A stretch of DNA of 64,000 bases from an uncultured Latescibacterota bacterium (lineage in GTDB: Bacteria; Latescibacterota; UBA2968): positions 3,418,522 through 3,482,521 of the forward strand of contig OX638329.1 of NCBI GenBank assembly GCA_951812755.1, in the 5' to 3' direction. A program made the translations under genes and the position numbers. Shown here piece after piece: positions 1-64,000 of this stretch (the stretch's first letter is position 1; every line of letters starts with the position of its first letter). Under the pieces are notes generated by a model. It made no database searches. It was not told the origin of the DNA and worked only from the letters and a program-made list of their open reading frames with translations.

Positions 1-110
1 GCACGCGCTCCTTTTTCTTCGATGGCTGGCCAGATCTGTTCTTCGCTAAAACGAACAAATTCGGCGTAGTCTTTGCGGTGAACGTGAAATGTGCGGATGG
101 TATAGATCAT
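1..110 (-). CDS. NIPSNAP-like protein, 5' part only (runs off the window)
   Basis: The reverse strand opens with ATG at 110 and reads MIYTIRTFHVHRKDYAEF and on to the window edge, so only about 36 residues are visible. A strong ribosome site, GGAGGAATGA, sits directly before the ATG and fixes the start. The opening pattern, a short beta strand with R-T-F/Y followed by a K/R-rich helix and an F-x-W-P segment, is like NIPSNAP/dimeric alpha-beta barrel proteins, which often accompany catabolic genes. Function is unknown. It lies just downstream of the sulfatase gene on the same strand with about 50 bases between. The family call is inference from a short N-terminus. Confidence 0.5.
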   Translation of the reverse strand, partial: MIYTIRTFHVHRKDYAEFVRFSEEQIWPAIEEKGAR

Positions 111-161
111 TCATTCCTCCAAATTACCAATTCAGCCATATATCATTCCCTGATTAGTTCC

Positions 162-2393
162 TCACCTAAGTTCTACGCATATATCTACAAAATGGATAAC
201 GCCAGTGAATTCAAAAGGTGAAACGCCCGCGATGGGTGAATGTCGGTTGCGACCGACTTCTACACCGCGCATCTTTGACCTGCGTGTGGCGTCTGGAATT
301 TGGATCGAACCGATTGTCTCGCCATCTTCCGTGAGAGTGATGGTTCCTGTGCCATCGTCGGCTGGTTTGAACGCAGCGCCCACGGTAATACGACCATTGG
401 GTAGCGTCGTTGTGGAACGACCCGAGATTGTTTGACCCAGCGCGTTATACACAAAGCACAGTGTGCCATTCTGTATGAATAAAGAAAATCCATCAAGGGA
501 TTTTCCCTGGGCATAGATGACGCCTTCGGTTTCTGGCAGGATCTCAACTTCGGCAGTTAATGACCAGTTTCCCTGTTCCAGTGCGGGCGATTGTTTTGAT
601 GCAATGCGAGCCATTGGCGGAACAAAATGATACGTCAGCGAATCGGGTTCCGCAGTGGTGGGGCGCGGTGGCAGCCCAGAGCGCAGAGGCAAGACGCCAT
701 AGCGTCCGGCTTCTACCCACCATCTATCAATCAGCTTTTTCAGTTGATCTGGCTCGGTCTTTGCGAGGTTATTGGATTGCGAGAAATCTTCATCGAGATA
801 ATACAATTCCCATTCGTCATCATTGTAATCGTCGTCTGGGTCGTGTCTGGTAACGGCCATCCAGCCGTCGAGCCAGAGCGCACGGTTGCCCATCATTTCA
901 AAATACTGAACAGGTTTTTGCGTAGGGCAATCTCTGTCGTCAAAAGTGTAGGCCATGCTCGTTCCCGTAATAGGCATCTGATCGTATCCACGGTAGCACG
1001 ACCGAGGTTGTAAATTGAGTACTTCAAGTATTGTTGGTGTGAGATCTGAAACGAAGTGGAACTGTCCCCTTACACCGCCAGCATCTTTTATAGCTGGGGG
1101 ATAGTGAATGATCATCGGCACGCGTACACCGCCCGCATGTGTATCCTGCTTGTACCATGGCAAGGGTGTGTTGCCCACCTGAGCCCAACCCCAGGGGATA
1201 TCGGTGTAGCTGTGCGGGCTCCCGATGTCATCCAGTTTTTCTTGTATGGCATCGAAATCTTCTTCTGGTAAAGCGCGACCGGTTTTCCCGCCTACGGTCT
1301 GCCCATTGTTTGCGGCATTGCGCAGGGGACTTGGACCAATGTTCATAACACCGTAAGGACCACCGTTTTGGCTGGTGCCGTTATCGGCGGTGAGTACCAG
1401 GAGTGTATTATCCAGTTGATCAATAGCGCGCAGATGTTCGATCAGTCGTCCGATTTGTGCATCCGTATGCTCAAGGAAACCTGCCCATGTTTCCTGCAGC
1501 CGGCACACGAAATTCTTTTCATTCTGGCTCAGTGTTTCCCAGGGCTGTACGCCAGGATTCCTGGGTGGCAGGCGAGTGCCGTCAGGGATAATCCCAAGTT
1601 CGGTTTGCTTTTGAAAATAGCGCTCACGGATAACGTCCCACCCTTCGTCAAAACGACCTTTGTATTTATCGATGTATTCTTTTGGCGCTTGATGTGGGTT
1701 ATGCATAGCACCGGGCGCGAAGTACATGAAGAACGGTGTTTCGGGACGCATGGCCTTGAGGTCATTGACAAACTCGATGGCGTGATCTACCAGATCCTCT
1801 GTGAGGTGATAACCTTCTTCAGGCGTTTTTTGGGGCGATACAGGGTGGTTGTCATAGGTCAGTTCTGGATAAAACTGATCGGTTGCACCGGGTAAGAATC
1901 CGTAGAAGCGATCGAACCCGCGCTGTAATGGCCATTCTTCGCGAGATCCACCAGCTGAGTTTTGTGTACTGGGGTTGAGATGCCATTTGCCCAGGGCAAA
2001 GGTGGCGAAGCCTTCTTCGCTCAGCATCTCTGCCAGGGTTGCCGCGTGTCGGCTCACGCGACTTCGACGGTTGGGAAACCCAGCATCACCGCCATCGACA
2101 ATCGTGGACATACCAACGGCATGGTGGTTACGGCCGGTTAACAGAGATGCTCGGGTCGGGGAACATAGGGGCGTGACATGAAAATTGTTGTACCGCAACC
2201 CGTTTGCTGCGAGGGCGTCCATGTTTGGTGTTTCGATTGTCGAACCATAGCAACCCAGATTGCCGAATCCGGTATCATCCAGAAGAACCACAAGGACGTT
2301 TGAAGCGCCGTCTGACGATGGGGGGGAAAGCCAATCTGGCTCTGAATCCTTGTAGGAGATGCCTATCTTGCCACGAAAATTTGATTCCATCAT
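162..2393 (-). CDS. Arylsulfatase (type I sulfatase)
   Basis: A 743-residue sulfatase of the alkaline-phosphatase superfamily, hydrolysing sulfate esters. The N-terminus carries the metal-binding LLDDTGFGNLGCYG segment (about residues 37-50) and the modification motif C77-S-P-T-R. The cysteine in this motif is converted to formylglycine, the catalytic nucleophile. GKWHL (about residue 135) and TADNG supply further active-site residues. The length and a C-terminal beta-sandwich-like extension after about residue 590 fit the large bacterial arylsulfatases. No signal peptide is evident, so it may be cytoplasmic or exported by an unusual route. It is followed on the same strand by a NIPSNAP-like gene and preceded by a PhyH oxygenase, a catabolic setting. 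Substrate cannot be told from sequence. No anaerobic or FGE maturase gene is in the window. Confidence 0.95.
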   Translation of the reverse strand: MMESNFRGKIGISYKDSEPDWLSPPSSDGASNVLVVLLDDTGFGNLGCYGSTIETPNMDALAANGLRYNNFHVTPLCSPTRASLLTGRNHHAVGMSTIVDGGDAGFPNRRSRVSRHAATLAEMLSEEGFATFALGKWHLNPSTQNSAGGSREEWPLQRGFDRFYGFLPGATDQFYPELTYDNHPVSPQKTPEEGYHLTEDLVDHAIEFVNDLKAMRPETPFFMYFAPGAMHNPHQAPKEYIDKYKGRFDEGWDVIRERYFQKQTELGIIPDGTRLPPRNPGVQPWETLSQNEKNFVCRLQETWAGFLEHTDAQIGRLIEHLRAIDQLDNTLLVLTADNGTSQNGGPYGVMNIGPSPLRNAANNGQTVGGKTGRALPEEDFDAIQEKLDDIGSPHSYTDIPWGWAQVGNTPLPWYKQDTHAGGVRVPMIIHYPPAIKDAGGVRGQFHFVSDLTPTILEVLNLQPRSCYRGYDQMPITGTSMAYTFDDRDCPTQKPVQYFEMMGNRALWLDGWMAVTRHDPDDDYNDDEWELYYLDEDFSQSNNLAKTEPDQLKKLIDRWWVEAGRYGVLPLRSGLPPRPTTAEPDSLTYHFVPPMARIASKQSPALEQGNWSLTAEVEILPETEGVIYAQGKSLDGFSLFIQNGTLCFVYNALGQTISGRSTTTLPNGRITVGAAFKPADDGTGTITLTEDGETIGSIQIPDATRRSKMRGVEVGRNRHSPIAGVSPFEFTGVIHFVDICVELR

Positions 2394-2435
2394 TTTTCCA
2401 CATCTATAGATTGTTTGTCCTGAAGTATAATAACC

Positions 2436-3491
2436 TCAGGCGATTGTTGGCTTGTTGGTCAGCAGTGCTGTTATATCCTTCTGTTCTCTATCATTTAGTT
2501 CATTGAAAATGGGACTCTCCACGAGGCGTTCATACGTGGCTGTGGTGTCGTTTTTGGGCAGAACATCTGGTGCTTGGAACGATTGTAGCATTGCAGCTCT
2601 TTTCTGCTGGCTGCGGTTGATGCCTGTTCGATGCCACATCCTGGCATCGTAGAGGATGACGCTACCACCGGGCGCTTCTATCACATCGGCTTCAGGGCCG
2701 TGATAGGGAAAGCGACTCGCTTGTGTATCGTTCCACTCTGGTGGTGGGGGTGTGTCTGATAGATGTGAGCCCAGTTTAAATGCTGTTGCACCGCGAATCT
2801 TGGTAAAGTCAGATACACAGACATTGCGTTGCATGGCCTTAATGGGTCCCTTTCTGTCGGGAGGCTCATTGCCACCGGTTGACGCCGAATAGGGAAAATC
2901 AGAGTGCCAACCGCCCAGTTTTCTTTTACCATCATCCGGGTACTCGATTCTAAAACCGGGTGGATGCGAGAGGTGTAAATCGTGGGCTCCCATATACTGC
3001 CTGGCCAACCAAATGGAGATGGGCTCAATGGTTGCTCTGGCAACAGAGACACTCTGACAGATCCTGGGTATGTCGGTGTTCATTTCCAAGTGTTCGTAAC
3101 GATCTGTACCGGCGACGCGTTCCATATCTTCTAAAATGTCTGGTGGCAGAATACAGGTCAGACAGACCCACCCTTCGCGCTTTAAGTGTTCGAGATATTC
3201 AGACGGCAATTTTTCAGAGCCGTGGTAGGTAGTGAAGGTCATCTCGTCTGAACCGACAGACAATGTGCAGACATCCTCATCGATATCGGTGGATACATCT
3301 TTACCGGTTGCCACGTGCTTTATGCCTTCTGGTGTGCGATCCCAGATCACGCGATCGTCGGCTTCGTCGTGCAAGGCGAGTTCGCTACTTTCATCAAGGC
3401 CGAGCATAGAACCGTCAGGTGCAATCAGAAATACGAAGTGACGTTTTGGAGGCTCTATCTTTACGACACGCTCGTGAAATTTCTGTTCCAT
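2436..3491 (-). CDS. Phytanoyl-CoA dioxygenase (PhyH) family oxygenase
   Basis: A 351-residue Fe(II)/2-oxoglutarate-dependent oxygenase. The iron facial triad is visible as H196-x-D198 in GGWHSDFPYS and a distal histidine in DARMWHRTG (about residue 287). A downstream arginine in NRSQQKR could bind 2-oxoglutarate. The PhyH fold begins near residue 95. The first 90 residues, rich in short beta-like stretches and acidic turns, are an extra N-terminal segment not typical of the family. The start is set by TAAGGAGTCAGAAA before ATG. The gene sits 42 bases upstream of the sulfatase and probably shares a transcript with it and with the small gene behind it. Substrate unknown. Confidence 0.88.
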   Translation of the reverse strand: MEQKFHERVVKIEPPKRHFVFLIAPDGSMLGLDESSELALHDEADDRVIWDRTPEGIKHVATGKDVSTDIDEDVCTLSVGSDEMTFTTYHGSEKLPSEYLEHLKREGWVCLTCILPPDILEDMERVAGTDRYEHLEMNTDIPRICQSVSVARATIEPISIWLARQYMGAHDLHLSHPPGFRIEYPDDGKRKLGGWHSDFPYSASTGGNEPPDRKGPIKAMQRNVCVSDFTKIRGATAFKLGSHLSDTPPPPEWNDTQASRFPYHGPEADVIEAPGGSVILYDARMWHRTGINRSQQKRAAMLQSFQAPDVLPKNDTTATYERLVESPIFNELNDREQKDITALLTNKPTIA

Positions 3492-3502
3492 TTTCTGACT
3501 CC

Positions 3503-3820
3503 TTAGATATTCTCAAACTGATCCTTCAGATTTACAATCGACTCATCGTGACTTCCCGGTATGGTCAGGTAAAATTTGGAGCCGGTTTTTTTAATGTTTA
3601 ATTTGATCTGGCCGTTATAGTCACGGCTGAGTTTGTCTATGAATTTCTGTGTGAAATCTCTGGATGCAATGAACGTATGGATTTCGCCTTTTGTATCTTC
3701 ACATAACAGAACAAAAGTGCCATACCGGGCTGGAGGAAGCCCGAGAGCCCAACGCCCGGGTGATTTCTCCGAAGCGCTGGCAACACCGAGCAAGTCACCT
3801 TGTTCGGTGCTGTATCTCAC
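3503..3820 (-). CDS. Uncharacterised 105-residue protein, GTG start
   Basis: A 105-residue protein with no family I recognise. It has no signal peptide or membrane segment and is mixed alpha/beta, with a KLNIKKTGSKFYLTIPG strand-rich stretch. No ATG is in frame: an in-frame TAA lies only seven codons before the GTG at 3820, so GTG (or a rarer start just upstream) must be used. The ribosome site is weak (TTTCAAGGGT). It lies between tRNA-Arg and phyH, 11 bases before the latter, and may be the first gene of the phyH-sulfatase unit. Coding status rests on the clean open frame and tight packing. Confidence 0.6.
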   Translation of the reverse strand: MRYSTEQGDLLGVASASEKSPGRWALGLPPARYGTFVLLCEDTKGEIHTFIASRDFTQKFIDKLSRDYNGQIKLNIKKTGSKFYLTIPGSHDESIVNLKDQFENI

Positions 3821-3850
3821 ACCCTTGAAAGGAATGTATTTTTAAAAAAG

Positions 3851-3923
3851 TGCCCCTGGCAGGACTCGAACCTGCGACCAACGGATTAGGAATCCGCTAC
3901 TCTATCCTCTGAGCTACAGGGGC
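3851..3923 (-). tRNA. tRNA-Arg, anticodon CCT
   Basis: A full 73-nt cloverleaf is readable on the minus strand. The acceptor stem is GCCCCTG paired with CAGGGGC plus discriminator A. The D arm is GCTC..GAGT-like, the anticodon arm CGGAT-TCCTAAT-CCG carries CCT (reads AGG), and the T arm contains GGTTCGAGTCC. The CCA end is not encoded. It starts five bases after the apt stop codon on the same strand and may be processed from that transcript. Confidence 0.96.
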
Positions 3924-3928
3924 AAAGA

Positions 3929-4441
3929 TCAATAGTGAATCAGCGTGTGAATGGGCCAATCCCCAAGTTTTTCACGTCCGTTTAAATAGTCCAATTCAAT
4001 AACAAAAGAGATACCGACAATTTCCCCTTTGAGTTCAGATACGAGTTGACACGCAGCGGCCATTGTGCCACCAGTTGCGAGCAAATCATCCACGATAGCG
4101 ACCTTCTGTCCCCCGGCGATTGCGTCTGTGTGTATCTCAATCTTATCTGTTCCGTATTCCAATTCATATTCCGCAGAAATTGTTTCTGACGGTAGCTTGC
4201 CGGGTTTGCGGATCGGTACAAAGCCCACGCCGAGTTCATGCGCGAGTGCAGTTCCAAAAATAAAGCCACGCGACTCGATCCCTACAACGAGATCGACAGC
4301 CCCATTGCGATAGGGTTGTGCCAATTGTTCTATTGTCGCGCGAAGAGCGTCCGAATCGGCAAGCAAAGTCGTAATATCTTTGAACAAGATACCCACTTTG
4401 GGAAAGTCCGGTACCTCGCGAATAAATCCTTTTAAATCCAC
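3929..4441 (-). CDS. apt: Adenine phosphoribosyltransferase
   Basis: Purine salvage enzyme joining adenine and PRPP to give AMP; cytoplasmic. The 170 residues match the family length. The PRPP-binding signature VAIVDDLLATGGTM (about residues 115-128) and the N-terminal MDLKGFIREVPDFPKVGILFKDITTLL-type opening are typical of Apt. The start is GTG at 4441 with GGGAGAAGATA before it. A hairpin repeat element lies immediately upstream, between apt and acyP, and stops about 10 bases before this ribosome site, so expression from the acyP side may pass through it. tRNA-Arg follows at once. Confidence 0.95.
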   Translation of the reverse strand: MDLKGFIREVPDFPKVGILFKDITTLLADSDALRATIEQLAQPYRNGAVDLVVGIESRGFIFGTALAHELGVGFVPIRKPGKLPSETISAEYELEYGTDKIEIHTDAIAGGQKVAIVDDLLATGGTMAAACQLVSELKGEIVGISFVIELDYLNGREKLGDWPIHTLIHY

Positions 4442-4464
4442 TATCTTCTCCCTTAAAATTTATT

Positions 4465-4623
4465 AACTGATGTTACGCAGGTCTGGTGTTTGTGTCATGC
4501 TGAGCGGAGTGGAACGGAGCCGAAGCATCTGTTCCACCTGCGTTGGTAGTAGATTTTTCGACTCCGCTGCGCTCCGCTCAAAATGACAGGCCCATGATAT
4601 TATGCAGGTGCGTAACATCAGTT
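4465..4623. repeat. MITE-like hairpin element, copy 1 (15-bp terminal inverted repeats)
   Basis: The 159-bp element is bounded by perfect 15-bp inverted repeats: AACTGATGTTACGCA at 4465-4479 and its complement at 4609-4623. A second, imperfect inverted repeat is nested inside (TGTCATGCTGAGCGGAG near 4492 against CTCCGCTCAAAATGACA near 4573), so the whole piece can fold into a long hairpin. A second copy of the same terminal repeats with a different core lies at 16830-16891. No open reading frame inside. No clear target duplication at this copy. Confidence 0.8.
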
Positions 4624-4908
4624 ACTAAAAAACCTTATATTAAACGCAACATCCCTGTGGTTCGCAGGTATTTCAACGATCTGACAATCCAGGACGCGAG
4701 ACGCAGGCGGTCCTCGTCTCATCGCTTCTACAAATACATCAACTTGCGCTTCATCTCCCTCTGCTTCGGCCTCAACATCGCCATTGGGTAAATTTTTTAC
4801 CCATCCAACCAGCCCGAGGCGCTCGCCTTCTCGTTGTGTGAAATAGCGGAACCCAACGCCCTGAACCCGTCCGCTGATTATCACGCGAACGCGCTTGATA
4901 TTACCCAT
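4618..4908 (-). CDS. acyP: Acylphosphatase
   Basis: A 96-residue acylphosphatase hydrolysing carboxyl-phosphate bonds. The signature GRVQGVGFRYFTQ (about residues 13-25), with the phosphate-binding arginine, and the GWVKNLPNGDVEAEAEG stretch with the catalytic asparagine are both present. The start is the ATG at 4908, which overlaps the end of the FAD/Fe-S gene by eight bases (ATGGGTAA), so the two are translationally coupled. An upstream ATG in the same frame would add 63 unrelated residues and is rejected. The stop TGA is supplied by the terminal repeat of the hairpin element (aacTGAtg), so the element's insertion may have reset the last residues of the protein. Confidence 0.93.
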   Translation of the reverse strand: MGNIKRVRVIISGRVQGVGFRYFTQREGERLGLVGWVKNLPNGDVEAEAEGDEAQVDVFVEAMRRGPPASRVLDCQIVEIPANHRDVAFNIRFFSN

Positions 4909-7762
4909 CGCCCTTATCCAGGGCATCTGCCAATACCTCGACAGGATGACGGGCAGTGCGCCCAGTGGCGTGCGCAATTTGTTGCCTGCACGACAAACCC
5001 GCTGCGGCAATATCAGTTGTGCCATCTGCGTCGCGAACCACCTGAAGCAGCCGCGACTCGCCCACTTTGAGCGATACGTCGTAGTGCTCGGCTTCATAGC
5101 CGAAAGAACCCGCCATGCCGCAACAACCCGATTGAATGGGCGTCACGCGAAAACCCTCGGGCAATCCCAAAGTGGCCTCAGACGGCCCCATACCCCACAG
5201 GGCTTTCTGATGGCAGTGGCCGTGGAGCAAGATGTCTTTTTTCAGATCGGTAAATGGCACTGCAAATTCGCCCCGCTCGGAAAATGTCTGTACAAACGCT
5301 TCAAAAGTATAAATATTGTCGGCTACGGCACGCACGCGCGGATCGTCAATTAAATCGCAGTATTCATCCGTAAACATCGAAACACACGACGGTTCAAAAC
5401 CCACAATGGGATATCCCTGTTCAGTATATTGGTAGAGATTCTCAATATTAAACAGGGCGTTTTCTTTTACGCGATCGATATAGCCGCTTGAAAGCATCGG
5501 GCGGCCACAACATCGCTTTACGGCCAAAATCACTTCATAACCCGCTGCTTCAAACAAGGCCGTGGCAGCTTTGCCAATTTCGGGATAATTGTAGGTCATG
5601 TACGTATCGGCGAAAAACACGACGCGTTTATTTTTTTGAGGGGCGTTGCGGCGGGCGAACCAGTGTGTAAAAGTCTGACGCGCAAATGGCGGCAGGGATC
5701 GCGCAGGCGCAATCCCAAGACGCTTCATCATCCACTTTGAAATACCCGTCCTGGACAAACGATTGGCAAGGGGTGCAACGAGACATCCGAGTTTGCCCAT
5801 CAATTCCACATTGCCAAACAAAATAGATCGCAACGGTCGCCCGTGTTTGGCGTAATAATGTGCCTTAAATTCATATTTAATTTTAGCCATATCCACATTG
5901 GACGGACACTCGGCTTTGCAAGCCTTGCACTCCAAACAGAGCGCGAGCACATCGTTGATGCGATGATCCGTAAGCCCGCCTTCCCATCGCCCCGAAATCG
6001 CCGCTCGAAGCGCGTTTGCCCGCCCCCGCGTCGAATGTTCTTCTTCCAGAGTCGCCATATAAGACGGACACATCGTGCCCACCAGCTTTTTGCGACACTC
6101 GCCCACCCCATTGCACATTTCAACGGCGCGGTGAAATCCCCCATCGGCAGAAAAATCGAAGTGGGTATTTATCTCGTGCGCGTGATAATCTGCCCCATAA
6201 CGCAAATTTTCGGTCATCATCGGCGCATCGACAATTTTGCCGGGATTCATCAGTCCTTTGGGATCAAAAGCGCGTTTGACCTCCCGAAAAGCTCCGTAAA
6301 GTATTGTGCCAAAGAACGTTTCGTTCCAACAACTCCGAACCAGGCCATCGCCGTGTTCTCCGCTTACGGCACCGCCGTATTTCATCACCAGGTCTCGCAC
6401 GGATTCGGCGATAAATCGCATTTTTGCGATCTCGTCGGCATCCTTGAGATCGACCATTGGTCGAACGTGCAGCAAACCCACGCTGGCATGTGCATAATAA
6501 CCCGCCCGCGTATTGAGCGATTTCACCAGCGCTCCAAACTCGGAAATATAATCGGGCAGCCTTTCTGGCGGAACAGCGGCGTCTTCGACAAAAGCAACGG
6601 GTTTAGAATCGCCCTTTACGCCCATGAGCAAACCCAGCCCCGCCTTGCGCACATTCCAAACATTGGCCTGCTCAGCATCGGAAATAGCACGAGAAAAAGT
6701 ATATTCGAGATTCTGATTTCCCAGCAGCACCTCGAGTTCTTCCAGCTTAGGGACCAGTTCGCCTTCTGAATCGCCGTAGTATTCAACAGCCAGCACAGCC
6801 TCTGGATCACCCTGTACCCACGAACGCATCCTGGACAGTTCCATAGAGCCTTTGGTCTGATCCAGAATCATCTTATCGATCAGTTCTACTGCGGCCGGTT
6901 TCGTTTCTAATATCGGTGCGACGGCCTTCATAGACGCAATCAAGTCGTTAAACTGCACGATGCCCAGCACCTTTGCCTGAGGCAGTGGGATTACCTTGAG
7001 CTTTGCCTCGACAACTGTCGCCAGAGTCCCCTCAGATCCAATGACCATACGAGCGAGATTAAACGGCTGCTTTTTGATAAATTCGTCGAGATTGTACCCG
7101 CCGACCCGCCGCAAAATTTTGGGGTACCGCCGCTCAATTTCTTCCGCATTCTCCCGCGCTATGCGGATTATCTCCCGGTACGCCTGACCTTCGAGGTCTT
7201 GTTGCTCACATTTTTGTTGCACAGCAGGCTCGTCCAACTCCCCCACCGTTATTTCTGTGCCATCGGACAAGATCAAATCGAGTTCTAAAACGTGATCTAT
7301 GGTCTTGCCGTAAATAACCGAATGCGCGCCCGCAGAATTATTGGCCACCATGCCCCCGATTGTCGCGCGGCTGCTGGTCGCCACATCGGGCGCAAATTGC
7401 AATCCGTGTGGTTTGAGAAATGCATTGAGTTCATCGAGCACCACACCAGGCTCGACCCTGACCCAATTTTCATCGGCATTGAAGTCGAGAATGCGATTCA
7501 TATATTTCGACATATCCATCACAATCCCATTGCCCACCACACCGCCAGCAAGCCCGGTGCCACCACCTCGAGGGATGAGTGGTGCCTCGTGTTCATCGGC
7601 GAGATTTATGACATGCAAAACATCCTGCTTGTGTTTGGGCAAAACAACGCCAACAGGCTCAATTTGATACATGCTTGCATCGGTGCTATAAAGAATGCGC
7701 GACATCTTATCAAACCGCACTTCACCCTCAATTTTTTGCATCAACATTCCTGCAAGGTCCAT
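4901..7762 (-). CDS. FAD-binding and (4Fe-4S) oxidoreductase, GlcD/Dld-like fusion
   Basis: A 953-residue 2-hydroxyacid dehydrogenase-type protein (YdiJ-like). Domains in order are: FAD_binding_4 with the LIPRGGGTGLAGG loop (about 55-70); FAD-oxidase C domain (about 210-480) with GEHGDG; an Fe-S region with CNGVGECRKKLVGTMCP and CLECKACKAECP (about 607-618); and a C-terminal CCG module with CCGRP, HGHCHQKALWG and GCCGMAGSFGYE. It likely oxidises D-lactate, glycolate or a related acid and passes electrons to the membrane quinone pool. The start is taken as the ATG at 7762 behind GAGAGG; a TTG two codons upstream is possible. Divergent from the DegT gene; acyP is coupled behind it. Confidence 0.92.
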   Translation of the reverse strand: MDLAGMLMQKIEGEVRFDKMSRILYSTDASMYQIEPVGVVLPKHKQDVLHVINLADEHEAPLIPRGGGTGLAGGVVGNGIVMDMSKYMNRILDFNADENWVRVEPGVVLDELNAFLKPHGLQFAPDVATSSRATIGGMVANNSAGAHSVIYGKTIDHVLELDLILSDGTEITVGELDEPAVQQKCEQQDLEGQAYREIIRIARENAEEIERRYPKILRRVGGYNLDEFIKKQPFNLARMVIGSEGTLATVVEAKLKVIPLPQAKVLGIVQFNDLIASMKAVAPILETKPAAVELIDKMILDQTKGSMELSRMRSWVQGDPEAVLAVEYYGDSEGELVPKLEELEVLLGNQNLEYTFSRAISDAEQANVWNVRKAGLGLLMGVKGDSKPVAFVEDAAVPPERLPDYISEFGALVKSLNTRAGYYAHASVGLLHVRPMVDLKDADEIAKMRFIAESVRDLVMKYGGAVSGEHGDGLVRSCWNETFFGTILYGAFREVKRAFDPKGLMNPGKIVDAPMMTENLRYGADYHAHEINTHFDFSADGGFHRAVEMCNGVGECRKKLVGTMCPSYMATLEEEHSTRGRANALRAAISGRWEGGLTDHRINDVLALCLECKACKAECPSNVDMAKIKYEFKAHYYAKHGRPLRSILFGNVELMGKLGCLVAPLANRLSRTGISKWMMKRLGIAPARSLPPFARQTFTHWFARRNAPQKNKRVVFFADTYMTYNYPEIGKAATALFEAAGYEVILAVKRCCGRPMLSSGYIDRVKENALFNIENLYQYTEQGYPIVGFEPSCVSMFTDEYCDLIDDPRVRAVADNIYTFEAFVQTFSERGEFAVPFTDLKKDILLHGHCHQKALWGMGPSEATLGLPEGFRVTPIQSGCCGMAGSFGYEAEHYDVSLKVGESRLLQVVRDADGTTDIAAAGLSCRQQIAHATGRTARHPVEVLADALDKGDG

Positions 7763-7812
7763 CGTCAATCATCCTCTCTTGATAACTTGACAATCAATCT
7801 ATAAATCGTACC

Positions 7813-7840
7813 TTGAATTGGGATACAAATTAAATATACA
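7813..7840 (+). promoter_or_regulatory. Probable sigma-70-type promoter for the DegT/DUF255 genes
   Basis: TTGAAT (7813-7818) and TATACA (7835-7840) are separated by 16 bases in the 135-bp divergent gap, about 60 bases before the DegT start. Seen by eye only; TTGACA at about 7782 is a competing -35 without a good -10. Confidence 0.45.
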
Positions 7841-7897
7841 TCCCGTCTGACTACGGGTCAAGGCGCGTTGTCTTCAATGTCCAACAAGGAGCTTTAC

Positions 7898-9130
7898 ATG
7901 TCAGAAACACTCGCAATAGATGGTGGCGTTCCCGTGCGCGATACCGAAGCATCGCCGTGGCCGACATGGCCAGACAACACAGAACGGGAATGGGAAGAAG
8001 AAATCGTTCCCATCCTCAAGGAAGTCTATCTCGGTCAGACCGAAGGTCTCCCCGCACCTGTGGGACATCGCTTTGGACAGGCATTTGCCGCCTATTGCGA
8101 TGCGGCTTATGGGGTGATGATGCCCAGCGGAACCACATCTATTGCAGCTGGATTATCTGCCGCGCTCGACCTCGATGGCATGGTTGATGGCGGCGAAGTT
8201 ATCATTCCCAATTACACCTTCATTGCCACAGCAAGCGCGCCTCTCTCGGTGCGGTGCTCTCTTGCCCTGGTCGATATTGATCCGGTGAGTTTTACCATGT
8301 CGCCCGAAGCGACCGAAGCCGCCATCACAGATCAGACCGTCGCGATCCTGCCCGTTCACCTCGGCGGGCACCCGGCAGATATGGATGCACTTAATGAGAT
8401 TGCGAGCAAGCACAACCTCAAAGTCATCGAAGACTGCGCTCAGGCACACGGAGCCGAGCACAAAGGCCGCAAAGTGGGTTCTCTGGGCCATGTGGGGGCA
8501 TTTAGCTTTCAGTCGAGCAAAAATTTGACTTCGGGCGAAGGCGGATGTCTTCTCACCAATGATCGGGACCTCAGAGATCGGGCATGGGCATTCCGCGATG
8601 TGGGGCGACGGCCCGGGGGCGAGCGATGGGAATATCCCCGCCTGGGTTGGAATTATCGCACCTCTGAGTATCTTGCTGGCATTTTATTAAAACGACTGCC
8701 CAAACTCGAAACACAAATCGATTTGCGCAATAAAAATGCGGCTTATCTCAGCAAGGGCCTGGACGAGATTGGCGGATTAGAACCGCCGCGATGGCACCCC
8801 TGGGTTACCCAACACGGCTATCACCTGTATATGATGCGCTACAACAGCGAGGCATTCGGAGGGAAAACACGCGATGAATTTATCGCGGCCTTGCAGGCTG
8901 AAGGCATTCCCTGCACACCTGGCTATCAGCGGCCCTTAACCGATGAAGGCGGTCTCAAAACCGTGATGGATCGACATCCACACTTGATTCGCCGTTTGCC
9001 GTGTCCCCAGGTGGAAGCAATATGCGCCTCCAGTATCTGGTTTTTGCAAAACATGCTGCTGGGCGATCGGGAAGACATGGACAATATTTTAACAGCCGTC
9101 GCCAAAATCAAACGCGCGTTTGCTGCTTGA
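7898..9130 (+). CDS. DegT/DnrJ/EryC1/StrS family PLP-dependent aminotransferase
   Basis: A 410-residue fold-type I PLP enzyme of the sugar-aminotransferase family. The Schiff-base lysine is K208 in SFQSSKNLTSGEGG. The phosphate and ring contacts MPSGTTS (about 75) and IEDCAQAHGA (about 177-186) are in place, and the N-terminal LAIDGGVPVR is typical. The start is the ATG at 7898 behind AAGGAG; an upstream ATG at 7877 lacks a site and is rejected. Such enzymes aminate nucleotide-linked keto sugars, but members in catabolic settings without sugar-nucleotide genes are common and none lie nearby. The DUF255 gene follows after 12 bases, so the two form an operon. Confidence 0.9.
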   Translation: MSETLAIDGGVPVRDTEASPWPTWPDNTEREWEEEIVPILKEVYLGQTEGLPAPVGHRFGQAFAAYCDAAYGVMMPSGTTSIAAGLSAALDLDGMVDGGEVIIPNYTFIATASAPLSVRCSLALVDIDPVSFTMSPEATEAAITDQTVAILPVHLGGHPADMDALNEIASKHNLKVIEDCAQAHGAEHKGRKVGSLGHVGAFSFQSSKNLTSGEGGCLLTNDRDLRDRAWAFRDVGRRPGGERWEYPRLGWNYRTSEYLAGILLKRLPKLETQIDLRNKNAAYLSKGLDEIGGLEPPRWHPWVTQHGYHLYMMRYNSEAFGGKTRDEFIAALQAEGIPCTPGYQRPLTDEGGLKTVMDRHPHLIRRLPCPQVEAICASSIWFLQNMLLGDREDMDNILTAVAKIKRAFAA

Positions 9131-9142
9131 GGGGCTGATGAT

Positions 9143-11431
9143 ATGGCAATCGCCAAACGCCTCCTATTCATCTCCATCGTCATCCTCGCCATTGCTGCGG
9201 GTTATTGGTGGGGTGTTTATTCGTCAGAAAATCCTTCTACCTCCTCTCCGGCGCATCAAAATCGCCTCAGCGGAGAACTCAGCCCTTATTTGCGCCTGCA
9301 CGCCCACAATCCCGTTGACTGGTATCCCTGGGGAGAAGAAGCACTCGCAAAAGCGCGCCGCGAGGACAAACCGATCTTTCTGTCCGTGGGATATTCGAGT
9401 TGCTATTGGTGCCATGTCATGGAACGGCTGGTCTTTTCAGATCCGGATATTGCCCACTTGATGAATCAGTTTTTTGTCAATATCAAGGTTGACCGAGAAG
9501 AACGCCCGGATATCGACGAAATTTACATGACGGCTACCCAACTCATGACCGGGCACGGCGGATGGCCCAATTCTGTTTTTCTTACCCCAGATCTCAAACC
9601 CTTTTTTGCCGGCACGTACTTTCCTCCCGAAGATTCACATGGGCGTCCGGGCTTTCCGCGCGTGATTCAGGCACTTCATGTGGCATGGCAGGAAAAAAGA
9701 CAGGAACTCGAAAAACAGGCTGAGCAGATAGCGCAATCTATCGCGCGCATTCACGCGACACACACTGTTTCAGAGAAAGTGGAAGGAGACCTGCTTGCCA
9801 GAGCGATAGAACACATAGAAGCGCGATTTGATTCCATCAGCGGCGGACTGGGGACAGCCCCGAAATTTCCGCCCGATCACGCGATCGACCTGTTGCTGGC
9901 GGCTTATCGACAAAATCCTCATGCAAAATATCTCGCAATAGTCGAGCAAACGCTAAATCACATGGCGCGCGGGGGCATACGCGATCACCTTGGCGGCGGC
10001 TTTCATCGCTATGCAACAGATGCACAATGGCGCGTGCCGCATTTTGAAAAAATGCTCTACAATCAGGCGCTCCTCACCCGCAACTTTCTCCGTGCTTACC
10101 AGATCACCAACAAAACGGCCTATCGCATTGCAGCAGAGGAGATTCTGGGGTTTGTGTCGCACGAAATGACAGACTCTAAAGGCGGATTTTACTCTGCTCT
10201 CGACGCAGAAACTGAAGCAGAAGAAGGCGCGTATTATACCTGGACAGAGCAAGACATTCGCCAGATACTAAAAAAAGATGCCGACTTCTTCCTCTCGTGT
10301 TATGCACTCGCGCCCATGCCCGAAGGATCGTCTGGCGTCATTTATAAAACCGATACAGACAGCGCGCTATCAATGCGCCATCAAATCGACACCACAACCC
10401 TGCACGCGCGTCTATCCCCACTAAAAGAAAAACTCCTTAACGCTCGCAGCCAACGCCAACGCCCTCTCCTCGACGACAAAATTATCACAGCGTGGAATGG
10501 CCTCATGATTGGCGCGTATGCCCGCGCCTACGAGGTCCTCGCCCAACCCGAGTACCTGGTGGCCGCACAAAAAGCCGCCGATTTTATTCACAACAACCTT
10601 CGCGATGCAGATGGCGACCTGTATCGCATCTATCGCGAGGGACAGCGCAAAGGCGAAGCCTATCAGGAAGATTACGCCTTTTTAATCGACGGCCTCCTCC
10701 ACCTCTATCGCGCAACGCATTCTGCCCGCTATCTCCAGGACGCTCTATCGCTCGCAGAACAGATGCACACCGCATTTTGGGATATGCAGAATGGCGGATA
10801 TTTTCTCACGCGGAATCAAAATGAGATGATTGTACGCACCAGAAGCTCTTATGACAGCGCCCTGCCCTCTGGCAATGCCGTTGCCCTGCACGTTTTGTGG
10901 GAACTTCGGGCATTGACACAGAATCCCCTATATGCCCAACGCGCGCTCTCGCTCACCCATAGCTTTGCCCCCCTCGCAGAGAATACGCCGGGTGCTTTCC
11001 TGCACTTTATTCACGGCACTATGATGGCATCGTCTCCCATCCTTGCACCCGATAGCCTCGTTACTGCATCCGCAACAGCCTTGCCTTCTGATAGCGCGAA
11101 CACCATCAAAGTGAACGTGCGCCTTAATATCGCTTCGGGGTGGCACATTCAATCATCCAATCCCACCGATGATTACCTCATCTCCACGCGCCTCACACTG
11201 GACATGGACAGTGCCGAAATCATCCAAATCGACTATCCACCAGCCGAGGATTTACTATTCCCCTTTGCCGAGCGCCCCATTGCCGTTTATACCGACAGTC
11301 TCAATATTCCCCTTACTCTATCATTCAAAACCCAACCTCAAAACCTCTCGCTACTACTCACATATCAAGCATGCGACAGCACGCGATGCCTGTCACCAAA
11401 GACACAGCGCATAGCAATAAATAAAAAATAA
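9143..11431 (+). CDS. Membrane-anchored thioredoxin-fold DUF255 protein with C-terminal DsbD-type domain
   Basis: A 762-residue protein of the YyaL/spermatogenesis-associated-20 family. Order of parts: a signal anchor (about 6-24); a DsbH-like thioredoxin domain with [19 protein letters not shown] and the redox pair C87-x-x-C90 in [10 protein letters not shown]; an (alpha/alpha)6 barrel region (about 170-600) with [12 protein letters not shown] and [12 protein letters not shown]; and a C-terminal immunoglobulin-like segment (about 640-755) with [11 protein letters not shown] and [12 protein letters not shown], resembling the DsbC/DsbD-alpha corrector domain. The last addition plus the membrane anchor suggests a periplasmic thiol-disulfide role. 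Exact substrate is unknown. GAGGGG precedes the start. Confidence 0.9.
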
Positions 11432-11432
11432 A

Positions 11433-11458
11433 AAGGCACCTATCTCGGTGCCCTCTCG
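11433..11458 (-). terminator. Rho-independent terminator behind arsS
   Basis: GGCACC (11435-11440) pairs with GGTGCC (11447-11452). On the minus strand the stem runs into TTTTTATTTTTTATTT, so it terminates the arsS side. Lying directly on the plus-strand stop codon, it may also slow transcription from that side. Confidence 0.65.
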
Positions 11459-11470
11459 TAGCGATTGAGT

Positions 11471-11530
11471 TTCATCTGCGTTTATCTGCGAAAAACGCTC
11501 AGATTATTCGCGTTTTTTTCTGCGGATTAC
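11471..11530. repeat. 10-bp-periodic ATCTGCG array, type with 25-bp insert
   Basis: The units ATCTGCGTTT and ATCTGCGAAA are followed by a CGCTCAGATTATTCGCG-type insert and CTGCGGATTA. The array fills the gap between a terminator and the arsS stop codon. Almost the same 55 bases recur at 56931-56988 behind metH, showing a dispersed family rather than chance. Confidence 0.7.
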
Positions 11531-11534
11531 ACTT

Positions 11535-12533
11535 CTAAACAAGCTCTCCCCCACAACTGCTTCCCGCACCTGCAGTACATCCAAAGCAGTGGTCTCGCAC
11601 CCGCACGTCGCATCCGATCAGGTCTTCAACGGTCAGTTCCCAGAGTTTGACCTCGCGCCCAAAAGAATGCATATCGAGCATTTGATTAAAATCGCAATCG
11701 TAAACCTCACCCTGCCATCCCACGCTAATCAGCGAGCGACACATCAAATTATCGATCGTATGTGGATTAAAATTATCCCGTAAAGTCTGCATATAGCTGT
11801 CGTAAATACCCCGGCGTTTGAGAAATTCCTCAAACCGGCTGATGGGCATATTGGTAATGGTGTAGAGCTTGTTAAAATCGATGTTGTAACGTGCTCTTAG
11901 CTCTTCTTTATAATCGGCTTCGAGTTCGGCCTGTGGAGGCGGCAAAGACGCACCGACAGGATTATAGACCAGATCGAGTTCCAATCCCGTGCCAGGACGC
12001 CCATATCCAATTTCATTGAGAATCTGCAATGCCCGTATGCTTTTTGTGAAAACACCGCGCCCGCGTTGTTCATCCACATTTTCTTCGAGATAACACGGCA
12101 GAGAACACACCAATTCAACTTCGTGCTTGCGATAAAATTCAGGCAAGTCTTCTTGTCCGAGTTCAAAGATCACGGTTAAATTGCAGCGCACCATCACGCG
12201 ACGACCCTGCTCGCGTATTTGTTCGACAAAATAGCGGAAATCGGGAATCAACTCAGGTGCACCACCAGTTATGTCAACTGTCTGAATATCAGATGTTCCG
12301 AGAAATGATAGAATATGGTCAATCGTCTCTCGGGTCATGATCTCTGTGCGGATCGGACTGGCATCCACATGACAGTGATGACACGCTTGATTGCACAACT
12401 TGCCGACATTGACCTGCAAAATATCCAATCGATTGCGCGTGAGTTCCAATTGCTCATCGCGGAGTTTGTTCGCAAAATCAGTCTTGTGATCGTCGCTCGC
12501 AATTTGCATCAAATCCATTGCTGCCAGTGCCAT
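11535..12533 (-). CDS. arsS: ArsS-type radical SAM protein (arsenosugar biosynthesis family)
   Basis: A 332-residue radical SAM enzyme. The cluster motif CNQACHHCH (about residues 47-55) uses the CxxxCxxC spacing, followed by GGAPEL. The C-terminus carries the DUF3641 signature with CRSLISVGWQGEVYDCDFNQ and FGCTAGAGSSCGGELV, the cysteine-rich tail found in ArsS. In known cases ArsS adds the 5'-deoxyadenosyl group to dimethylarsenite made by ArsM. No arsM or other ars gene is in the window, so the substrate is open. The start is ATG at 12533 behind AGAGG; a TTG two codons earlier would overlap the pgi stop. Two bases separate it from pgi, so it is probably co-translated. Confidence 0.88.
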   Translation of the reverse strand: MALAAMDLMQIASDDHKTDFANKLRDEQLELTRNRLDILQVNVGKLCNQACHHCHVDASPIRTEIMTRETIDHILSFLGTSDIQTVDITGGAPELIPDFRYFVEQIREQGRRVMVRCNLTVIFELGQEDLPEFYRKHEVELVCSLPCYLEENVDEQRGRGVFTKSIRALQILNEIGYGRPGTGLELDLVYNPVGASLPPPQAELEADYKEELRARYNIDFNKLYTITNMPISRFEEFLKRRGIYDSYMQTLRDNFNPHTIDNLMCRSLISVGWQGEVYDCDFNQMLDMHSFGREVKLWELTVEDLIGCDVRVRDHCFGCTAGAGSSCGGELV

Positions 12534-12535
12534 AT

Positions 12536-14236
12536 TCAATCCTCTCTAACCGCCTGCTTCACCCGATGTATGCCAGCAATTATATCTTTCTTAAAATGAA
12601 TGCGAATCGCCCGTCTTTTTTTATTCGAAAGAGCGCGAGCGTCGCCCAGAGCCTGTGCTTGCTTGAGCACGCCAAAAGAGAACGCCCGTCCAGGAATATC
12701 TACATCTGTCTCATCGTCGCTGGTCAACTGCACAACCACTACATTGTTCGGTCCCCCTTTGTGCAATTGCCCCGTAGAATGCAAGAAACGCGGTCCAAAG
12801 CCCAATGTGGTAGCCACCCGATATACATTGCGTATCCGATGCCTCAGAGCCTGTAAAACATCAATAATGTCTTTATTCATGTCGAGATAAGCGCACAATG
12901 CGACATAGTCGCCCGCTCGAATCTGATTAAGCAGCCCAGCAATACAACTGTCGAGATCTTCGACAGTTCCCGAGTTAGCAGCATCGGCGTAAACTACAAC
13001 GTCATCATGAATAAAAAACGGCGTTTGTCCCCGTAATGTTCCCTCTTTTTCATAAGCCTGTGTCAATTGCGCCGTAAAATCTTTGCTCTCCTGCACATTG
13101 GGCTGATCAAAGGGATTGATATTCAAAACTGCGCCAGCCACTGCAGTTGCATATTCCCAGCGAAAAAACTCTGCTCCCAGGTCTAATGGTTCTGCCACAT
13201 CGAGTTGAATAACTGGGAAATTAGCCGTACGCAGGTTTTCTATACCTGCATCCTGTTCAGCGTCTGCATCGCTACTCAGACGAATATAGACAAATGCCCG
13301 ATCTTCGCCATACATATCGGGCACGGCAATCTCTTCTAAATCAACAGGTATGAGACCCTTGCCATTTTTTCCCGTGCTTTCGGCTAAAAGTTGCTCCAGC
13401 CACGCCCCCAAATCCCACAATTTGGGAGAGGTTGCAAGCGTCACTTTATCTCGTCCTGCTTTTGCCAACTCACCCAAAATAAGGCCCAGCAAAAGACCGG
13501 GATTCTGGTTATCCGATATTTTGCACCGCTCCCCCATCCCCACTGCGCGTCCTAAAAATTCTCGCATATCAATACCAATCAACGCCGCGGGCACCATCCC
13601 AAAATTTGAGAGCGCGGAAAATCTGCCGCCAATTTCTGGCAAACCGTAAAAAATAGATAAAAAGTTCCGTTCTCTGGCAAGCATTTCCAGATCAGAGCCA
13701 GGATCTGTAATGGCGATAAAATGCTGACCCGCCGCATCGCCAATAGTTCCCTGCATTTTTGTCCAGAAGAACTCGCAAAATGCGTGGGGTTCGATTGTCG
13801 TTCCAGATTTGCTGGCCACAACGCAAAGGGTTGTCTCCAAAATTACGGCATCGGCAAACCGCTGTACCTGCGCGGGAATAGTAGAATCTAACACATGCAA
13901 CCTGGGCCAACCCTCCCGACAGCCAAAAGTCATCGCCAGCACTTCGGGACACAAACTGCTGCCACCCATTCCCAAAAGCAGAATATCCGTTATCCCCCTA
14001 TCGCGCACCTGCTGTGCAAAAGCGCACAGATCACCTACCTGATCGCGTATTTGAGGCGCGATATTGAGCCATCCCAACCAGTTGGCCTCATCAGCCCCCG
14101 ACCAGAGTGTGGCATCGCCGAGCCACAGCCGTTCTGTATTGCCGTTTTCTGACCATGTTTTCAAAGCGCGGTCAACAGCGGACTGGAACCCACCCAAAGA
14201 CACTTGCATATCTGAGATATTGAACATATTACTCAT
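12536..14236 (-). CDS. pgi: Glucose-6-phosphate isomerase (long bacterial form)
   Basis: A 566-residue phosphoglucose isomerase interconverting glucose-6-P and fructose-6-P. The SIS sugar-phosphate loop LLLGMGGSSL (about 85-95), VVASKSGTT (about 141-149), the catalytic glutamate context GGRFSALSNFG (about 205-215) and the C-terminal lysine in FLHSTGQLHKGGPNN are all visible. This sequence class is the PGI half of transaldolase-PGI fusions; here it stands alone. It lies two bases behind DUF547 and two before arsS, in a tight minus-strand operon. The ribosome site before the ATG is poor, so a few residues at the start are uncertain. Confidence 0.93.
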   Translation of the reverse strand: MSNMFNISDMQVSLGGFQSAVDRALKTWSENGNTERLWLGDATLWSGADEANWLGWLNIAPQIRDQVGDLCAFAQQVRDRGITDILLLGMGGSSLCPEVLAMTFGCREGWPRLHVLDSTIPAQVQRFADAVILETTLCVVASKSGTTIEPHAFCEFFWTKMQGTIGDAAGQHFIAITDPGSDLEMLARERNFLSIFYGLPEIGGRFSALSNFGMVPAALIGIDMREFLGRAVGMGERCKISDNQNPGLLLGLILGELAKAGRDKVTLATSPKLWDLGAWLEQLLAESTGKNGKGLIPVDLEEIAVPDMYGEDRAFVYIRLSSDADAEQDAGIENLRTANFPVIQLDVAEPLDLGAEFFRWEYATAVAGAVLNINPFDQPNVQESKDFTAQLTQAYEKEGTLRGQTPFFIHDDVVVYADAANSGTVEDLDSCIAGLLNQIRAGDYVALCAYLDMNKDIIDVLQALRHRIRNVYRVATTLGFGPRFLHSTGQLHKGGPNNVVVVQLTSDDETDVDIPGRAFSFGVLKQAQALGDARALSNKKRRAIRIHFKKDIIAGIHRVKQAVRED

Positions 14237-14238
14237 TT

Positions 14239-15039
14239 TTACTGGCTATTCAGAGACCAATCGTAATCTAAAAACACAATTTGAAAATCGGGGTGATTTT
14301 GCAAATACAGGATATCGTCTTTCGATAAAAAAAGGGCGACATAATCCAACACAGTCTCACCTGCCTCACGCGCTTGCACATAAGATGTGAAATCAGAGGC
14401 AAACCAATCAAAAATTGCAGATAGACTCACAACCTTCGTCTCCCGATTGATCTGAACGTGCATTGGATTGCGAATCATATCTCGCATAACCAAATTGAGT
14501 TGATCATCCAGTTTGTCAGGTGTAAATGCTTCGTTTAGCAGACGCGGGCAACTCACTGCCGCACAATTAATTGCCGCGTGAATGCGCGGATCGGAAAACT
14601 GCTTGCGAATAATCTCGTGCTCGATGTGATCCAATGTGACCCTGCGCCCGCCAACGACAAATCGATATATCTTAAAAAAGCCAAAAGCAGGCGCGATTTC
14701 GGTAACGGAAGAAACGGGATAGGCTTTGGAGACCCCTGTAAGTACACAGGCATTGTACGCATTGATCCAAAAGGCAAGACTGTCCGCGCGATTGGGAAAA
14801 AGCGCGGGATGTGTATCGGGACTGATCTGCGCGAGTTGATCCACAAAAGCCCGCAAATCCGTATCTGTTTTTGCAGCCTCGTAATCCACGTCCCCTTGTG
14901 AATTCACAACTCGTCCAAGCACGCGGTTGAGCGGTGCATAATCAAATGTCTCAGCTCCACTTTGAGACGCGAAGCCAAGGAATACAAAGCTGATTATCCA
15001 TGCATATGCTGAAGTACTTTTATTTCGTATTCGCCACAT
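14239..15039 (-). CDS. DUF547 domain protein, probably exported
   Basis: A 266-residue protein with an N-terminal hydrophobic segment (AYAWIISFVFLGFASQSGA) that looks like a signal peptide with AxA cleavage. The DUF547 core follows, with LAFWINAYNACVL, the HIEHEIIR helix and HAAINCAAVSCPRL. These Cys/His/Asn residues resemble a papain-like arrangement, but activity is unproven. The ATG at 15039 has GGAGTAGGTGG just before it and is preferred; a start at 15063 would overlap GH88. It sits between GH88 and pgi in the same unit. Confidence 0.85.
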   Translation of the reverse strand: MWRIRNKSTSAYAWIISFVFLGFASQSGAETFDYAPLNRVLGRVVNSQGDVDYEAAKTDTDLRAFVDQLAQISPDTHPALFPNRADSLAFWINAYNACVLTGVSKAYPVSSVTEIAPAFGFFKIYRFVVGGRRVTLDHIEHEIIRKQFSDPRIHAAINCAAVSCPRLLNEAFTPDKLDDQLNLVMRDMIRNPMHVQINRETKVVSLSAIFDWFASDFTSYVQAREAGETVLDYVALFLSKDDILYLQNHPDFQIVFLDYDWSLNSQ

Positions 15040-15052
15040 TTTCCACCTACTC

Positions 15053-16405
15053 CTACTGATCAAAAAACGTGAGATATGGCGCGTTATCCATCTCTCGCTG
15101 GAGTAAAACCGCCAATTCCATCGCGTGGTAATCTCCCCACATAGAAGACTCGCCGCATGCTACTTTTTGTCCACTGGGCACATAGTCCCACCCATTGGGA
15201 TTGTGATAAATAGAATGCAGAATAAGCCCCTGATGCCCTTCGTCCTCGGACAAATAGGGCGCACCAAATAGCGTATGGGCCACGGTTAATGCAGCCTGCC
15301 GATAACGCGCATCGTCCAGATATTTGCCCAAACGGTAAAGCCCTTGCGCTGCAATAGCAGCAGCAGAACTATCCACGGGTTCACAGTCATTATAAGGGTC
15401 CGATATTTTATCCCCATAGCCCTCAATCAAGCCCGGCGCGCCTGCATCCCAAAATGGAATACCATCGGCAGAAGTGATACTGTGAATATAATAATCGGCC
15501 GTTGCACAAGCGGCCTTGAGCATCCTATCATTGATCATATCTCTACCGCCATAAAGATCAAGTGTGTCATCTGACAGGTGCGCTACATATTCGAGCAGTT
15601 CTGCATAGCCAGTCACAATCCAGGCCAACCCCCGGGTCCATGTTGAAAATGGTGAATAACCCTGCTGTGTACTCGGGCAGCGGTAATTGCCGTCATTGAC
15701 ATTAAAAATGGACTCGTGTACAACCCGACCCCGCACATCGTACTGGTCGCGCCCCTCGCCGTAATACACATTGAACTGCGCGGATGTCTCGGCGTGATGG
15801 ATCAAGCGCTCGAGCAGCGAAATTGCGCGGTCATTCTCCCCCATCAAAATGTGACCGAGATCGTGCGCGACAGCCAATGCGCGGCAAGACCTGATGGTAT
15901 CTGAAAACAGGGAATGCGGTCCATTAAACGAATGAATATATCCTTTCCCATTACCAATGGTCGTCCAGCGAGCAGCCTGCACAGCGCCAGATGCCTTGAG
16001 TGCCAGTTCGTAAAAGTGCTGCTCCCACTCATTTTCCGGAATTATACCTTCTCGCATCAACCGCCGCAAATTGCCATAAGTAGATACATTGTTAAACCCG
16101 TGGTCGTGTACGCCAATATGCGTCACATGAGACGCCATACGCTCGAGCGTGCCCTTGCGTCCAATCTGCAGCAGGTCTTCCTCTCGCGTAATTTCATATC
16201 CCAAAATGGCGCATCCAAATTGAAATCCCTGCGTCCACTCGGTCCATCCGCGCGTGGTGTATTTACCACCTTCTGTAAATACCGGTGTACCCCGGCCTGG
16301 ATCCCACGTCGAATCGATATTGCGAATTTTCTGTGCAGCCAGTCCAAAAAAACGATTCAGCCTGACTCTCAGATCGCCAGGCTGAATATTGACATTCACC
16401 TTCAT
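15053..16405 (-). CDS. Glycoside hydrolase family 88 (unsaturated glucuronyl hydrolase)
   Basis: A 450-residue (alpha/alpha)6-barrel hydrolase that hydrates and releases unsaturated uronic acids left by polysaccharide lyases. The HDHGFNN motif (about residue 100-106) carries a probable catalytic aspartate, and TWTRGLAWIVTGYAELL, FWDAGAP and DSSAAAIAAQGLYRLGKYL are diagnostic GH88 stretches. No signal peptide, so action on imported oligosaccharides is likely. GGAGATGGG precedes the ATG. With the sulfatase at the window start it suggests use of sulfated uronic-acid polymers, but no lyase or importer is adjacent. Confidence 0.92.
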   Translation of the reverse strand: MKVNVNIQPGDLRVRLNRFFGLAAQKIRNIDSTWDPGRGTPVFTEGGKYTTRGWTEWTQGFQFGCAILGYEITREEDLLQIGRKGTLERMASHVTHIGVHDHGFNNVSTYGNLRRLMREGIIPENEWEQHFYELALKASGAVQAARWTTIGNGKGYIHSFNGPHSLFSDTIRSCRALAVAHDLGHILMGENDRAISLLERLIHHAETSAQFNVYYGEGRDQYDVRGRVVHESIFNVNDGNYRCPSTQQGYSPFSTWTRGLAWIVTGYAELLEYVAHLSDDTLDLYGGRDMINDRMLKAACATADYYIHSITSADGIPFWDAGAPGLIEGYGDKISDPYNDCEPVDSSAAAIAAQGLYRLGKYLDDARYRQAALTVAHTLFGAPYLSEDEGHQGLILHSIYHNPNGWDYVPSGQKVACGESSMWGDYHAMELAVLLQREMDNAPYLTFFDQ

Positions 16406-16506
16406 CCCATCTCCATATATTAGTTTTTGGCTTTACTGACGTTATGTTCCGCGTGCAGCTTTTAGCACTCAGCCTCTACCCATCTAATCCTGACTATATA
16501 GTACAA

Positions 16507-16809
16507 TCACCCCTGATTTACTGCTCCGGCAAAATCGAGATCTGCACGAGTAACAGCATTTTCACTATGGGTCGTCACCGTGACTGTGAGGGTTTTTGTT
16601 CGGCTGTTGAGGCTGATATCCGAATGGTGATTATTTTCATCCATAATCTCTGTCAGCCTGCGTACAAAAGCCATGGTTGGCACAAATTTCTCAAAATGCC
16701 AAACGCGCTGCAGTTCTTTTGAGTCTTCCAGATATTCCCACCCATCGAGATCGGCAACCTCTGCGCGAATCTCATCTTCGGTCAGCAGGGTTTTGTCTTC
16801 AATAGCCAT
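16507..16809 (-). CDS. phhB: 4a-hydroxytetrahydrobiopterin dehydratase (PCD/DCoH)
   Basis: A 100-residue pterin-4a-carbinolamine dehydratase, recycling the pterin cofactor of aromatic amino acid hydroxylases. The signature is clear: VRRLTEIMDENNHHSDI, with the two adjacent histidines, then TVTVTTHS. The ATG at 16809 has CCAAGGAG before it and gives the standard length; an upstream frame extension to 16845 would run into the second hairpin element and is rejected. No phenylalanine hydroxylase gene is nearby; bacterial PCDs outside phhA operons may serve molybdopterin metabolism, and mobA lies next upstream. Confidence 0.93.
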   Translation of the reverse strand: MAIEDKTLLTEDEIRAEVADLDGWEYLEDSKELQRVWHFEKFVPTMAFVRRLTEIMDENNHHSDISLNSRTKTLTVTVTTHSENAVTRADLDFAGAVNQG

Positions 16810-16829
16810 CGTGATAACTCCTTGGTGAT

Positions 16830-16891
16830 AACTGATGTTACGCATGTCAGGCGCATTATCGCATTATATTGTGCCTATGCGTAACATCAGT
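16830..16891. repeat. MITE-like hairpin element, copy 2
   Basis: A 62-bp element with the same ACTGATGTTACGCA terminal inverted repeats as 4465-4623 but a short core in which AGGCGCA and TGTGCCT nearly pair. It lies about 20 bases upstream of the phhB start. GATA flanks it on both sides (16827-16830 and 16892-16895), a possible 4-bp target duplication. Confidence 0.75.
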
Positions 16892-16963
16892 GATAAGTAA
16901 ATGGATACGTGGCAATATATGCGAAAAAAGAATATCGTCAACAATGGATAGCGCCACCCAATC

Positions 16964-17563
16964 TCATCGCTGCAAAAACTCAAGGGCGCGCTGATAACAT
17001 TGAGGCGTATTGATATTCATCAGAAACCGAAGGTCGGGATCAACCTGTACGAGTGCGTCTTGTTCAACGGTCTGAACGCGGCAGGCATCGACTAATGCCA
17101 AAAGCCGCCGCTCTCCTTTTTCGAGTAGCAATTTGGCCTTTCGCCAGACAGCAGTTCGATAAAGCGCACACAAAGGATAATACTGCCCATCTATTCGAGG
17201 CATGACGATCTCTGCCTCTGTTGTCCTGTGCGATTTGAGGCATTGGACCAATTCATTACTGATAAATGGCATGTCGCAACCCGTCCCCATCGCCCATTCA
17301 GAAACATCTTCAACATGCTTTAATCCCACCATCAGTCCCATTAACGGACCTTGCCCGGCAACGGGATCATATATAGACAAAACATGGGATATGGCGGGCA
17401 AATCCTGGTCGGGCGCGCCCACAATCACAATTGGACAAACAACCCTCCTCAAATTTCTGACACTTCGCTGGAGCAGGGTTTCTCCGCCAAAAGGCAAGCT
17501 GTACTTCGGTTTGCCCATTCGCCTGCTTTCGCCGCCTACAAGGATGATTCCTGAGTCATTCAT
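16964..17563 (-). CDS. mobA: Molybdenum cofactor guanylyltransferase-like protein
   Basis: A roughly 199-residue nucleotidyltransferase adding GMP to molybdopterin. The N-terminal nucleotide loop GIILVGGESRRMGKPKYSLPFGG, a central TGCDMPFIS (DMP metal/phosphate contact) and the late NINTPQ stretch are standard MobA features. The ATG at 17563 puts the loop at the usual distance from the start; a GTG at 17587 would add eight residues, but its AAAGG site is only one base away. Twelve to 35 bases separate it from the small basic gene upstream. No other moa/moe gene is in the window. Confidence 0.88.
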   Translation of the reverse strand: MNDSGIILVGGESRRMGKPKYSLPFGGETLLQRSVRNLRRVVCPIVIVGAPDQDLPAISHVLSIYDPVAGQGPLMGLMVGLKHVEDVSEWAMGTGCDMPFISNELVQCLKSHRTTEAEIVMPRIDGQYYPLCALYRTAVWRKAKLLLEKGERRLLALVDACRVQTVEQDALVQVDPDLRFLMNINTPQCYQRALEFLQR

Positions 17564-17598
17564 AGCAAAAAAAGGCTGCTTTCGCACGCCTTTCTTTT

Positions 17599-17760
17599 TT
17601 ATTCAATACCGAGACTCTCGGCTTCTTCGGATGTATAATATCTGATGCCTTTGGCTTCCAGTTTCTTACGCGCCTTTTTGCCCCGCTTCCCACCCTCCCG
17701 CACCAGCGTAAGTAAACGTCTGGTTTCTTCAAGGTCTTTATTTACGTAACTGGACTTCAA
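17599..17760 (-). CDS. Small basic 53-residue protein, TTG start
   Basis: A short frame begins with TTG at 17760 and ends TAA at 17599. It encodes KSSYVNKDLEETRRLL, then a lysine/arginine-rich REGGKRGKKARKKLEAKG segment, then IRYYTSEEAESLGIE. The case for a real gene is the near-perfect ribosome site AAAGGAGGT at ideal spacing, helix-like composition and position just ahead of mobA on the same strand. I do not recognise the family; the middle could bind nucleic acid. The TTG start explains why simple ATG-based searches miss it. Confidence 0.6.
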   Translation of the reverse strand: MKSSYVNKDLEETRRLLTLVREGGKRGKKARKKLEAKGIRYYTSEEAESLGIE

Positions 17761-17951
17761 GACGCAACCTCCTTTAGTTGAACCTGGGGGTGTTCCTCAT
17801 CGCGAATCCGAAAAAAATACTCATGTGTGACTATGGAACAGTTGTTAGTTGCAGGAAAGCCCCCGCGTGTTCGCCCATCGCTTGCAATCACACATAAGGC
17901 TACAAAATATATATAAATAGGCACTTAATTGCAAATTGGCATACATATTCG

Positions 17952-17990
17952 CTTACAATTATTTACATATATTTACAATATTTAACATTC
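17952..17990. repeat. 10-bp-phased TTACA repeat upstream of the TonB receptor
   Basis: TTACA occurs at 17953, 17963 and 17973, each exactly 10 bases apart, followed by TTAACA at 17982. One copy per helical turn means all copies face the same side of the DNA, as in a multimeric regulator site or a bent upstream element. It ends about 20 bases before the proposed -35 box. Confidence 0.55.
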
Positions 17991-18006
17991 GTCAAGTAAT
18001 TAGGTA

Positions 18007-18035
18007 TTGACGTATAGTATCTATAAAGTTATTTT
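18007..18035 (+). promoter_or_regulatory. Probable promoter of the TonB receptor
   Basis: TTGACG (18007-18012), a 17-base spacer and TATTTT (18030-18035) lie about 68 bases before the receptor ATG. The -35 is strong, the -10 modest. Confidence 0.5.
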
Positions 18036-18103
18036 TTGTAGATAGGAGTGCGTTCAATCCCCAACCGCAACTCTCCCTCGTATTTAACACAAAGGAGTTT
18101 GCT

Positions 18104-20803
18104 ATGCAGCACAAGTATCATTTTAAGTCCCTTGTCCTTGGCATCGCTGCCCTGCTTGCAATGAGTGGCACTGCCGTATCACAGGAAGAGGAAAAGCCGC
18201 GTACCGAAGAGGCGGATACAACAGCTACCTTACCCCCACTTACTGATATACTCGAAGAAGTGGTCATACTCGAAGAATTGGTGGTCATCGGTTCACGCGC
18301 ACAACCGCGTTCTGTCGCCGAGTCCGCAGTGCCCATCGATGTTGTTACCGGCGAAGATTTCGTCAAACAAGGCGATACGGATGTACAAAATCTTCTGAGA
18401 GATCTGGTGCCTTCTTACAACGTAAATACAAACCCGATTAGCGACGCCTCAACTGTCGTCCGCCCACCCAGCATGCGAGGGCTGGCACCCGACCACACGC
18501 TGGTCCTCATCAATGGTAAGCGACGCCACCGCGCCGCTGTCATTCACTGGATAACCAATGGTGTCGCCGACGGCGCGCAGGGTCCCGACATAGCCCCCAT
18601 CCCCTCTATTGCCCTCAAGCGCGTGGAAGTTCTGCGCGATGGCGCATCCGCACAGTACGGCTCTGACGCCATTGCTGGCGTGTTGAATTTCGAGCTTAAA
18701 GACAATTACAAAGGCGGGTCTTTTGAGGTCAAACCCGGCATTTTTCAGCAAGGCGATGGTTTCGCCTATGCTTTTGCCGGCAATATCGGTCTGGGCACGC
18801 CAGATGCCTGGGTCAACTTCAGCGCGGAATATGGCAATGAGGATGAAACCGACCGTTCCGTGCAACGCGACGATGCCGCGCGTTTGATACGCGTGGGCAA
18901 TAACCGTGTAGAAGATCCCGCACAAATTTGGGGCCAACCCTTCATTAGAGACGACTTAAAATTCTTTGTCAACTACGGTGTTAACATCAATGAAGATATC
19001 AAATTATACGGACATGGCAACTATGCGAGCAAGGAAGTTGAAGGCGGTTTCTACTTCCGAAATCCCAATACGCGAGGTGGCGTATTCAGGGGCCCCGTAT
19101 TGATGTTTGACGGGACCGATTATTACACGCAGGCCGAAGCTGCTGAACTCGGTATTGTCGATGGCGTAAACGGAACGCTGACAGCGACATTGCTCGTTGG
19201 CCATGTGAGTCAGACCGGCCTCGATGTTCCCGTCGTGCCCATCGTCTGCCATGTGCCGGATCCAGTAGCTTTACAACGAGTTTTCGACGATCCCGATTGG
19301 TTCACATTCCAGGAACTCTTTCCCGGTGGCTTCACACCTCGATTTGGCGCGTTTATGGATGACCGCGCCTTTCTGGCGGGTATCAAGGGATCGCAAGGGC
19401 TGCTGACCTGGGATCTCAGCGCGTCTTATGGGCGCAACGAAGCCGATTACTTCATCTTCAATACCGTGAATGCCTCTTTGGGGCCCAACCAACCCTGGCC
19501 CAATGGACCACAAGTTGATCCAGGTCACGAAGATGCACCGTATTTTGATCCTGGAACCTATATCCAGACAGATACCAATATCAACTTTGATATAACCTAT
19601 CCGTTTAGCGAGCAGTTTTTCTTTGCCGCCGGTCTTGAATACCGCACAGAAAATTTTGAAATCGTGCAGGGACAACGAGAATCATGGGTAAAAGGTCCGC
19701 TGGCTGAGTATGGATTTACTGTCGCGTCCAACGGGTTCTCGGGATTCGGTGAAATTGCCGCAGGGACATGGAGCCGCTCCAACTGGGCGATTTATGGAGA
19801 CGCCGAATTTAATCCGCAGGAGAACTGGTTGCTCGGTGCTGCACTGCGCTTTGAAAATTTCGACGATTTTGGCTCCACGGCCAATTTCAAGCTGGCGACC
19901 AATTTCGGGCTTAACGAGAATACAAAAGTGCGCGGGAGTTTTAGCACGGGCTTTAGAGCACCCACACCGGGACAGCAAAATGCCTTTAACGTATCCACGA
20001 TCTTCGATCCCTCAATCGGTGATTTGACAAATGATGGCACAATCCCATCAACCAATCCCGTAGCAGAATCCAAAGGTGGTGGGCCGCTCGATTCCGAAAA
20101 ATCGACCAATATCTCGGCTGGTGTTGTTTTTGAAATTCCCGTTTTTCCCGTGGATACCGGTATCCCTCCTGTCAATATAACGGTGGACTATTTCCACATC
20201 CTGGTAAAGGGACGCTTGACACTCTCGCAGAATTTCTCCCTTACCCCATCAGAGGTCGATGAACTGCTCCAGGCAGGTATCACCGCTGCGAACTTTATCA
20301 CGAATTTCAAATTTTTCGTCAATGATTTTGACACCAAAACCCAGGGTATTGACATCGTTCTCACCGCTCCGGTGTGGTGTGATGGTCAACTGAGTCTGGC
20401 CTATAACTTTACGAATACCGAAGTGGTCAAACACAATCTGGAGACCCTGGGCGCTCAAAGCATCCGAGAATTGCAAGAGGCTCTTCCCAGGCACCGTGGG
20501 AATTTGGCTGTGGCACAACCCATAAACGATATGCTTGAGGTACTGGGCCGCCTCCGGTATTACAGTTCGTGGTACGATCAAGAAGATGACTTCGTTTATG
20601 GCGACGAATGGATACTGGACGCCGAAGTTAGTTACACCGTTGCCGAGCACTCAACGGTAACTGTTGGCGGTCAGAACATCCTCGATATCTATCCCGATAT
20701 CAATCCACATGCAAGGAGCGGTTCGGGCCATTTATACAGCCAGTTTAGCCCATTTGGTTTTAGCGGCGCATTCTGGTATGCCAAATACAACTTCGGCTTT
20801 TAG
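18104..20803 (+). CDS. TonB-dependent outer-membrane receptor
   Basis: An 899-residue active transporter driven by TonB/ExbBD. A signal peptide (about 1-27, ending AVSQ) is followed by a TonB-box-like EELVVIGSRA (about 57-66). Next is a plug domain with NLLRDLVPSYNV, LINGKRRHRAAV, VEVLRDGASAQYGSDAIAGVLN, and then a 22-strand-type barrel rich in aromatic/Gly alternation that ends in the expected terminal phenylalanine (YNFGF). The acidic segment between signal and TonB box is long. The substrate cannot be deduced; no periplasmic or inner-membrane importer follows. ACAAAGGAG sets the start. Transcribed alone between its own promoter and a strong terminator. Confidence 0.95.
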   Translation: MQHKYHFKSLVLGIAALLAMSGTAVSQEEEKPRTEEADTTATLPPLTDILEEVVILEELVVIGSRAQPRSVAESAVPIDVVTGEDFVKQGDTDVQNLLRDLVPSYNVNTNPISDASTVVRPPSMRGLAPDHTLVLINGKRRHRAAVIHWITNGVADGAQGPDIAPIPSIALKRVEVLRDGASAQYGSDAIAGVLNFELKDNYKGGSFEVKPGIFQQGDGFAYAFAGNIGLGTPDAWVNFSAEYGNEDETDRSVQRDDAARLIRVGNNRVEDPAQIWGQPFIRDDLKFFVNYGVNINEDIKLYGHGNYASKEVEGGFYFRNPNTRGGVFRGPVLMFDGTDYYTQAEAAELGIVDGVNGTLTATLLVGHVSQTGLDVPVVPIVCHVPDPVALQRVFDDPDWFTFQELFPGGFTPRFGAFMDDRAFLAGIKGSQGLLTWDLSASYGRNEADYFIFNTVNASLGPNQPWPNGPQVDPGHEDAPYFDPGTYIQTDTNINFDITYPFSEQFFFAAGLEYRTENFEIVQGQRESWVKGPLAEYGFTVASNGFSGFGEIAAGTWSRSNWAIYGDAEFNPQENWLLGAALRFENFDDFGSTANFKLATNFGLNENTKVRGSFSTGFRAPTPGQQNAFNVSTIFDPSIGDLTNDGTIPSTNPVAESKGGGPLDSEKSTNISAGVVFEIPVFPVDTGIPPVNITVDYFHILVKGRLTLSQNFSLTPSEVDELLQAGITAANFITNFKFFVNDFDTKTQGIDIVLTAPVWCDGQLSLAYNFTNTEVVKHNLETLGAQSIRELQEALPRHRGNLAVAQPINDMLEVLGRLRYYSSWYDQEDDFVYGDEWILDAEVSYTVAEHSTVTVGGQNILDIYPDINPHARSGSGHLYSQFSPFGFSGAFWYAKYNFGF

Positions 20804-20835
20804 GTCGTAGTTCAAAGGATTGTTCATCCAATCAC

Positions 20836-20871
20836 AAAGAAGCCGCGTTTTTTAACGCGGCTTCTTTTTTA
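20836..20871 (+). terminator. Strong intrinsic terminator of the TonB receptor
   Basis: AAGAAGCCGCGTT and AACGCGGCTTCTT form a 13-bp stem with a TTTT loop, followed on plus by a T run. It overlaps the last bases of the convergent YihY-like gene. Confidence 0.9.
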
Positions 20872-21828
20872 GAACAAAGAACTTTGAAGATCTGCAGCCG
20901 GCCTTTCGCGGCAGAGTTGAGCGATCTGAGCGCCTATAATAAAAATAATTGCCGAGAAGTATATCCACAAGGCTACGACCACCAACAGAACATAAGCCCC
21001 GTACAGATAAGATATAGAACCGAAGTGACTCAGGTAATAGCCAAAGACCCATTCGGTGAGTTTCCACAGCAAAGCGGCCCAAAAGGCGCCTATAACCAGC
21101 ACCCTTATCTGGATTTTTTGATATGGAAGCAGCCAGTATAACCCCAGAAATACGGCAAAAATTAAAGCGAGAGAGGTAAGACCGTAGAAGTAGGTGATAT
21201 ATGTATGCAGCAGAGACGGGGCGGTGTCGATGACGGTAGATAGGATGGGCAACGCGAGGACTAATAGAAGAAAAATATACAGTACCAAAAGTACCATAGT
21301 GAGATCCTTCAATTTGCCCACTGCTATTGGCAAAACTCCGTGTAAGAATTTTATCCAGCGTCCTGGATTACCCATATTTTTTAACTGTCCCACTGCGACC
21401 GGACTTGTTTCGCTCTCTTTCGGTCCTAAACTGTGCTCGACCTTGAAGACCGCGTTGAGCAGGGTTCGCATACTGCTGAATAGACTGCTGGCGCTTATTA
21501 TCAAAATCAACAGGCCCGAAACCCCATAAGCCTGTTTGAAGGTCATGACGCCAGAGACGCGTGAGGAGAGCACTTCCTTCAGGTATGCCGCCTCTTCTGG
21601 ATATGGGATGAGCACATCCACCGTTTGATTGACCAGGTGAGCTATCGCCCTCACGTCCATAATGGCCTCAAGTACAAAGAAGATGAGGAATACCAGGGGA
21701 ACGAGACATAAAAGAGTGGCAAAAGCCAGACCACCACAGAGTAAGAGGATATTGTTGTCATTCATTCTGACAAATAGACCGCCCAGGTAGTAGGCACAAA
21801 AGCCTTTTTTTGTTATAGGTTTGTCCAT
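20869..21828 (-). CDS. YihY/UPF0761 family inner-membrane protein
   Basis: A protein of about 319 residues with six predicted hydrophobic segments (for example GGLAFATLLCLVPLVFLIFF, GVSGLLILIISASSLFSSM, MVLLVLYIFLLLVLALPIL and LIFAVFLGLYWLLP). The family pattern of a YxLS/G-rich region near the N-terminus and FWAALLWKLTEWVFGYYL plus YGAYVLLVVVALWIYFSAIIF near the C-terminus is clear. The family was once named RNase BN in error and its true role is unknown. The ATG at 21828 is preferred; the open frame goes on upstream to a TTG at 21897 with non-membrane residues. No good ribosome site is seen. Confidence 0.85.
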   Translation of the reverse strand: MDKPITKKGFCAYYLGGLFVRMNDNNILLLCGGLAFATLLCLVPLVFLIFFVLEAIMDVRAIAHLVNQTVDVLIPYPEEAAYLKEVLSSRVSGVMTFKQAYGVSGLLILIISASSLFSSMRTLLNAVFKVEHSLGPKESETSPVAVGQLKNMGNPGRWIKFLHGVLPIAVGKLKDLTMVLLVLYIFLLLVLALPILSTVIDTAPSLLHTYITYFYGLTSLALIFAVFLGLYWLLPYQKIQIRVLVIGAFWAALLWKLTEWVFGYYLSHFGSISYLYGAYVLLVVVALWIYFSAIIFIIGAQIAQLCRERPAADLQSSLF

Positions 21829-21998
21829 AAATTTAATAGTTAGTAATAGAAGCGTACGCGCGCAGGTAGGGCCATAGCCCACCACTGGAACACTCAATTT
21901 TGAAGTCGTATATGATCAAGTTGTGCCCAATATATACCCTGTATTGACCCTTTCCAACCCCAAATCCAGATATTGCGCTTGCTATTACTCGTTAAGAT

Positions 21999-22319
21999 AT
22001 GAATATTGAAGAAATCAAGGCCAAAGTTCTCCGTTCCCAATACGTCTATACGTCTCACGCTGAGATTGAACGCAGAGAGGATAACTTGACCTTTGCACAG
22101 ATTGAACAAGCTCTATTAAACGGGACGATTATCGAGCACTATTCCGATACAGGGCGGGGTGAAAGTTGCTTGATCGTAGGGTTTGTAGGAGAATTGCCCA
22201 TCCATATTGTCTGTGGTTGGCGCGAAGAAAGGGTGGTTCTGATCACCGTTTACATTCCCCGCCCACCAAAGTTTATTGACCCATGGACACGAGGAACGCA
22301 AAGCCATGAAGAAAGCTAA
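21999..22319 (+). CDS. DUF4258 protein, probable toxin-like partner
   Basis: A 106-residue protein with the DUF4258 pattern: TSHAEIERREDNLTFAQIEQALLNG, then CLIVGFVGELPIHIVCGW and LITVYIPRP. This fold resembles small RNase/RelE-like toxins and usually pairs with a YgiT-type zinc finger. The pairing is seen here: the zinc-finger frame begins 14 bases before this stop codon. There is no clear ribosome site before the ATG. Toxicity is inference from the family and the pairing. Confidence 0.85.
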   Translation: MNIEEIKAKVLRSQYVYTSHAEIERREDNLTFAQIEQALLNGTIIEHYSDTGRGESCLIVGFVGELPIHIVCGWREERVVLITVYIPRPPKFIDPWTRGTQSHEES

Positions 22320-22554
22320 GTGTAACTTCTGCGAAAGCGAACACTACGAAGAGCGACGAATCGACTATCTCTACAGCCACCATGACCAATATCTGTTGGT
22401 GCCCAACACGCCGGTAGAAGTTTGTCTTCACTGCGGCATGGTATATTACGATGCCGCAGTACTCAAGGAGATTGAGCGGCACTTTTTTGCTATCCAAAAA
22501 AAAGAAGAAGAACCCGATCGGTATATTGAGATGCCTACCAAAGCATATACTTGA
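22306..22554 (+). CDS. YgiT/MqsA-type zinc-finger protein
   Basis: An 82-residue protein whose N-terminal half is the YgiT zinc finger: CNFCES and, 30 residues on, CLHCGMVYYDAAVLKEIERHF. Unlike MqsA, it has no HTH domain behind the finger. GAGGA precedes the ATG at 22306, which overlaps the DUF4258 gene, so the two are coupled. Likely the antitoxin or regulator of the pair. About 50 bases separate it from the ABC operon. Confidence 0.88.
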   Translation: MKKAKCNFCESEHYEERRIDYLYSHHDQYLLVPNTPVEVCLHCGMVYYDAAVLKEIERHFFAIQKKEEEPDRYIEMPTKAYT

Positions 22555-22604
22555 GGAGAATCAACTCTCGGCCCCTGTTAATATTGATTTCCCCCTACCC
22601 TCCT

Positions 22605-23327
22605 ATGATTCAAGTCACAGACGTCACAAAATGGTACGGCACAATCAGGGCCGTTGAAAACATCAGCTTTTCGCTTGCACCTGGCGAAATCGTTGGGTTT
22701 GTCGGTCCCAATGGCGCAGGCAAAAGCACGGTGCTCAAAATGCTGGCGACCTATCTTTTGCCCACCTCGGGAAAAATCTCAATTGATGGCCTCGATGTGG
22801 TGACGCATCCGTTATGCATACGTCGCAAAATTGGTTACCTCTCTGGCGACACGCCGCTCTATCAGACTATGCGCGTGGATAAATTTTTGAGATTCTGTGG
22901 CAAAGCGCGGGGACTTTCTGGCGATATACTCGAAAAAAAACTCGCCTGGGTTGTCGATATATGCGGTCTCACCCCCCATCTGTACAAACGCATCGACCAA
23001 TGCTCCACGGGATTTCGCCAGCGCATCGGTGTAGGGGCTGCCCTCATCCACGACCCACCTATTCTCCTGCTCGACGAACCCACGCACGGTTTTGACCCCC
23101 TGCAAGTCCTGGCATTCCGAGACCTGATACAATCCCTCAGCGAAAATCGGATTATCTTATTCAGTAGCCATATTATACAGGAAGTCTCTGCCCTATCTGA
23201 TCGCGTGCTCATCATACATCAGGGCAACCTATTAGCCGATGGTTGCATAGATGATCTGGCGCGACAAACGGGACAGCCGAAAGATCTCGAGGCCATTTTT
23301 ACCCATCTTGTACATCTGCAAAATTAA
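22605..23327 (+). CDS. ABC transporter ATP-binding protein (GldA-like), plus-strand system
   Basis: A 240-residue ATPase subunit. Walker A GPNGAGKST (about 37-45), a degenerate signature CSTGFRQRIG (in place of LSGGQ), Walker B ILLLDEPTHG and the switch histidine in SSHIIQE are visible. This pattern matches the ATPases of Gld-type/ABC-2 exporters, also seen in the paralogue at 30008-30952. The ATG at 22605 has no Shine-Dalgarno sequence (pyrimidine-rich leader), so translation may be coupled to the zinc-finger gene or leaderless. The permease follows after 13 bases. Confidence 0.92.
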   Translation: MIQVTDVTKWYGTIRAVENISFSLAPGEIVGFVGPNGAGKSTVLKMLATYLLPTSGKISIDGLDVVTHPLCIRRKIGYLSGDTPLYQTMRVDKFLRFCGKARGLSGDILEKKLAWVVDICGLTPHLYKRIDQCSTGFRQRIGVGAALIHDPPILLLDEPTHGFDPLQVLAFRDLIQSLSENRIILFSSHIIQEVSALSDRVLIIHQGNLLADGCIDDLARQTGQPKDLEAIFTHLVHLQN

Positions 23328-23340
23328 GGAGAAACCGCGC

Positions 23341-24102
23341 ATGCCCGATCGATTGCGTCCAAAGGACTTCGCACGGGGCATTGGCGTGATCTTTGTCCGC
23401 GAAATCAATGCCTATTTTGACGCGCCAATCGCCTATGTCTATGCCTCGGTTTTTCTCCTCTTGTCCTGTTCGACATTTATGAACGCCTTTTTTCTCAATG
23501 GCGTGCTCGAAATGGCACCTTATTTTGACTTGCTTCCCTTTTTTCTTATACCATTTATCCCGGCCATAACCATGCGTTCATGGGCTGAAGAACGCTCCCA
23601 ACACACCATTGAATTATTGATGACCATGCCCCTGCAATCCATCCAAATTGTACTTGGCAAATATTTATCTGCCTTTGTTTTTTACCTGATTGTCCTTTCA
23701 GGCACCTTACCCATGGTTCTCATGTTGCTCTTTTTGGGGACCCCAGATCTCGGTCTGATCTTTTCTTCCTATTTGGGCGCGCTCTTTCTGGGTGCATTTT
23801 TTCTTTCTTTTGGCCTGTTTGTATCGGGTCTTACACACGACCAAATTGTCGCTTATGTCGTCGCAGTGTTATTGGGTTTTGTATTTGTGTTGAGCGGGCA
23901 CGAAAAAGTGGTTGAAATTCTCGACGGATTGGCCCCGGCATATCATATTGGTGGCGTACTGTATGAATCGCTTTCCATAGTCCCGCACTACAGTGCTTTT
24001 ACCCGCGGTATCATTACACTGCCCGCCGTGCTCTATTTCTCCTTGCTGAGTGCCTTTTTTCTCTGGATGAATGATCTATCTCTCAAACGAGATCGAGGAT
24101 GA
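23341..24102 (+). CDS. ABC-2 type permease (GldF-like), plus-strand system
   Basis: A 253-residue membrane protein with about six hydrophobic segments. It shows family landmarks: VREINAYFDAPIAYVY at the N-terminus, LIPFIPAITMRSWAEERSQHTIELLMTMP (the periplasmic or cytosolic E-R-x-x-x-T-x-E-L loop) and SGLTHDQIVAYVV. AAGGAG marks the start at 23341. It overlaps the large GldG-like gene by four bases, so the three genes form one operon exporting an unknown substrate or acting on the envelope. Confidence 0.9.
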   Translation: MPDRLRPKDFARGIGVIFVREINAYFDAPIAYVYASVFLLLSCSTFMNAFFLNGVLEMAPYFDLLPFFLIPFIPAITMRSWAEERSQHTIELLMTMPLQSIQIVLGKYLSAFVFYLIVLSGTLPMVLMLLFLGTPDLGLIFSSYLGALFLGAFFLSFGLFVSGLTHDQIVAYVVAVLLGFVFVLSGHEKVVEILDGLAPAYHIGGVLYESLSIVPHYSAFTRGIITLPAVLYFSLLSAFFLWMNDLSLKRDRG

Positions 24103-27100
24103 TGCGGATAAAATTCCTCCTGGTCTTTTTTTTTCTTCTCGCCCTTGTATTTTACACAGGTCGTCTTTTGGAGGACCTGGGCACAGGACGTCTGCATCTG
24201 ACAGCAACGCTTTCGGCAGATTCACGAATCTTTTATACCAAACTCGAAGCACCCCTTTCTCTGACGTATATCGCAAAGCATCTGAAGGGAGCGAAAACAC
24301 CCGTGCGAACCCTTTTAGCACGCCTCAAGGCACTGGCTCCCGACCGCATAGATTACCGCATTGTGGATCCTATCTCTGAACCTGGACGCACTTACGCCAT
24401 TAAAAAAAAGGCAGCACCCTTTCATGTACGCGATATTCAACGCGATGAACGCAGCGAACAAGCGGTCTGGTCTTCGCTCGTCATTGCTTATGGCGATCAT
24501 CCCGAAATTTTGATCCCTAAAATAACGTCCACAGATATACCTTATCTCGAACACCTATTGCTCGCCCATCTCAAAGTACTCGCCCATCCCCCACGCCCTG
24601 TCATTGCGGTTTCCGCGCCACAAAACTTTACTCTTTTCACAAAATTTCTCGGTCAATGGGGCGATATTGCCCCCGTCGATTCCGATGCGATGCCACCAGA
24701 TGCAGATGTGATCTTTTGGATTGATCCCACAATTGCCAATCCTCGCGTCCTTCAAAATGCGATTGATAAAGGCCGCACGGTCGTGCTGGCTGGCAGCCCG
24801 TATTTTATCGACTACGCGGTCAATGATACTGGAGAAGTAACATACCGCGCATATTTCAACACGGCCTGGGAAAAATTTCTGGCACCGTTGGGAATACGCC
24901 CACAGGCCGACCTTTTGATGGATCAAAGCCATAGCCCGATCTTGTTCCGCGATCAAAAAGACAAAATCCACCAGATCAACGCCCCCTTTCACCTGCGCGT
25001 TATGTCGGGTTTTTACGACCTCAAAGGTTTTCTATCACCCGCCAGAGGCGCGCTAAATTTTGTATCGGCAGGCGCTCTAACAGTCGATCCGCGCGCGGTA
25101 TCCAAAGCGGGCTATTACCTCGATATTCTGGGCACAACCACAGATAATACGTACATACAACCTATTCCAGCAGAGCCATTTACAAACGATCACATAGAAG
25201 AAACACTCACAATATACAAACAAAATGTGATGCTGCGTCTCAGGCACCGAGATCCGTGGAAAGGAGAAATTTTGGTGCTCGCAACATCCAGTCCATTCCG
25301 CGATGGCATCTTTAATCAACCCAATTACGCGCACCGCATCTTTCTTCAGACCATCATGCGTACATTCACCGATTACGACCGGATTGTGCGTGGTCGCGTT
25401 GAAAAGCCATCACCGCCGCCGATACCACAACTAAGCGCGACTTCGCGTGTGATCTGGCGGATCTGTGTGGTATTCATCGTCCCACTGACCCTTCTGATCC
25501 TGGGCGCGTGTTTGTATTACAGCAGGCAGATACGCTTATCTTTCAGACACCTCTGCCTACGTGCATGCATTGCGATAGTGGTGCTGATTATCGCATCTCG
25601 CTTCTGGTCCTACCAGGGCGGGCAACTCCTTGACTTCACAGCCGAAAAGATACATACCCCTTTGCCATTTTCTCGGGAGCAAATTCAAAATCAAATCCCC
25701 AAAGCCGACCTGATCATCCCCACTCGCGCACACCTTCCACCCGCATTAAAAAAAGTAGAAACCGAGACCGTTGTGCGGCTCAACAATCTCGGCATAAGCT
25801 ACACCCTCCGACGGCCAAACGATCTGCCAGCAGCTTATCTCAGCCGACTGGGTTTGCCTCCATATCAGGTGAAAACGGTGCGGGATGATGTAATAATCTC
25901 TCAGCCAGTTATCAGTGGTCTCTTGCTGCACCGACCCGGCAATGCGACAATCATCCCGCGTTTAGATGACCGAACAACTGAGCACCTCGAATTTCTGCTC
26001 GCAACGGCCGCCCGCCGTCTATCCACGGGCCAAACACCCCATATTGCCCTTGTCGCTGAATCCCCGCGTCTCTCCCCTGCCGAGGCACATGAGTATCGCC
26101 AGAAACACCTGTCGCCCCCCAAAGGCGCCGATGTATTTAGCGAACTAAAAACGCTTTTGCGTACTTATGGATACCGCGTAAGCTATGTCAATCCGCGTAC
26201 ACCCCATCTCCCGCCGCAAACCGACCTCGTAATCTGGATGCAACCGCGACGAGATGCCAGTTCCATGATCGCCGTTTTGAGCCAGTATCTCGCGCGGGGT
26301 GGTCGCGTCATTGTGGCACTGCAACACTACAATATCCAACAGCGCCAGTACTCGGGCAGAGATTTTGAAACCGTGTACTGGCCTCAGCCCCAATATCAGG
26401 ACCTCAACCGCTATCTGGAACCCCTGGGCATTCCACAGGCACGCGAAGTGCTCATGGACCAAACCCGCTCGCGCCTCGTTCTCGAAACCCAAATTTACCG
26501 ACGCGCAGTTCGCGAATACGACGCCCAGGAAGTGGCACTGCCCTTTCTCATACGCGCAGTGCCGCCAAATTTTGACACTACGCTGCCTATTACACGACAA
26601 CTCGGCGACCAACTCTTTATCTGGGGCAATCGCTTTGTGCCAGACCCGCATCGCTTGCGAATGCACAATCTGACGGCAACCCCTCTGATCAGCACATCAA
26701 ACCACGCCTGGGCATACCACTGGTCGGGCGGATGGTTGCCCAAAACCGCATTTTTTCCAGATTCATTTCTCCAGGGACAGCAACCCCTTGCACTACTCGT
26801 GACAGGCACATTTCCCCTCGCCGCGTTCAAAGCAGCAGACCTCACACTTACGCATCCAAAGCCCAACCCGAAAGGTGAACTACTGCTAATCGGCAGTTCT
26901 GAAATGTTCAAAAATGAGTATCTTTATGCACCGGGTTTTCAACACGAGCAATTTTTGCTCAACGCCGTTGCCTATCTCACACATGGCCCGCAATTTGCCG
27001 ATCTTCAAGCCCGTCGAAAAATCGCGCCCGGCTTTCCCTATTTGCCCCCCGACCAAAAAATCCTCTGGCGCATTCTCGTCGTCGGCTTCGCTCCCTTTTT

Positions 27101-27182
27101 CTGTAGTCTTTACGGATTCTTTCGATGTAAAAAAAAGGGGCACGGTTTAAATCACCATGACCCTTTTTTTCACTTGACTTAA
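24099..27182 (+). CDS. Tandem-fused GldG-like ABC auxiliary protein
   Basis: A 1027-residue protein, about twice the usual GldG length. It looks like two GldG modules in a row. Module 1 has a TM (about 4-22), a long extracytoplasmic domain with the VILAGSPYFIDYAVN-like region, and a TM (about 450-472). Module 2 has a TM (about 487-505, followed by a LLDFTAEKIHTPL segment that echoes LEDLGTGRLHLTATL after the first TM), a second extracytoplasmic domain with VIVALQHYN and LLLIGSSEMFKN, and a last TM (about 986-1007). GldG-family proteins accompany GldA/GldF ABC systems. The opposing minus-strand operon keeps a single-length GldG plus a DUF4340 protein. The end of the gene carries a bidirectional terminator inside the coding sequence. 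Confidence 0.85.
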   Translation: MMRIKFLLVFFFLLALVFYTGRLLEDLGTGRLHLTATLSADSRIFYTKLEAPLSLTYIAKHLKGAKTPVRTLLARLKALAPDRIDYRIVDPISEPGRTYAIKKKAAPFHVRDIQRDERSEQAVWSSLVIAYGDHPEILIPKITSTDIPYLEHLLLAHLKVLAHPPRPVIAVSAPQNFTLFTKFLGQWGDIAPVDSDAMPPDADVIFWIDPTIANPRVLQNAIDKGRTVVLAGSPYFIDYAVNDTGEVTYRAYFNTAWEKFLAPLGIRPQADLLMDQSHSPILFRDQKDKIHQINAPFHLRVMSGFYDLKGFLSPARGALNFVSAGALTVDPRAVSKAGYYLDILGTTTDNTYIQPIPAEPFTNDHIEETLTIYKQNVMLRLRHRDPWKGEILVLATSSPFRDGIFNQPNYAHRIFLQTIMRTFTDYDRIVRGRVEKPSPPPIPQLSATSRVIWRICVVFIVPLTLLILGACLYYSRQIRLSFRHLCLRACIAIVVLIIASRFWSYQGGQLLDFTAEKIHTPLPFSREQIQNQIPKADLIIPTRAHLPPALKKVETETVVRLNNLGISYTLRRPNDLPAAYLSRLGLPPYQVKTVRDDVIISQPVISGLLLHRPGNATIIPRLDDRTTEHLEFLLATAARRLSTGQTPHIALVAESPRLSPAEAHEYRQKHLSPPKGADVFSELKTLLRTYGYRVSYVNPRTPHLPPQTDLVIWMQPRRDASSMIAVLSQYLARGGRVIVALQHYNIQQRQYSGRDFETVYWPQPQYQDLNRYLEPLGIPQAREVLMDQTRSRLVLETQIYRRAVREYDAQEVALPFLIRAVPPNFDTTLPITRQLGDQLFIWGNRFVPDPHRLRMHNLTATPLISTSNHAWAYHWSGGWLPKTAFFPDSFLQGQQPLALLVTGTFPLAAFKAADLTLTHPKPNPKGELLLIGSSEMFKNEYLYAPGFQHEQFLLNAVAYLTHGPQFADLQARRKIAPGFPYLPPDQKILWRILVVGFAPFFCSLYGFFRCKKKGHGLNHHDPFFHLT
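27129..27171. terminator. Bidirectional terminator shared by the two convergent ABC operons
   Basis: AAAAAAAGGG (27130-27139) and CCCTTTTTTT (27161-27170) form a symmetrical A/T-flanked stem able to end transcription from both sides. It lies inside the last codons of the plus-strand gene and just after the minus-strand DUF4340 stop. Confidence 0.65.
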
Positions 27183-27204
27183 TTCACTGAATTGTAGGCT
27201 GTGC

Positions 27205-27798
27205 CTATGCATCCGTCTTGGTGGAATCCACCACTGCAGGTGCTACATCTACAGAATCCATCGCTGCAGGCGCGGGTTCTGGGGGTTTCTCACCCCAGAA
27301 TGTCGCATCGGTGCTCACCTGATAGACAATGCTTCGATCCGTCAAATACACCTCTGGACCATCGCCAATCCGCACGTAATTGCGCGCCCAATCGGTACTC
27401 GATCTGCCAAACACCGCGTGCGTGAGCAACTCACCTTTCGCATTATAGACCTTGACATGCGTTCCTGCCGCATCATCTACGGCATACTTAGACCAATTAT
27501 CAGCCTTGTCCGTCATCGTGGTCTCGCGGCTTACCTTCAACACTTGCTCAAATAGTGCCGTGATCCGATGGTCCCGAACTTTCAGAGTATCATGTCCCAC
27601 AATCGTCCATTCAATATCTTCCTTTAGCAGTGTCAGGCTATCGCCTGTTGCCATCATTTCAACCCTGTAAATATCATCCGTATGCTCGGGAAAGATCTGA
27701 CCTGTGGGAGTCGTATATCCGCTCTCTCGCATCTGCAAAAGCGCGTAAAGCACTATCAGTACTGCAATCCCGACAAGAAGCCATTTTATATTACTCAT
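27205..27798 (-). CDS. DUF4340 protein, last gene of the minus-strand Gld-like operon
   Basis: A 197-residue protein with an N-terminal TM anchor (about 5-22) and a DUF4340 core: IYRVEMMATGDSLTLLKEDIEWTI, HRITALFEQVLKVSRET, KYAVDDAAGTHVKVYNAKGE and a YVRIGDGPEVYLTD strand. It ends in a Pro/Ala/Asp-rich tail. DUF4340 proteins are regularly found behind Gld-type ABC genes and probably sit on the outer face of the membrane. The ATG at 27798, behind GGAGA, overlaps the GldG stop by eight bases. Confidence 0.88.
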   Translation of the reverse strand: MSNIKWLLVGIAVLIVLYALLQMRESGYTTPTGQIFPEHTDDIYRVEMMATGDSLTLLKEDIEWTIVGHDTLKVRDHRITALFEQVLKVSRETTMTDKADNWSKYAVDDAAGTHVKVYNAKGELLTHAVFGRSSTDWARNYVRIGDGPEVYLTDRSIVYQVSTDATFWGEKPPEPAPAAMDSVDVAPAVVDSTKTDA

Positions 27799-29299
27799 AG
27801 AGTGTCTCCAATCGCTTTGCACGCGCCACCACAAGCCGCCACTGCACCAGACCTAAAACAATGACCAGCAGCACGGGCAGCACAATATTGAGAGTTTTTG
27901 CCGTGGTTCGAGTCGTATCCTCCACAGTTTGCAACGGTCGCGTTGTAATCTCACGCGATCTCAAAGCCACGAGGTCTCGGTCACCAATGAGCACATCCAC
28001 TGCATTCATCACAAAAATCCCATTGGACGGCACCTGTCCTCCCCCGCCGTCGAGCAGAAAATCGGACGTAGAAACCAGCACCAATTGGCTCATCACATTT
28101 TCCAAACTGCCTGAAGCAACTGTAGCATAAACCCCTACCACCTTGCCCGGTTCATTGAGCGATTGAAATGCCTGATTCTGAATGGGGTTGAGATTGATAA
28201 ACCCGGCCGCTGCACCCGAATGATCTGATGTGACCAACAACGGTTTCACAAGGCGCGTTGAATCCGCCGTATCGTAAACAATCTCGCTGGAAAACAGCAT
28301 CTGAACTTGCTCCAGGCCACTGACAATTTCGTGATCTGGAAAAGATTGCAACACGGGAAAGAAAGGATACTCCACCGCCGAATTAAAGCGCAAAAACCCG
28401 CGCTGCTGAGATACCGTAACCGTGCCGCAAATCCTGTCCATCACCAGATTGTCAGCCAGGCTCACGCCAAAAGGTTCGAGGATGTCAAAAATATTGGACT
28501 GAATGGGCGTCCCGCGTTGCGCCTGAAGGTCGCCATTGATCTTGCTTTGTGCCAGGAACAGATTACCTCCCGAGTTGATGTAGTTTCTCAGCGCGCCGAG
28601 AGCATCCTCCGATAGGGAATCGACAACGCCATTGACGAGCAACATCTCGATATCATTGGGCACGCCGGCACTCAAAAAGACCGAGCGCACGTCGTAGGCT
28701 TCCCGAAGTCGCGCACTCACCCGCTCCATTGCCGGTGCTGAAGCCCCGGTATTCGCCACCCCAACTACCGAGCGGTTATCATCAACTAATTTCTTAATCC
28801 GCGTTGTAATCTCGTATTCCAGACCCGTAGTCGTTTGAATAACCGGCAACACTTCTCGCTTGTCGCCGTAGAGCAACACCATTCCCATATAAATGCGCTT
28901 CACCTCAAACTTATCGTTCTCGAGTACCTGCAATTGCACGGGTTGAATGCCCGATTTTTGCGCTTCAAGTGCCAATTTTTCATCGTCGTCGGGTCTGTAA
29001 AATTCAAATCTGAAATTGCCATCTGAATACGCGGCATATTCTTCCAGAATATCCTGCAAATACCGCCGCGTGTTGCCGTATTGCCCGGGCAAATTTTCAG
29101 AAAAATAGACTTTAGCAGTCAAAAAATCGTCGATCTTCTCAAGTATCACCTTGCTCGATGGCGACAGCGAATAAATCTGATTCTCCGTCAGGTCCAGCCT
29201 GAAGAAAAAATTGCGGGAAACCAGATTGCCGAGTGCCACGAGCGCGATAGCTACCACAATAAAAATCACAAAGCTCTTTTTAGAATCAATAACAGGCAT
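27791..29299 (-). CDS. GldG-family ABC auxiliary protein
   Basis: A 502-residue protein: TM (about 8-26), then RNFFFRLDLTENQIYSLSPSSK, the classic GldG start of the extracytoplasmic part; a GldG/IFT52-like domain with RRYLQDILEEYAAYSDG, LRNYINSGGNLFLAQS and NPIQNQAF; and a C-terminal TM (about 470-492). The ATG at 29299 follows GTGGAGGTGATC, which also contains the GldF stop. In the gliding bacteria the system is tied to motility, but in other phyla it is widespread with unknown cargo. Confidence 0.9.
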   Translation of the reverse strand: MPVIDSKKSFVIFIVVAIALVALGNLVSRNFFFRLDLTENQIYSLSPSSKVILEKIDDFLTAKVYFSENLPGQYGNTRRYLQDILEEYAAYSDGNFRFEFYRPDDDEKLALEAQKSGIQPVQLQVLENDKFEVKRIYMGMVLLYGDKREVLPVIQTTTGLEYEITTRIKKLVDDNRSVVGVANTGASAPAMERVSARLREAYDVRSVFLSAGVPNDIEMLLVNGVVDSLSEDALGALRNYINSGGNLFLAQSKINGDLQAQRGTPIQSNIFDILEPFGVSLADNLVMDRICGTVTVSQQRGFLRFNSAVEYPFFPVLQSFPDHEIVSGLEQVQMLFSSEIVYDTADSTRLVKPLLVTSDHSGAAAGFINLNPIQNQAFQSLNEPGKVVGVYATVASGSLENVMSQLVLVSTSDFLLDGGGGQVPSNGIFVMNAVDVLIGDRDLVALRSREITTRPLQTVEDTTRTTAKTLNIVLPVLLVIVLGLVQWRLVVARAKRLETLYE

Positions 29300-29301
29300 G
29301 A

Positions 29302-30015
29302 TCACCTCCACTTCCGCATGTCAATACCGCGCACTGTAAGTGCCAAAAACAACCAGATCAGTGAGCCGAAATACACCAGATTACGCGAATCGACAACCCC
29401 GCGCGACATATTGGACAAATGGTAATCAACCGCCATAAACTGAATGGGGCCAGCAAAGGCTGCAGGCACAAAAATCAGCAACTTATCGAGGAGATAAAAT
29501 CCCAGTACAAACACTGCCGCGAGAATAAATGCAACGACCTGATTATCCGTCAAACTACTCGTAAACGTGCCAATAGCTGCGTAAAACGCCCCCACCAGGG
29601 CCAGCCCTAAATATCCGCAGATCACCCCGCCGTAGTCGATATTGGTCCCGACGGCCAAAAGCGTAAAAAAATGTATCAGCGTAAAACCCAGCCCGGCCAA
29701 CACCAGGGTAAATGCCGACAAATACTTCCCAATCACAAGTTCAAAATTTTTAATCGGGAGTGTCGCCATCAACTCGTGTGTGCCCGCGCTTTTCTCGCGC
29801 GCAAGCACCCCCATCGTGACCGCGGGTACAAAAATCAGATAAATCATCGGCGTAATATTAAACAGTGCCCGCATATCGGACTGACTGAACAAAAAGAACG
29901 TGTTGCTAAAGAAATACCCGTTAAACAAGGCGAAAAATACCAGGAAAATATACGCCATGGGACTCTTAAAATACGCGCCGACTTCTTTGCGGTAAATCGC
30001 CATCATATTATTCAT
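29302..30015 (-). CDS. ABC-2 type permease (GldF-like), minus-strand system
   Basis: A 237-residue permease with six hydrophobic segments. The landmarks mirror its paralogue at 23341-24102: YRKEVGAYFKSPMAYIF, IFVPAVTMGVLAREKSAGTHELMATLP, and SSLTDNQVVAFILAAVF. It overlaps the ATPase gene by eight bases and ends two bases before the GldG start, a fully coupled operon. Confidence 0.92.
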   Translation of the reverse strand: MNNMMAIYRKEVGAYFKSPMAYIFLVFFALFNGYFFSNTFFLFSQSDMRALFNITPMIYLIFVPAVTMGVLAREKSAGTHELMATLPIKNFELVIGKYLSAFTLVLAGLGFTLIHFFTLLAVGTNIDYGGVICGYLGLALVGAFYAAIGTFTSSLTDNQVVAFILAAVFVLGFYLLDKLLIFVPAAFAGPIQFMAVDYHLSNMSRGVVDSRNLVYFGSLIWLFLALTVRGIDMRKWR

Positions 30016-30952
30016 CTCCTCCTCCTTCCCCTGTTAATCCGCGGAACACATCTTCGAGGAGAACCTGATTTTGCGTCATCTCCAAAATGGCCCAGCCACT
30101 GTTTTTGGCATAATCAAAAATCGCCTCGCGAGGATCTACCTCACGGGCGTATTCTATCGACAAAATACTGCGTCCATCTACCATCTCTATATTTGCAACT
30201 TCGATCTCATCAACGCTGTTGGTCAGCGCGGCGAGACTATCTTCATCGGCGTATTTTACATCGAGCGTCAGTTGTGTGCGCCCCATAAATCCCGCCATCA
30301 ACTCCTGGCTCGTCCCATTGGCCACAATTTCGCCGTGATCGATAATCACAATGCGATCCACAGTGGCTTCAATCTCTTGCAAAATATGACTGGATATAAT
30401 CACCATCTTCTGCTGTCCCAATTCTCGAATCAGGTTCCGAATCTCCACAATCTGGTTGGGATCCAGCCCCGAGACCGGCTCATCGAAAATCAACACCCTG
30501 GGATCGTGCAAAATCGCAGCAGACAGCCCGACGCGCTGTTTATACCCCTTCGAACACGCAGAAATAGGCAGATGAATTACATCGTGCAAACCACACTGTT
30601 CGACCACGCGATCCAGAGCCGTTTTAAACTCTCCTGCGTCTATACCGCGAATTTGAGATATAAACTCGAGATAGTCATACACCCTCATTTCCCCGTAAAG
30701 GGGGTTCATTTCGGGCAAATAGCCAATTTGCTCGCGAATATCCAGCGAATGGTCCTGGATATTCAGGTCGTCTATAAATACATTGCCAGCACTTGGTGCT
30801 AAGAATCCCGTCATAATTTTTAATGTCGTGGACTTACCCGCACCATTTGCACCCAGGAACCCGACGATTTCCCCATCGTCAATTTCAAAATCAATTCCCT
30901 TGAGTGCATGAATGTCGCCGTAATACTTCTCCAAATTCTCAACTCGAATCAT
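30008..30952 (-). CDS. ABC transporter ATP-binding protein (GldA-like), minus-strand system
   Basis: A 314-residue ATPase. Walker A GANGAGKST (about 37-45), a degenerate signature CSKGYKQRVGLS, Walker B VLIFDEPVSGLD, switch histidine in SSHILQEIE. About 80 extra C-terminal residues (after about 225) form an alpha/beta tail usual for GldA-type ATPases. CAGGAGGT precedes the ATG. First gene of the four-gene minus-strand unit ATPase-permease-GldG-DUF4340. Confidence 0.93.
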   Translation of the reverse strand: MIRVENLEKYYGDIHALKGIDFEIDDGEIVGFLGANGAGKSTTLKIMTGFLAPSAGNVFIDDLNIQDHSLDIREQIGYLPEMNPLYGEMRVYDYLEFISQIRGIDAGEFKTALDRVVEQCGLHDVIHLPISACSKGYKQRVGLSAAILHDPRVLIFDEPVSGLDPNQIVEIRNLIRELGQQKMVIISSHILQEIEATVDRIVIIDHGEIVANGTSQELMAGFMGRTQLTLDVKYADEDSLAALTNSVDEIEVANIEMVDGRSILSIEYAREVDPREAIFDYAKNSGWAILEMTQNQVLLEDVFRGLTGEGGGDE

Positions 30953-31120
30953 TCTGGGACTAACCTCCTGTGAGTTAAGCCGCCCAATACCGCCGACGGC
31001 ACAGATTTGGCTCGTGACGAAAACTGTCCATACCCTGAAGAGTAAAGGGGGAAGGACGACTAATTTTTTGAGACCGAAAATTTAAACAAGTTTATCAAAA
31101 AAAATCAAGGAAAAACGATC

Positions 31121-31156
31121 ACGGATGACGCGGATGGCGCGAATGGACGCGGATGA
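31121..31156. repeat. 10-bp-periodic GCGGATG array, reverse orientation
   Basis: Reads ATGACGCGG, ATGGCGCGA, ATGGACGCGG on plus, which is the complement of the ATCCGCG form of the repeat. It stands upstream of the GldA-like gene and faces the array at 31216-31248 across a terminator. Confidence 0.6.
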
Positions 31157-31185
31157 AAGGCAAAATACAAAAGGATCAGGTATAT

Positions 31186-31213
31186 AAAAAGGGCGTGCCC
31201 ACAGGCCGCCCCC
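31186..31213 (-). terminator. Terminator behind the amidohydrolase gene
   Basis: GGGCG (31191-31195) pairs with CGCCC (31207-31211), and the minus strand then reads TTTTTATATA. It lies beyond a 10-bp repeat array that separates it from the stop codon. Confidence 0.65.
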
Positions 31214-31215
31214 TT

Positions 31216-31248
31216 CATATCTGCGTTCATCTGCGTTCATCTGCGATC
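31216..31248. repeat. 10-bp-periodic ATCTGCG array
   Basis: Three 10-bp units ATCTGCGTTC, ATCTGCGTTC, ATCTGCGATC, ending four bases before the amidohydrolase stop codon. Confidence 0.75.
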
Positions 31249-31251
31249 GCC

Positions 31252-32013
31252 TCACACTTCTTCAATCCCATAAATCCGCCCCAAATTACCTCCGAAGATC
31301 AACGATTCCGCCTCGTCGCCCAATTCCAACCGCTGAATTGCTCGCTTGACCTGAATCGGGCGATATTCCGGCAAATTGGACCCAAAAACAATCCGTTCGG
31401 GTCCCAATTCTTCAACGGCCTGTTTGACCTCATTCGGCACGGTCTCTTCGGGATTAATAGCCCACAACTTGTGAAATCGCAGAATCGTTGTGCCCAGATA
31501 TACATCGGAGCATTCACGACACACCTCAAGGGCTGTGTCAAACCCATCGGGAAAGCCCATGTGATCCATAATAATCGGCACACCGGGCACTTGTCGCGCC
31601 ACATTGCCAATGCGCTCGGCACTGCAGTTGTCGCGCCCAGAATGAATCGATACCACAATACCGAGGTCTCGGGCGGACTCGACAAACGGAATGACCATGG
31701 GATCATCCACATTGTATTTATGAATAGCACCCATCAACTTCACGCCCTGAGCACCGCGATCTACGTACGTCTTCAGCGCAGCAACCCCGTCTTCGCCCCA
31801 ATGCGGATCCACGAGCGGACAGGGCAAGAGCTGGGGGTGTTCCGCTGTCTTGTCGAGCAATCCATCATTATCCGGAAGAGGTTTGGTCTGCGGCATGACC
31901 ACCGCCATCTCAAATCCCGCTTCGGCCTCACATTCCAGCAAAGCATCAACCGTTATCTGCTGCCCATACCAATCATCTGTCAAATACGCTTCAAAATCTG
32001 CGGTAATCATCAT
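31252..32013 (-). CDS. Amidohydrolase-2 family metal-dependent hydrolase
   Basis: A 253-residue TIM-barrel hydrolase of the amidohydrolase-related family (PF04909 type), typical of decarboxylases and lactonases in aromatic or sugar-acid catabolism. Visible are GVKLMGAIHKYN (strand with a metal-ligand-like region), VVSIHSGRDN with the central histidine, IIMDHMGFPD with a second histidine and a late VFGSNLPEY in place of the usual GSDxP. The N-terminal H-x-H of canonical members is replaced by D-F-E (ITADFEAYL), so metal binding may differ. AAAGGAGG precedes the ATG. It follows sppA by 11 bases on the same strand. Confidence 0.85.
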   Translation of the reverse strand: MMITADFEAYLTDDWYGQQITVDALLECEAEAGFEMAVVMPQTKPLPDNDGLLDKTAEHPQLLPCPLVDPHWGEDGVAALKTYVDRGAQGVKLMGAIHKYNVDDPMVIPFVESARDLGIVVSIHSGRDNCSAERIGNVARQVPGVPIIMDHMGFPDGFDTALEVCRECSDVYLGTTILRFHKLWAINPEETVPNEVKQAVEELGPERIVFGSNLPEYRPIQVKRAIQRLELGDEAESLIFGGNLGRIYGIEEV

Positions 32014-32024
32014 GCCCTCCTTTA

Positions 32025-33779
32025 TTACCGAATGTCCACAGGTGCCATTTCCAAAACCTGTCGCGGCTGCCCCACTGTGCGCGCAAAGCGAAAAACGGGT
32101 TGCAACTCTGTGGTGAGTCTCTCCAACGCATCGTCCTTGCCCAGCGTGCGGATCAGCCCTTTTTCCATCACCTGTTCTATCAGTGTCTTTTCTTTGGGAA
32201 ATACAACGAGGTTGAGAGAAGCATCAGCTTCCAATTCCAATGCCTCTCGAATCAGACGCATTGCAGTCTTCATCCCACCCAATTCATCGATCAGGCCGTG
32301 CTCCCTGGCATCCTCCCCAGTCCAGATCCGCCCCTTTGCCACAGCGTGAACATCTGCCTGTGACATATTGCGTCCTTCGCCTACCTTTGTCGTAAAATCT
32401 TCGTAAATGCGATCTAACCACATCTGAAATTTCGTCCATTGTTCGGGTGTAAATTCTGAACCCGATCCCCATATCAGTGCATTTTCACCCACCTGCGCCG
32501 TATCCCAGGTAATGCCCAGACGTTCCCAAAATTCAGTTGTCACAAACTTTCCCGCTAATACCCCAATGGATCCCGTAATGCTGCCGGGTTGCGCTACAAT
32601 TTTGTCGGCATTCATCGCCACAAAATATCCCCCAGAGCCAGCCACATTACCCATTGATACAACAACGGGTTTGTCCGCCTTCTTTGCATTGGCAACCTCG
32701 CGCCAGATCGCATCTGAGGCAACGTAAGACCCACCGGGAGAGTCTATTCGAAACAAAATCGCACGCACATCCTTATCCTTTACAGCATCGCGAAAAGCTT
32801 TGGTCAGGGTACTCGCGCCCATTGTGCCAGATGCATAAAAAGGATCGTAGTCGCTCTTGCCTCGATGCACGGGTCCCACGCCGTAGATCAACGCCACCTT
32901 TGTCCCTTCACTATATGGCTTTTCATCAATGCGCTTGAGATAATTCTTTATATCCAGCCATTTGACATCTTTGCCGTGTTCGCGCTTCACCAGATCGCGC
33001 ACCTCATCCCAATACGCCAGGCTATCTATCAGGCCTTCGGTATGGGCAGACAATGCCAAAAATGGTCCGCGATTGATGAGATCGCGCACGGCTTCGGGCG
33101 TTGTGCTCCGCGCCCGTGAAATACCCAGGACCATTTGATCGACCATCGACTTTAAAAGTGCTTCACTCGCCTCGCGATGCGCGTCTGTAAATTTGGTTTC
33201 GGTATATAGGTTCATCGCATTTTTATACTCATATCGGTGATCCATCTGCACGCCAATCCCAAGCGTATCCAATGTTCCCCTGACAAAGGGATGCTCCATC
33301 GCCAGTCCGATCAACCCCACGTCGCCTGAGGGTTGGAGATAGATATGCTCAAATGCCGTGGCCAGATAATATCCGACATTGCCCGAGCCAAACTCGCCAA
33401 ATGTCTCGGCAAAAATCGCGGTGGGTTTTCCGCTTTTTCCAAACGCCAGAACAGCGTCTCTTATTTCTTGCGCCTGTGCAAATCCCATCGGCGCGCCGCC
33501 TCCTCGAGCCAGCAATCCCACAACGCGGTTATCCGAAGCCGCCGCGTCTAAAGCACCGACCACATCGCGCAGCGAGCGCGTCTCGTCTGCAATCAACTTT
33601 GCAAACGGGTCTTCTGGCACATATTCCGCAACCCCCTGCTCCAGGTTGATCTCCAGAATCACCTGATCGGGCACGGGATCTTCGCCAGATAGCAATGCAA
33701 CGGACAAGATGGTCAGGACGACCAGCCCAACCGTAATCCCACCAATCCACGCCAAAATCCGGCCAATTCTCCTGCGCAT
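32025..33779 (-). CDS. sppA: Signal peptide peptidase SppA, 67-kDa type
   Basis: A 584-residue membrane-bound serine protease of family S49 that degrades cleaved signal peptides. A TM anchor (about 9-32) is followed by two ClpP-like domains. The long form carries the lysine base in the N-terminal half (K186 in YEYKNAMN) and the serine nucleophile in the C-terminal half (S382 in GNVAGSGGYF), as in the E. coli enzyme. GGAGG sits before the ATG. A palindrome lies about 55 bases upstream, and the amidohydrolase is probably co-transcribed. Confidence 0.95.
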   Translation of the reverse strand: MRRRIGRILAWIGGITVGLVVLTILSVALLSGEDPVPDQVILEINLEQGVAEYVPEDPFAKLIADETRSLRDVVGALDAAASDNRVVGLLARGGGAPMGFAQAQEIRDAVLAFGKSGKPTAIFAETFGEFGSGNVGYYLATAFEHIYLQPSGDVGLIGLAMEHPFVRGTLDTLGIGVQMDHRYEYKNAMNLYTETKFTDAHREASEALLKSMVDQMVLGISRARSTTPEAVRDLINRGPFLALSAHTEGLIDSLAYWDEVRDLVKREHGKDVKWLDIKNYLKRIDEKPYSEGTKVALIYGVGPVHRGKSDYDPFYASGTMGASTLTKAFRDAVKDKDVRAILFRIDSPGGSYVASDAIWREVANAKKADKPVVVSMGNVAGSGGYFVAMNADKIVAQPGSITGSIGVLAGKFVTTEFWERLGITWDTAQVGENALIWGSGSEFTPEQWTKFQMWLDRIYEDFTTKVGEGRNMSQADVHAVAKGRIWTGEDAREHGLIDELGGMKTAMRLIREALELEADASLNLVVFPKEKTLIEQVMEKGLIRTLGKDDALERLTTELQPVFRFARTVGQPRQVLEMAPVDIR

Positions 33780-33831
33780 AAAAACCTCCAGATATTCGGA
33801 TTAAAATGATTTGTTGACATTGCTCAGATTG

Positions 33832-33857
33832 CAGTGAGACGCGCAAATATCTCACTG
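33832..33857. promoter_or_regulatory. Palindrome upstream of sppA
   Basis: CAGTGAGA and TCTCACTG are perfect 8-bp arms around a 10-base centre, 53 bases before the sppA ATG. It could be an operator or part of a leader hairpin; no T run follows. Confidence 0.4.
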
Positions 33858-33896
33858 TGTTTCGACAAGTTAGTGATTCAAGGCTGACCATACAAG

Positions 33897-33946
33897 AAAA
33901 AAGGATCAGGATGAACTGGATAAAAGGATGAACAGGATACCCCACC
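33897..33946. repeat. GGATGAAC/AGGAT-type short repeat array
   Basis: Degenerate units around GGATCAGGAT, GAACTGGATA, AAAGGATGAA and CAGGATAC at roughly 10-bp steps. It is the complement of the ATCCTG form seen at 37150-37190. It lies beyond the terminator of the coiled-coil gene. Confidence 0.5.
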
Positions 33947-33947
33947 C

Positions 33948-33985
33948 CTAAAAAGAACGCCCCAACATCGTTGTGCCGGGGCCTT
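33948..33985 (-). terminator. Terminator behind the coiled-coil gene
   Basis: On minus, GCCCC(GGCACAACGATGTT)GGGGC is followed by GTTCTTTTTAG. It lies about 40 bases after the stop codon. Confidence 0.6.
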
Positions 33986-34027
33986 ACCTTTTACAATTCG
34001 ATTGTCACAGTCAACTGCATTAGATGG

Positions 34028-34861
34028 TTATTCCGCTTCCAGAACTTCCGGATCCAGTTGATACCAGAATACCTCACCGGATTCAACGAGATCCTGTATC
34101 CGGTCATCTCGGCGCAAGCCCACAACAGCGGAAAATGCCTGCTTACCGGTAAACCTGGTCAGGAACTCGGCATTTCGGAGGGCGCGGCTGGTGTCCCGCC
34201 CATTGGCGGTGAAGGAGATTTCCACGGCAATGTAGCAGGGATTACCGTCCTGGTCGGTGGCCTCTATAATCAGATCGGCGCGACGGAAGCTTCTCAACTC
34301 GTTTGTAGAAATGCTCGATGTGTCTGAGCGGGCAATCAGTGCTCCAAGATCATCCTGCGTGAGGGTCTTCGTGCGTTGAAGGCCTATGTCCTCGGCAATG
34401 ATGGATGCCTCGCGCAGAGCGGCATCCCGAGCGTGGGACCCTTTGAGCGGACCGAGGTCATCTTGAATGGACTTCATCCTGATTTTGAGCGTGCCGACAT
34501 CCACCTTAAGCGTGCCAACATCTCCCTTGAGGATACCAACATCATCCTGGATAGACGCCACTCTATTTTCGAGCGCGTCAAATCGACGGTTCGTAGCTTC
34601 GACAAATCTATTCATCTCAGCGACAAAGTTATTCATCTCTGCAACGAAGCTGTTCATCTCTGCAACGAAGCTGTTCATCTCTGCAACAAAGCTGTTCATT
34701 TCTGCGACAAAGCTGTTCATCTCTGCGACAAACTGGGTGAACTTTTCGGGCAGTTCAATCAGTTCCCGCGTCAGCAGCCGGGCACGCAGGGCATCCGTCC
34801 ACTCAGGATGGTCGTCCAGGATGCGAATGAGGTCTTCTATTGTATGAATCGTGGTGGTCAC
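34028..34861 (-). CDS. Heptad-repeat coiled-coil protein with probable nuclease-like C-terminal domain
   Basis: A 277-residue protein. After an N-terminal helical part (1-42) come six tandem heptads FVAEMNS (about 43-85), then a second coiled-coil of DVGTLKV-type heptads (about 100-140) and a globular C-terminus (about 165-277). The C-terminus has RRADLIIEATDQDGNPCYIAVEISFT, an E-x-K-like arrangement (D-x9-E-V/I-S) reminiscent of PD-(D/E)XK proteins of unknown role that carry similar coils. The catalytic lysine is not obvious, so nuclease activity is inference. The start is GTG at 34861 behind GAGGA. The heptads are encoded by near-identical 21-bp units. Confidence 0.75.
   Translation of the reverse strand: MTTTIHTIEDLIRILDDHPEWTDALRARLLTRELIELPEKFTQFVAEMNSFVAEMNSFVAEMNSFVAEMNSFVAEMNNFVAEMNRFVEATNRRFDALENRVASIQDDVGILKGDVGTLKVDVGTLKIRMKSIQDDLGPLKGSHARDAALREASIIAEDIGLQRTKTLTQDDLGALIARSDTSSISTNELRSFRRADLIIEATDQDGNPCYIAVEISFTANGRDTSRALRNAEFLTRFTGKQAFSAVVGLRRDDRIQDLVESGEVFWYQLDPEVLEAE
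34611..34736. repeat. 21-bp in-frame tandem repeat (six copies)
   Basis: Six copies of a unit like GTTCATCTCTGCAACGAAGCT (plus strand) with few differences; the third and fourth are identical. Each encodes one coiled-coil heptad, so copy number can change without breaking the frame. Confidence 0.85.
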
Positions 34862-35282
34862 AGGTTTTCCTCAATGGCCGTTTTATCCATCGTCCAACCA
34901 GCGAAACAGGGCAATCACTTGCCTTAACCAAATCAATATACGGAAATTGAGTACCTGGGGCAATATAGCGTCTGTAAATTTTGTAATAGATGGCCACCAA
35001 AAAAAGCAACCACAGTATGGAAAAGTCATCGTTGCCAATCCCTCGTGATGCAAACAACACAAAAAGAGAACGCTCCATGCTGGGGCGTTCCTGTGACCAT
35101 AAATAAAGCTCTCCAGAGGCTTGTCCATTCATTAAAGCCCAGGACAAACGGGAACCATTGCCCATCCATTTAAGCGGATTCACCATAAGCTCTTGTGGCG
35201 TATGACTCCGTCTTTTTATTTTCAAGCAAAGGAAGCATATCCTCAAATAGGGCGTATCTCTCATCACCATTACTATTTACTC
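34862..35282. other. Gap without a confident gene
   Basis: A 421-bp stretch between the coiled-coil gene and the MopE-like gene. A minus-strand frame of 155 codons (34803-35270) crosses it. It has one hydrophobic stretch (about ILWLLFLVAIYY), but overlaps the next gene by 59 bases, lacks a ribosome site and has no recognisable domain. It may be a decayed membrane protein. No RNA or repeat seen. Confidence 0.4.
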
Positions 35283-35765
35283 TTATCGACCTTTCTGAAT
35301 TTTTCTTACTATTTTTATGCTAGGTGGAAGGACATGTACTATTCTGTCGCAGTCAACCAGCCAAGATCCTGTTTGTCCCGGTGCAGGGACTGCGCCCTCC
35401 CATCCTTGATTTGCCGTTCCATTATCACATGATCCGCTTTGTGTAAGTTCTCTTTCTGATTCACCATTACAATCATAGTCGAAAGAGCCATCACCTCTAT
35501 CTTCAGCAAAGAAACTCGTCTGGCCGGGTCTCACATCTTTGTTACCATCGTAACAATCACGATTATTTTCTGCATATCCATCAGGTTGCCACAGTGCCCA
35601 GATACGCTGATCTGGATCTCCGAAGCCATCCGCATCGCCATCTTTATACCACCAAAATGGTCCAACTACAGCAACTATGGCAACAACCAATGCCAAGAAG
35701 GCGAGAATCAGGGCGGCCATCTGGCTTTGAAGTAGATGCCGTTTCTGTGGAGACAATACGCTCAT
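35283..35765 (-). CDS. Membrane-anchored protein with MopE-type metal-binding motif
   Basis: A 160-residue protein: short cytoplasmic tail, a TM segment (about 17-40, ILAFLALVVAIVAVVGPFWWY), then an extracytoplasmic part beginning DGDADGFGDP and continuing to DCYDGNKDVRPGQ and DGSFDYDCNGE. This Asp/Asn-rich pattern is the putative metal-binding MopE motif, a calcium/copper-type loop widespread in secreted proteins of environmental bacteria. Four further cysteines could form disulfides. The ATG at 35765 has GGGGA eight bases before it. Its first 40 codons overlap, in another frame, a lipoprotein-like ORF with an even better ribosome site. Confidence 0.7.
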   Translation of the reverse strand: MSVLSPQKRHLLQSQMAALILAFLALVVAIVAVVGPFWWYKDGDADGFGDPDQRIWALWQPDGYAENNRDCYDGNKDVRPGQTSFFAEDRGDGSFDYDCNGESERELTQSGSCDNGTANQGWEGAVPAPGQTGSWLVDCDRIVHVLPPSIKIVRKIQKGR

Positions 35766-35841
35766 ACTTCGCATCCCCACAATGCCATATTAGCCCTATT
35801 ACAAAAGTTAGCGTTATGATATTACAAATACGTTTAACCAT
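35644..35841 (-). CDS. Possible 65-residue lipoprotein overlapping the MopE-like gene
   Basis: The frame starts with ATG at 35841 behind an excellent AGAGGAGGAAC site. It opens MVKRICNIITLTFVIGLIWHC, a credible lipoprotein signal with the cysteine of a lipobox at residue 21, followed by GDAKYERIVSTETASTS. The last 20 residues (CC, CSWTILVV) look like out-of-frame reading of the MopE TM segment. Either this is a short lipoprotein whose gene overlaps the next by about 120 bases, or the two frames were once one gene broken by an indel. Confidence 0.4.
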   Translation of the reverse strand: MVKRICNIITLTFVIGLIWHCGDAKYERIVSTETASTSKPDGRPDSRLLGIGCCHSCCSWTILVV

Positions 35842-35948
35842 GAAGTTCCTCCTCTTTTCATATAAGCGGAAAGCAGCACAAAAAAAAAGAAAAAGCCAAT
35901 GATAGCCAGGTGCGAGTAAGTTCTAAACCATCTCCCCTCCTTCCTCAT
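35814..35948 (-). CDS. Possible 44-residue single-TM small protein
   Basis: A short frame reading MRKEGRWFRTYSHLAII followed by a Phe-rich membrane segment and a basic tail. It overlaps the lipoprotein-like ORF by 28 bases and contains that ORF's ribosome site. There is no good site of its own. Listed because small membrane proteins of this shape are often missed; weak support. Confidence 0.25.
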   Translation of the reverse strand: MRKEGRWFRTYSHLAIIGFFFFFVLLSAYMKRGGTSWLNVFVIS

Positions 35949-36044
35949 TGCAGAAAAAATTGCAGCTTGATTTTGTGGGTGTGAAACTTTACATTTTGAA
36001 ACAGAGCGAGTTACGGCTGCCAAACCGTTCCCGTCTCTATATTG

Positions 36045-36093
36045 CGGCGGGAGGGCCTACAAGGTCTGCTAACCCGATATAGGCCCTTCGCCG
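36045..36093. other. Bulged 13-bp hairpin in the gene-poor gap
   Basis: CGGCG-GG-AGGGCCTA (36045-36059) pairs with TAGGCCCT-T-CGCCG (36080-36093) around a 20-base loop. No T run follows on either strand, so it is not an ordinary terminator. It lies between the candidate RNA terminator and the small genes at 35.8-35.9 kb and could be part of their leader. Confidence 0.45.
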
Positions 36094-36163
36094 TTCCTAC
36101 AGACATAACATCTACCTGGGGTATTTTTTACATTAGATTATCCAAACGTTTGTCTCATTTCTC

Positions 36164-36202
36164 AAAAAAAATACCGGGTGCCATAATACCTATGGCACCC
36201 GG
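36164..36202 (-). terminator. Intrinsic terminator of the candidate RNA
   Basis: CCGGGTGCCATA (36174-36185) and TATGGCACCCGG (36191-36202) form a perfect 12-bp stem with a 5-base loop. On the minus strand it is followed by TATTTTTTTT. Confidence 0.88.
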
Positions 36203-36366
36203 TTGTTTCACATAATATGCCGGTCAAATGCCACAGGCCGCGTACTCATCTATAGCCAAGATGTAGCTCGGTCCTTTCGGACACCGAAACCATAGCATTT
36301 AACCGGCTGGAAGTTGCTCAAATTTGCTTCGGCCTCTTCCAGCCGTTAACTATAAATGAATACGCC
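36166..36366 (-). ncRNA. Candidate structured non-coding RNA, about 200 nt
   Basis: No protein frame explains this stretch, yet it has every part of an RNA gene on the minus strand. A promoter (36372-36399) would start transcription at about 36366. A 16-bp closing stem joins GCGTATTCATTTATAG with CTATAGATGAGTACGC; its two imperfect pairs are G-U wobbles only on the minus strand and would be C-A mismatches on plus. Inside lie a bulged 14-bp hairpin (GGCTGGAAG with CTTCCAGCC and flanking TTAAC/GTTAA) and a third stem TTCGG-TG-TCC capped by a GAAA tetraloop. This makes a three-way junction. A strong terminator ends it. I do not recognise the class; 6S RNA size fits but its conserved elements are not evident, and no known riboswitch boxes are seen. 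Confidence 0.6.
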
Positions 36367-36371
36367 CCATT

Positions 36372-36399
36372 AAAATACGACATTAACAAGCATTGGCAA
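36372..36399 (-). promoter_or_regulatory. Promoter of the candidate RNA
   Basis: On minus, TTGCCA (36394-36399), a 16-base spacer and TATTTT (36372-36377), about six bases before the first G of the closing stem. Confidence 0.55.
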
Positions 36400-36506
36400 A
36401 AAAATTTGCCCTCCCTAAAATCTTTTTTTACGTCTATCTGCGCTCATGGCCTGTGCTGTGGTTGCTTCTGACCTCGACCTGCGGGACACCGAACGCTGAC
36501 AGCTAT

Positions 36507-37076
36507 TCACACCACCGATTCCAACAGCCCCTGACTGCGGCGGTCCAGTGCCAGTATATCGGGCACCTCAAAGCGATTGTTATCCACATCAAAAATCATC
36601 AACCGCGTGTCCCCCAACCACTGTGCGTCTTCAGCCACGGACTTGGCTACAAAATCGCGTCTGCCCCGGTCGGTATCGACAGTCCAGTACGTCACCCCGT
36701 ATTCATTTTGCAACGCGATGATCTTCTGGATCTCCGCCGTCAAATACCGGTTGTCCAGTTCCTCATACACCAGGGTCTGGCTCTCTTCTGACAAATCGGA
36801 CAGGTCCTTGATCATGCAGATCGCTTCGTCCTTGATATCCAGAATGCAAAAATAGCGATCCGGTTCCGTCAAAGGCGCTGCCCGCACCACTTTCACGCGA
36901 GTATAGGACCGATCCCCTTCAATCGTCATCCGCAAAACCCACTGTGGCTCCTTAAACAAGCGGATCTTACCCGGATCAACCGATTCGGGATGCACCATCT
37001 CAATTGGTATCGGCTTCCACTCCTCTGTATTTTCTTCAATCTCTTCCACTTCCATCTCAAGCATATCCGTAGCCAT
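36507..37076 (-). CDS. DUF1854 family protein
   Basis: A 189-residue soluble protein. DUF1854 features are the LFKEPQWVLRMTIEGDRSYTRVKVVRAAPLTEPDRYFCILD region, the DELGxI-like middle (KDEAICMIKDLSDLSEESQTLVYEELDNRYL) and the WTVDTDRGRRDFVAKS segment. The family has no known activity; NCBI naming ties it to cyanophycin metabolism because it occurs with special ABC transporters near cyanophycin genes. Exactly such transporters are the next two genes upstream on this strand. The start is ATG at 37076 behind TTGGAGATTTTG. The acidic N-terminus (EMEVEEIEENTEE) is unusual. Separated from the ABC gene by about 150 bases of repeats. Confidence 0.85.
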   Translation of the reverse strand: MATDMLEMEVEEIEENTEEWKPIPIEMVHPESVDPGKIRLFKEPQWVLRMTIEGDRSYTRVKVVRAAPLTEPDRYFCILDIKDEAICMIKDLSDLSEESQTLVYEELDNRYLTAEIQKIIALQNEYGVTYWTVDTDRGRRDFVAKSVAEDAQWLGDTRLMIFDVDNNRFEVPDILALDRRSQGLLESVV

Positions 37077-37149
37077 CAAAATCTCCAATCAGAATTACCC
37101 CGCCCCACATCTACCAGCCTCCAGTCCCTTACCCTCTCGCCTCTCGCCT

Positions 37150-37224
37150 TTCATCCTGCTCATCCTTTCATCCTGCAAATCCTGATCCGCCTTTCATCTG
37201 CGACCATCTGCGTCCATCTGCGGA
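37150..37224. repeat. Double repeat array: ATCCTG units then ATCTGCG units
   Basis: First about four ATCCTG-type units (37152-37188), then ATCTGCGACC, ATCTGCGTCC and ATCTGCGGAT at exact 10-bp steps. The last unit runs into the TTA that is the stop codon of the ABC gene. Confidence 0.75.
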
Positions 37225-39504
37225 TTACTCCAACTCTACCCCCACCGCAGTCATAAACATATCCAATGTCGTCTCTTGCTGTGTCTTGACCAGACGATAA
37301 AAAATGCCCTCCCGGTCCATCAACTCCTGATGTGTACCAACTTCGGCGATATTGCCTTCGTCCATAACCACGAGCCGATCCGCGCTGCGAAGGGTTGACA
37401 AACGGTGTGCAATGGCAAATGTCGTGCGCCCTTCAACCAGACGCGCAATCGCCGTTTGAATCTTCTTCTCGGTCGGTGTATCCAGCGAAGATGTGGCCTC
37501 ATCGAGAATGAGGATCCGCGGATTGTGCAAAATTGCCCGCGCGATAGATACCCGCTGTTTTTCGCCGCCCGACAGACGCCCGCCGCTTTCCCCCACCCGC
37601 ATGTCATAACCATCGGGCTTTTTGACGATAAACTCGTGTGCTTCGGCTGCGATTGCGGCACGCATCACCTCGTCAAAAGTCGCGTCTGGTTTGCCATAGG
37701 CGATATTTTCGGCAATCGTGCCGTCAAACAAAAAGGGTTGCTGATGTACCATCCCGATTTGGGATCGCAAATCGCGCAAGTTCACATCGGTCATCGGCAC
37801 GCCATCCACCAGCAGCCGCCCGCGATCGGGATCGTAAAACCTACACACCAGATTAATCAGCGTTGACTTCCCAGCGCCGGACTTGCCCACAAGCCCAATC
37901 ATCTCGCCCGCCTTTACTTCCAGATCAACGTCTTTGAGCACGGGCTTGCCGGGGTCATAACCAAAGAACACGGACTCGAACTTCAAACCACCCTCGAGTT
38001 TGGGCAGCCGCACGGCATCGGGTTTTTGGTATGGTTCGGGTTCGAAATCGATCACCTCGAACACGCGTTGTGCGCCAGCAAATGCCCGCAAAATATAACT
38101 GTAAAAATCGCCAAACCATCGCAGCGGTTGATACAACATCCAGAGATAACTCATAAATGCGATTAACGCACCCAGCGTCAATTCACCATCCAGAATCTGT
38201 CTTCCGCCAAAATACCATACAAAAAATACCCCTGCGTTCATAAACAGATTTGTCACAGTAAAAAAAACAAACCAGGCCCGTTCACCCCGGGTATCCACAT
38301 CGCGCAAATCTTCGTTGTACTGGTCAAACCGCTCGCTCTCTTTTGCTTCCTGTGCAAATGCTTTCACCACACGAATGCCGTGAATCGACTCATTTAACTG
38401 TGCAGATAGCCTGCCCCACTTTCCCGACCACTGCGTCCAGAATGTCATGATGCGGTACCAGATCCTCGTGCCAGCGAACACAATCAACGGAATAGGTGCC
38501 ACCACAAATAGTGTGAGTTGCCAGTTCATCCATGCCAGAAATCCCAGAATACCGACAAATAACAAACTGTTTGAAAACACATAATAAAAATCATACGTCA
38601 TGATCACTTCCATGCGGTCCGTATCATTATTCATGCGGGACGTCAGTGCCCCTACTTTTCGCCGATCGTAAAAGCGAATGGGCACCATCTGAAACGCGCG
38701 GTAGAGATCTTCCCGCAAATCGCCAATAGCTCGCAACCCCAACGACCGACTCAGAGCTGCCATCACCATATCGACACCCCAGATCAACAGCCGTACAATA
38801 ATAAGCCCTAAGATCAACAGCCCCAATCGGTTCAGGCGATCCGTTGACGCAATAAACGGAATTGTAACCGCATCCCAGCCCGCTGTCAAAACACCGTCAA
38901 TCACATATTCTGTAATTTTGGGCGGCAACAGCGTAAATAAGGCACTGACAAACGTCAGAGCAATGGTTGTAATTAGGCGCACGGGATAAGCGGCCATATA
39001 ACCCACAATGCGTCGAAACGTCTGCCACTTTTTCAAACACGCAGCACACACCCCATTTTTTTCCGGCAACCGACGGCTACACCGTTCGCAGTGCGTCTGC
39101 TCCAATTCTGTGGGCAATGTCAGCGGCTCATTATCCGTCAACTGCCTAATTCCATCGGCTACTTCGGCAAACACAGCGGTGAGAGATGGTGAATACGGCA
39201 CCTGTATTTCCGGTCCAGCTTTGTGTGTCAACGCCAGGGCACCCAACCCAACGCGCTCTTCCACTTTCACCTCTTCCACATCGCCGATCGCCATCGACTG
39301 CGTGCCATCCACACCCGATTCGGGAATTACCAGCACCTGTTGATCGGTCACCACCACCCACTGAGGATTGTAATTCAGGGACTCGTCAAGATCCGTCGCC
39401 ACCTGCATCAGCACGGTCTCGCCATTGGGCTTCGCCGCACGCAGCTTTTTTGCCACAGATGGCGGCAGTTCTTCGATCAATGGCTTTTCTGGGACGTAAT
39501 TCAT
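37225..39504 (-). CDS. ABC exporter with N-terminal PH-like and zinc-ribbon domains, copy 1
   Basis: A 759-residue fused half-transporter. The first 130 residues are beta-rich (QWVVVTDQQVLVIPES, GLGALALTHKAGPEIQVPY), PH-like, and are followed by a zinc ribbon C139-ERC142 ... C153-AAC156. Then a six-helix ABC exporter membrane domain (about 165-460) and the ATPase domain: Walker A GLVGKSGAGKST, signature LSGGEKQR, Walker B ILILDEATSSLD, AHRLSTL. Such cytosolic ribbons are not part of ordinary MsbA-like exporters and match the transporter type named for cyanophycin clusters. It starts six bases after the stop of copy 2, so the two probably form a heterodimer. Confidence 0.93.
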   Translation of the reverse strand: MNYVPEKPLIEELPPSVAKKLRAAKPNGETVLMQVATDLDESLNYNPQWVVVTDQQVLVIPESGVDGTQSMAIGDVEEVKVEERVGLGALALTHKAGPEIQVPYSPSLTAVFAEVADGIRQLTDNEPLTLPTELEQTHCERCSRRLPEKNGVCAACLKKWQTFRRIVGYMAAYPVRLITTIALTFVSALFTLLPPKITEYVIDGVLTAGWDAVTIPFIASTDRLNRLGLLILGLIIVRLLIWGVDMVMAALSRSLGLRAIGDLREDLYRAFQMVPIRFYDRRKVGALTSRMNNDTDRMEVIMTYDFYYVFSNSLLFVGILGFLAWMNWQLTLFVVAPIPLIVFAGTRIWYRIMTFWTQWSGKWGRLSAQLNESIHGIRVVKAFAQEAKESERFDQYNEDLRDVDTRGERAWFVFFTVTNLFMNAGVFFVWYFGGRQILDGELTLGALIAFMSYLWMLYQPLRWFGDFYSYILRAFAGAQRVFEVIDFEPEPYQKPDAVRLPKLEGGLKFESVFFGYDPGKPVLKDVDLEVKAGEMIGLVGKSGAGKSTLINLVCRFYDPDRGRLLVDGVPMTDVNLRDLRSQIGMVHQQPFLFDGTIAENIAYGKPDATFDEVMRAAIAAEAHEFIVKKPDGYDMRVGESGGRLSGGEKQRVSIARAILHNPRILILDEATSSLDTPTEKKIQTAIARLVEGRTTFAIAHRLSTLRSADRLVVMDEGNIAEVGTHQELMDREGIFYRLVKTQQETTLDMFMTAVGVELE

Positions 39505-39510
39505 GTGAAC

Positions 39511-41736
39511 CTATTCCTTAATCGCAATAATCTGCGAAATCTCTTCTTGCATCTGCACCAATTTGTAAAACATGCCCTTCTTTTCAAGCAATTCGTGGTG
39601 AGTTCCAATTTCCACAATGCGTCCGGCATCCATCACCAGCAACCGATCGGCATTGCGAAGGGTGGATAAACGGTGGGCTATTGCAAAAGTTGTTCGTCCT
39701 TTGACCAATCGCACAACCGCATCTTGAATGCGTTTTTCCGTTTGCACATCAACAGACGATGTGGCCTCGTCTAAGATCAAAATCTTGGGGTCGTGTAAAA
39801 TAGCCCGTGCAATGGACACGCGCTGCCGTTCACCTCCCGAAAGCGATTCTCCACGCTCGCCGATAAGCGTATCATAGCCATCGGGCTTCGTCACTATAAA
39901 ATCGTGTGCATGGGCAGCCCTGGCCGCTTCCACAATCTCATCGAATGTCGCGCCCGGCTTGCCATAGCCAATATTTTCTGCAATACTGCCCGAGAAGAGA
40001 AACGGCTCCTGCAACACAATGCCAATTTGAGACCGCAAATCCTCCAGCCGAATATCGCGCAAATTCACCCCATCCACCTCAATGCTTCCGCGGTCAACAT
40101 CGTAGAACCGACAAATCAGATTCACCGTTGTCGTCTTGCCCACACCGGACTTCCCGACCAGACCAATCATCTCTCCCGGTTTGACATCGAGGTCGATTTC
40201 GTGCAGCACGGGCTTGCTCTTGTCGTATCCAAACGTGACGTCATTGAACTTTACGCGCCCTTCAATATGCGGCATCGGCACGGCATTGGGGTCCTGATAT
40301 GCTTCGGAGGGCGTATCGATAATCTCAAAAATGCGCTCAGCACCGGCCATGGCGCGCGTCATCCACGAATTGACCATCCCAAACCATTCCAGCGGGCCGT
40401 AGAGCAACATCATATAACTGTAAAAAGCCATCAAAGTGCCGAGCGTCAACTCCCCATCGATCACCTCCAGCCCTCCGTAATACCACACAATAATTACGCC
40501 CGCCGCCGTCAACAGGGTCATCGTTTTGTAAAAAATGCCCCGGTTGACCTCTGTAGTAATGCCAATGCGCGTCAATTTATCATTGCGCCTTTTGAACACC
40601 CTGATTTCCTGCTTTTCCTGTGCAAAAGCCTTCACCACTCGAATGCCCGTGAGCGCTTCATTGACCCGTGCCATGGTTTCAGACCACGACTGCATCCAGC
40701 GGGTAAAAAACTTCCGCATCCGCCGATAAAACGCATATCCCCAGATCATAATTAACGGAACGGGAATCAGCACCAGAATAGCCAGTGACCAACTCATCAT
40801 AAACAGCGCGGCGAGAATCCCCAGCAACATCATCGCCTCGATCACCAGATAGGGCAAGCCATCGACCAAAAACATCTGTAAACGACTGCTATCGGTCGTC
40901 ACACGCGACATCACTGCGCCAACTTGCCGCTTGTCGTAAAATTGCAGGGATAGCAATTCCAAACGCCTGTAAAGCTGGCTGCGTATATCCGCCGTCACCC
41001 GTGCGGAAAGCCATGTAACTGTCCAGCCGTGCGCCCATTCTGCCCCCCAGGTTAGCAGCCGGATACCCACCAGGACCAGCACGAGCCAGCCGAGCAAACT
41101 GAGCCGTTCGTCGTACTGTACCTCTGTGCCCTCGGGCAGCACCAACACATCATCGACAATGAGCTTTGTCACATAAGGCGGAATCAACTCGGCAACCGTC
41201 GTCACAATAGATGCCAGAGCCAGCACAATCGCGCGTGTTTTGTAGGGCTTCAAATACGATGCAATGCGTCCCAGCGTTGCAAATTTGTTCAAACAGGCCG
41301 GACATATCCCATTTTTTTCAGGCAATAGCCGACCGCACGATTCACAGATTGTGCGATCCAGATGCACATTGATAAAAAATTCTTGTTCCTTGCGCAGTTG
41401 CTCAATTCCCCGCGTGGTCTCTGAAAATTTTTGTGCCTGCGTCATAGAATACGGGACGTGGATGGTCGGCTTATTCTTTCGATGAATTTCCAGACGCGCA
41501 CCGCCCACCAGAGCCTCGGTTCGCGCCAGTTCAATTTCGGAAATAGGAATATCTGCAATCGAGCCATTTTGCCGCACCAGCACGCGATTGCGCGTCACAA
41601 CCACCCACTGGTTTCCGAAGTCGCCTTTTTCATCCAGATCGGTCTGTACCCGGATGAGTTCGTCTTCCCCATCGGGTAAAGCGTGTTTCAACCAATTCAA
41701 ACTACCGTTTTGTTCATTATCCAGTAAACGGTCCAT
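39511..41736 (-). CDS. ABC exporter with N-terminal PH-like and zinc-ribbon domains, copy 2
   Basis: A 741-residue paralogue of the downstream gene with the same order: beta-rich N-terminus (WVVVTRNRVLVRQNG, ARLEIHRKNKPTIHVPY), zinc ribbon C131-ESC134 ... C145-PAC148, membrane domain (about 160-450), ATPase domain with GLVGKSGVGKTT, LSGGERQR and ILILDEATSSVD. Both copies keep the catalytic Walker B glutamate and full signature, so both sites look active. The ATG at 41736 has AGGAG six bases before it; an ATG at 41754 overlaps the PPTase gene and is less likely. One base separates it from the PPTase stop. Confidence 0.93.
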   Translation of the reverse strand: MDRLLDNEQNGSLNWLKHALPDGEDELIRVQTDLDEKGDFGNQWVVVTRNRVLVRQNGSIADIPISEIELARTEALVGGARLEIHRKNKPTIHVPYSMTQAQKFSETTRGIEQLRKEQEFFINVHLDRTICESCGRLLPEKNGICPACLNKFATLGRIASYLKPYKTRAIVLALASIVTTVAELIPPYVTKLIVDDVLVLPEGTEVQYDERLSLLGWLVLVLVGIRLLTWGAEWAHGWTVTWLSARVTADIRSQLYRRLELLSLQFYDKRQVGAVMSRVTTDSSRLQMFLVDGLPYLVIEAMMLLGILAALFMMSWSLAILVLIPVPLIMIWGYAFYRRMRKFFTRWMQSWSETMARVNEALTGIRVVKAFAQEKQEIRVFKRRNDKLTRIGITTEVNRGIFYKTMTLLTAAGVIIVWYYGGLEVIDGELTLGTLMAFYSYMMLLYGPLEWFGMVNSWMTRAMAGAERIFEIIDTPSEAYQDPNAVPMPHIEGRVKFNDVTFGYDKSKPVLHEIDLDVKPGEMIGLVGKSGVGKTTTVNLICRFYDVDRGSIEVDGVNLRDIRLEDLRSQIGIVLQEPFLFSGSIAENIGYGKPGATFDEIVEAARAAHAHDFIVTKPDGYDTLIGERGESLSGGERQRVSIARAILHDPKILILDEATSSVDVQTEKRIQDAVVRLVKGRTTFAIAHRLSTLRNADRLLVMDAGRIVEIGTHHELLEKKGMFYKLVQMQEEISQIIAIKE

Positions 41737-41737
41737 C

Positions 41738-42484
41738 TTATGCTCCTGAGTCATCCCTGCGTTTTGTCACACCCTTATTCAGACAAAGATCGCGCAATAA
41801 GTGTTTCACCATTTTCACCTCAACATCTTTCCCAGCAATCGCGACCGAGCCGACATAACCCTCTGCGGGTTCGAGGTGTAGCAGTGTCCAATCCTCTATA
41901 TTGCCTTTTTTTATCCACAACAATTTTGCCTTGCGCCCCAAGCTGACTTCAAAGTTTTTTAATGACCGGGCAAGACCGGTACCCACAGCTTTCAGATATG
42001 CCTCTTTGCGCGTCCAGCAACAAAAAAAAGCCCGACGCTGTTCTTCTCGCGGCAACGCAGACAACCGCTCGTATTCGCCCGGCGCGAAAAAGCGTCTCGC
42101 AATATCTTTCAGCTGATCTACCTTACGATCGAGATGCTCAACATCAACCCCAATCTCGCAGCATCGAGAAACCGCGATAAGAGCCAGTCCTGCCGAATGG
42201 CTCAGATTGAATCGCAATTGGGATTTATCCCAGGGAGATGCCAGAGCGGGTTTGCCGTGTTCGCCATAAAAAAAAGCCAGTTCACCTGGCTTGCACTCCA
42301 TGTATTTTGCGAGAATCGCGCGCAGACATCCGCGTGCAGCAACAAAATGCGCTCGGTGCTTTTCAAAGAGAAACCTATCCGCACGCGCCCACTCATCTGC
42401 CGATAGCACCTCGTCCAACAGGTGTGTCTCGCGCTCTAAATCCACTGCCCAGACATGGGCGGTATCAGTTCGCAAAATATCCAT
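41738..42484 (-). CDS. Sfp-type 4'-phosphopantetheinyl transferase
   Basis: A 248-residue enzyme moving phosphopantetheine from CoA to carrier-protein serines. The family motifs are clear: FNLSHSAGLALIAVS, EIGVDVEHLDR (Mg-binding GVDxE) and FFCCWTRKEAYLKAVGTGL. The length is that of the broad-specificity Sfp group used for NRPS/PKS or lysine biosynthesis rather than AcpS. No carrier protein, NRPS or PKS gene lies in the window. It is locked into the transcript with the two ABC genes (one base from copy 2) and 24 bases behind DUF362, which suggests a shared process. Confidence 0.93.
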   Translation of the reverse strand: MDILRTDTAHVWAVDLERETHLLDEVLSADEWARADRFLFEKHRAHFVAARGCLRAILAKYMECKPGELAFFYGEHGKPALASPWDKSQLRFNLSHSAGLALIAVSRCCEIGVDVEHLDRKVDQLKDIARRFFAPGEYERLSALPREEQRRAFFCCWTRKEAYLKAVGTGLARSLKNFEVSLGRKAKLLWIKKGNIEDWTLLHLEPAEGYVGSVAIAGKDVEVKMVKHLLRDLCLNKGVTKRRDDSGA

Positions 42485-42508
42485 ATCTCTTGCACTGTTT
42501 CAGCAGAT

Positions 42509-43720
42509 TTACCCCGTCATTCCCAAACACGCCTCATAAGTCTCAAAGCGTTCGCCTTCGGTTTCTTCGGGATCGACTAACTTAAGCCACATCCCCTGGT
42601 CCTTTTTTTGTCCACTCAACTGCCTGCGGCTGCCCAAATTGGCAGGGTCCGCACCGTGCCAGATCACGTCGCCATCTTGCAAAAAGATAAATTCATTCCG
42701 ATACCGGTCAACGATACCCCGCCGCCGGTCCTGGTAAATCAGAGCCTGCTCACAAGTGGTGCGACGCCAGCTTTCCACTATTTTTTCGCTATCTGTGCGC
42801 TCCGAATCAAACTCGGCCAGGGGGGCAGATACCTCGCTTTCAAAATCGATCTCGCGCAAATCAACCGTACCAAAACCGCGCCTGTCCGCGATCAACAAAT
42901 GATTGCGGTCGCGCCGAAAAGGCGGGTTAGGCCAATCAGACGCGGGGTCGTGACCCATCAAATGAGCACCACATGCATCGGTAGCAGTTACATGGTCACC
43001 CGCTAATAACGCATTGCAGATACGCCCCTGTCCGCCCCACTCTCTTCCCCATTGCCCGGTTAGTGCATCCACGATATTCAAACAGGGTTGGGTAATCAAT
43101 CCCAAATCGGGCAACACATAAGACAGGCGGATAAAGTGGTGATAATAAGATCTTACACGGCCGTGCGGCAGCGTGATCGGAGGCAAACCAAACAGGTTTT
43201 TCATGCAAAGCGTAATCCCCATAAACAGATGATTCTTCATCTTAGCCACAGAAACCACCTCGGCTCCTTCAAAACACGCGCTGAGCGTATAGCGGTCAAA
43301 CATACATCCGCCCCCCGGCACGTCATACAGTTTGAAGGGCGGCGCGTTTGAATCGACAAATCCCACATCGTATTCTTTCAAAATATGCGCGTAATTAAAA
43401 TCCTCACCCATCAGATGTTCGCGCGTATAAGGATTGGTATCCGTCGCAATAATTTCCGCACGGGTTCGTTCGCGCAACAAACGCAAAACAGCGCGTGCGA
43501 CCATATCATCGACCAACTCGCGCCGTCGTCCCATGTAGTAAATAATGCGGTTGTGTAGCTTCATCATATTGAACTTGATCACAATTCGATTGGCTTTCTC
43601 CAGCTTTTCCCACGACCGATGCAATGGGTCTGTAATGCGGCGCAAAGTCTGGTATATTTCTTCCTCTGATGCCCGCCAATTGCAATGCGCTGCGCGAACC
43701 TTGTAATTCTTCTCCGCCAT
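42509..43720 (-). CDS. DUF362 family protein
   Basis: A 403-residue protein with the DUF362 signature VSVAKMKNHLFMGITLCMKNLFGLPP (split here by function: K-x-K-x-H then the KNLFG core) and LNIVDALTGQWGREWGG, LLAGDHVTATDACGAHLMG. Many DUF362 proteins carry 4Fe-4S ferredoxin motifs; none is seen here. Activity unknown. The N-terminal ATG at 43720 follows GAGGTCGAA; the frame continues upstream without a site. It is first in the minus-strand run DUF362-PPTase-ABC-ABC-DUF1854 and divergent from the asparagine-synthase-like gene, with which it shares a 150-bp control region. Confidence 0.88.
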   Translation of the reverse strand: MAEKNYKVRAAHCNWRASEEEIYQTLRRITDPLHRSWEKLEKANRIVIKFNMMKLHNRIIYYMGRRRELVDDMVARAVLRLLRERTRAEIIATDTNPYTREHLMGEDFNYAHILKEYDVGFVDSNAPPFKLYDVPGGGCMFDRYTLSACFEGAEVVSVAKMKNHLFMGITLCMKNLFGLPPITLPHGRVRSYYHHFIRLSYVLPDLGLITQPCLNIVDALTGQWGREWGGQGRICNALLAGDHVTATDACGAHLMGHDPASDWPNPPFRRDRNHLLIADRRGFGTVDLREIDFESEVSAPLAEFDSERTDSEKIVESWRRTTCEQALIYQDRRRGIVDRYRNEFIFLQDGDVIWHGADPANLGSRRQLSGQKKDQGMWLKLVDPEETEGERFETYEACLGMTG

Positions 43721-43871
43721 TTCGACCTCTGTGGTTAAATGCGACGATATTAGAACTGTCCTATTGTACCTATAAAAGCAAAAAATGAAAAGTGAAATCA
43801 TAAAGTTTTCCTTATATTGGGTACATATAATCTCGGATGAACGTCAGTGGGTATTCAGACAGGTATTTTTT

Positions 43872-45572
43872 ATGCTCGCAGGATTCACATCCCAATCGCC
43901 TCTTGACTTCCGCGAACTCACCCGCGCGCTCACGCGTATGGCAGACAGCCTTGTCGTACACCAAAAAGCGCATCCCTTCGTCGTTGCCCCGCATATTGCG
44001 GGCGTCGCGTTCGCACCCAATTGGCGTACCACACCTCCTGTTTGCCAGACACAAACGGGACATATTGCCTATCTCGACGGTGAATTTTTTAACCGCGCCG
44101 CGCTGTCTCGCTCTGCTACTTCTGACCCCGAATTTTTGGTTCAGGCCATCACGAGCGAGCGCGAACTACTGAACCGTATCGATGGCCTTTTTGCCGGGGT
44201 GGTTTTCGACACGCACAAAAATGAACTGCACATTGTCACTGATCGCTATGGCTTGCGCCCGCTCTACTGGACGCGTCTGGGCAATCGCATTGCATGGGCC
44301 TCTCAGACCAAAGCTTTTCTTGCGTTGCCCGAGTTTTCGCCTGTGATTGACCCCATTTCCCGCGACATATTTTTCGCCACCGGGCAATTGCCTTCTGATC
44401 GCACCTATCTCAAAGGCGTTGCTCCCGTGCCCGCTGCAACGCAAATGACATTTCGCATCTCAGATGGTAGCCTCACACAGCAGCGCTACTGGTCGTGGGA
44501 TGAAATTGCTCCTCTTGCAGGACATCACAGCCAACGCGAACTGGCACATGAATTGGGTGCGCGCTTTCGCACTGCCGTAGAACAGAGAACCACGTCGCAA
44601 ACCGGTCTCGCTCTCAGCGGAGGCCTCGATTCGCGTGCGATCCTCGCCGCTATGTCCAGCGCCCCTAAAACCTTCACATTTGGTCATCCCGACAGCGCTG
44701 ATGTTCGCATTGCAACTCAAGCAGCATCTGTAAAAAACGCGCCACATACCGTCCTCCCCCTCCACAGTCAAAATTGGCTCTTGCCGAGAATCTCCGGCGT
44801 GTGGTATGCCGATGGCGCGCTCGACTTGCTCCACATGCACGGCATTGAACACCTCAAACAACAGAAGGAAGCCTGTGATATTTGTCTCAATGGCGCAGGT
44901 GGCGATGGCTTAGCAGGTGCAGGCCATCTATTTCATCCAAACGGACTCTCTGCTTACCTGAAAAATAAGCTACACATTCGGACAGATCGCAACACAATCC
45001 AACACCTCGAAACCGCATTTAACAATGCGGGATCGGCACATGCTTTTTACATAGACTGGCGGATGCGTGGATTCACCGTGCACGGTCCCCGTCTGGGACT
45101 CTTACACGGCCTCGAATACCGCTTGCCATTCCTCGACAATCAGGTTCAGGAATTTCTCTATTCTATTCCCCTGCAACAAAAAGCCAACAATCGGCTCTAC
45201 CGACAAATGCTTCTCCAGACTTTCCCCGAATACTTCAAAAATATTCCCTATCAGGCCACGGGATTTCCCATATCTCATTCTCCCTGGACCGTCAGGATCC
45301 TGCGAGGTCTCACCCGATTTCGCAACCCCACGCCCCATACCTTTGCCGATTACGCAAATTGGTTACGCCAATCGCCGGGTAAAAATTTGTGCGACCATCT
45401 TCTCTACAACACATCTGAAACCTCCAGGCTCTGGCAACGCCACATCGCAGGTGAAGATCACACTATCATTTTGGGGCGCTACATGACCTATCAACTCTAT
45501 CTTACCCAGCTTTTTGACGTCAAATATCGCACATCAGAAGAAGTAGCTGAACTATTGAAAATTACCCTATAA
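43872..45572 (+). CDS. Asparagine-synthase-like amidotransferase lacking the glutaminase cysteine
   Basis: A 566-residue protein with an N-terminal Ntn-hydrolase-like domain (about 1-190; FLVQAI, DGLFAGVVFDTHKNELHIVTDRYGLRPLYW) and a C-terminal ATP-pyrophosphatase domain with the P-loop ALSGGLDSRAILAAM (SGGLDS at 249-254) and CLNGAGGDGLAGAGH. Ordinary asparagine synthases begin Met-Cys, and the exposed Cys hydrolyses glutamine. Here residue 2 is leucine and no alternative start supplies a cysteine. It must therefore use ammonia or act as an intramolecular amide/lactam-forming enzyme, as beta-lactam synthetases and lasso-peptide cyclases do. The ATG at 43872 is chosen for homology; AGACAGGT lies upstream. 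Confidence 0.87.
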   Translation: MLAGFTSQSPLDFRELTRALTRMADSLVVHQKAHPFVVAPHIAGVAFAPNWRTTPPVCQTQTGHIAYLDGEFFNRAALSRSATSDPEFLVQAITSERELLNRIDGLFAGVVFDTHKNELHIVTDRYGLRPLYWTRLGNRIAWASQTKAFLALPEFSPVIDPISRDIFFATGQLPSDRTYLKGVAPVPAATQMTFRISDGSLTQQRYWSWDEIAPLAGHHSQRELAHELGARFRTAVEQRTTSQTGLALSGGLDSRAILAAMSSAPKTFTFGHPDSADVRIATQAASVKNAPHTVLPLHSQNWLLPRISGVWYADGALDLLHMHGIEHLKQQKEACDICLNGAGGDGLAGAGHLFHPNGLSAYLKNKLHIRTDRNTIQHLETAFNNAGSAHAFYIDWRMRGFTVHGPRLGLLHGLEYRLPFLDNQVQEFLYSIPLQQKANNRLYRQMLLQTFPEYFKNIPYQATGFPISHSPWTVRILRGLTRFRNPTPHTFADYANWLRQSPGKNLCDHLLYNTSETSRLWQRHIAGEDHTIILGRYMTYQLYLTQLFDVKYRTSEEVAELLKITL

Positions 45573-45573
45573 T

Positions 45574-45613
45574 AAAAAACTGCCATCCGATATTTTTGGA
45601 CGGCAGTTTCTTA
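45574..45613. terminator. Bidirectional terminator
   Basis: AAACTGCC-TCC and GGA-GGCAGTTT form a stem with an A run on one side and T run on the other. It ends the asparagine-synthase-like gene on plus and the higA side on minus. Confidence 0.75.
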
Positions 45614-45651
45614 AACAATTTTTACTGTCAATACTGTAGCACATTACGCAA

Positions 45652-45948
45652 CTACGCAGGTGCAAAAATCTTGACCTCCTTTTCTATCCGATCAGCCAAT
45701 GTCATTCTTGCTTTTTCTATCTCATAATGTGTTTGAATGCCTGTCCAGAATTCAACCGACATGCCAAAATAACGAGCAAGTCGAAGTGCTATATCTGCAC
45801 TAATACCCTTTTCCCCGCGAATAATTTTGTTGATTTTTATTGCAGGAACGCAAATATCACGAGCAAGACGATAGCAACTGATTCCCATTGGCTTCAGAAA
45901 TTCTTCTTGCAAAATCTCACCTGGATGAATTGGGGGCCTGTCTCTCAT
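45652..45948 (-). CDS. higA: HigA-family antitoxin, apparently without HigB
   Basis: A 98-residue HTH protein with the HigA signature: PPIHPGEILQEEFLKPMGISCYRLARDICVP, INKIIRGEKGISADIALRLARYFGMS and FWTGIQTHYEIE. It normally follows a HigB RelE-type toxin and represses the shared promoter. Only 34 bases separate it from tamB upstream, and no toxin frame is found on either side. It may be an orphan antitoxin or a regulator of the tam region. No strong ribosome site. Confidence 0.9.
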   Translation of the reverse strand: MRDRPPIHPGEILQEEFLKPMGISCYRLARDICVPAIKINKIIRGEKGISADIALRLARYFGMSVEFWTGIQTHYEIEKARMTLADRIEKEVKIFAPA

Positions 45949-45982
45949 AATAGCACCTCAATGATAAATGATATATGTTTAC

Positions 45983-48900
45983 TCACCACTCTTTCTTCCA
46001 GAATAACCCTATCGATCCTCGCCTGCGTTGATTATTACCTTCATTCACCTCTTCTATCTGACTCGCTTCCAATATCACCTCTGGGAAGATCTCAAATTCC
46101 ATCGTCGCTTCATAAGCCGTGCTCGAAAAATCCTGTGCATAACTTATAAACAACCTGTCCCCAATATACTTGCCCAATCGAATCCTGGGGAGATTGCCTT
46201 CGCCAATATCGACCTCCACAAGATCCAGGCGCAATTTTTGTCCAATGTGTCGCCCCAGGCGATTTGCAACAACCCCCGCAAACAGGTCCAGCGTATGATC
46301 GCGGGAAAACTGAAATTGATCAGCCGGTCTGCCTGTTAACAATAGAGATGCAATATTCCCCATATCCCCCCCCAATGACGGATCGCTGCTGTCAAATGAA
46401 ATCTGCGGATACGTCAATGTCCCCCCCACTATGACAATAATATCAACAGGCTCTGGCTTCTCGCCCTCTGTAATCACAGCGCGCACGCGCGTCTCGGCGC
46501 GAATATCCAGATCGGGATTCCAGTCGGGCCTGCCCTGAAATTGAATTTCACCTCGTGTAATGCGCAAGCGGTTGTTTTGCCAGATGTAATTGCCTCGACG
46601 GCTCGATAACGTACCGTAAATACGCGAATCTTCGCGATTTTTTATCACATCCAGATCGCCCCCAATTTCCACCTCAAAGGCTGGATCGCGCAACCACACC
46701 TGTCTGTCAGCAGACACTTGCAGGTGTATTTCCGGGTCCCTCAGAAACGACGGCATTTCCGGGCTTGGTTCTTCAAACAATTCCGTTAAGCGAATCTCCG
46801 CCTGTTTTGTCGCCAGGCTCGGTACTCCGAGCAATTCTGCCAGTCGAATCTCTGCCTGTTTCATCGCCAGTTTGCCCACAACTTTGCTGCCCTGCGGCGT
46901 TCCCGTGATCTGCAATTGTCCATCTGTCACGATTTGTAGTTCGGGCCGGGCAACTGGTTCAAAATCGCGGAGTTGTGCAGACAAATCCCATCTGCTCGGC
47001 AAAAAACCCTCAAGCATTATATCGCCGGAAAGATTCGCCGAAGTCCCAATCGCAAGACTGTCAATCCGAATTTTTTCATCTTCAACCACAGCACGCCCCG
47101 AAACAGGCGCGTAAGACCGATGCAGTTCGGGCAGGTGGAATACCCCATCTCGAATTTCGATTACACCTTGAATGTCCGGTTTCTCAAAACGACCGCGCGC
47201 TTCCAGATCGAAAGATAACATCCCTGAAATCCCCTCAGCGGCACCGAAAAACGCGTTTGGAACTGTGCCAATTACCATTTCCTCAGACCGTTTTATCCCG
47301 GCCAATTCTGTTTTTTCATCCGCTAAGTTTGGGCGTGTCCTCAAAGCGACCCCCTCAGACCGAGCGCGCAAATGCATATCACCTGTACCTGCAATGGGAA
47401 AACTGCCTAACAGTGCCAGGACTTCATCTCTATCGGGTACGACTTTCACCTCAAAGTGTATCCTGTCATTCCCCAAAGACACCTCTCCTGTGGCACTATC
47501 GAACCCCACTCTTGATATTTCGCCCTTTGCAAGATCGAATTGAAAAAAAACAAGTGGATCAGTCAATGTGCCGGCAAAAAGCACTTCACCATTGAGAATG
47601 CCCCCCATACCTGAAGCACCCGCCAGAAATGCCCAGGGGCGCAAATCCAGATCTTTCAACAACACCTCTACGGTTGCCTGAAAACCCTGTTGATCTCGCG
47701 CGATCAAACGCCCCGCTGGCCCAGAAAGCACCAAATGCTCGATGTGAACGCCGTGAGATGGCGAATACGCAAACCGAACAGGTCCCTCGTTATGCAGCAC
47801 CACCTGATCGACTTTAACGTAAAGTGAATCCATCGCAACCTGAAAATGATCTTCTTTTTCTCCTGCGTGTCCGAAAAAAAGGACGCGGTTGTCCTGCTGT
47901 ACGTCACTACCCAACAAAAATGATGTTTCGCCCTGTACATACACAGCATCGAAAAACACAGCTTGCAACGACCGATCTCCCCAGGTCAAGCGATCCACTT
48001 TCAGGTTAACAGCACCCGAATCCGGACGCGACCATCGCGTCTCAATTGCAACATTCTGAAGCGGGATGCCCACCACAACGATGCTATCTGTGCTACCTTG
48101 TGCAGTAAAACCGGGCGCATCCAACGTTCCTGACCAGGTGCCCGATAGAGCCACTGCCCCCGATAAATCTACATCTATCACCTCGCCTATCGCCTCTAAA
48201 TCCTGTACATCCATCAGCCATTGGCCCTCAGAATACCGATCAATATGCCCCTGAGTGGAAAACATTCCACCCGCGCCCGATAGATCAGCGCGAATATCAG
48301 ATGCCCAATCAGAATCGACCAATGCGGAAACTCGCAAACTATCTGCCGCAGCATTACCCACAATATTCCCCGCCAATTCAATGGTCAAATCGCCACCTGC
48401 GATGCCATCCACATTGCCCGCAAGCGTCAGTGATGTGCCCCACCTATCTGTGCCTGTCAAAAAGGGTAACGCGACCTCCGCCTGGATATTCCCCTCAATA
48501 GCCGGTTTTTCTTCCTCAAAATGCAATTGCCCATTTCCATTGACGCGCGTTCCCCAATTTTGTAGAGACGTCTCAAAATGATCGATAAAAAGCCGTTGAT
48601 CTACATATCTCGCACCATCAATACGCCCTGTCGTCCGCCCGACTTTATCGGGCACGTAGGGAAAGTGCCCAGTGTGCAAATCGCGAAATCGCATTTCCCA
48701 TTCGCCATCCCAGGTGTTCAACCGCACTTCACCACTACCCACTATATTGCCACTTGGCCCGTTAGCAGTGACCTGTGCCCGCAACAGGCCATTTGCCAAA
48801 TTGCCGGCAAAACGCACAGAATCAAATCGCGTATCCCCGAACTGCACGCGCTGAAAAACACCCTCGGCAACAGCACTCTCCACACCAGAAGAATCTATTG

Positions 48901-49879
48901 CAAAAGTAACCATCCCGTCCATACGTGTTCTGATATGGGGTAAATCGGTGTCAAATCCACCTGTGTATCCCAACGAAATGAGATCATCGGTCTCGATCTT
49001 TAAAACCACATCTCCACGCAATGCAAACGGCGCAATTCCCATAATGCCATTAAACGCAATTAAAACTTCTTCGTCTTTCACAACCAGTTCTGTAACAAGG
49101 GATTGCAAGCTACCCTTCACGTTTCCATGCATCTGCATAGCGCGTGTGGGCAGATCGACCAGGTTTCTGAGATCTGCCAGCCATAAAGAATCGGCTTCCA
49201 CAACGAGATCTACCTCGGGATTATCCAATTGCCGCACCGACCCGCGCAGCAAAATGCGAGATTCGTGAGTGTGTAGCGCCACATCGTTCAGTAGCAAGTG
49301 ACCGCCCTGCAAAATGGCAATGCCTGACAAATTGGTCACTTCCAGCGGTGGATCGAATTGTACCGAGCGAAAACGCTCCAGGATCAAACGGCACTTCGAT
49401 TCTCCCGCGAAAATAGCGCCCTTTAGGGCGAGATCGCGCACCTGTGTACCATCAACTACAATATTGGCATCCGCTATCTCCAGCGACTCAATATCCAAAT
49501 CCAAAGGTAGCAGAACATCCCCCCTTGACGTCTCGATCCCTTCGCCAGAAGCGTCAATCCGCATCTCAATTCTCGACAACCTCAGCCGACGAACCAAAAC
49601 CTTTCCCCTTAACAGTCCCCAAAAACTGTACGCCACATCGAGCGTATCCACATGCGCCCAATCCCCAACCTGCACATCCACAATGCGACAATCCCCCAGC
49701 GGATTGCCCTGAATCTCACCAATCCGATAGATCTCATCCCCTTGCCGAGACAGGGCGCGCTGCGCCAACCCGCGCAAAAGATCATTGGCATAGCCACCCG
49801 AGACCAGTATCGCCACCACCGCCAGCACAATGCCCATGCCCACCATGATCCAGATTATTGATTTCGCTCGTCTGCACAT
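45983..49879 (-). CDS. tamB: Translocation and assembly module protein TamB
   Basis: A 1298-residue periplasm-spanning protein with an N-terminal TM anchor (about 8-27), then a long beta-taco of hydrophobic-groove repeats linked to lipid and autotransporter traffic between membranes. The C-terminal DUF490 part is clear: ILLTGRPADQFQFSRD, LRIGKYI-like IRLGKYIGDRLFISYAQDF and a terminal FWKKEW. Near residue 1020-1055 a small internal duplication (KQAEIRLAELLGVPS and KQAEIRLTELFEEPS) is present. tamA lies just upstream on the same strand, the standard pairing. Confidence 0.92.
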   Translation of the reverse strand: MCRRAKSIIWIMVGMGIVLAVVAILVSGGYANDLLRGLAQRALSRQGDEIYRIGEIQGNPLGDCRIVDVQVGDWAHVDTLDVAYSFWGLLRGKVLVRRLRLSRIEMRIDASGEGIETSRGDVLLPLDLDIESLEIADANIVVDGTQVRDLALKGAIFAGESKCRLILERFRSVQFDPPLEVTNLSGIAILQGGHLLLNDVALHTHESRILLRGSVRQLDNPEVDLVVEADSLWLADLRNLVDLPTRAMQMHGNVKGSLQSLVTELVVKDEEVLIAFNGIMGIAPFALRGDVVLKIETDDLISLGYTGGFDTDLPHIRTRMDGMVTFAIDSSGVESAVAEGVFQRVQFGDTRFDSVRFAGNLANGLLRAQVTANGPSGNIVGSGEVRLNTWDGEWEMRFRDLHTGHFPYVPDKVGRTTGRIDGARYVDQRLFIDHFETSLQNWGTRVNGNGQLHFEEEKPAIEGNIQAEVALPFLTGTDRWGTSLTLAGNVDGIAGGDLTIELAGNIVGNAAADSLRVSALVDSDWASDIRADLSGAGGMFSTQGHIDRYSEGQWLMDVQDLEAIGEVIDVDLSGAVALSGTWSGTLDAPGFTAQGSTDSIVVVGIPLQNVAIETRWSRPDSGAVNLKVDRLTWGDRSLQAVFFDAVYVQGETSFLLGSDVQQDNRVLFFGHAGEKEDHFQVAMDSLYVKVDQVVLHNEGPVRFAYSPSHGVHIEHLVLSGPAGRLIARDQQGFQATVEVLLKDLDLRPWAFLAGASGMGGILNGEVLFAGTLTDPLVFFQFDLAKGEISRVGFDSATGEVSLGNDRIHFEVKVVPDRDEVLALLGSFPIAGTGDMHLRARSEGVALRTRPNLADEKTELAGIKRSEEMVIGTVPNAFFGAAEGISGMLSFDLEARGRFEKPDIQGVIEIRDGVFHLPELHRSYAPVSGRAVVEDEKIRIDSLAIGTSANLSGDIMLEGFLPSRWDLSAQLRDFEPVARPELQIVTDGQLQITGTPQGSKVVGKLAMKQAEIRLAELLGVPSLATKQAEIRLTELFEEPSPEMPSFLRDPEIHLQVSADRQVWLRDPAFEVEIGGDLDVIKNREDSRIYGTLSSRRGNYIWQNNRLRITRGEIQFQGRPDWNPDLDIRAETRVRAVITEGEKPEPVDIIVIVGGTLTYPQISFDSSDPSLGGDMGNIASLLLTGRPADQFQFSRDHTLDLFAGVVANRLGRHIGQKLRLDLVEVDIGEGNLPRIRLGKYIGDRLFISYAQDFSSTAYEATMEFEIFPEVILEASQIEEVNEGNNQRRRGSIGLFWKKEW

Positions 49880-49917
49880 TTGACTACTGCCTTTTCAGTC
49901 GTTGCTTTTGACTTTTC

Positions 49918-49951
49918 CATCTGCGTTTATCTGCGTCCATCTGCGGATACT
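49918..49951. repeat. 10-bp-periodic ATCTGCG array between tamA and tamB
   Basis: Units ATCTGCGTTT, ATCTGCGTCC and ATCTGCGGAT at exact 10-bp steps, 10 bases after the tamA stop codon and inside the tamA-tamB operon gap. Confidence 0.75.
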
Positions 49952-49960
49952 CGTCTTTTC

Positions 49961-51730
49961 TCAAAATGCCTGCCCTAAACTAATGTGGTACTGAATTCTT
50001 TTCTCCACTGTCCCATCATCCGACAAGCGGTAGCCCACATCAAATCTCACGGGACCAACCGGACTCAAATATCGAAGTCCCACGCCCACAGCGTACTTAA
50101 GCGATCCGGGGGTAAAAGCCCCCAACTTCGCATCGACATTGCCCACATCTATAAAAATGGCTGTACCAAGTGAAAAAAATACCTGTGTTCTAATCTCCAC
50201 GCTCATCTCCACACGGCTCAAACCACCTGTTGGCTCACCCTGATGGTCTTTTGGCCCCAATTCATTCAATCCCCACCCCCGCACGCTATTGAGTCCTCCT
50301 GCAAAAAATCGCTCGACATTGGGCACGCCCCCCGCCTTGCCCAGTTCAAAAATCACACCGCCCTGCACGCGCAGCGCCAGCACACTTCGCAGGGGCATAC
50401 GGCGGAACCATCTCCCCTCTGCGGTTGCCTGCAAAAATTCGCCATCTGATCCCAGAAACTGCCCGCGTTCGCGCACTGTGAACTGTGCAAGCATACCCGA
50501 TTGCGGGTCAAAAATATCGTCGCGAGTATCTACAAGCAACCCGACCTTCATCTCTGCGAACGCGCTATCGGCCGAAAAATCAACCACACCACCGCTGAAC
50601 TGAGCGATCAGATCCGTCACAGTCGTGATATTTCGTTCAAGAGATAAATTTCCCCCCAACTCGTCCTGTACAAACGCTGCCTGCCGTTCGCGTTGCACAA
50701 ACCCGCTAATATTCAACCAATTGTTGCTGCTGAGAAAATACGGCTGCCGCAGACCCAGCAATGTTTCCCTATTCTTCCCGGAAATCCGCCCAGACAATTT
50801 GAGCTGGCGAGCACCCCCACCAAAATTGCGATGAGTCCACGCCCCCGATGTCCACAAGTCTTCATCCGTATCATATCCCACACCCAGGCGCAGTGCTTGA
50901 AAAGGTCGTTCAGACACGCGCACATCCACATCCACCTGATTTTCCGAACTATCTTTTAAGACCAAAGCCACAGACCGGAACACCCCTGCGCGGTATAGCA
51001 GGTGCTGGCTTTTCTGCAACGCCGCTTCGCTGAATTGCTCGCCCGATTGAAATGTCAAGCCACGCGAAATGGTCTTCTCAGACACGGCTTTGTTGCCCGA
51101 TATCTGAACAGTACCCAGAGAGCATACGGGACCAGACGCGAGTTTTAGAACGAGTTCGGCCTGCTGTGCCACAATCGTCGTCTCGACCTCGGCTCGCACA
51201 AACGCATAGCCCCTATTACGCAACTCGCTCACAACCTCCGACACGCCCTTGTTCACGCGCTCGTGTGATAGCGGCTTGCCCTCAAGTTGTCCAAAAGCGT
51301 TCTCAATATCTTCGCCACCAATTACCGATGCTCTGGAAATCCGCGTCAAAGGTCCTTCTGTAATATGTATCTCCAGCCCAATCTCATCTGCGCTAAGCTG
51401 CTCAATAGTCGAATGTACCGATACTGCCAAATATCCCAGATCGCGGTAATATGCTCGCAATTTTTCCAGATCAGATGTCAGGATCAAAGGATCGTATCTG
51501 CGCGCATGGACCCAGGGCAAAAAATCGTACCACGGCGAGGCTCGCGCGACCATTAGTGCTTTCAATTCACTTCCCCAAATGGCTCGGTGGCCCGAAATGT
51601 AGTGCCACCTCACAATGGGGGCATCAGACGGGGTTTCTCCATAGGCTGGCACAGCGGTTATTAGAGCGACCAGTATAAAACAGGCCCTCAATCTGACGAA
51701 GAGGACCTTTAGGAGATCGGTGTAATCCAT
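49961..51730 (-). CDS. tamA: Omp85-family outer-membrane protein TamA
   Basis: About 589 residues with a signal peptide (LLKVLFVRLRACFILVALIT up to PAYGE), POTRA domains (about 35-300; AYYRDLGYLAVSV, LRNRGYAFVRAEV, FQSGEQFSEAALQKSQHLLYRAGVF) and an Omp85 barrel. The barrel shows the VRGW motif in FFAGGLNSVRGWGLNELGP, GPVRFDVGYRL near the end, and a terminal phenylalanine. It inserts outer-membrane proteins with TamB. The start is uncertain: ATG at 51730 gives a clean signal peptide, while the frame is open to 51793; no strong ribosome site marks either. Confidence 0.9.
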   Translation of the reverse strand: MDYTDLLKVLFVRLRACFILVALITAVPAYGETPSDAPIVRWHYISGHRAIWGSELKALMVARASPWYDFLPWVHARRYDPLILTSDLEKLRAYYRDLGYLAVSVHSTIEQLSADEIGLEIHITEGPLTRISRASVIGGEDIENAFGQLEGKPLSHERVNKGVSEVVSELRNRGYAFVRAEVETTIVAQQAELVLKLASGPVCSLGTVQISGNKAVSEKTISRGLTFQSGEQFSEAALQKSQHLLYRAGVFRSVALVLKDSSENQVDVDVRVSERPFQALRLGVGYDTDEDLWTSGAWTHRNFGGGARQLKLSGRISGKNRETLLGLRQPYFLSSNNWLNISGFVQRERQAAFVQDELGGNLSLERNITTVTDLIAQFSGGVVDFSADSAFAEMKVGLLVDTRDDIFDPQSGMLAQFTVRERGQFLGSDGEFLQATAEGRWFRRMPLRSVLALRVQGGVIFELGKAGGVPNVERFFAGGLNSVRGWGLNELGPKDHQGEPTGGLSRVEMSVEIRTQVFFSLGTAIFIDVGNVDAKLGAFTPGSLKYAVGVGLRYLSPVGPVRFDVGYRLSDDGTVEKRIQYHISLGQAF

Positions 51731-51820
51731 TCTATCACAATGAGTCATGAGAAAATAGGGGTTAAAGGAGACAGGGGCCATGAGACGCGGCATTTTCTAT
51801 CTGTTTTTCATTCATGAGAG

Positions 51821-53236
51821 CTAAATTTCCCCAATCCGATGCAATTTCAGCAAATTGGTCTCGGCACGCGCCGTGATGGGCGCACCGGCCAGAATCACCA
51901 GCGTATCTCCAAAACGCACATTGCCCTCAGAGAGCAACCGCGCTTCAACTTCGGCAACCATGCGATCCGTGTCGTCGATTAGTGTAATTTGACGGGGTTC
52001 AACGCCCCAGCACAAGCACAACCGCCGACATATCCGCGCGCTGGGCGTAAATGCGATAATTGGCGTGCGCGGTCTGCGTTTTGAAATTAGACGCGCAGTA
52101 GATCCCGACTGGGTAAATGCGACAATGGCTTTGGGAGATACCGCAGTTGATACCGCAGCGGCGGCTTGCCCTATCGCATCCGGGAAAGAGAGCGATGAAT
52201 CCAGATTCAGAATTGGCGGAGCCAGTTCCACACTCGCTTCGGCCTTCTCAATAATTCGCACCATCATTTGCACGGTTTGAACGGGATATTTACCAATCGC
52301 GGTCTCGCCAGACAGCATCACCGCATCGGTGCCGTCGAAAATCGCATTGGCCACATCTGACGCCTCGGCGCGCGTGGGCCGAGGGTGATCGGTCATCGAC
52401 TCCAGCATCTGCGTGGCCGTAATCACGAATACCCCCGCGCGATTGGCCGCCGATATCACGCGCTTTTGAATCACCGGCACGTCTTCAGGCGATAATTCCA
52501 CGCCCAGGTCGCCCCGCGCAACCATTACGCCATCGGCAACATCGAGGATATCTTCGAGGTGATCGACGGCTTCGGCGCGTTCCAGCTTTGCAATAACAGG
52601 GATCTCCTTCTCTGCCTGTTCAATAATATGTTGAACCTCTCGCACATCGTCGGGTTCCCGCACAAAAGACAAAGCTATATAATCCACGCCCAATTCGATG
52701 CCCAGATCCAGGTCCTCTCGGTCTTTGGTCGTCAGAGAAGGCGCGCTGACCCGCACCCCGGGCAAATTGATGCCCTTATTGGATTTTAACAGCCCGCCCA
52801 CCACAACCTCACACACGACATCCGAGCGATAGACCTCGCGCACTATCAACTCAATATGTCCGTCATCAAGCAAAATGCGATCTGTGGGCTTCACATCTCG
52901 GGGCAACCCCGCATAAGTTGTCGATACACACTCGGCATCGCCCAGCACTTCGCGGGTCGTCACTATCAGTCTGTTGCCTTCTTTCAATTCAATCGGGTCC
53001 TGTGCGAGTTTCCCCACCCGCATTTTTGGTCCCTGCAAATCCTGCAAAATGGCGACACTGCGCTGCATGTTATCCGCAATCTGCCGAATGCGCCCGACAT
53101 TCTCCGCGTGTTCATCTCGTGTACCGTGTGAAAAATTGAGCCGAAAAACATCTACCCCCGCCCCAATCAGTTGCTCTATCACCCGACCTGACGAACTCGC
53201 TGGACCCAGTGTACTCACAATTTTTGCTCTGCACAT
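51821..53236 (-). CDS. pyk: Pyruvate kinase
   Basis: A 471-residue glycolytic enzyme making pyruvate and ATP from PEP and ADP. It opens AKIVSTLGPASSS, with FRLNFSHGTRDEH for K+ and ATP contacts, VDYIALSFVREPDDV, the catalytic lysine in PVIAKLERAEAV, the Mg-binding VMVARGDLGVELSPEDVP and MLSGETAIGKYPV. The C-terminal allosteric domain (about 350-471) is complete, without the extra PEP-utiliser domain of some pyk. AAAAGGTATAAC precedes the ATG. First of a pyk-tamA-tamB-higA run on minus. Confidence 0.96.
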   Translation of the reverse strand: MCRAKIVSTLGPASSSGRVIEQLIGAGVDVFRLNFSHGTRDEHAENVGRIRQIADNMQRSVAILQDLQGPKMRVGKLAQDPIELKEGNRLIVTTREVLGDAECVSTTYAGLPRDVKPTDRILLDDGHIELIVREVYRSDVVCEVVVGGLLKSNKGINLPGVRVSAPSLTTKDREDLDLGIELGVDYIALSFVREPDDVREVQHIIEQAEKEIPVIAKLERAEAVDHLEDILDVADGVMVARGDLGVELSPEDVPVIQKRVISAANRAGVFVITATQMLESMTDHPRPTRAEASDVANAIFDGTDAVMLSGETAIGKYPVQTVQMMVRIIEKAEASVELAPPILNLDSSLSFPDAIGQAAAAVSTAVSPKAIVAFTQSGSTARLISKRRPRTPIIAFTPSARICRRLCLCWGVEPRQITLIDDTDRMVAEVEARLLSEGNVRFGDTLVILAGAPITARAETNLLKLHRIGEI

Positions 53237-53266
53237 GTTATACCTTTTCGTTTTCCGTCCGATGCA

Positions 53267-53419
53267 TTAAAGCTCTTTGAGCTTACCCTTCTCTTTCTCT
53301 TTTTCGGCTTCAGCGATTAAAAAATCCAATTTCCCCGATTTTGAGTCCGCCTCGATCTGTTTATCCCATTTGTCCCAGTCTTTTTTATTTGCCGACTTGA
53401 TTGTCTCTATATTTGATAC
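53267..53419 (-). CDS. 50-residue antitoxin-like ORF with GTA in place of a start codon
   Basis: The frame reads SNIETIKSANKKDWDKW, then DKQIEADSKSGKLDFLIAEA and a Lys/Glu-rich EKEKEKGKLKEL end, a composition and closing pattern known from small antitoxin-type proteins. A perfect ribosome site AAGGAGGT sits five bases before codon 1, but codon 1 is GTA, and the codon two before it in frame is the stop TGA. No ATG, GTG or TTG opens this frame before residue 31. Either a start codon was lost by one base change or a non-standard start is used. Confidence 0.45.
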   Translation of the reverse strand, partial: VSNIETIKSANKKDWDKWDKQIEADSKSGKLDFLIAEAEKEKEKGKLKEL

Positions 53420-53524
53420 GGGTCACCTCCTTCATTTCCCAATAATACGACGCTCAGTCAAACACACCAAACGCATTTCAAATATAAGATTATTCGGCAA
53501 TATAGAAAATAGACTGCTAAGAAA

Positions 53525-53562
53525 TAAAAAAAACCCCACAAAACAAATTGAACTTGTGGGGG
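53525..53562 (-). terminator. Terminator behind the coiled-coil/TM gene
   Basis: CCCCACAA (53534-53541) with TTGTGGGG (53554-53561). On minus the stem is followed by eight T's and ATTTC. Confidence 0.85.
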
Positions 53563-53635
53563 TAAATAGCTGGTGGACAAACATATACACAGATATAATT
53601 TGATTTAGAATACTATCGGAAAAACTCCTTTGCGT

Positions 53636-53854
53636 TTAGCCGGGTTTGAACAGAATGAGCGTTCCGAGTGTGATAATCGTGGTGATCTGGATACCGACAA
53701 GCCACTTGAAATTGCTGGCTTGTCGATTTTCCAAACTATTCAAGCGCGTCTCGACACTGGTCAAGCGCGTGCTCAACTGCTCAACAATGCCTTCGATACG
53801 CGACAATCGGGCATCTACTTCAGCCAGTTTGTCTTGTGGTGTTGGAATCTGCAT
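53636..53854 (-). CDS. Small coiled-coil protein with C-terminal membrane anchor
   Basis: A 72-residue protein: a heptad coiled-coil (about 8-44; DKLAEVDARLSRIEGIVEQL, then TRLTSVETRLNSLENRQ) followed by a TM segment (about 50-68; LVGIQITTIITLGTLILF) and a two-residue positive end. Proteins of this design are common and mostly uncharacterised. AGAGGATACACC sets the ATG. It is transcribed alone, ending at the terminator at 53525-53562. Confidence 0.8.
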   Translation of the reverse strand: MQIPTPQDKLAEVDARLSRIEGIVEQLSTRLTSVETRLNSLENRQASNFKWLVGIQITTIITLGTLILFKPG

Positions 53855-54053
53855 GGTGTATCCTCTCGTATGTACGAATAAACATAAGATGTGATGTCAT
53901 ATTTGTCAACCATACTCCCTTCCCAACTGATAAGCCCATGCAAGATTTCTCTGTCTCACGCTCTCTCCGCCTTCTGTCATCCCTCCCAACACAACCATAT
54001 CCGCCCGTGCCACGCCTATTTCAGGGCGAAGGCGATTATTAAAAATATCATCG

Positions 54054-54689
54054 TCAGGCTTTGTTTGAAAAAAATAATCGCTTCAGCCAAGAAACGAGAG
54101 TATCTACCTCAGCGACGTTTGGATCAAGGAAGCCAGCGGTAATGGCTGTGCCGTAGGGTTTGCCTGGATCTTCTTGCCAGGCAAGCCAGGTGTGTATAAT
54201 CGCCTTGATTTCATCCAGGTCCTTAAAAAGCCGATGTTCTTGTGGGATAGTCGCCACGCTCGCCTCTACATGGCCGAACAGATCGTTTGGTGGACGGACG
54301 AGAAAGCGTAGAAAATCCTCCAAGACTCCATCTGTTCGGTTATCCGGCATAATCCAAATACCTACTTTTGGTAACAGTGTTCCTGCGGGTGGCTCAAGAA
54401 TGGTTCCGTCCTGAGCCGGTTGTCTCGGCACATCTTGGTATCCGATCCCAATGACTTGATTGCGAATTGATTGCCAGCGATCATTCATATTAGTATCGGC
54501 ATCTACGACCACGCCCACAGCTTCCAAATCACTACCTTTGAGCTCAGTGGGTATGCTTACAAGCAGTTCGTCAACGTTGCCAAGATTTTTCACCTCGTCA
54601 AGGCGGCCAACGTCACGAGTCCCGCAAATGTGTTTCAAGACATTCTCGTCGTCCTTGCCTTCCACCAAGAGTATCTTTCGCCCTGCCAT
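54054..54689 (-). CDS. TOPRIM-fold DUF3226-like protein (partner of the ATPase)
   Basis: A 211-residue protein. It begins KILLVEGKDDENVLKHI with the TOPRIM glutamate (E10), and the second metal motif is VVVDADTN (D63-x-D65). A later GIWIMPDNRTDGVLEDFLRFLV stretch matches DUF3226 proteins, which resemble the nuclease half of OLD enzymes. Together these suggest a metal-dependent DNA or RNA nuclease, unproven. Its ATG follows the ATPase stop by one base, so the two proteins are made in step and likely act as a complex. C-terminal WLAWQEDPGKPYGTAITAGF is a feature of the family. Confidence 0.8.
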   Translation of the reverse strand: MAGRKILLVEGKDDENVLKHICGTRDVGRLDEVKNLGNVDELLVSIPTELKGSDLEAVGVVVDADTNMNDRWQSIRNQVIGIGYQDVPRQPAQDGTILEPPAGTLLPKVGIWIMPDNRTDGVLEDFLRFLVRPPNDLFGHVEASVATIPQEHRLFKDLDEIKAIIHTWLAWQEDPGKPYGTAITAGFLDPNVAEVDTLVSWLKRLFFSNKA

Positions 54690-54690
54690 A

Positions 54691-55809
54691 TCAGCGTACC
54701 TCGACTCTGTTACGAGTCACAATAGCCAGTTCATCTTCCGCGAATACAGTAGGAATGATCTCTTCGCCTCTTCGGGTCAGACGCACGAGAGCTCCTTCTT
54801 CAGGTGTTTCTGCCGCAGCCTGCTGAAATGCCTCCACCGCGTCCCAACTGTGCGAAGTGGCGAAGACCTGTATGTTGAGTTCCCTGGCCAAGAGGAATAT
54901 AGTCTTCCAGGCATCGAACTGGACTGTGTGATGCAGGCCATTTTCAAATTCATCTATCAACAAGATCCCCTCGCGAGCGTTGATGAGAGAGAGAGCTATG
55001 TCGAGGAGGCGATTCACACCGTCGCCCAACAACCGTAGTGGTACAGGTCGATCAATATTCTCAATCCGGACAATCGCCTTGCGTCCTATGTTACTGTTTT
55101 CATCATATATCATATTGACAGCAGATATCCGTGGTTCGATGATTTGCAAAGCCTCAACGACATGATTCTCGAATTTTGTTAGCGAAATCCTGTCCCATAA
55201 GGGAGCCAATATCGCTGTCCGTTCATCATACGGGCTGACAAAGATGCAGGGTATTTGGGTTTCAGAACCAGGTGCGGAAATTCTGCTCAGGTAAGAGTAT
55301 CGCTCAAGCCTTTCCAGTGCAAGGATTCGCTTTTTTTTATTTTGTGTCTCAACTACCAATGCTGCGACGTCATCTGGCTCGTCAAAGGAGTCTGCTTGCA
55401 AAGGAACCAGCCGCAAGTTGCCGTCGGTGCCACGTTCCTCCGAAAACCAGCCTACCTGCATCGTCAACCGCATAGGGCATGAATTGTCTTTGGTGGAAAT
55501 GACGATCGGCTCAGTGAAATCTGAAGGTTCGGGGAACCCATAGAACAGAGTGGAAATTTGAATTAGGCGCTCTCTATCAGCAGTACGCCCTTCCCCTTCT
55601 ACTCTAATGTTTCCTTCGCGCCGTTCAAGTACGTGGCTAATTACGTCAAGTGCTGCGCCATGAGCGAAAATATGTAATGCCTCGAGCACCGACGACTTTC
55701 CGGTGTTGTTTTTTCCAGTGATGAGGTTCACGCGGCCCAAGCCACTAATACGCAATTCTCGGAATGCGCGAAAATGTTTTAGTGTAAGGTTTTGAATCTT
55801 GAGGCCCAT
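54691..55809 (-). CDS. OLD/AAA15-type ATPase
   Basis: A 372-residue SMC/ABC-like ATPase: KIQNLTLKHFRAFRELRISGLGRVNLITGKN opening (given in parts: strand, F-R-A-F turn, strand), Walker A TGKNNTGKSS (31-40), a signature-like RLLGDGVNRLLDIALSLI, Walker B ILLIDEFENGLHH and the switch histidine in FATSHSWDAVEAF. The fold is that of the ATPase parts of OLD, Gabija GajA and PARIS AriA, but the TOPRIM part is on a separate gene, as in PARIS. Base use is like its neighbours. The setting among broken toxin-antitoxin genes supports a defence role by inference. No strong ribosome site before the ATG. Confidence 0.85.
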   Translation of the reverse strand: MGLKIQNLTLKHFRAFRELRISGLGRVNLITGKNNTGKSSVLEALHIFAHGAALDVISHVLERREGNIRVEGEGRTADRERLIQISTLFYGFPEPSDFTEPIVISTKDNSCPMRLTMQVGWFSEERGTDGNLRLVPLQADSFDEPDDVAALVVETQNKKKRILALERLERYSYLSRISAPGSETQIPCIFVSPYDERTAILAPLWDRISLTKFENHVVEALQIIEPRISAVNMIYDENSNIGRKAIVRIENIDRPVPLRLLGDGVNRLLDIALSLINAREGILLIDEFENGLHHTVQFDAWKTIFLLARELNIQVFATSHSWDAVEAFQQAAAETPEEGALVRLTRRGEEIIPTVFAEDELAIVTRNRVEVR

Positions 55810-55878
55810 CGTCCTATCTCCTATTTTGGATGTGTGCCTGCCTTCAATTTACCTTTGATTTTTAAAATATAAAAAAAT

Positions 55879-56232
55879 CTACACCATGATCAAACCACAA
55901 CAGTAGACAAAGACCCGATCAAACCATCCCTTCAATTTTGCCGGACAATCACTCCACCAAACTGGAAATATGAACACCAGGCCATCGGCCTTTTCGATCT
56001 TTGCGTGTTCAGCCTCTACATCAGATGGAATGGGCAATTCCGGGCGATTGCCATGCACATTCATCTCCCGGTTGTATTCGTCCAGACTCATATCAGTCCT
56101 GAAATCCATTTCATACAAATCACCTATCTCGTACGAGTGGCCTCCATCTTCCAATCCACGACAGAACTCTGCGAGCACATCACCCGTAAAAGATCGCCTA
56201 CTTGGATGAGCAAATACGATATAAATATGCAT
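55879..56232 (-). pseudogene. Truncated NAD(P)H quinone oxidoreductase (flavodoxin-like fold)
   Basis: The frame codes the first 108 or so residues of a DT-diaphorase/KefF-type flavoprotein: IYIVFAHPSRRSFTGDVLAEF, then DLYEMDFRTDMSLDEY and VFIFPVWWSDCPAKLKGWFDRVF. It then ends abruptly in CCGLIMV and a stop, where full proteins go on for another 70-120 residues. The FMN/FAD site cannot be complete. The sequence after the stop is A/T-rich and shows no remnant, so this looks like a deletion at the island edge. Confidence 0.75.
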
Positions 56233-56334
56233 GCTGTTTTCCTGCTACTTTTTGTTTGCTTTTTGTAGCGTGTACGCTACCTTCTAAAATTGAACACGCC
56301 AAAATGCATTGGCAGGATTTGAGGAGCCGTAGCC

Positions 56335-56562
56335 ATGACTAAAAAACAGGTTTTGAAACACACGGTCAGTTATGAAGAAGGACTGATAAAAGCTCTCAAA
56401 GACCCCGAAGAAGCCCGGGCTTACCTGGAAGTCGCGCTGGACGAGTGCGAAGCAAGCGGTGAGACTGATGGGCTGTTATTGGCCCTGCGCGATGTCGCCC
56501 AGGCACAAGGTGGCGTTGGGGCATTTACTTCAGGATTACCCAATCCCGATTGTACCCTGTAG
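56335..56562 (+). pseudogene. Truncated addiction-module antidote protein
   Basis: 75 residues beginning TKKQVLKHTVSYEEGLIKAL and running through DPEEARAYLEVALDEC to LLALRDVAQAQGGVGAF. This is the start of the putative addiction-module antidote family, which normally goes on into an HTH of about 25 more residues (SRESLYKAL-type). Here the frame leaves the family at about residue 64 and stops. The ribosome site GAGGAG is intact. The break lies at the point where the DUF5615 fragment on the other strand also breaks. Confidence 0.75.
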
Positions 56563-56607
56563 AATCGCTTGATTCAGATCCGCATCAGCCTGAAATCGTA
56601 TTTTCAT
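56536..56607 (-). pseudogene. 5' remnant of a DUF5615 PIN-like toxin gene
   Basis: The frame opens MKIRFQADADLNQAILQG, the well-known start of DUF5615 proteins, then ends after 23 residues. The ATG overlaps the stop of the DUF433 frame (ATGA), the normal arrangement of this gene pair. About 100 residues are missing. Confidence 0.7.
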
Positions 56608-56920
56608 TTTTGAATCGTCTCAACGCGACGCCGCGCATCTGCTAATTTCTGATAAAACACAGGGTCTGATTCCCGAGACGCCTTTCGCATTGTCTCGAAA
56701 TCTGTTTTCGCTCTCTCAAGATATGTCTCAATTTCTGCTTGATGAGCGAGAAAGAATGCAATAGATCCATAGATCTGTTCAAGTGTCAGTACAGGAAGCG
56801 ATTGGGCAATGCTCTCGGGAGATTGTCCATCCAGAAAAGCATAACGATAGTATCCAGAGAGACCCGGCTATTCGCAATCCAATAGCCTTCATCTCGCCAT
56901 TCAACATAAGCCTTGTTCAT
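56604..56920 (-). pseudogene. DUF433 antitoxin-like gene with a one-base frameshift
   Basis: ATG at 56920 gives NKAYVEWRDEGYWIANSRVSLDTIV in one frame. A shift of one base near 56842 (GTTAT where GTTTAT is expected) is needed to continue AFLDGQSPESIAQSLPVL and on through EQIYGSIAFFLAHQAEIETY to TIQK and a stop. Both halves match DUF433 antitoxins closely. The frameshift could be a true mutation or a sequencing slip in a T run. Confidence 0.75.
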
Positions 56921-56930
56921 GTTCTCGTCT

Positions 56931-56988
56931 TTCATCTGCGTAAAACGCTCAAATTATTCGCGTTTTTTCTGCGTCATCTGCGGATACT
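56931..56988. repeat. ATCTGCG array with CGCTC-insert, behind metH
   Basis: ATCTGCGTAA, a CGCTCAAATTATTCGCG insert, CTGCGTC and ATCTGCGGAT, ending about 12 bases after the metH stop codon. Near-identical to 11471-11530. Confidence 0.7.
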
Positions 56989-57000
56989 TTTTGCATCTCT

Positions 57001-60000
57001 CTATTTATACCCCAAATTCGGAGCCAGCCAGCGTTCCATCTCCGCCTTATGCATCCCCTTGCGCCGTGCGTAATCGGTCACTTGATCGGCGTCGATCTTG
57101 CCCACTGCAAAATAGCGTGCCTCGGGATGTGCGAGATACCATCCGCTGACCGAAGCCGCTGGAGACATCGCAAAATTCTCCGTCAACTGGATATCCGTCT
57201 CTCGCTCAACCCCGAGCAAATCAAACAAAGTCTGCTTCTCCGTGTGATCCGGACAGGCTGGATAACCGGGCGCGGGGCGAATACCGCGATATCTCTCCCT
57301 GATCAAATCCTCATTACTCAACGCCTCGTCCAGACCATATCCCCAATCTCTCCGCGCCTTTGCGTGCAAAAACTCGGCAAACGCTTCAGCCAGGCGGTCC
57401 GCTATAGCCTGGAGCAAAATGGCATTATAATCGTCCAATGCGTGCTTAAACGCCGCTGCTTTTGCGTCAACGCCCAATCCCGCCGTTACGGCAAATGCCC
57501 CGATATAATCTGCATATCCAACAGGCGCAACAAAATCGGATAGAGAAAAATACGGTCCCCCCGTGCGTTTTTCCTGCTGCTGACGCAACATCGGCAACCG
57601 CGCCCACTCGGCATCTCTGCGCTCATCTTCAAACACCACAATATCGTCCCCATCGGCATTTGCCGGGAAAAATCCATACACAGCCTGTGCGCTGAGCCAT
57701 CCCTCATCGACAATCGCCTGGAGCATCGCCTGCGCATCATCGAACAATTTGCGCGCCTCTGCACCCTTGTTCGGATCGTTCAATATCTTCGGATAACTGC
57801 CCCGCAACTCCCAGGCGTGGAAGAACGGTCCCCAATCGATAAAATCCACCAATTGAGAAATTGGGAAATCGCGCAAATCCTGTACACCCGTAAACTTGGG
57901 CCTGGGAAGATCAACCCGTGCCCAATCAAACACCTGACGACGCGATAGGGCATCCGGGTATGAAATAAGCGGCCTTTGAGCAATATCAAACTCGGCCAAT
58001 GCCCGCTGCTGCGACTCGCGATTTGCCCGCACATACTCGTCGCGCTGCTCTGCGTTCAACAGCGTGCCCACCACACCCGTCGCGCGCGAAGCATCCTTCA
58101 CATGCACGGTTGCATATTCGTAAACTGGCGCGATTTTCACCGCCGTATGCTTGCGGCTCGTGGTCGCTCCTCCAATTAAAAGGGGCACGTCAAACCCCTC
58201 GCGCTGCATCTCCCCCGCGACATGGACCATCTCATTGAGCGACGGCGTAATCAAACCACTCAACCCGATAATATCGACCTCTTTTTCCCGCGCAACTTTC
58301 AAAATGCGATCCGCAGGCACCATCACACCCAGATCAATCACCTCGTAACTATTGCACCCCAAAACCACACCCACAATATTCTTGCCAATATCGTGTACAT
58401 CCCCCTTCACCGTCGCCATCAGTATTTTGCCACGCGCCCTGCTGCCTGCCTTCTCATCTTCCATCAAAGGCTCGAGATACGCCACCGCCTGCTTCATCAC
58501 GCGCGCTGTTTTAACCACCTGGGGCAAAAACATTTTGCCTGCGCCAAACAAATCCCCCACCACATTCATCCCGTCCATCAATGGGCCTTCAATCGTCTCC
58601 AGCGGTTTGTACCTGCCGAGAGCCTCCTCCAGATCCTCTACCAAATGCTCTGATTGCCCGTGCAACAGCGCGTGTTTCAAGCGATCTTCAACCGACCCCT
58701 GTCGCCAGGCATCGTCTTTTTGACGGCTCTTGCCCTCTGACCGCACAGACTCGGCAAAATCCACCAGCCGTTCCGTTGCATCCTCCCGTCTGTTGAACAA
58801 CACATCTTCAATCAGCACGCGCAACTTCTCGGGGATTTCCTCATACACCATCAACTGCCCGGCATTGACAATGCCCATATCCAGACCCGCTTGAATGGCG
58901 TGATATAAAAAAGCTGCGTGAATCGCCTCCCGCACGTAATCATTACCCCGAAAAGAAAAAGAAATATTGCTCACGCCACCACTCGTCTTCGCGCCAGGAC
59001 ACAGATCTTTGATCTGCCTCACAGCCTCGATAAAACTGACCGCATAATCGTTGTGCTCCTCAATACCCGTTGCAACAGTCAGAATATTTGGATCAAAAAT
59101 AATATCTGGCGCATCTATCCCGACATCTTCTGTCAAAATGCGATATGCACGCTGGCAAATCCGCACCTTGTCTTCAATTGACGTCGCCTGTCCAGTCTCG
59201 TCAAATGCCATTACCACAACCGCAGCACCATAACGCAACACGGTTTCCGCCTGCGACTTAAAAACCGCCTCACCCTCTTTCAAACTAATAGAATTGACAA
59301 TCGCCTTGCCCTGCACACATTTCAACCCAGCCTCGATCACCTCAAAATCGGAACTGTCAATCACAATTGGCACGCGCGCAATATCGGGTTCGCCCGCGAT
59401 CAGCTTCAAAAACGTCGCCATAGCATCTTTTGAATCGAGCAAGCCCTCGTCCATATTGACATCGATCATATTCGCACCACCGGTCACCTGCTCGCGTGCA
59501 ACTGCCAGTGCCGCCGTATAATCGCCCGTTTTGATCAACCGCGCAAACCGCCGCGACCCCGTCACATTGGTGCGCTCGCCAATCATAATAAAATTGGAAT
59601 CGGGATAAATAATCATCGGCTCCAAACCGCTAAAGCGCGACACAGAAGAACGCTCGGGAATTTTTCTCGGCGCCTTATCGGATACAGCCTCGGCAATCGC
59701 AGCAATATATTCGGGCGTAGTGCCACAGCATCCGCCCACGATATTGAGCCACCCGCGCGCGGCAAAATCGCCCAAAATACCCGCCATATGCCCCGGAGAC
59801 TCGTCGTATTCCCCAAACTCATTGGGCAAACCCGCATTGGGATAACAACTCATAAACGCCGGTGCAAAATGCGACAAAGCCTCCACATAAGGCCGCATTT
59901 CCCGCGCACCCAGGGCGCAGTTAATCCCCACACTCAAGGGCTGTGCGTGCGCCACTGACAACCAGAATGCCTCTATCGTCTGTCCGGACAACGTGCGTCC

Positions 60001-60657
60001 GCTTTGATCGGCCACCGTTCCAGAAATCATCACGGGCACTTTCACACCGTGATCTGAAAAATAACGCGACACGGCAAATAGCGCGGCTTTGGCCGTGAGC
60101 GTATCAAACACCGTCTCCACCATGATTATATCCACACCTCCCACCATCAAGCCCTCGATCTGCGCGTAATACCCATTGACCACATCTTCAAACGCATGCG
60201 TGCGAAAAGCCGGATCATTCACATTGGGCGAGAGCGAAAGCGTACAACTCGTTGGACCCAGAGAACCCGCAACAAATCGCGGCTTGTTCGGATTTTGTCT
60301 CGTCACCTCAGCCGCTGCTTGTCGCGCAACCTGCGCGGCTGCCACATTGAGATCGTAAACCCGGTCCTGAAGCTGATATTCCGCCATTGAAATCGGCGTG
60401 GCGTTAAACGTATTCGTCTCGATAATATCCGCTCCGGCATCTAAAAATCGCCGATGAATATCCGCGATCAAATGCGGCTGCGTCAAACACAAAAGGTCAC
60501 TACACCCCTTCAAGTCAATGGGATGATCGCCAAAACCATCACCTCGAAACGCCTGCTCGTCCAGATCATAAGCCTGAATCATCGTAGCCATCGCACCATC
60601 GAGCAGCAAAATGCGCTCTGACATCAAGTTGCGAATGGTTGTATCTATATCACGCAT
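57001..60657 (-). CDS. metH: Cobalamin-dependent methionine synthase
   Basis: A 1218-residue enzyme with all four modules. The homocysteine domain (about 1-330) has zinc cysteines in [11 protein letters not shown] and [11 protein letters not shown]. The methyltetrahydrofolate domain (about 350-620) has [14 protein letters not shown] and [10 protein letters not shown]. The cap plus B12 domain (about 650-890) has the lower-ligand motif D-V-H-D-I-G at residues 753-758, with H755 binding cobalt. The reactivation domain (about 900-1218) has [15 protein letters not shown]. It makes methionine from homocysteine. The start at 60657 has TAAGGATAAT before it. No B12 riboswitch is seen upstream. A TSUP gene lies nine bases upstream. 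Confidence 0.97.
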
Positions 60658-60666
60658 ACATTATCC

Positions 60667-61398
60667 TTAAAAAATCGCCGCGGCTAATCCGCCTGCCATC
60701 ACCATCCCAATCGAAATCCAGCGAAACACCGCCACCTGGTGAACCCGTGTGCGGAGATAGGTCGAGGTCAAAAATCCCAAAATCAAACCCGGCGCGCCCC
60801 AGAGGACGAATTGCAAACTCTCATGCGTCAACACCCCTACCGCCCACAACACACAGAGACTCAACGTGGAAGTACACAAGAAACAGGTCAAAAGCGTTGC
60901 GCGCATCATCGCCTGCGACCAGCGCTGTTTCAGCCCAAACAGAACCAGGGGCGGTCCAGATACACCGATACTGGCGGACAAAAAACCGCTGAACATACCC
61001 ACCCCCACACAGGTCAGTGCGTCATGTCGAAAAGGATTACCCGGTCGCAATTGCAAAACAATTGCCAATACCACCATCGCGAAACCAATGGCGCGCTTCA
61101 TCACCTCCGCATCTGTATCGCGTAAAATAAACGCGCCGAGAGGCATACCCACAATCGCACTACCCACAATCATCCCCAGCACCTTCCAATCCACATCTCG
61201 CCGCAGTTGAATAAACTGCCCGGTGCCCAAAGGCAAATAAGACATCAAAACCCCGGGCACAACCACCTGCGCGGGAAACCACAAAACCATTGCCGGTATA
61301 GAAAGCAAGTTAAACCCAAATCCGGTCAACCCCTGCAAGCTACCCGCAATCCAAAAAATACCACTCGCATAGCATATTTCGCGTATTGGAAAATCCAT
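60667..61398 (-). CDS. TSUP family transporter (TauE/SafE)
   Basis: A 243-residue inner-membrane protein with about eight hydrophobic segments and the two-fold family layout: GSLQGLTGFGFNLLSIPAMVLWFP near the start, IVGSAIVGMPLGAFIL in the middle and GMFSGFLSASIGVSGPPLVLFGL as the second repeat. It moves sulfite, sulfoacetate or other organosulfur/carboxylate anions. No ribosome site is strong. Close to metH (nine bases), and divergent from the MFS gene. The substrate cannot be inferred. Confidence 0.9.
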   Translation of the reverse strand: MDFPIREICYASGIFWIAGSLQGLTGFGFNLLSIPAMVLWFPAQVVVPGVLMSYLPLGTGQFIQLRRDVDWKVLGMIVGSAIVGMPLGAFILRDTDAEVMKRAIGFAMVVLAIVLQLRPGNPFRHDALTCVGVGMFSGFLSASIGVSGPPLVLFGLKQRWSQAMMRATLLTCFLCTSTLSLCVLWAVGVLTHESLQFVLWGAPGLILGFLTSTYLRTRVHQVAVFRWISIGMVMAGGLAAAIF

Positions 61399-61465
61399 AG
61401 ATTATTTGTCAGCCCGCCACCCGACCCTTATTGCTTTTTGTCTCTTATTTTTGTTTTTTACTTCA

Positions 61466-62707
61466 ATGAACACCATCCTCCGCAACCCCCTCATCCTTCC
61501 CGTCTTTATCCCTACTTTTCTACTCAGACTGGGCAGTGGCCTGCTCCTCCCCATCTTGCCACTCTACGCCAAATCGTTTGATATTTCCTACGGCCTCGTC
61601 GGTCTCGTGCTCGCTGCCGAGGGTATCGGTCACCTTGTTGGCGATCTGCCCGCGGCCATAGTACTCAACCGCATCGGTCGCAAATCAGCGATGCTGTTGG
61701 GGGTGCTAACAGTTGCACTTAGCGGCGCGGGACTCTTTTTTGCCCCCACCATCCTTATGGTCTTCCTGCTGCGCTTTGTAGGAGGCATTGGCGGCGCACT
61801 TTGGGACATCTCGCGGTATGCCTATTTGGCCGATGCCACAGCTGTCCACCAGAGGGGCCGTGCCCTCTCTGTATTTGGTGGCATCAGCCGCATCGGCACC
61901 TTTTTAGGACCTGGCATCGGTGGCTATATTGCCTCGGTCACATCCGTAAAATATCCATTCCTCGTTTATGGCGGCATCACACTCTTAGCCGCAGTGGTCG
62001 CGGCAATCGCCGTTGAAGCCTCTCGCAAGCGCGTATCGCCACCGCAACACGGCCTTGTGAGACACTTTGCCAACATCTTTCGCGCCCACCGCAAAAATTT
62101 GATCACCGCAGGTACAGGTCAGCTCTTTGCCCAAACCATTCGCAGCGGTCGCTACATCATCATACCGCTTTACGGCGCCGAAATTCTCGGCCTGGGATTT
62201 GAACAAATCGGTCTCATCATGACGATCTCTGGTTTTATCGACATGATGATGTTCTATCCCGCCGGGGTCATCATGGATCGCTTTGGACGCAAATTCGCCA
62301 ATGTCCCCAGTTTTGCGTTACAAGCCGTTGGCATGGCACTTATCCCGCTCACAGAAGCCTTTGCCCCTTACTTGAACCTGCCCTTTTTCTCTGTTGGCCT
62401 CATCACAGGAGAATTTATCGCCCTTCTCCTTGCCGCCAGTCTGCTCGGATTTGGCAACGGCCTCAGCTCAGGCGCCATGATGACTCTGGGTGCCGACCTT
62501 GCACCCCGCGACGCCTTGAGCGAATTCTTGGGCCTCTGGCGCCTCATCGGCGACGGCGGGCGCATGTCTGGTCCCGTATGCGTCGGTTATGTCGCCGACC
62601 TCCTCGGCCTGTCGCCCGCGGCCCTGGCTATTGCAGGCATTGGCCTATCCGCAGCGGGTATCTTCCTCTTCCTCGTCCCCGAAACTTTGAAAAAACAACC
62701 TGTCTAA
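61466..62707 (+). CDS. Major facilitator superfamily transporter
   Basis: A 413-residue 12-TM carrier. Landmarks are LRLGSGLLLPILPLYAKSF, the loop 2-3 GDLPAAIVLNRIGRKSAML (MFS G-x-x-x-D/N-R-x-G-R-K), a proline/glycine-rich helix 5 (GIGGYIASVTSVKYPF) and the mirrored GVIMDRFGRKFANV in the second half. It resembles drug/multidrug efflux members. The ATG at 61466 fits the usual N-terminus; the frame is open to a TTG at 61406. Shares a short divergent region with the TSUP gene. Ends four bases into the convergent gene. Confidence 0.9.
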   Translation: MNTILRNPLILPVFIPTFLLRLGSGLLLPILPLYAKSFDISYGLVGLVLAAEGIGHLVGDLPAAIVLNRIGRKSAMLLGVLTVALSGAGLFFAPTILMVFLLRFVGGIGGALWDISRYAYLADATAVHQRGRALSVFGGISRIGTFLGPGIGGYIASVTSVKYPFLVYGGITLLAAVVAAIAVEASRKRVSPPQHGLVRHFANIFRAHRKNLITAGTGQLFAQTIRSGRYIIIPLYGAEILGLGFEQIGLIMTISGFIDMMMFYPAGVIMDRFGRKFANVPSFALQAVGMALIPLTEAFAPYLNLPFFSVGLITGEFIALLLAASLLGFGNGLSSGAMMTLGADLAPRDALSEFLGLWRLIGDGGRMSGPVCVGYVADLLGLSPAALAIAGIGLSAAGIFLFLVPETLKKQPV

Positions 62708-63450
62708 CCCTTCCTCATAGCCTCCAAATGCGCCACAATCTCATCAATAGGCGCATAACAGGTCGAACAGGGATAGAGAAACTCCCCTGTTGCCCGCAAA
62801 TGTGCCCCATTTTTGACATGGAACCGTCCCGTGCGATCCATAAACTGCCCCCAATGCCCCATCGTGTATCCCGCTTTTTGACTCACTATTGCGCTCTTGC
62901 TCCAGCTTTTGGGAAAGAGTTCTTGAAATGGCGGCGCAGAATTGAGCCAACTGCCACACCTCACGGTCTTCACATCGGAGCGTCGCTGCTGTGTGTCCTT
63001 TAATAATTGCAGCAATGTGCCCATAAATGCATCTCGCATTTCACTCAGAGGCGATTTGGGCTGATACACATTGCCAATGTGGATCGCGATATAATCGTCG
63101 CCATCGTCATACGTCCAGCATTCGTAAGGACGGCCTTTTGTAGAGGGTCTGCTATAACCTTTTTTCACGCGGGGCCACAAATAGGTTAGCCCCTCTTCTT
63201 CCCATGTTTCACCCTCACAGCGGTCAAAAATGGCCTTCAACCCCTTCAAACAGTCGTCCCAATCAGGGTCTTCATACCCCCGTGCCGGGTGGTGCTCACC
63301 ATCAAAAAAATCCGTATTGCGATATGTATTGACCCGAGAAGTAACCGCATCTTCAAACGCAATCCCCTCCCGTCCCATCAGAAATCGCGCATACCACAAA
63401 CTCAGCTTGAGAAAATGGCTGACATAGTGGATGCGAATTTCGTTATCCAT
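62704..63450 (-). CDS. Uncharacterised 248-residue protein
   Basis: A soluble protein with no family I can name. It is rich in Trp, Tyr and acidic residues: LKLSLWYARFLMGREGIAFEDA, FFDGEHHPARGYEDPDWDDC, YIAIHIGNVYQPKSPLSEMRDAF, and a C-terminal CSTCYAPIDEIVAHLEAMRKG with a C-x-x-C. The start is ATG at 63450 behind CAGGAG. The clean frame, good ribosome site and tail-to-tail overlap with the MFS gene support a real gene. Confidence 0.8.
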   Translation of the reverse strand: MDNEIRIHYVSHFLKLSLWYARFLMGREGIAFEDAVTSRVNTYRNTDFFDGEHHPARGYEDPDWDDCLKGLKAIFDRCEGETWEEEGLTYLWPRVKKGYSRPSTKGRPYECWTYDDGDDYIAIHIGNVYQPKSPLSEMRDAFMGTLLQLLKDTQQRRSDVKTVRCGSWLNSAPPFQELFPKSWSKSAIVSQKAGYTMGHWGQFMDRTGRFHVKNGAHLRATGEFLYPCSTCYAPIDEIVAHLEAMRKG

Positions 63451-63477
63451 GGAAACTCCTGTATATCCATAATATAT

Positions 63478-63512
63478 CAAAAAAGCGGCGAAGATGGATC
63501 GTTCTTCGCCGC
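63478..63512 (-). terminator. Terminator behind the last gene of the window
   Basis: GCGGCGAAGA (63485-63494) pairs with TCTTCGCCGC (63503-63512); on minus the stem is followed by TTTTTTGATA. Confidence 0.85.
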
Positions 63513-63545
63513 CGCGGTCTGCTTTCTCAAGTCAGAAAGCGGGTA

Positions 63546-63995
63546 TTATATATTTGCATTTTCTTGTTCTACCGTATCTTCAATGACTTGAACCACCAGA
63601 TCCCCGTCCTTTACGTAGCTATCATCCTCATCGATATCTACCGGAGAAAATAAGTCTGATTTCCTCAGCGTCTCTATCTCATACTTATTTATCCAACTAG
63701 GGGGCATAAGTGACCGAGCAAATGGACCAAAGGAGGCGGGACTATCAACGGTTGCTCGTTGGTATGTAGAGGCTACTGCTAATTTCTCTTGAACCTCAGT
63801 AACCCTCACCCTGACTTTCGTACGCTTAATGGAGCCTAACACTTCGTTCGTATCAGGGTCCTTAATCTCACCAGAATCGAGAGACATTACATCAAAGTAC
63901 ATTCCCATCTTGATGCCATCAGCATAACCTCTATTTATGGCAATTTCTCGTGAGTTAAGCACTTTTGCAACTTTTCCTCGAATTGGTTCAGTCAT
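63546..63995 (-). CDS. Uncharacterised protein with FlgT-C/CsgG-like beta domain
   Basis: A 149-residue protein beginning TEPIRGKVAKVLNSREIAIN, then RGYADGIKMGMYFDVMS and IKDPDTNEVLGSIKRTKVRVRVTEVQ. This strand-turn pattern, with N-x-G-x-x-D-G-I-x-x-G-M and a D-P-x-T-x-E-x-L-G turn, is typical of the FlgT C-terminal domain and related cell-surface proteins. There is no signal peptide on the visible start. The ATG is five bases from the window edge, so the ribosome site is outside and a longer N-terminus cannot be excluded. Confidence 0.65.
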   Translation of the reverse strand: MTEPIRGKVAKVLNSREIAINRGYADGIKMGMYFDVMSLDSGEIKDPDTNEVLGSIKRTKVRVRVTEVQEKLAVASTYQRATVDSPASFGPFARSLMPPSWINKYEIETLRKSDLFSPVDIDEDDSYVKDGDLVVQVIEDTVEQENANI

Positions 63996-64000
63996 AGTCA

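Follow-up and report, generated by a model that had tools for sequence, protein, structure and literature searches.

A probable divergent RNA of the C4/c4-2 antisense kind with two mutually exclusive helices in a Latescibacterota genus

Within a 64,000-nucleotide stretch of an uncultured Latescibacterota genome (here called the window), a small RNA gene made up of a promoter, an RNA of ~200 nt and a terminator was identified as probably (we estimate roughly 60%) a strongly divergent form of the C4/c4-2 antisense RNA kind. The gene lies on the minus strand at 36399..36163, where promoter hexamers are followed by a closing helix, a bulged hairpin, a GAAA hairpin and a terminator. The RNA can be folded around either of two long helices, P1 and P4, which exclude one another and which both look preserved by evolution when homologous copies are compared.

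The RNA gene and its copies

A sequence-only reading of the window had proposed a gene for a structured RNA, with a promoter and a terminator of its own, and this proposal is supported by homologues that preserve the stems through compensatory changes. The promoter described there, TTGCCA-16-TATTTT (36399..36372, minus strand), was present, and promoter-like hexamers were equally placed in most homologues (for example, TTGCAA-17-TATTAT in loci L002 and L007). Judged by the position of the hexamers across copies, the first helix strand starts a few nucleotides from the expected transcription start. The closing stem between 36350-36365 and 36240-36255 was recovered with 16 of 16 positions paired, and its two non-Watson-Crick pairs are indeed U-G on the minus strand, which makes them A-C on the plus strand. 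Both the bulged hairpin (GGCUGGAAG/CUUCCAGCC) and the hairpin UCC-GAAA-GGA appeared in predicted folds, as had been described, and the perfect terminator with its T run was found at 36203..36163. In four other copies a second perfect terminator comes after this hairpin (P5), which there is without the T run. The promoter-like site located directly past the terminator in the window probably serves the next transcription unit.

Table 1. Features of the RNA locus, with positions in the window
Feature	Position	Strand	Remarks
-35 hexamer TTGCCA	36394..36399	(-)	Comparable hexamer at equal position in other copies
-10 hexamer TATTTT	36372..36377	(-)	TATTAT, TACTAT or TATAAT in other copies
Segment a, leader strand of helix P1	36345..36365	(-)	Best pairing with own a' in every copy; few nt from expected transcription start; positional equivalent of a1b1 in c4-2
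Bulged hairpin P2, CGGCUGGAAG...CUUCCAGCCG	36304..36345	(-)	Predicted folds; overlap of 3' strand with helix P4
Segment b, 5' strand of helix P4, GCCGGUUAAAUGC	36295..36307	(-)	Compensatory changes in G008a and G008c
UAUGG, 5' half of 11-nt tetraloop-receptor-like internal loop	36290..36294	(-)	Common to c4-2
Hairpin P3 with GAAA tetraloop	36269..36286	(-)	
Hairpin 2 of c4-2-like fold, loop around UUGGCUAU	36245..36266	(-)	Alternative to P1
Segment a', 3' strand of helix P1	36240..36258	(-)	Counterpart of the a'b' antisense stretch in c4-2
Inner stem and CCUGUG (3' half of receptor-like loop)	36232..36239	(-)	
Segment b', 3' strand of helix P4, GCAUUUGACCGGC	36219..36231	(-)	
Intrinsic terminator P5, ACCGGGTGCCATA/TATGGCACCCGGT and T8	36163..36203	(-)	13-bp perfect stem
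Second promoter-like site TTGAGA-17-GATAAT	36137..36165	(-)	Directly past terminator
Element E2, separate ~140-nt conserved structured leader	35961..36100	(-)	After the RNA in 7 of 8 intact loci

The MFE of the minus-strand RNA was -100.2 kcal/mol, compared with -65.2 +/- 4.1 kcal/mol in 200 dinucleotide shuffles (z -8.57), while that of the plus strand was weaker (-77.9 kcal/mol). At gathering scores no Rfam family, 6S included, matched the RNA locus; the sole Rfam RNA in the window at this level was a tRNA (3851-3923, minus strand). A short UUG...UAG frame through the RNA, followed by eye, was rejected as coding, since variable columns were distributed 9/8/9 by codon position and early stops occurred in copies G000b and G008c; neither the conserved open frame nor the third-position bias of a leader-peptide attenuator or coding RNA was found. 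On this comparative evidence, the locus is a genuine small RNA gene, conserved in evolution, with a predicted transcript of ~200 nt.

The window sits in a single-contig genome of 6.53 Mb, which carries a second copy of the RNA. Sequence and covariance-model searches detected eight intact copies, two in each of four of the eleven species of one Latescibacterota genus, and no further one in the 64 genomes of the phylum, so that the tests of conservation and coevolution rest on eight sequences from a single genus. Decayed or interrupted copies were present in genomes G002 and G008. One copy is split between hairpin 2 and b' by an insert of ~140 bp (L009:1564-1706; G008:C1 near 2816231), which recurs with 95% identity at L005:2711-2834 and looks like a small mobile element. 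Exact-pattern matches in Aminicenantes, Acidiferrobacteraceae, Zixibacteria and Bacteroidetes fell in coding-like sequence and were dismissed as chance, and a search by DNA similarity for a phage or plasmid origin gave no match.

Two mutually exclusive helices

The three-way junction proposed in the sequence-only reading stands as one conserved fold of this RNA and falls as its sole fold, since a second, exclusive fold is also conserved. The helix that had been missed pairs 36295-36307 (together with 36290-36294 and the inner stem) with 36219-36239 and excludes the closing stem. The segments are ordered a, b, a', b', the last two being 0-3 nt apart: a and a' form P1 (~16-20 bp), while P4 pairs b, located inside P1, with b', located outside it, the helices spanning 16-20 bp.

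While the sequence of P1 varies among copies, each segment a paired best with its own a', a result that was repeated in a second test. The mean energy of own pairing was -28.0 kcal/mol, compared with -14.9 kcal/mol for the partners of other copies, and the two of 40,320 permutations that were equally good arose because two copies share one a'. For P4, 95.4-99% of cells were paired across the eight copies, and compensatory changes from G-C to A-U and from U-A to C-G were observed in G008a and G008c. The covariation score of P4 was 0.193, against 0.137 +/- 0.016 in shuffled controls (0/500) and at most 0.080 in slid controls.

P1 and P4 cannot coexist, because only 0-3 nt separate a' from b'; a pseudoknot holding both helices simultaneously was ruled out geometrically, as this gap would have to cross a helix of ~20 bp. 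Because P1 coevolves, P4 has compensatory changes and P4 excludes P1, the RNA would be bistable. The P1 fold is more stable than the P4 fold by about 6-15 kcal/mol, tertiary contacts not counted. The two copies in this genome cross-paired poorly (-10.6 and -10.8 kcal/mol, compared with -27.2 and -25.8 kcal/mol for own pairing), and each would therefore have its own specificity.

Relation to c4-2 and C4 RNAs

The earlier statement that the RNA matches no known class did not hold. At relaxed thresholds its core matched c4-2 RNA (RF02944, clan CL00128), a family reportedly defined by Weinberg in 2017, at one common place in five of seven loci with 23-33 bits; the best match reached 33.3 bits (E 0.0013), every score lying below the gathering score of 41 bits. 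A search of 60 genomes with RF02944 at E<=0.1 returned six copies of this RNA and one other match, in G011, which was judged spurious on reading by eye, the motif being absent. The RF02944 match corresponds to the P4 fold, in which every element of the c4-2 core was found: an outer stem, the UAUGG/CCU receptor-like internal loop, a short inner stem, the GAAA hairpin and a second hairpin. The canonical 11-nt receptor reads CCUAAG/UAUGG (PMC11381326). In the reciprocal direction, a covariance model made from the eight Latescibacterota copies alone found all three true c4-2 RNAs on viral contigs and, at the exact site with E<=0.011, 19 of 31 further c4-2 loci (30 from Bacteroidota genomes and one from a viral contig), with no other match in 106 kb. 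No match was obtained with this model in seven control loci, two of which bear the same UAUGG...GAAA string.

Genuine c4-2 loci were read for loop coevolution in L094-L123 (Bacteroidota genomes), L049 and L050. In these loci, the hairpin-2 loop and the UAGGA that follows it complement the leader directly after the promoter and also the start region of the next gene. On both sides own pairing beat swapped partners (0/5000 permutations each), indicating locus-by-locus coevolution. Phage P1/P7 C4 RNA has the layout a1b1 / a'b' / a2b2, and the true c4-2 loci read likewise. Several further observations were made in these loci. In L094-L123 the product of the gene with the coevolving start region is a conserved protein of 77 aa, for which Pfam gave no match. 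An ATG closes the upstream leader of c4-2 (L094, L096, L104, L113 and others); its frame continues across the c4-2 RNA, often including a common ...WWRYWKQPQR... stretch, and is a possible leader peptide overlapping the structured RNA. On the reverse strand of viral contig L050, c4-2 precedes an ORF of 99 aa and then a Rha/Ant-type antirepressor, an order that mirrors c4-icd-ant in the operon of phage P1.

The Latescibacterota RNA shares with c4-2 a 4-bp inner stem, a promoter immediately upstream, several copies per genome, and a second hairpin whose loop and 3' side complement the leader that opens the transcript. This complementarity to the leader upstream of the core, which is the a1b1 pairing of c4-2, takes the form of P1 and is stretched to about 20 bp, compared with ~13 bp in c4-2. 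In true c4-2 loci the leader recurs downstream, where the next gene starts (a2b2); no such repeat was found for the Latescibacterota RNA. Its outer stem is longer and does not run into a U run to serve as the terminator; instead, a separate terminator hairpin comes after P4. It also differs in having the extra hairpin P2 between leader and core, and in its Latescibacterota host, with no recognised phage genes nearby.

None of seven loci matched the C4 antisense RNA family itself (RF01695) at E<=5. In phages P1 and P7 the loops of C4 block ribosome-binding sites, and Acinetobacter baumannii has multi-copy chromosomal C4-derived sRNAs (PMC5320573); the same article, citing Hartmann 1995, states that RNase P trims the P1/P7 C4 precursor, which places the cut at the 5' end of the core stem. 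A three-stem core with a tetraloop, a variable antisense loop, a precursor with extra 5' sequence and the existence of multi-copy chromosomal versions are common to these RNAs and to the one described here, which, unlike phage C4, adjoins no antirepressor operon. These comparisons support its assignment to the c4-2/C4 antisense RNA kind, as a divergent variant in a non-phage context, and we consider this class fairly secure. The case for homology to c4-2 is built on fold, motifs and layout, and convergence upon the GAAA/receptor architecture could yield a similar picture.

Neighbourhood, mechanism and rival explanations

On one side the neighbour of the RNA is a DUF1854 gene (36507-37073), preceded by two genes read from sequence as ABC transporters; the product of the gene on the other side is acidic, contains Cys and starts with a hydrophobic N-terminal stretch. 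A short way downstream of the locus, a protein with a tandem SFVAEMN heptad-like repeat (a coding repeat) is encoded at 34028-34861 (minus strand). E2 is a two-hairpin RNA-like element with compensatory changes, often present in several copies per genome, for which no Rfam match was found. It occurs in ~31 places in nine of the eleven congeners, mostly without the RNA (also at L002:1840-1985), and stands before genes for mostly secreted or outer-membrane proteins; in G006, two E2 elements flank one gene region. The genes past RNA and E2 differ between loci, and include ankyrin-repeat, outer-membrane barrel, FGE-sulfatase/dockerin-like and FtsK/SpoIIIE-linked genes.

Scans of 1.5 kb downstream, with segment-wise permutation tests, found no segment with a preference for its own a' over those of other copies. 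Genome searches for a trans target with 13-mers and 15-mers gave nothing beyond chance, complementarity of 6-8 bp lying below their reach, and in the 13-mer search the common loop target had no genomic copy apart from the RNA itself. For the target and the switch we infer a course in which the transcript would begin with segment a and carry a c4-2-like core composed of P4, the UAUGG/CCUGUG loop, the GAAA hairpin and hairpin 2 with a'. P1 would form first during transcription and hide the antisense stretch a', and the core would be freed by strand exchange through b' or by removal of the leader, the latter modelled on RNase P cleavage of the phage C4 precursor. Exposed a' would then block translation of a target mRNA by pairing with its start region.

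A cis-regulatory unit is the main rival to this model, because E2 follows the RNA in seven of the eight intact loci, before differing genes. Promoter, RNA, terminator(s), E2 and gene would here make up one unit with a bistable leader, similar to an attenuator or riboswitch, in which the choice between P1 and P4 would set read-through into the downstream gene. The loci are homologous from the promoter through E2, and the genes beyond are unrelated; this fits such an arrangement, as do the terminators located between RNA and gene. However, neither fold contains an anti-terminator, and switching between terminator and anti-terminator through b was rejected, as the covariation partner of b is b' rather than the terminator arm. 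The second perfect terminator in the four copies whose P5 is without a T run, the promoter-like site right past the terminator in the window, and the occurrence of E2 mostly without the RNA also argue against a common leader, which we regard as unlikely.

The patchy distribution among congeners (4 of 11), the decayed or interrupted copies in G002 and G008 and the target searches that found none would suit the remains of a C4-type immunity module, mobile or from a phage, that was copied along with segmental duplications and has lost its function. Yet P1 and P4 remain paired despite sequence divergence, and promoter and terminator are kept, so that selection until recently would be required; we give this reading a low probability. 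Similarly improbable is a structured RNA unrelated to C4/c4-2 that has its GAAA hairpin and receptor-like loop by chance and may bind a protein (in the manner of 6S or CsrB) or a ligand. While every RF02944 match fell under the cut-off and a downstream antisense target was not found, the reciprocal model matches, the negative controls and the shared anatomy of leader complementarity are hard to obtain by chance, and neither 6S nor another Rfam family appeared at gathering scores.

An RNA of the C4/c4-2 antisense kind thus remains our preferred reading. A more far-reaching version of it, possible though doubtful, is a self-switching antisense RNA, in which a core of C4 type, joined to a leader complementary to it, would use two coevolving, exclusive helices as on and off states. 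Such an RNA would have multiplied in one Latescibacterota genus with insulated specificities, before different genes that are partly of host-interaction type (ankyrin-repeat, outer-membrane and secreted proteins).

The coevolving complementarity between loop and start codon in c4-2 offers a concrete mechanism that is testable in Bacteroidota. With two exclusive helices that each show compensatory evolution, the Latescibacterota RNA likewise makes RNA switching directly testable from sequence. If the assignment is right, the C4/c4-2 antisense RNA kind would extend to an uncultured phylum, in a version whose own leader would hold the antisense stretch in a long helix, conserved in the face of a competing helix.
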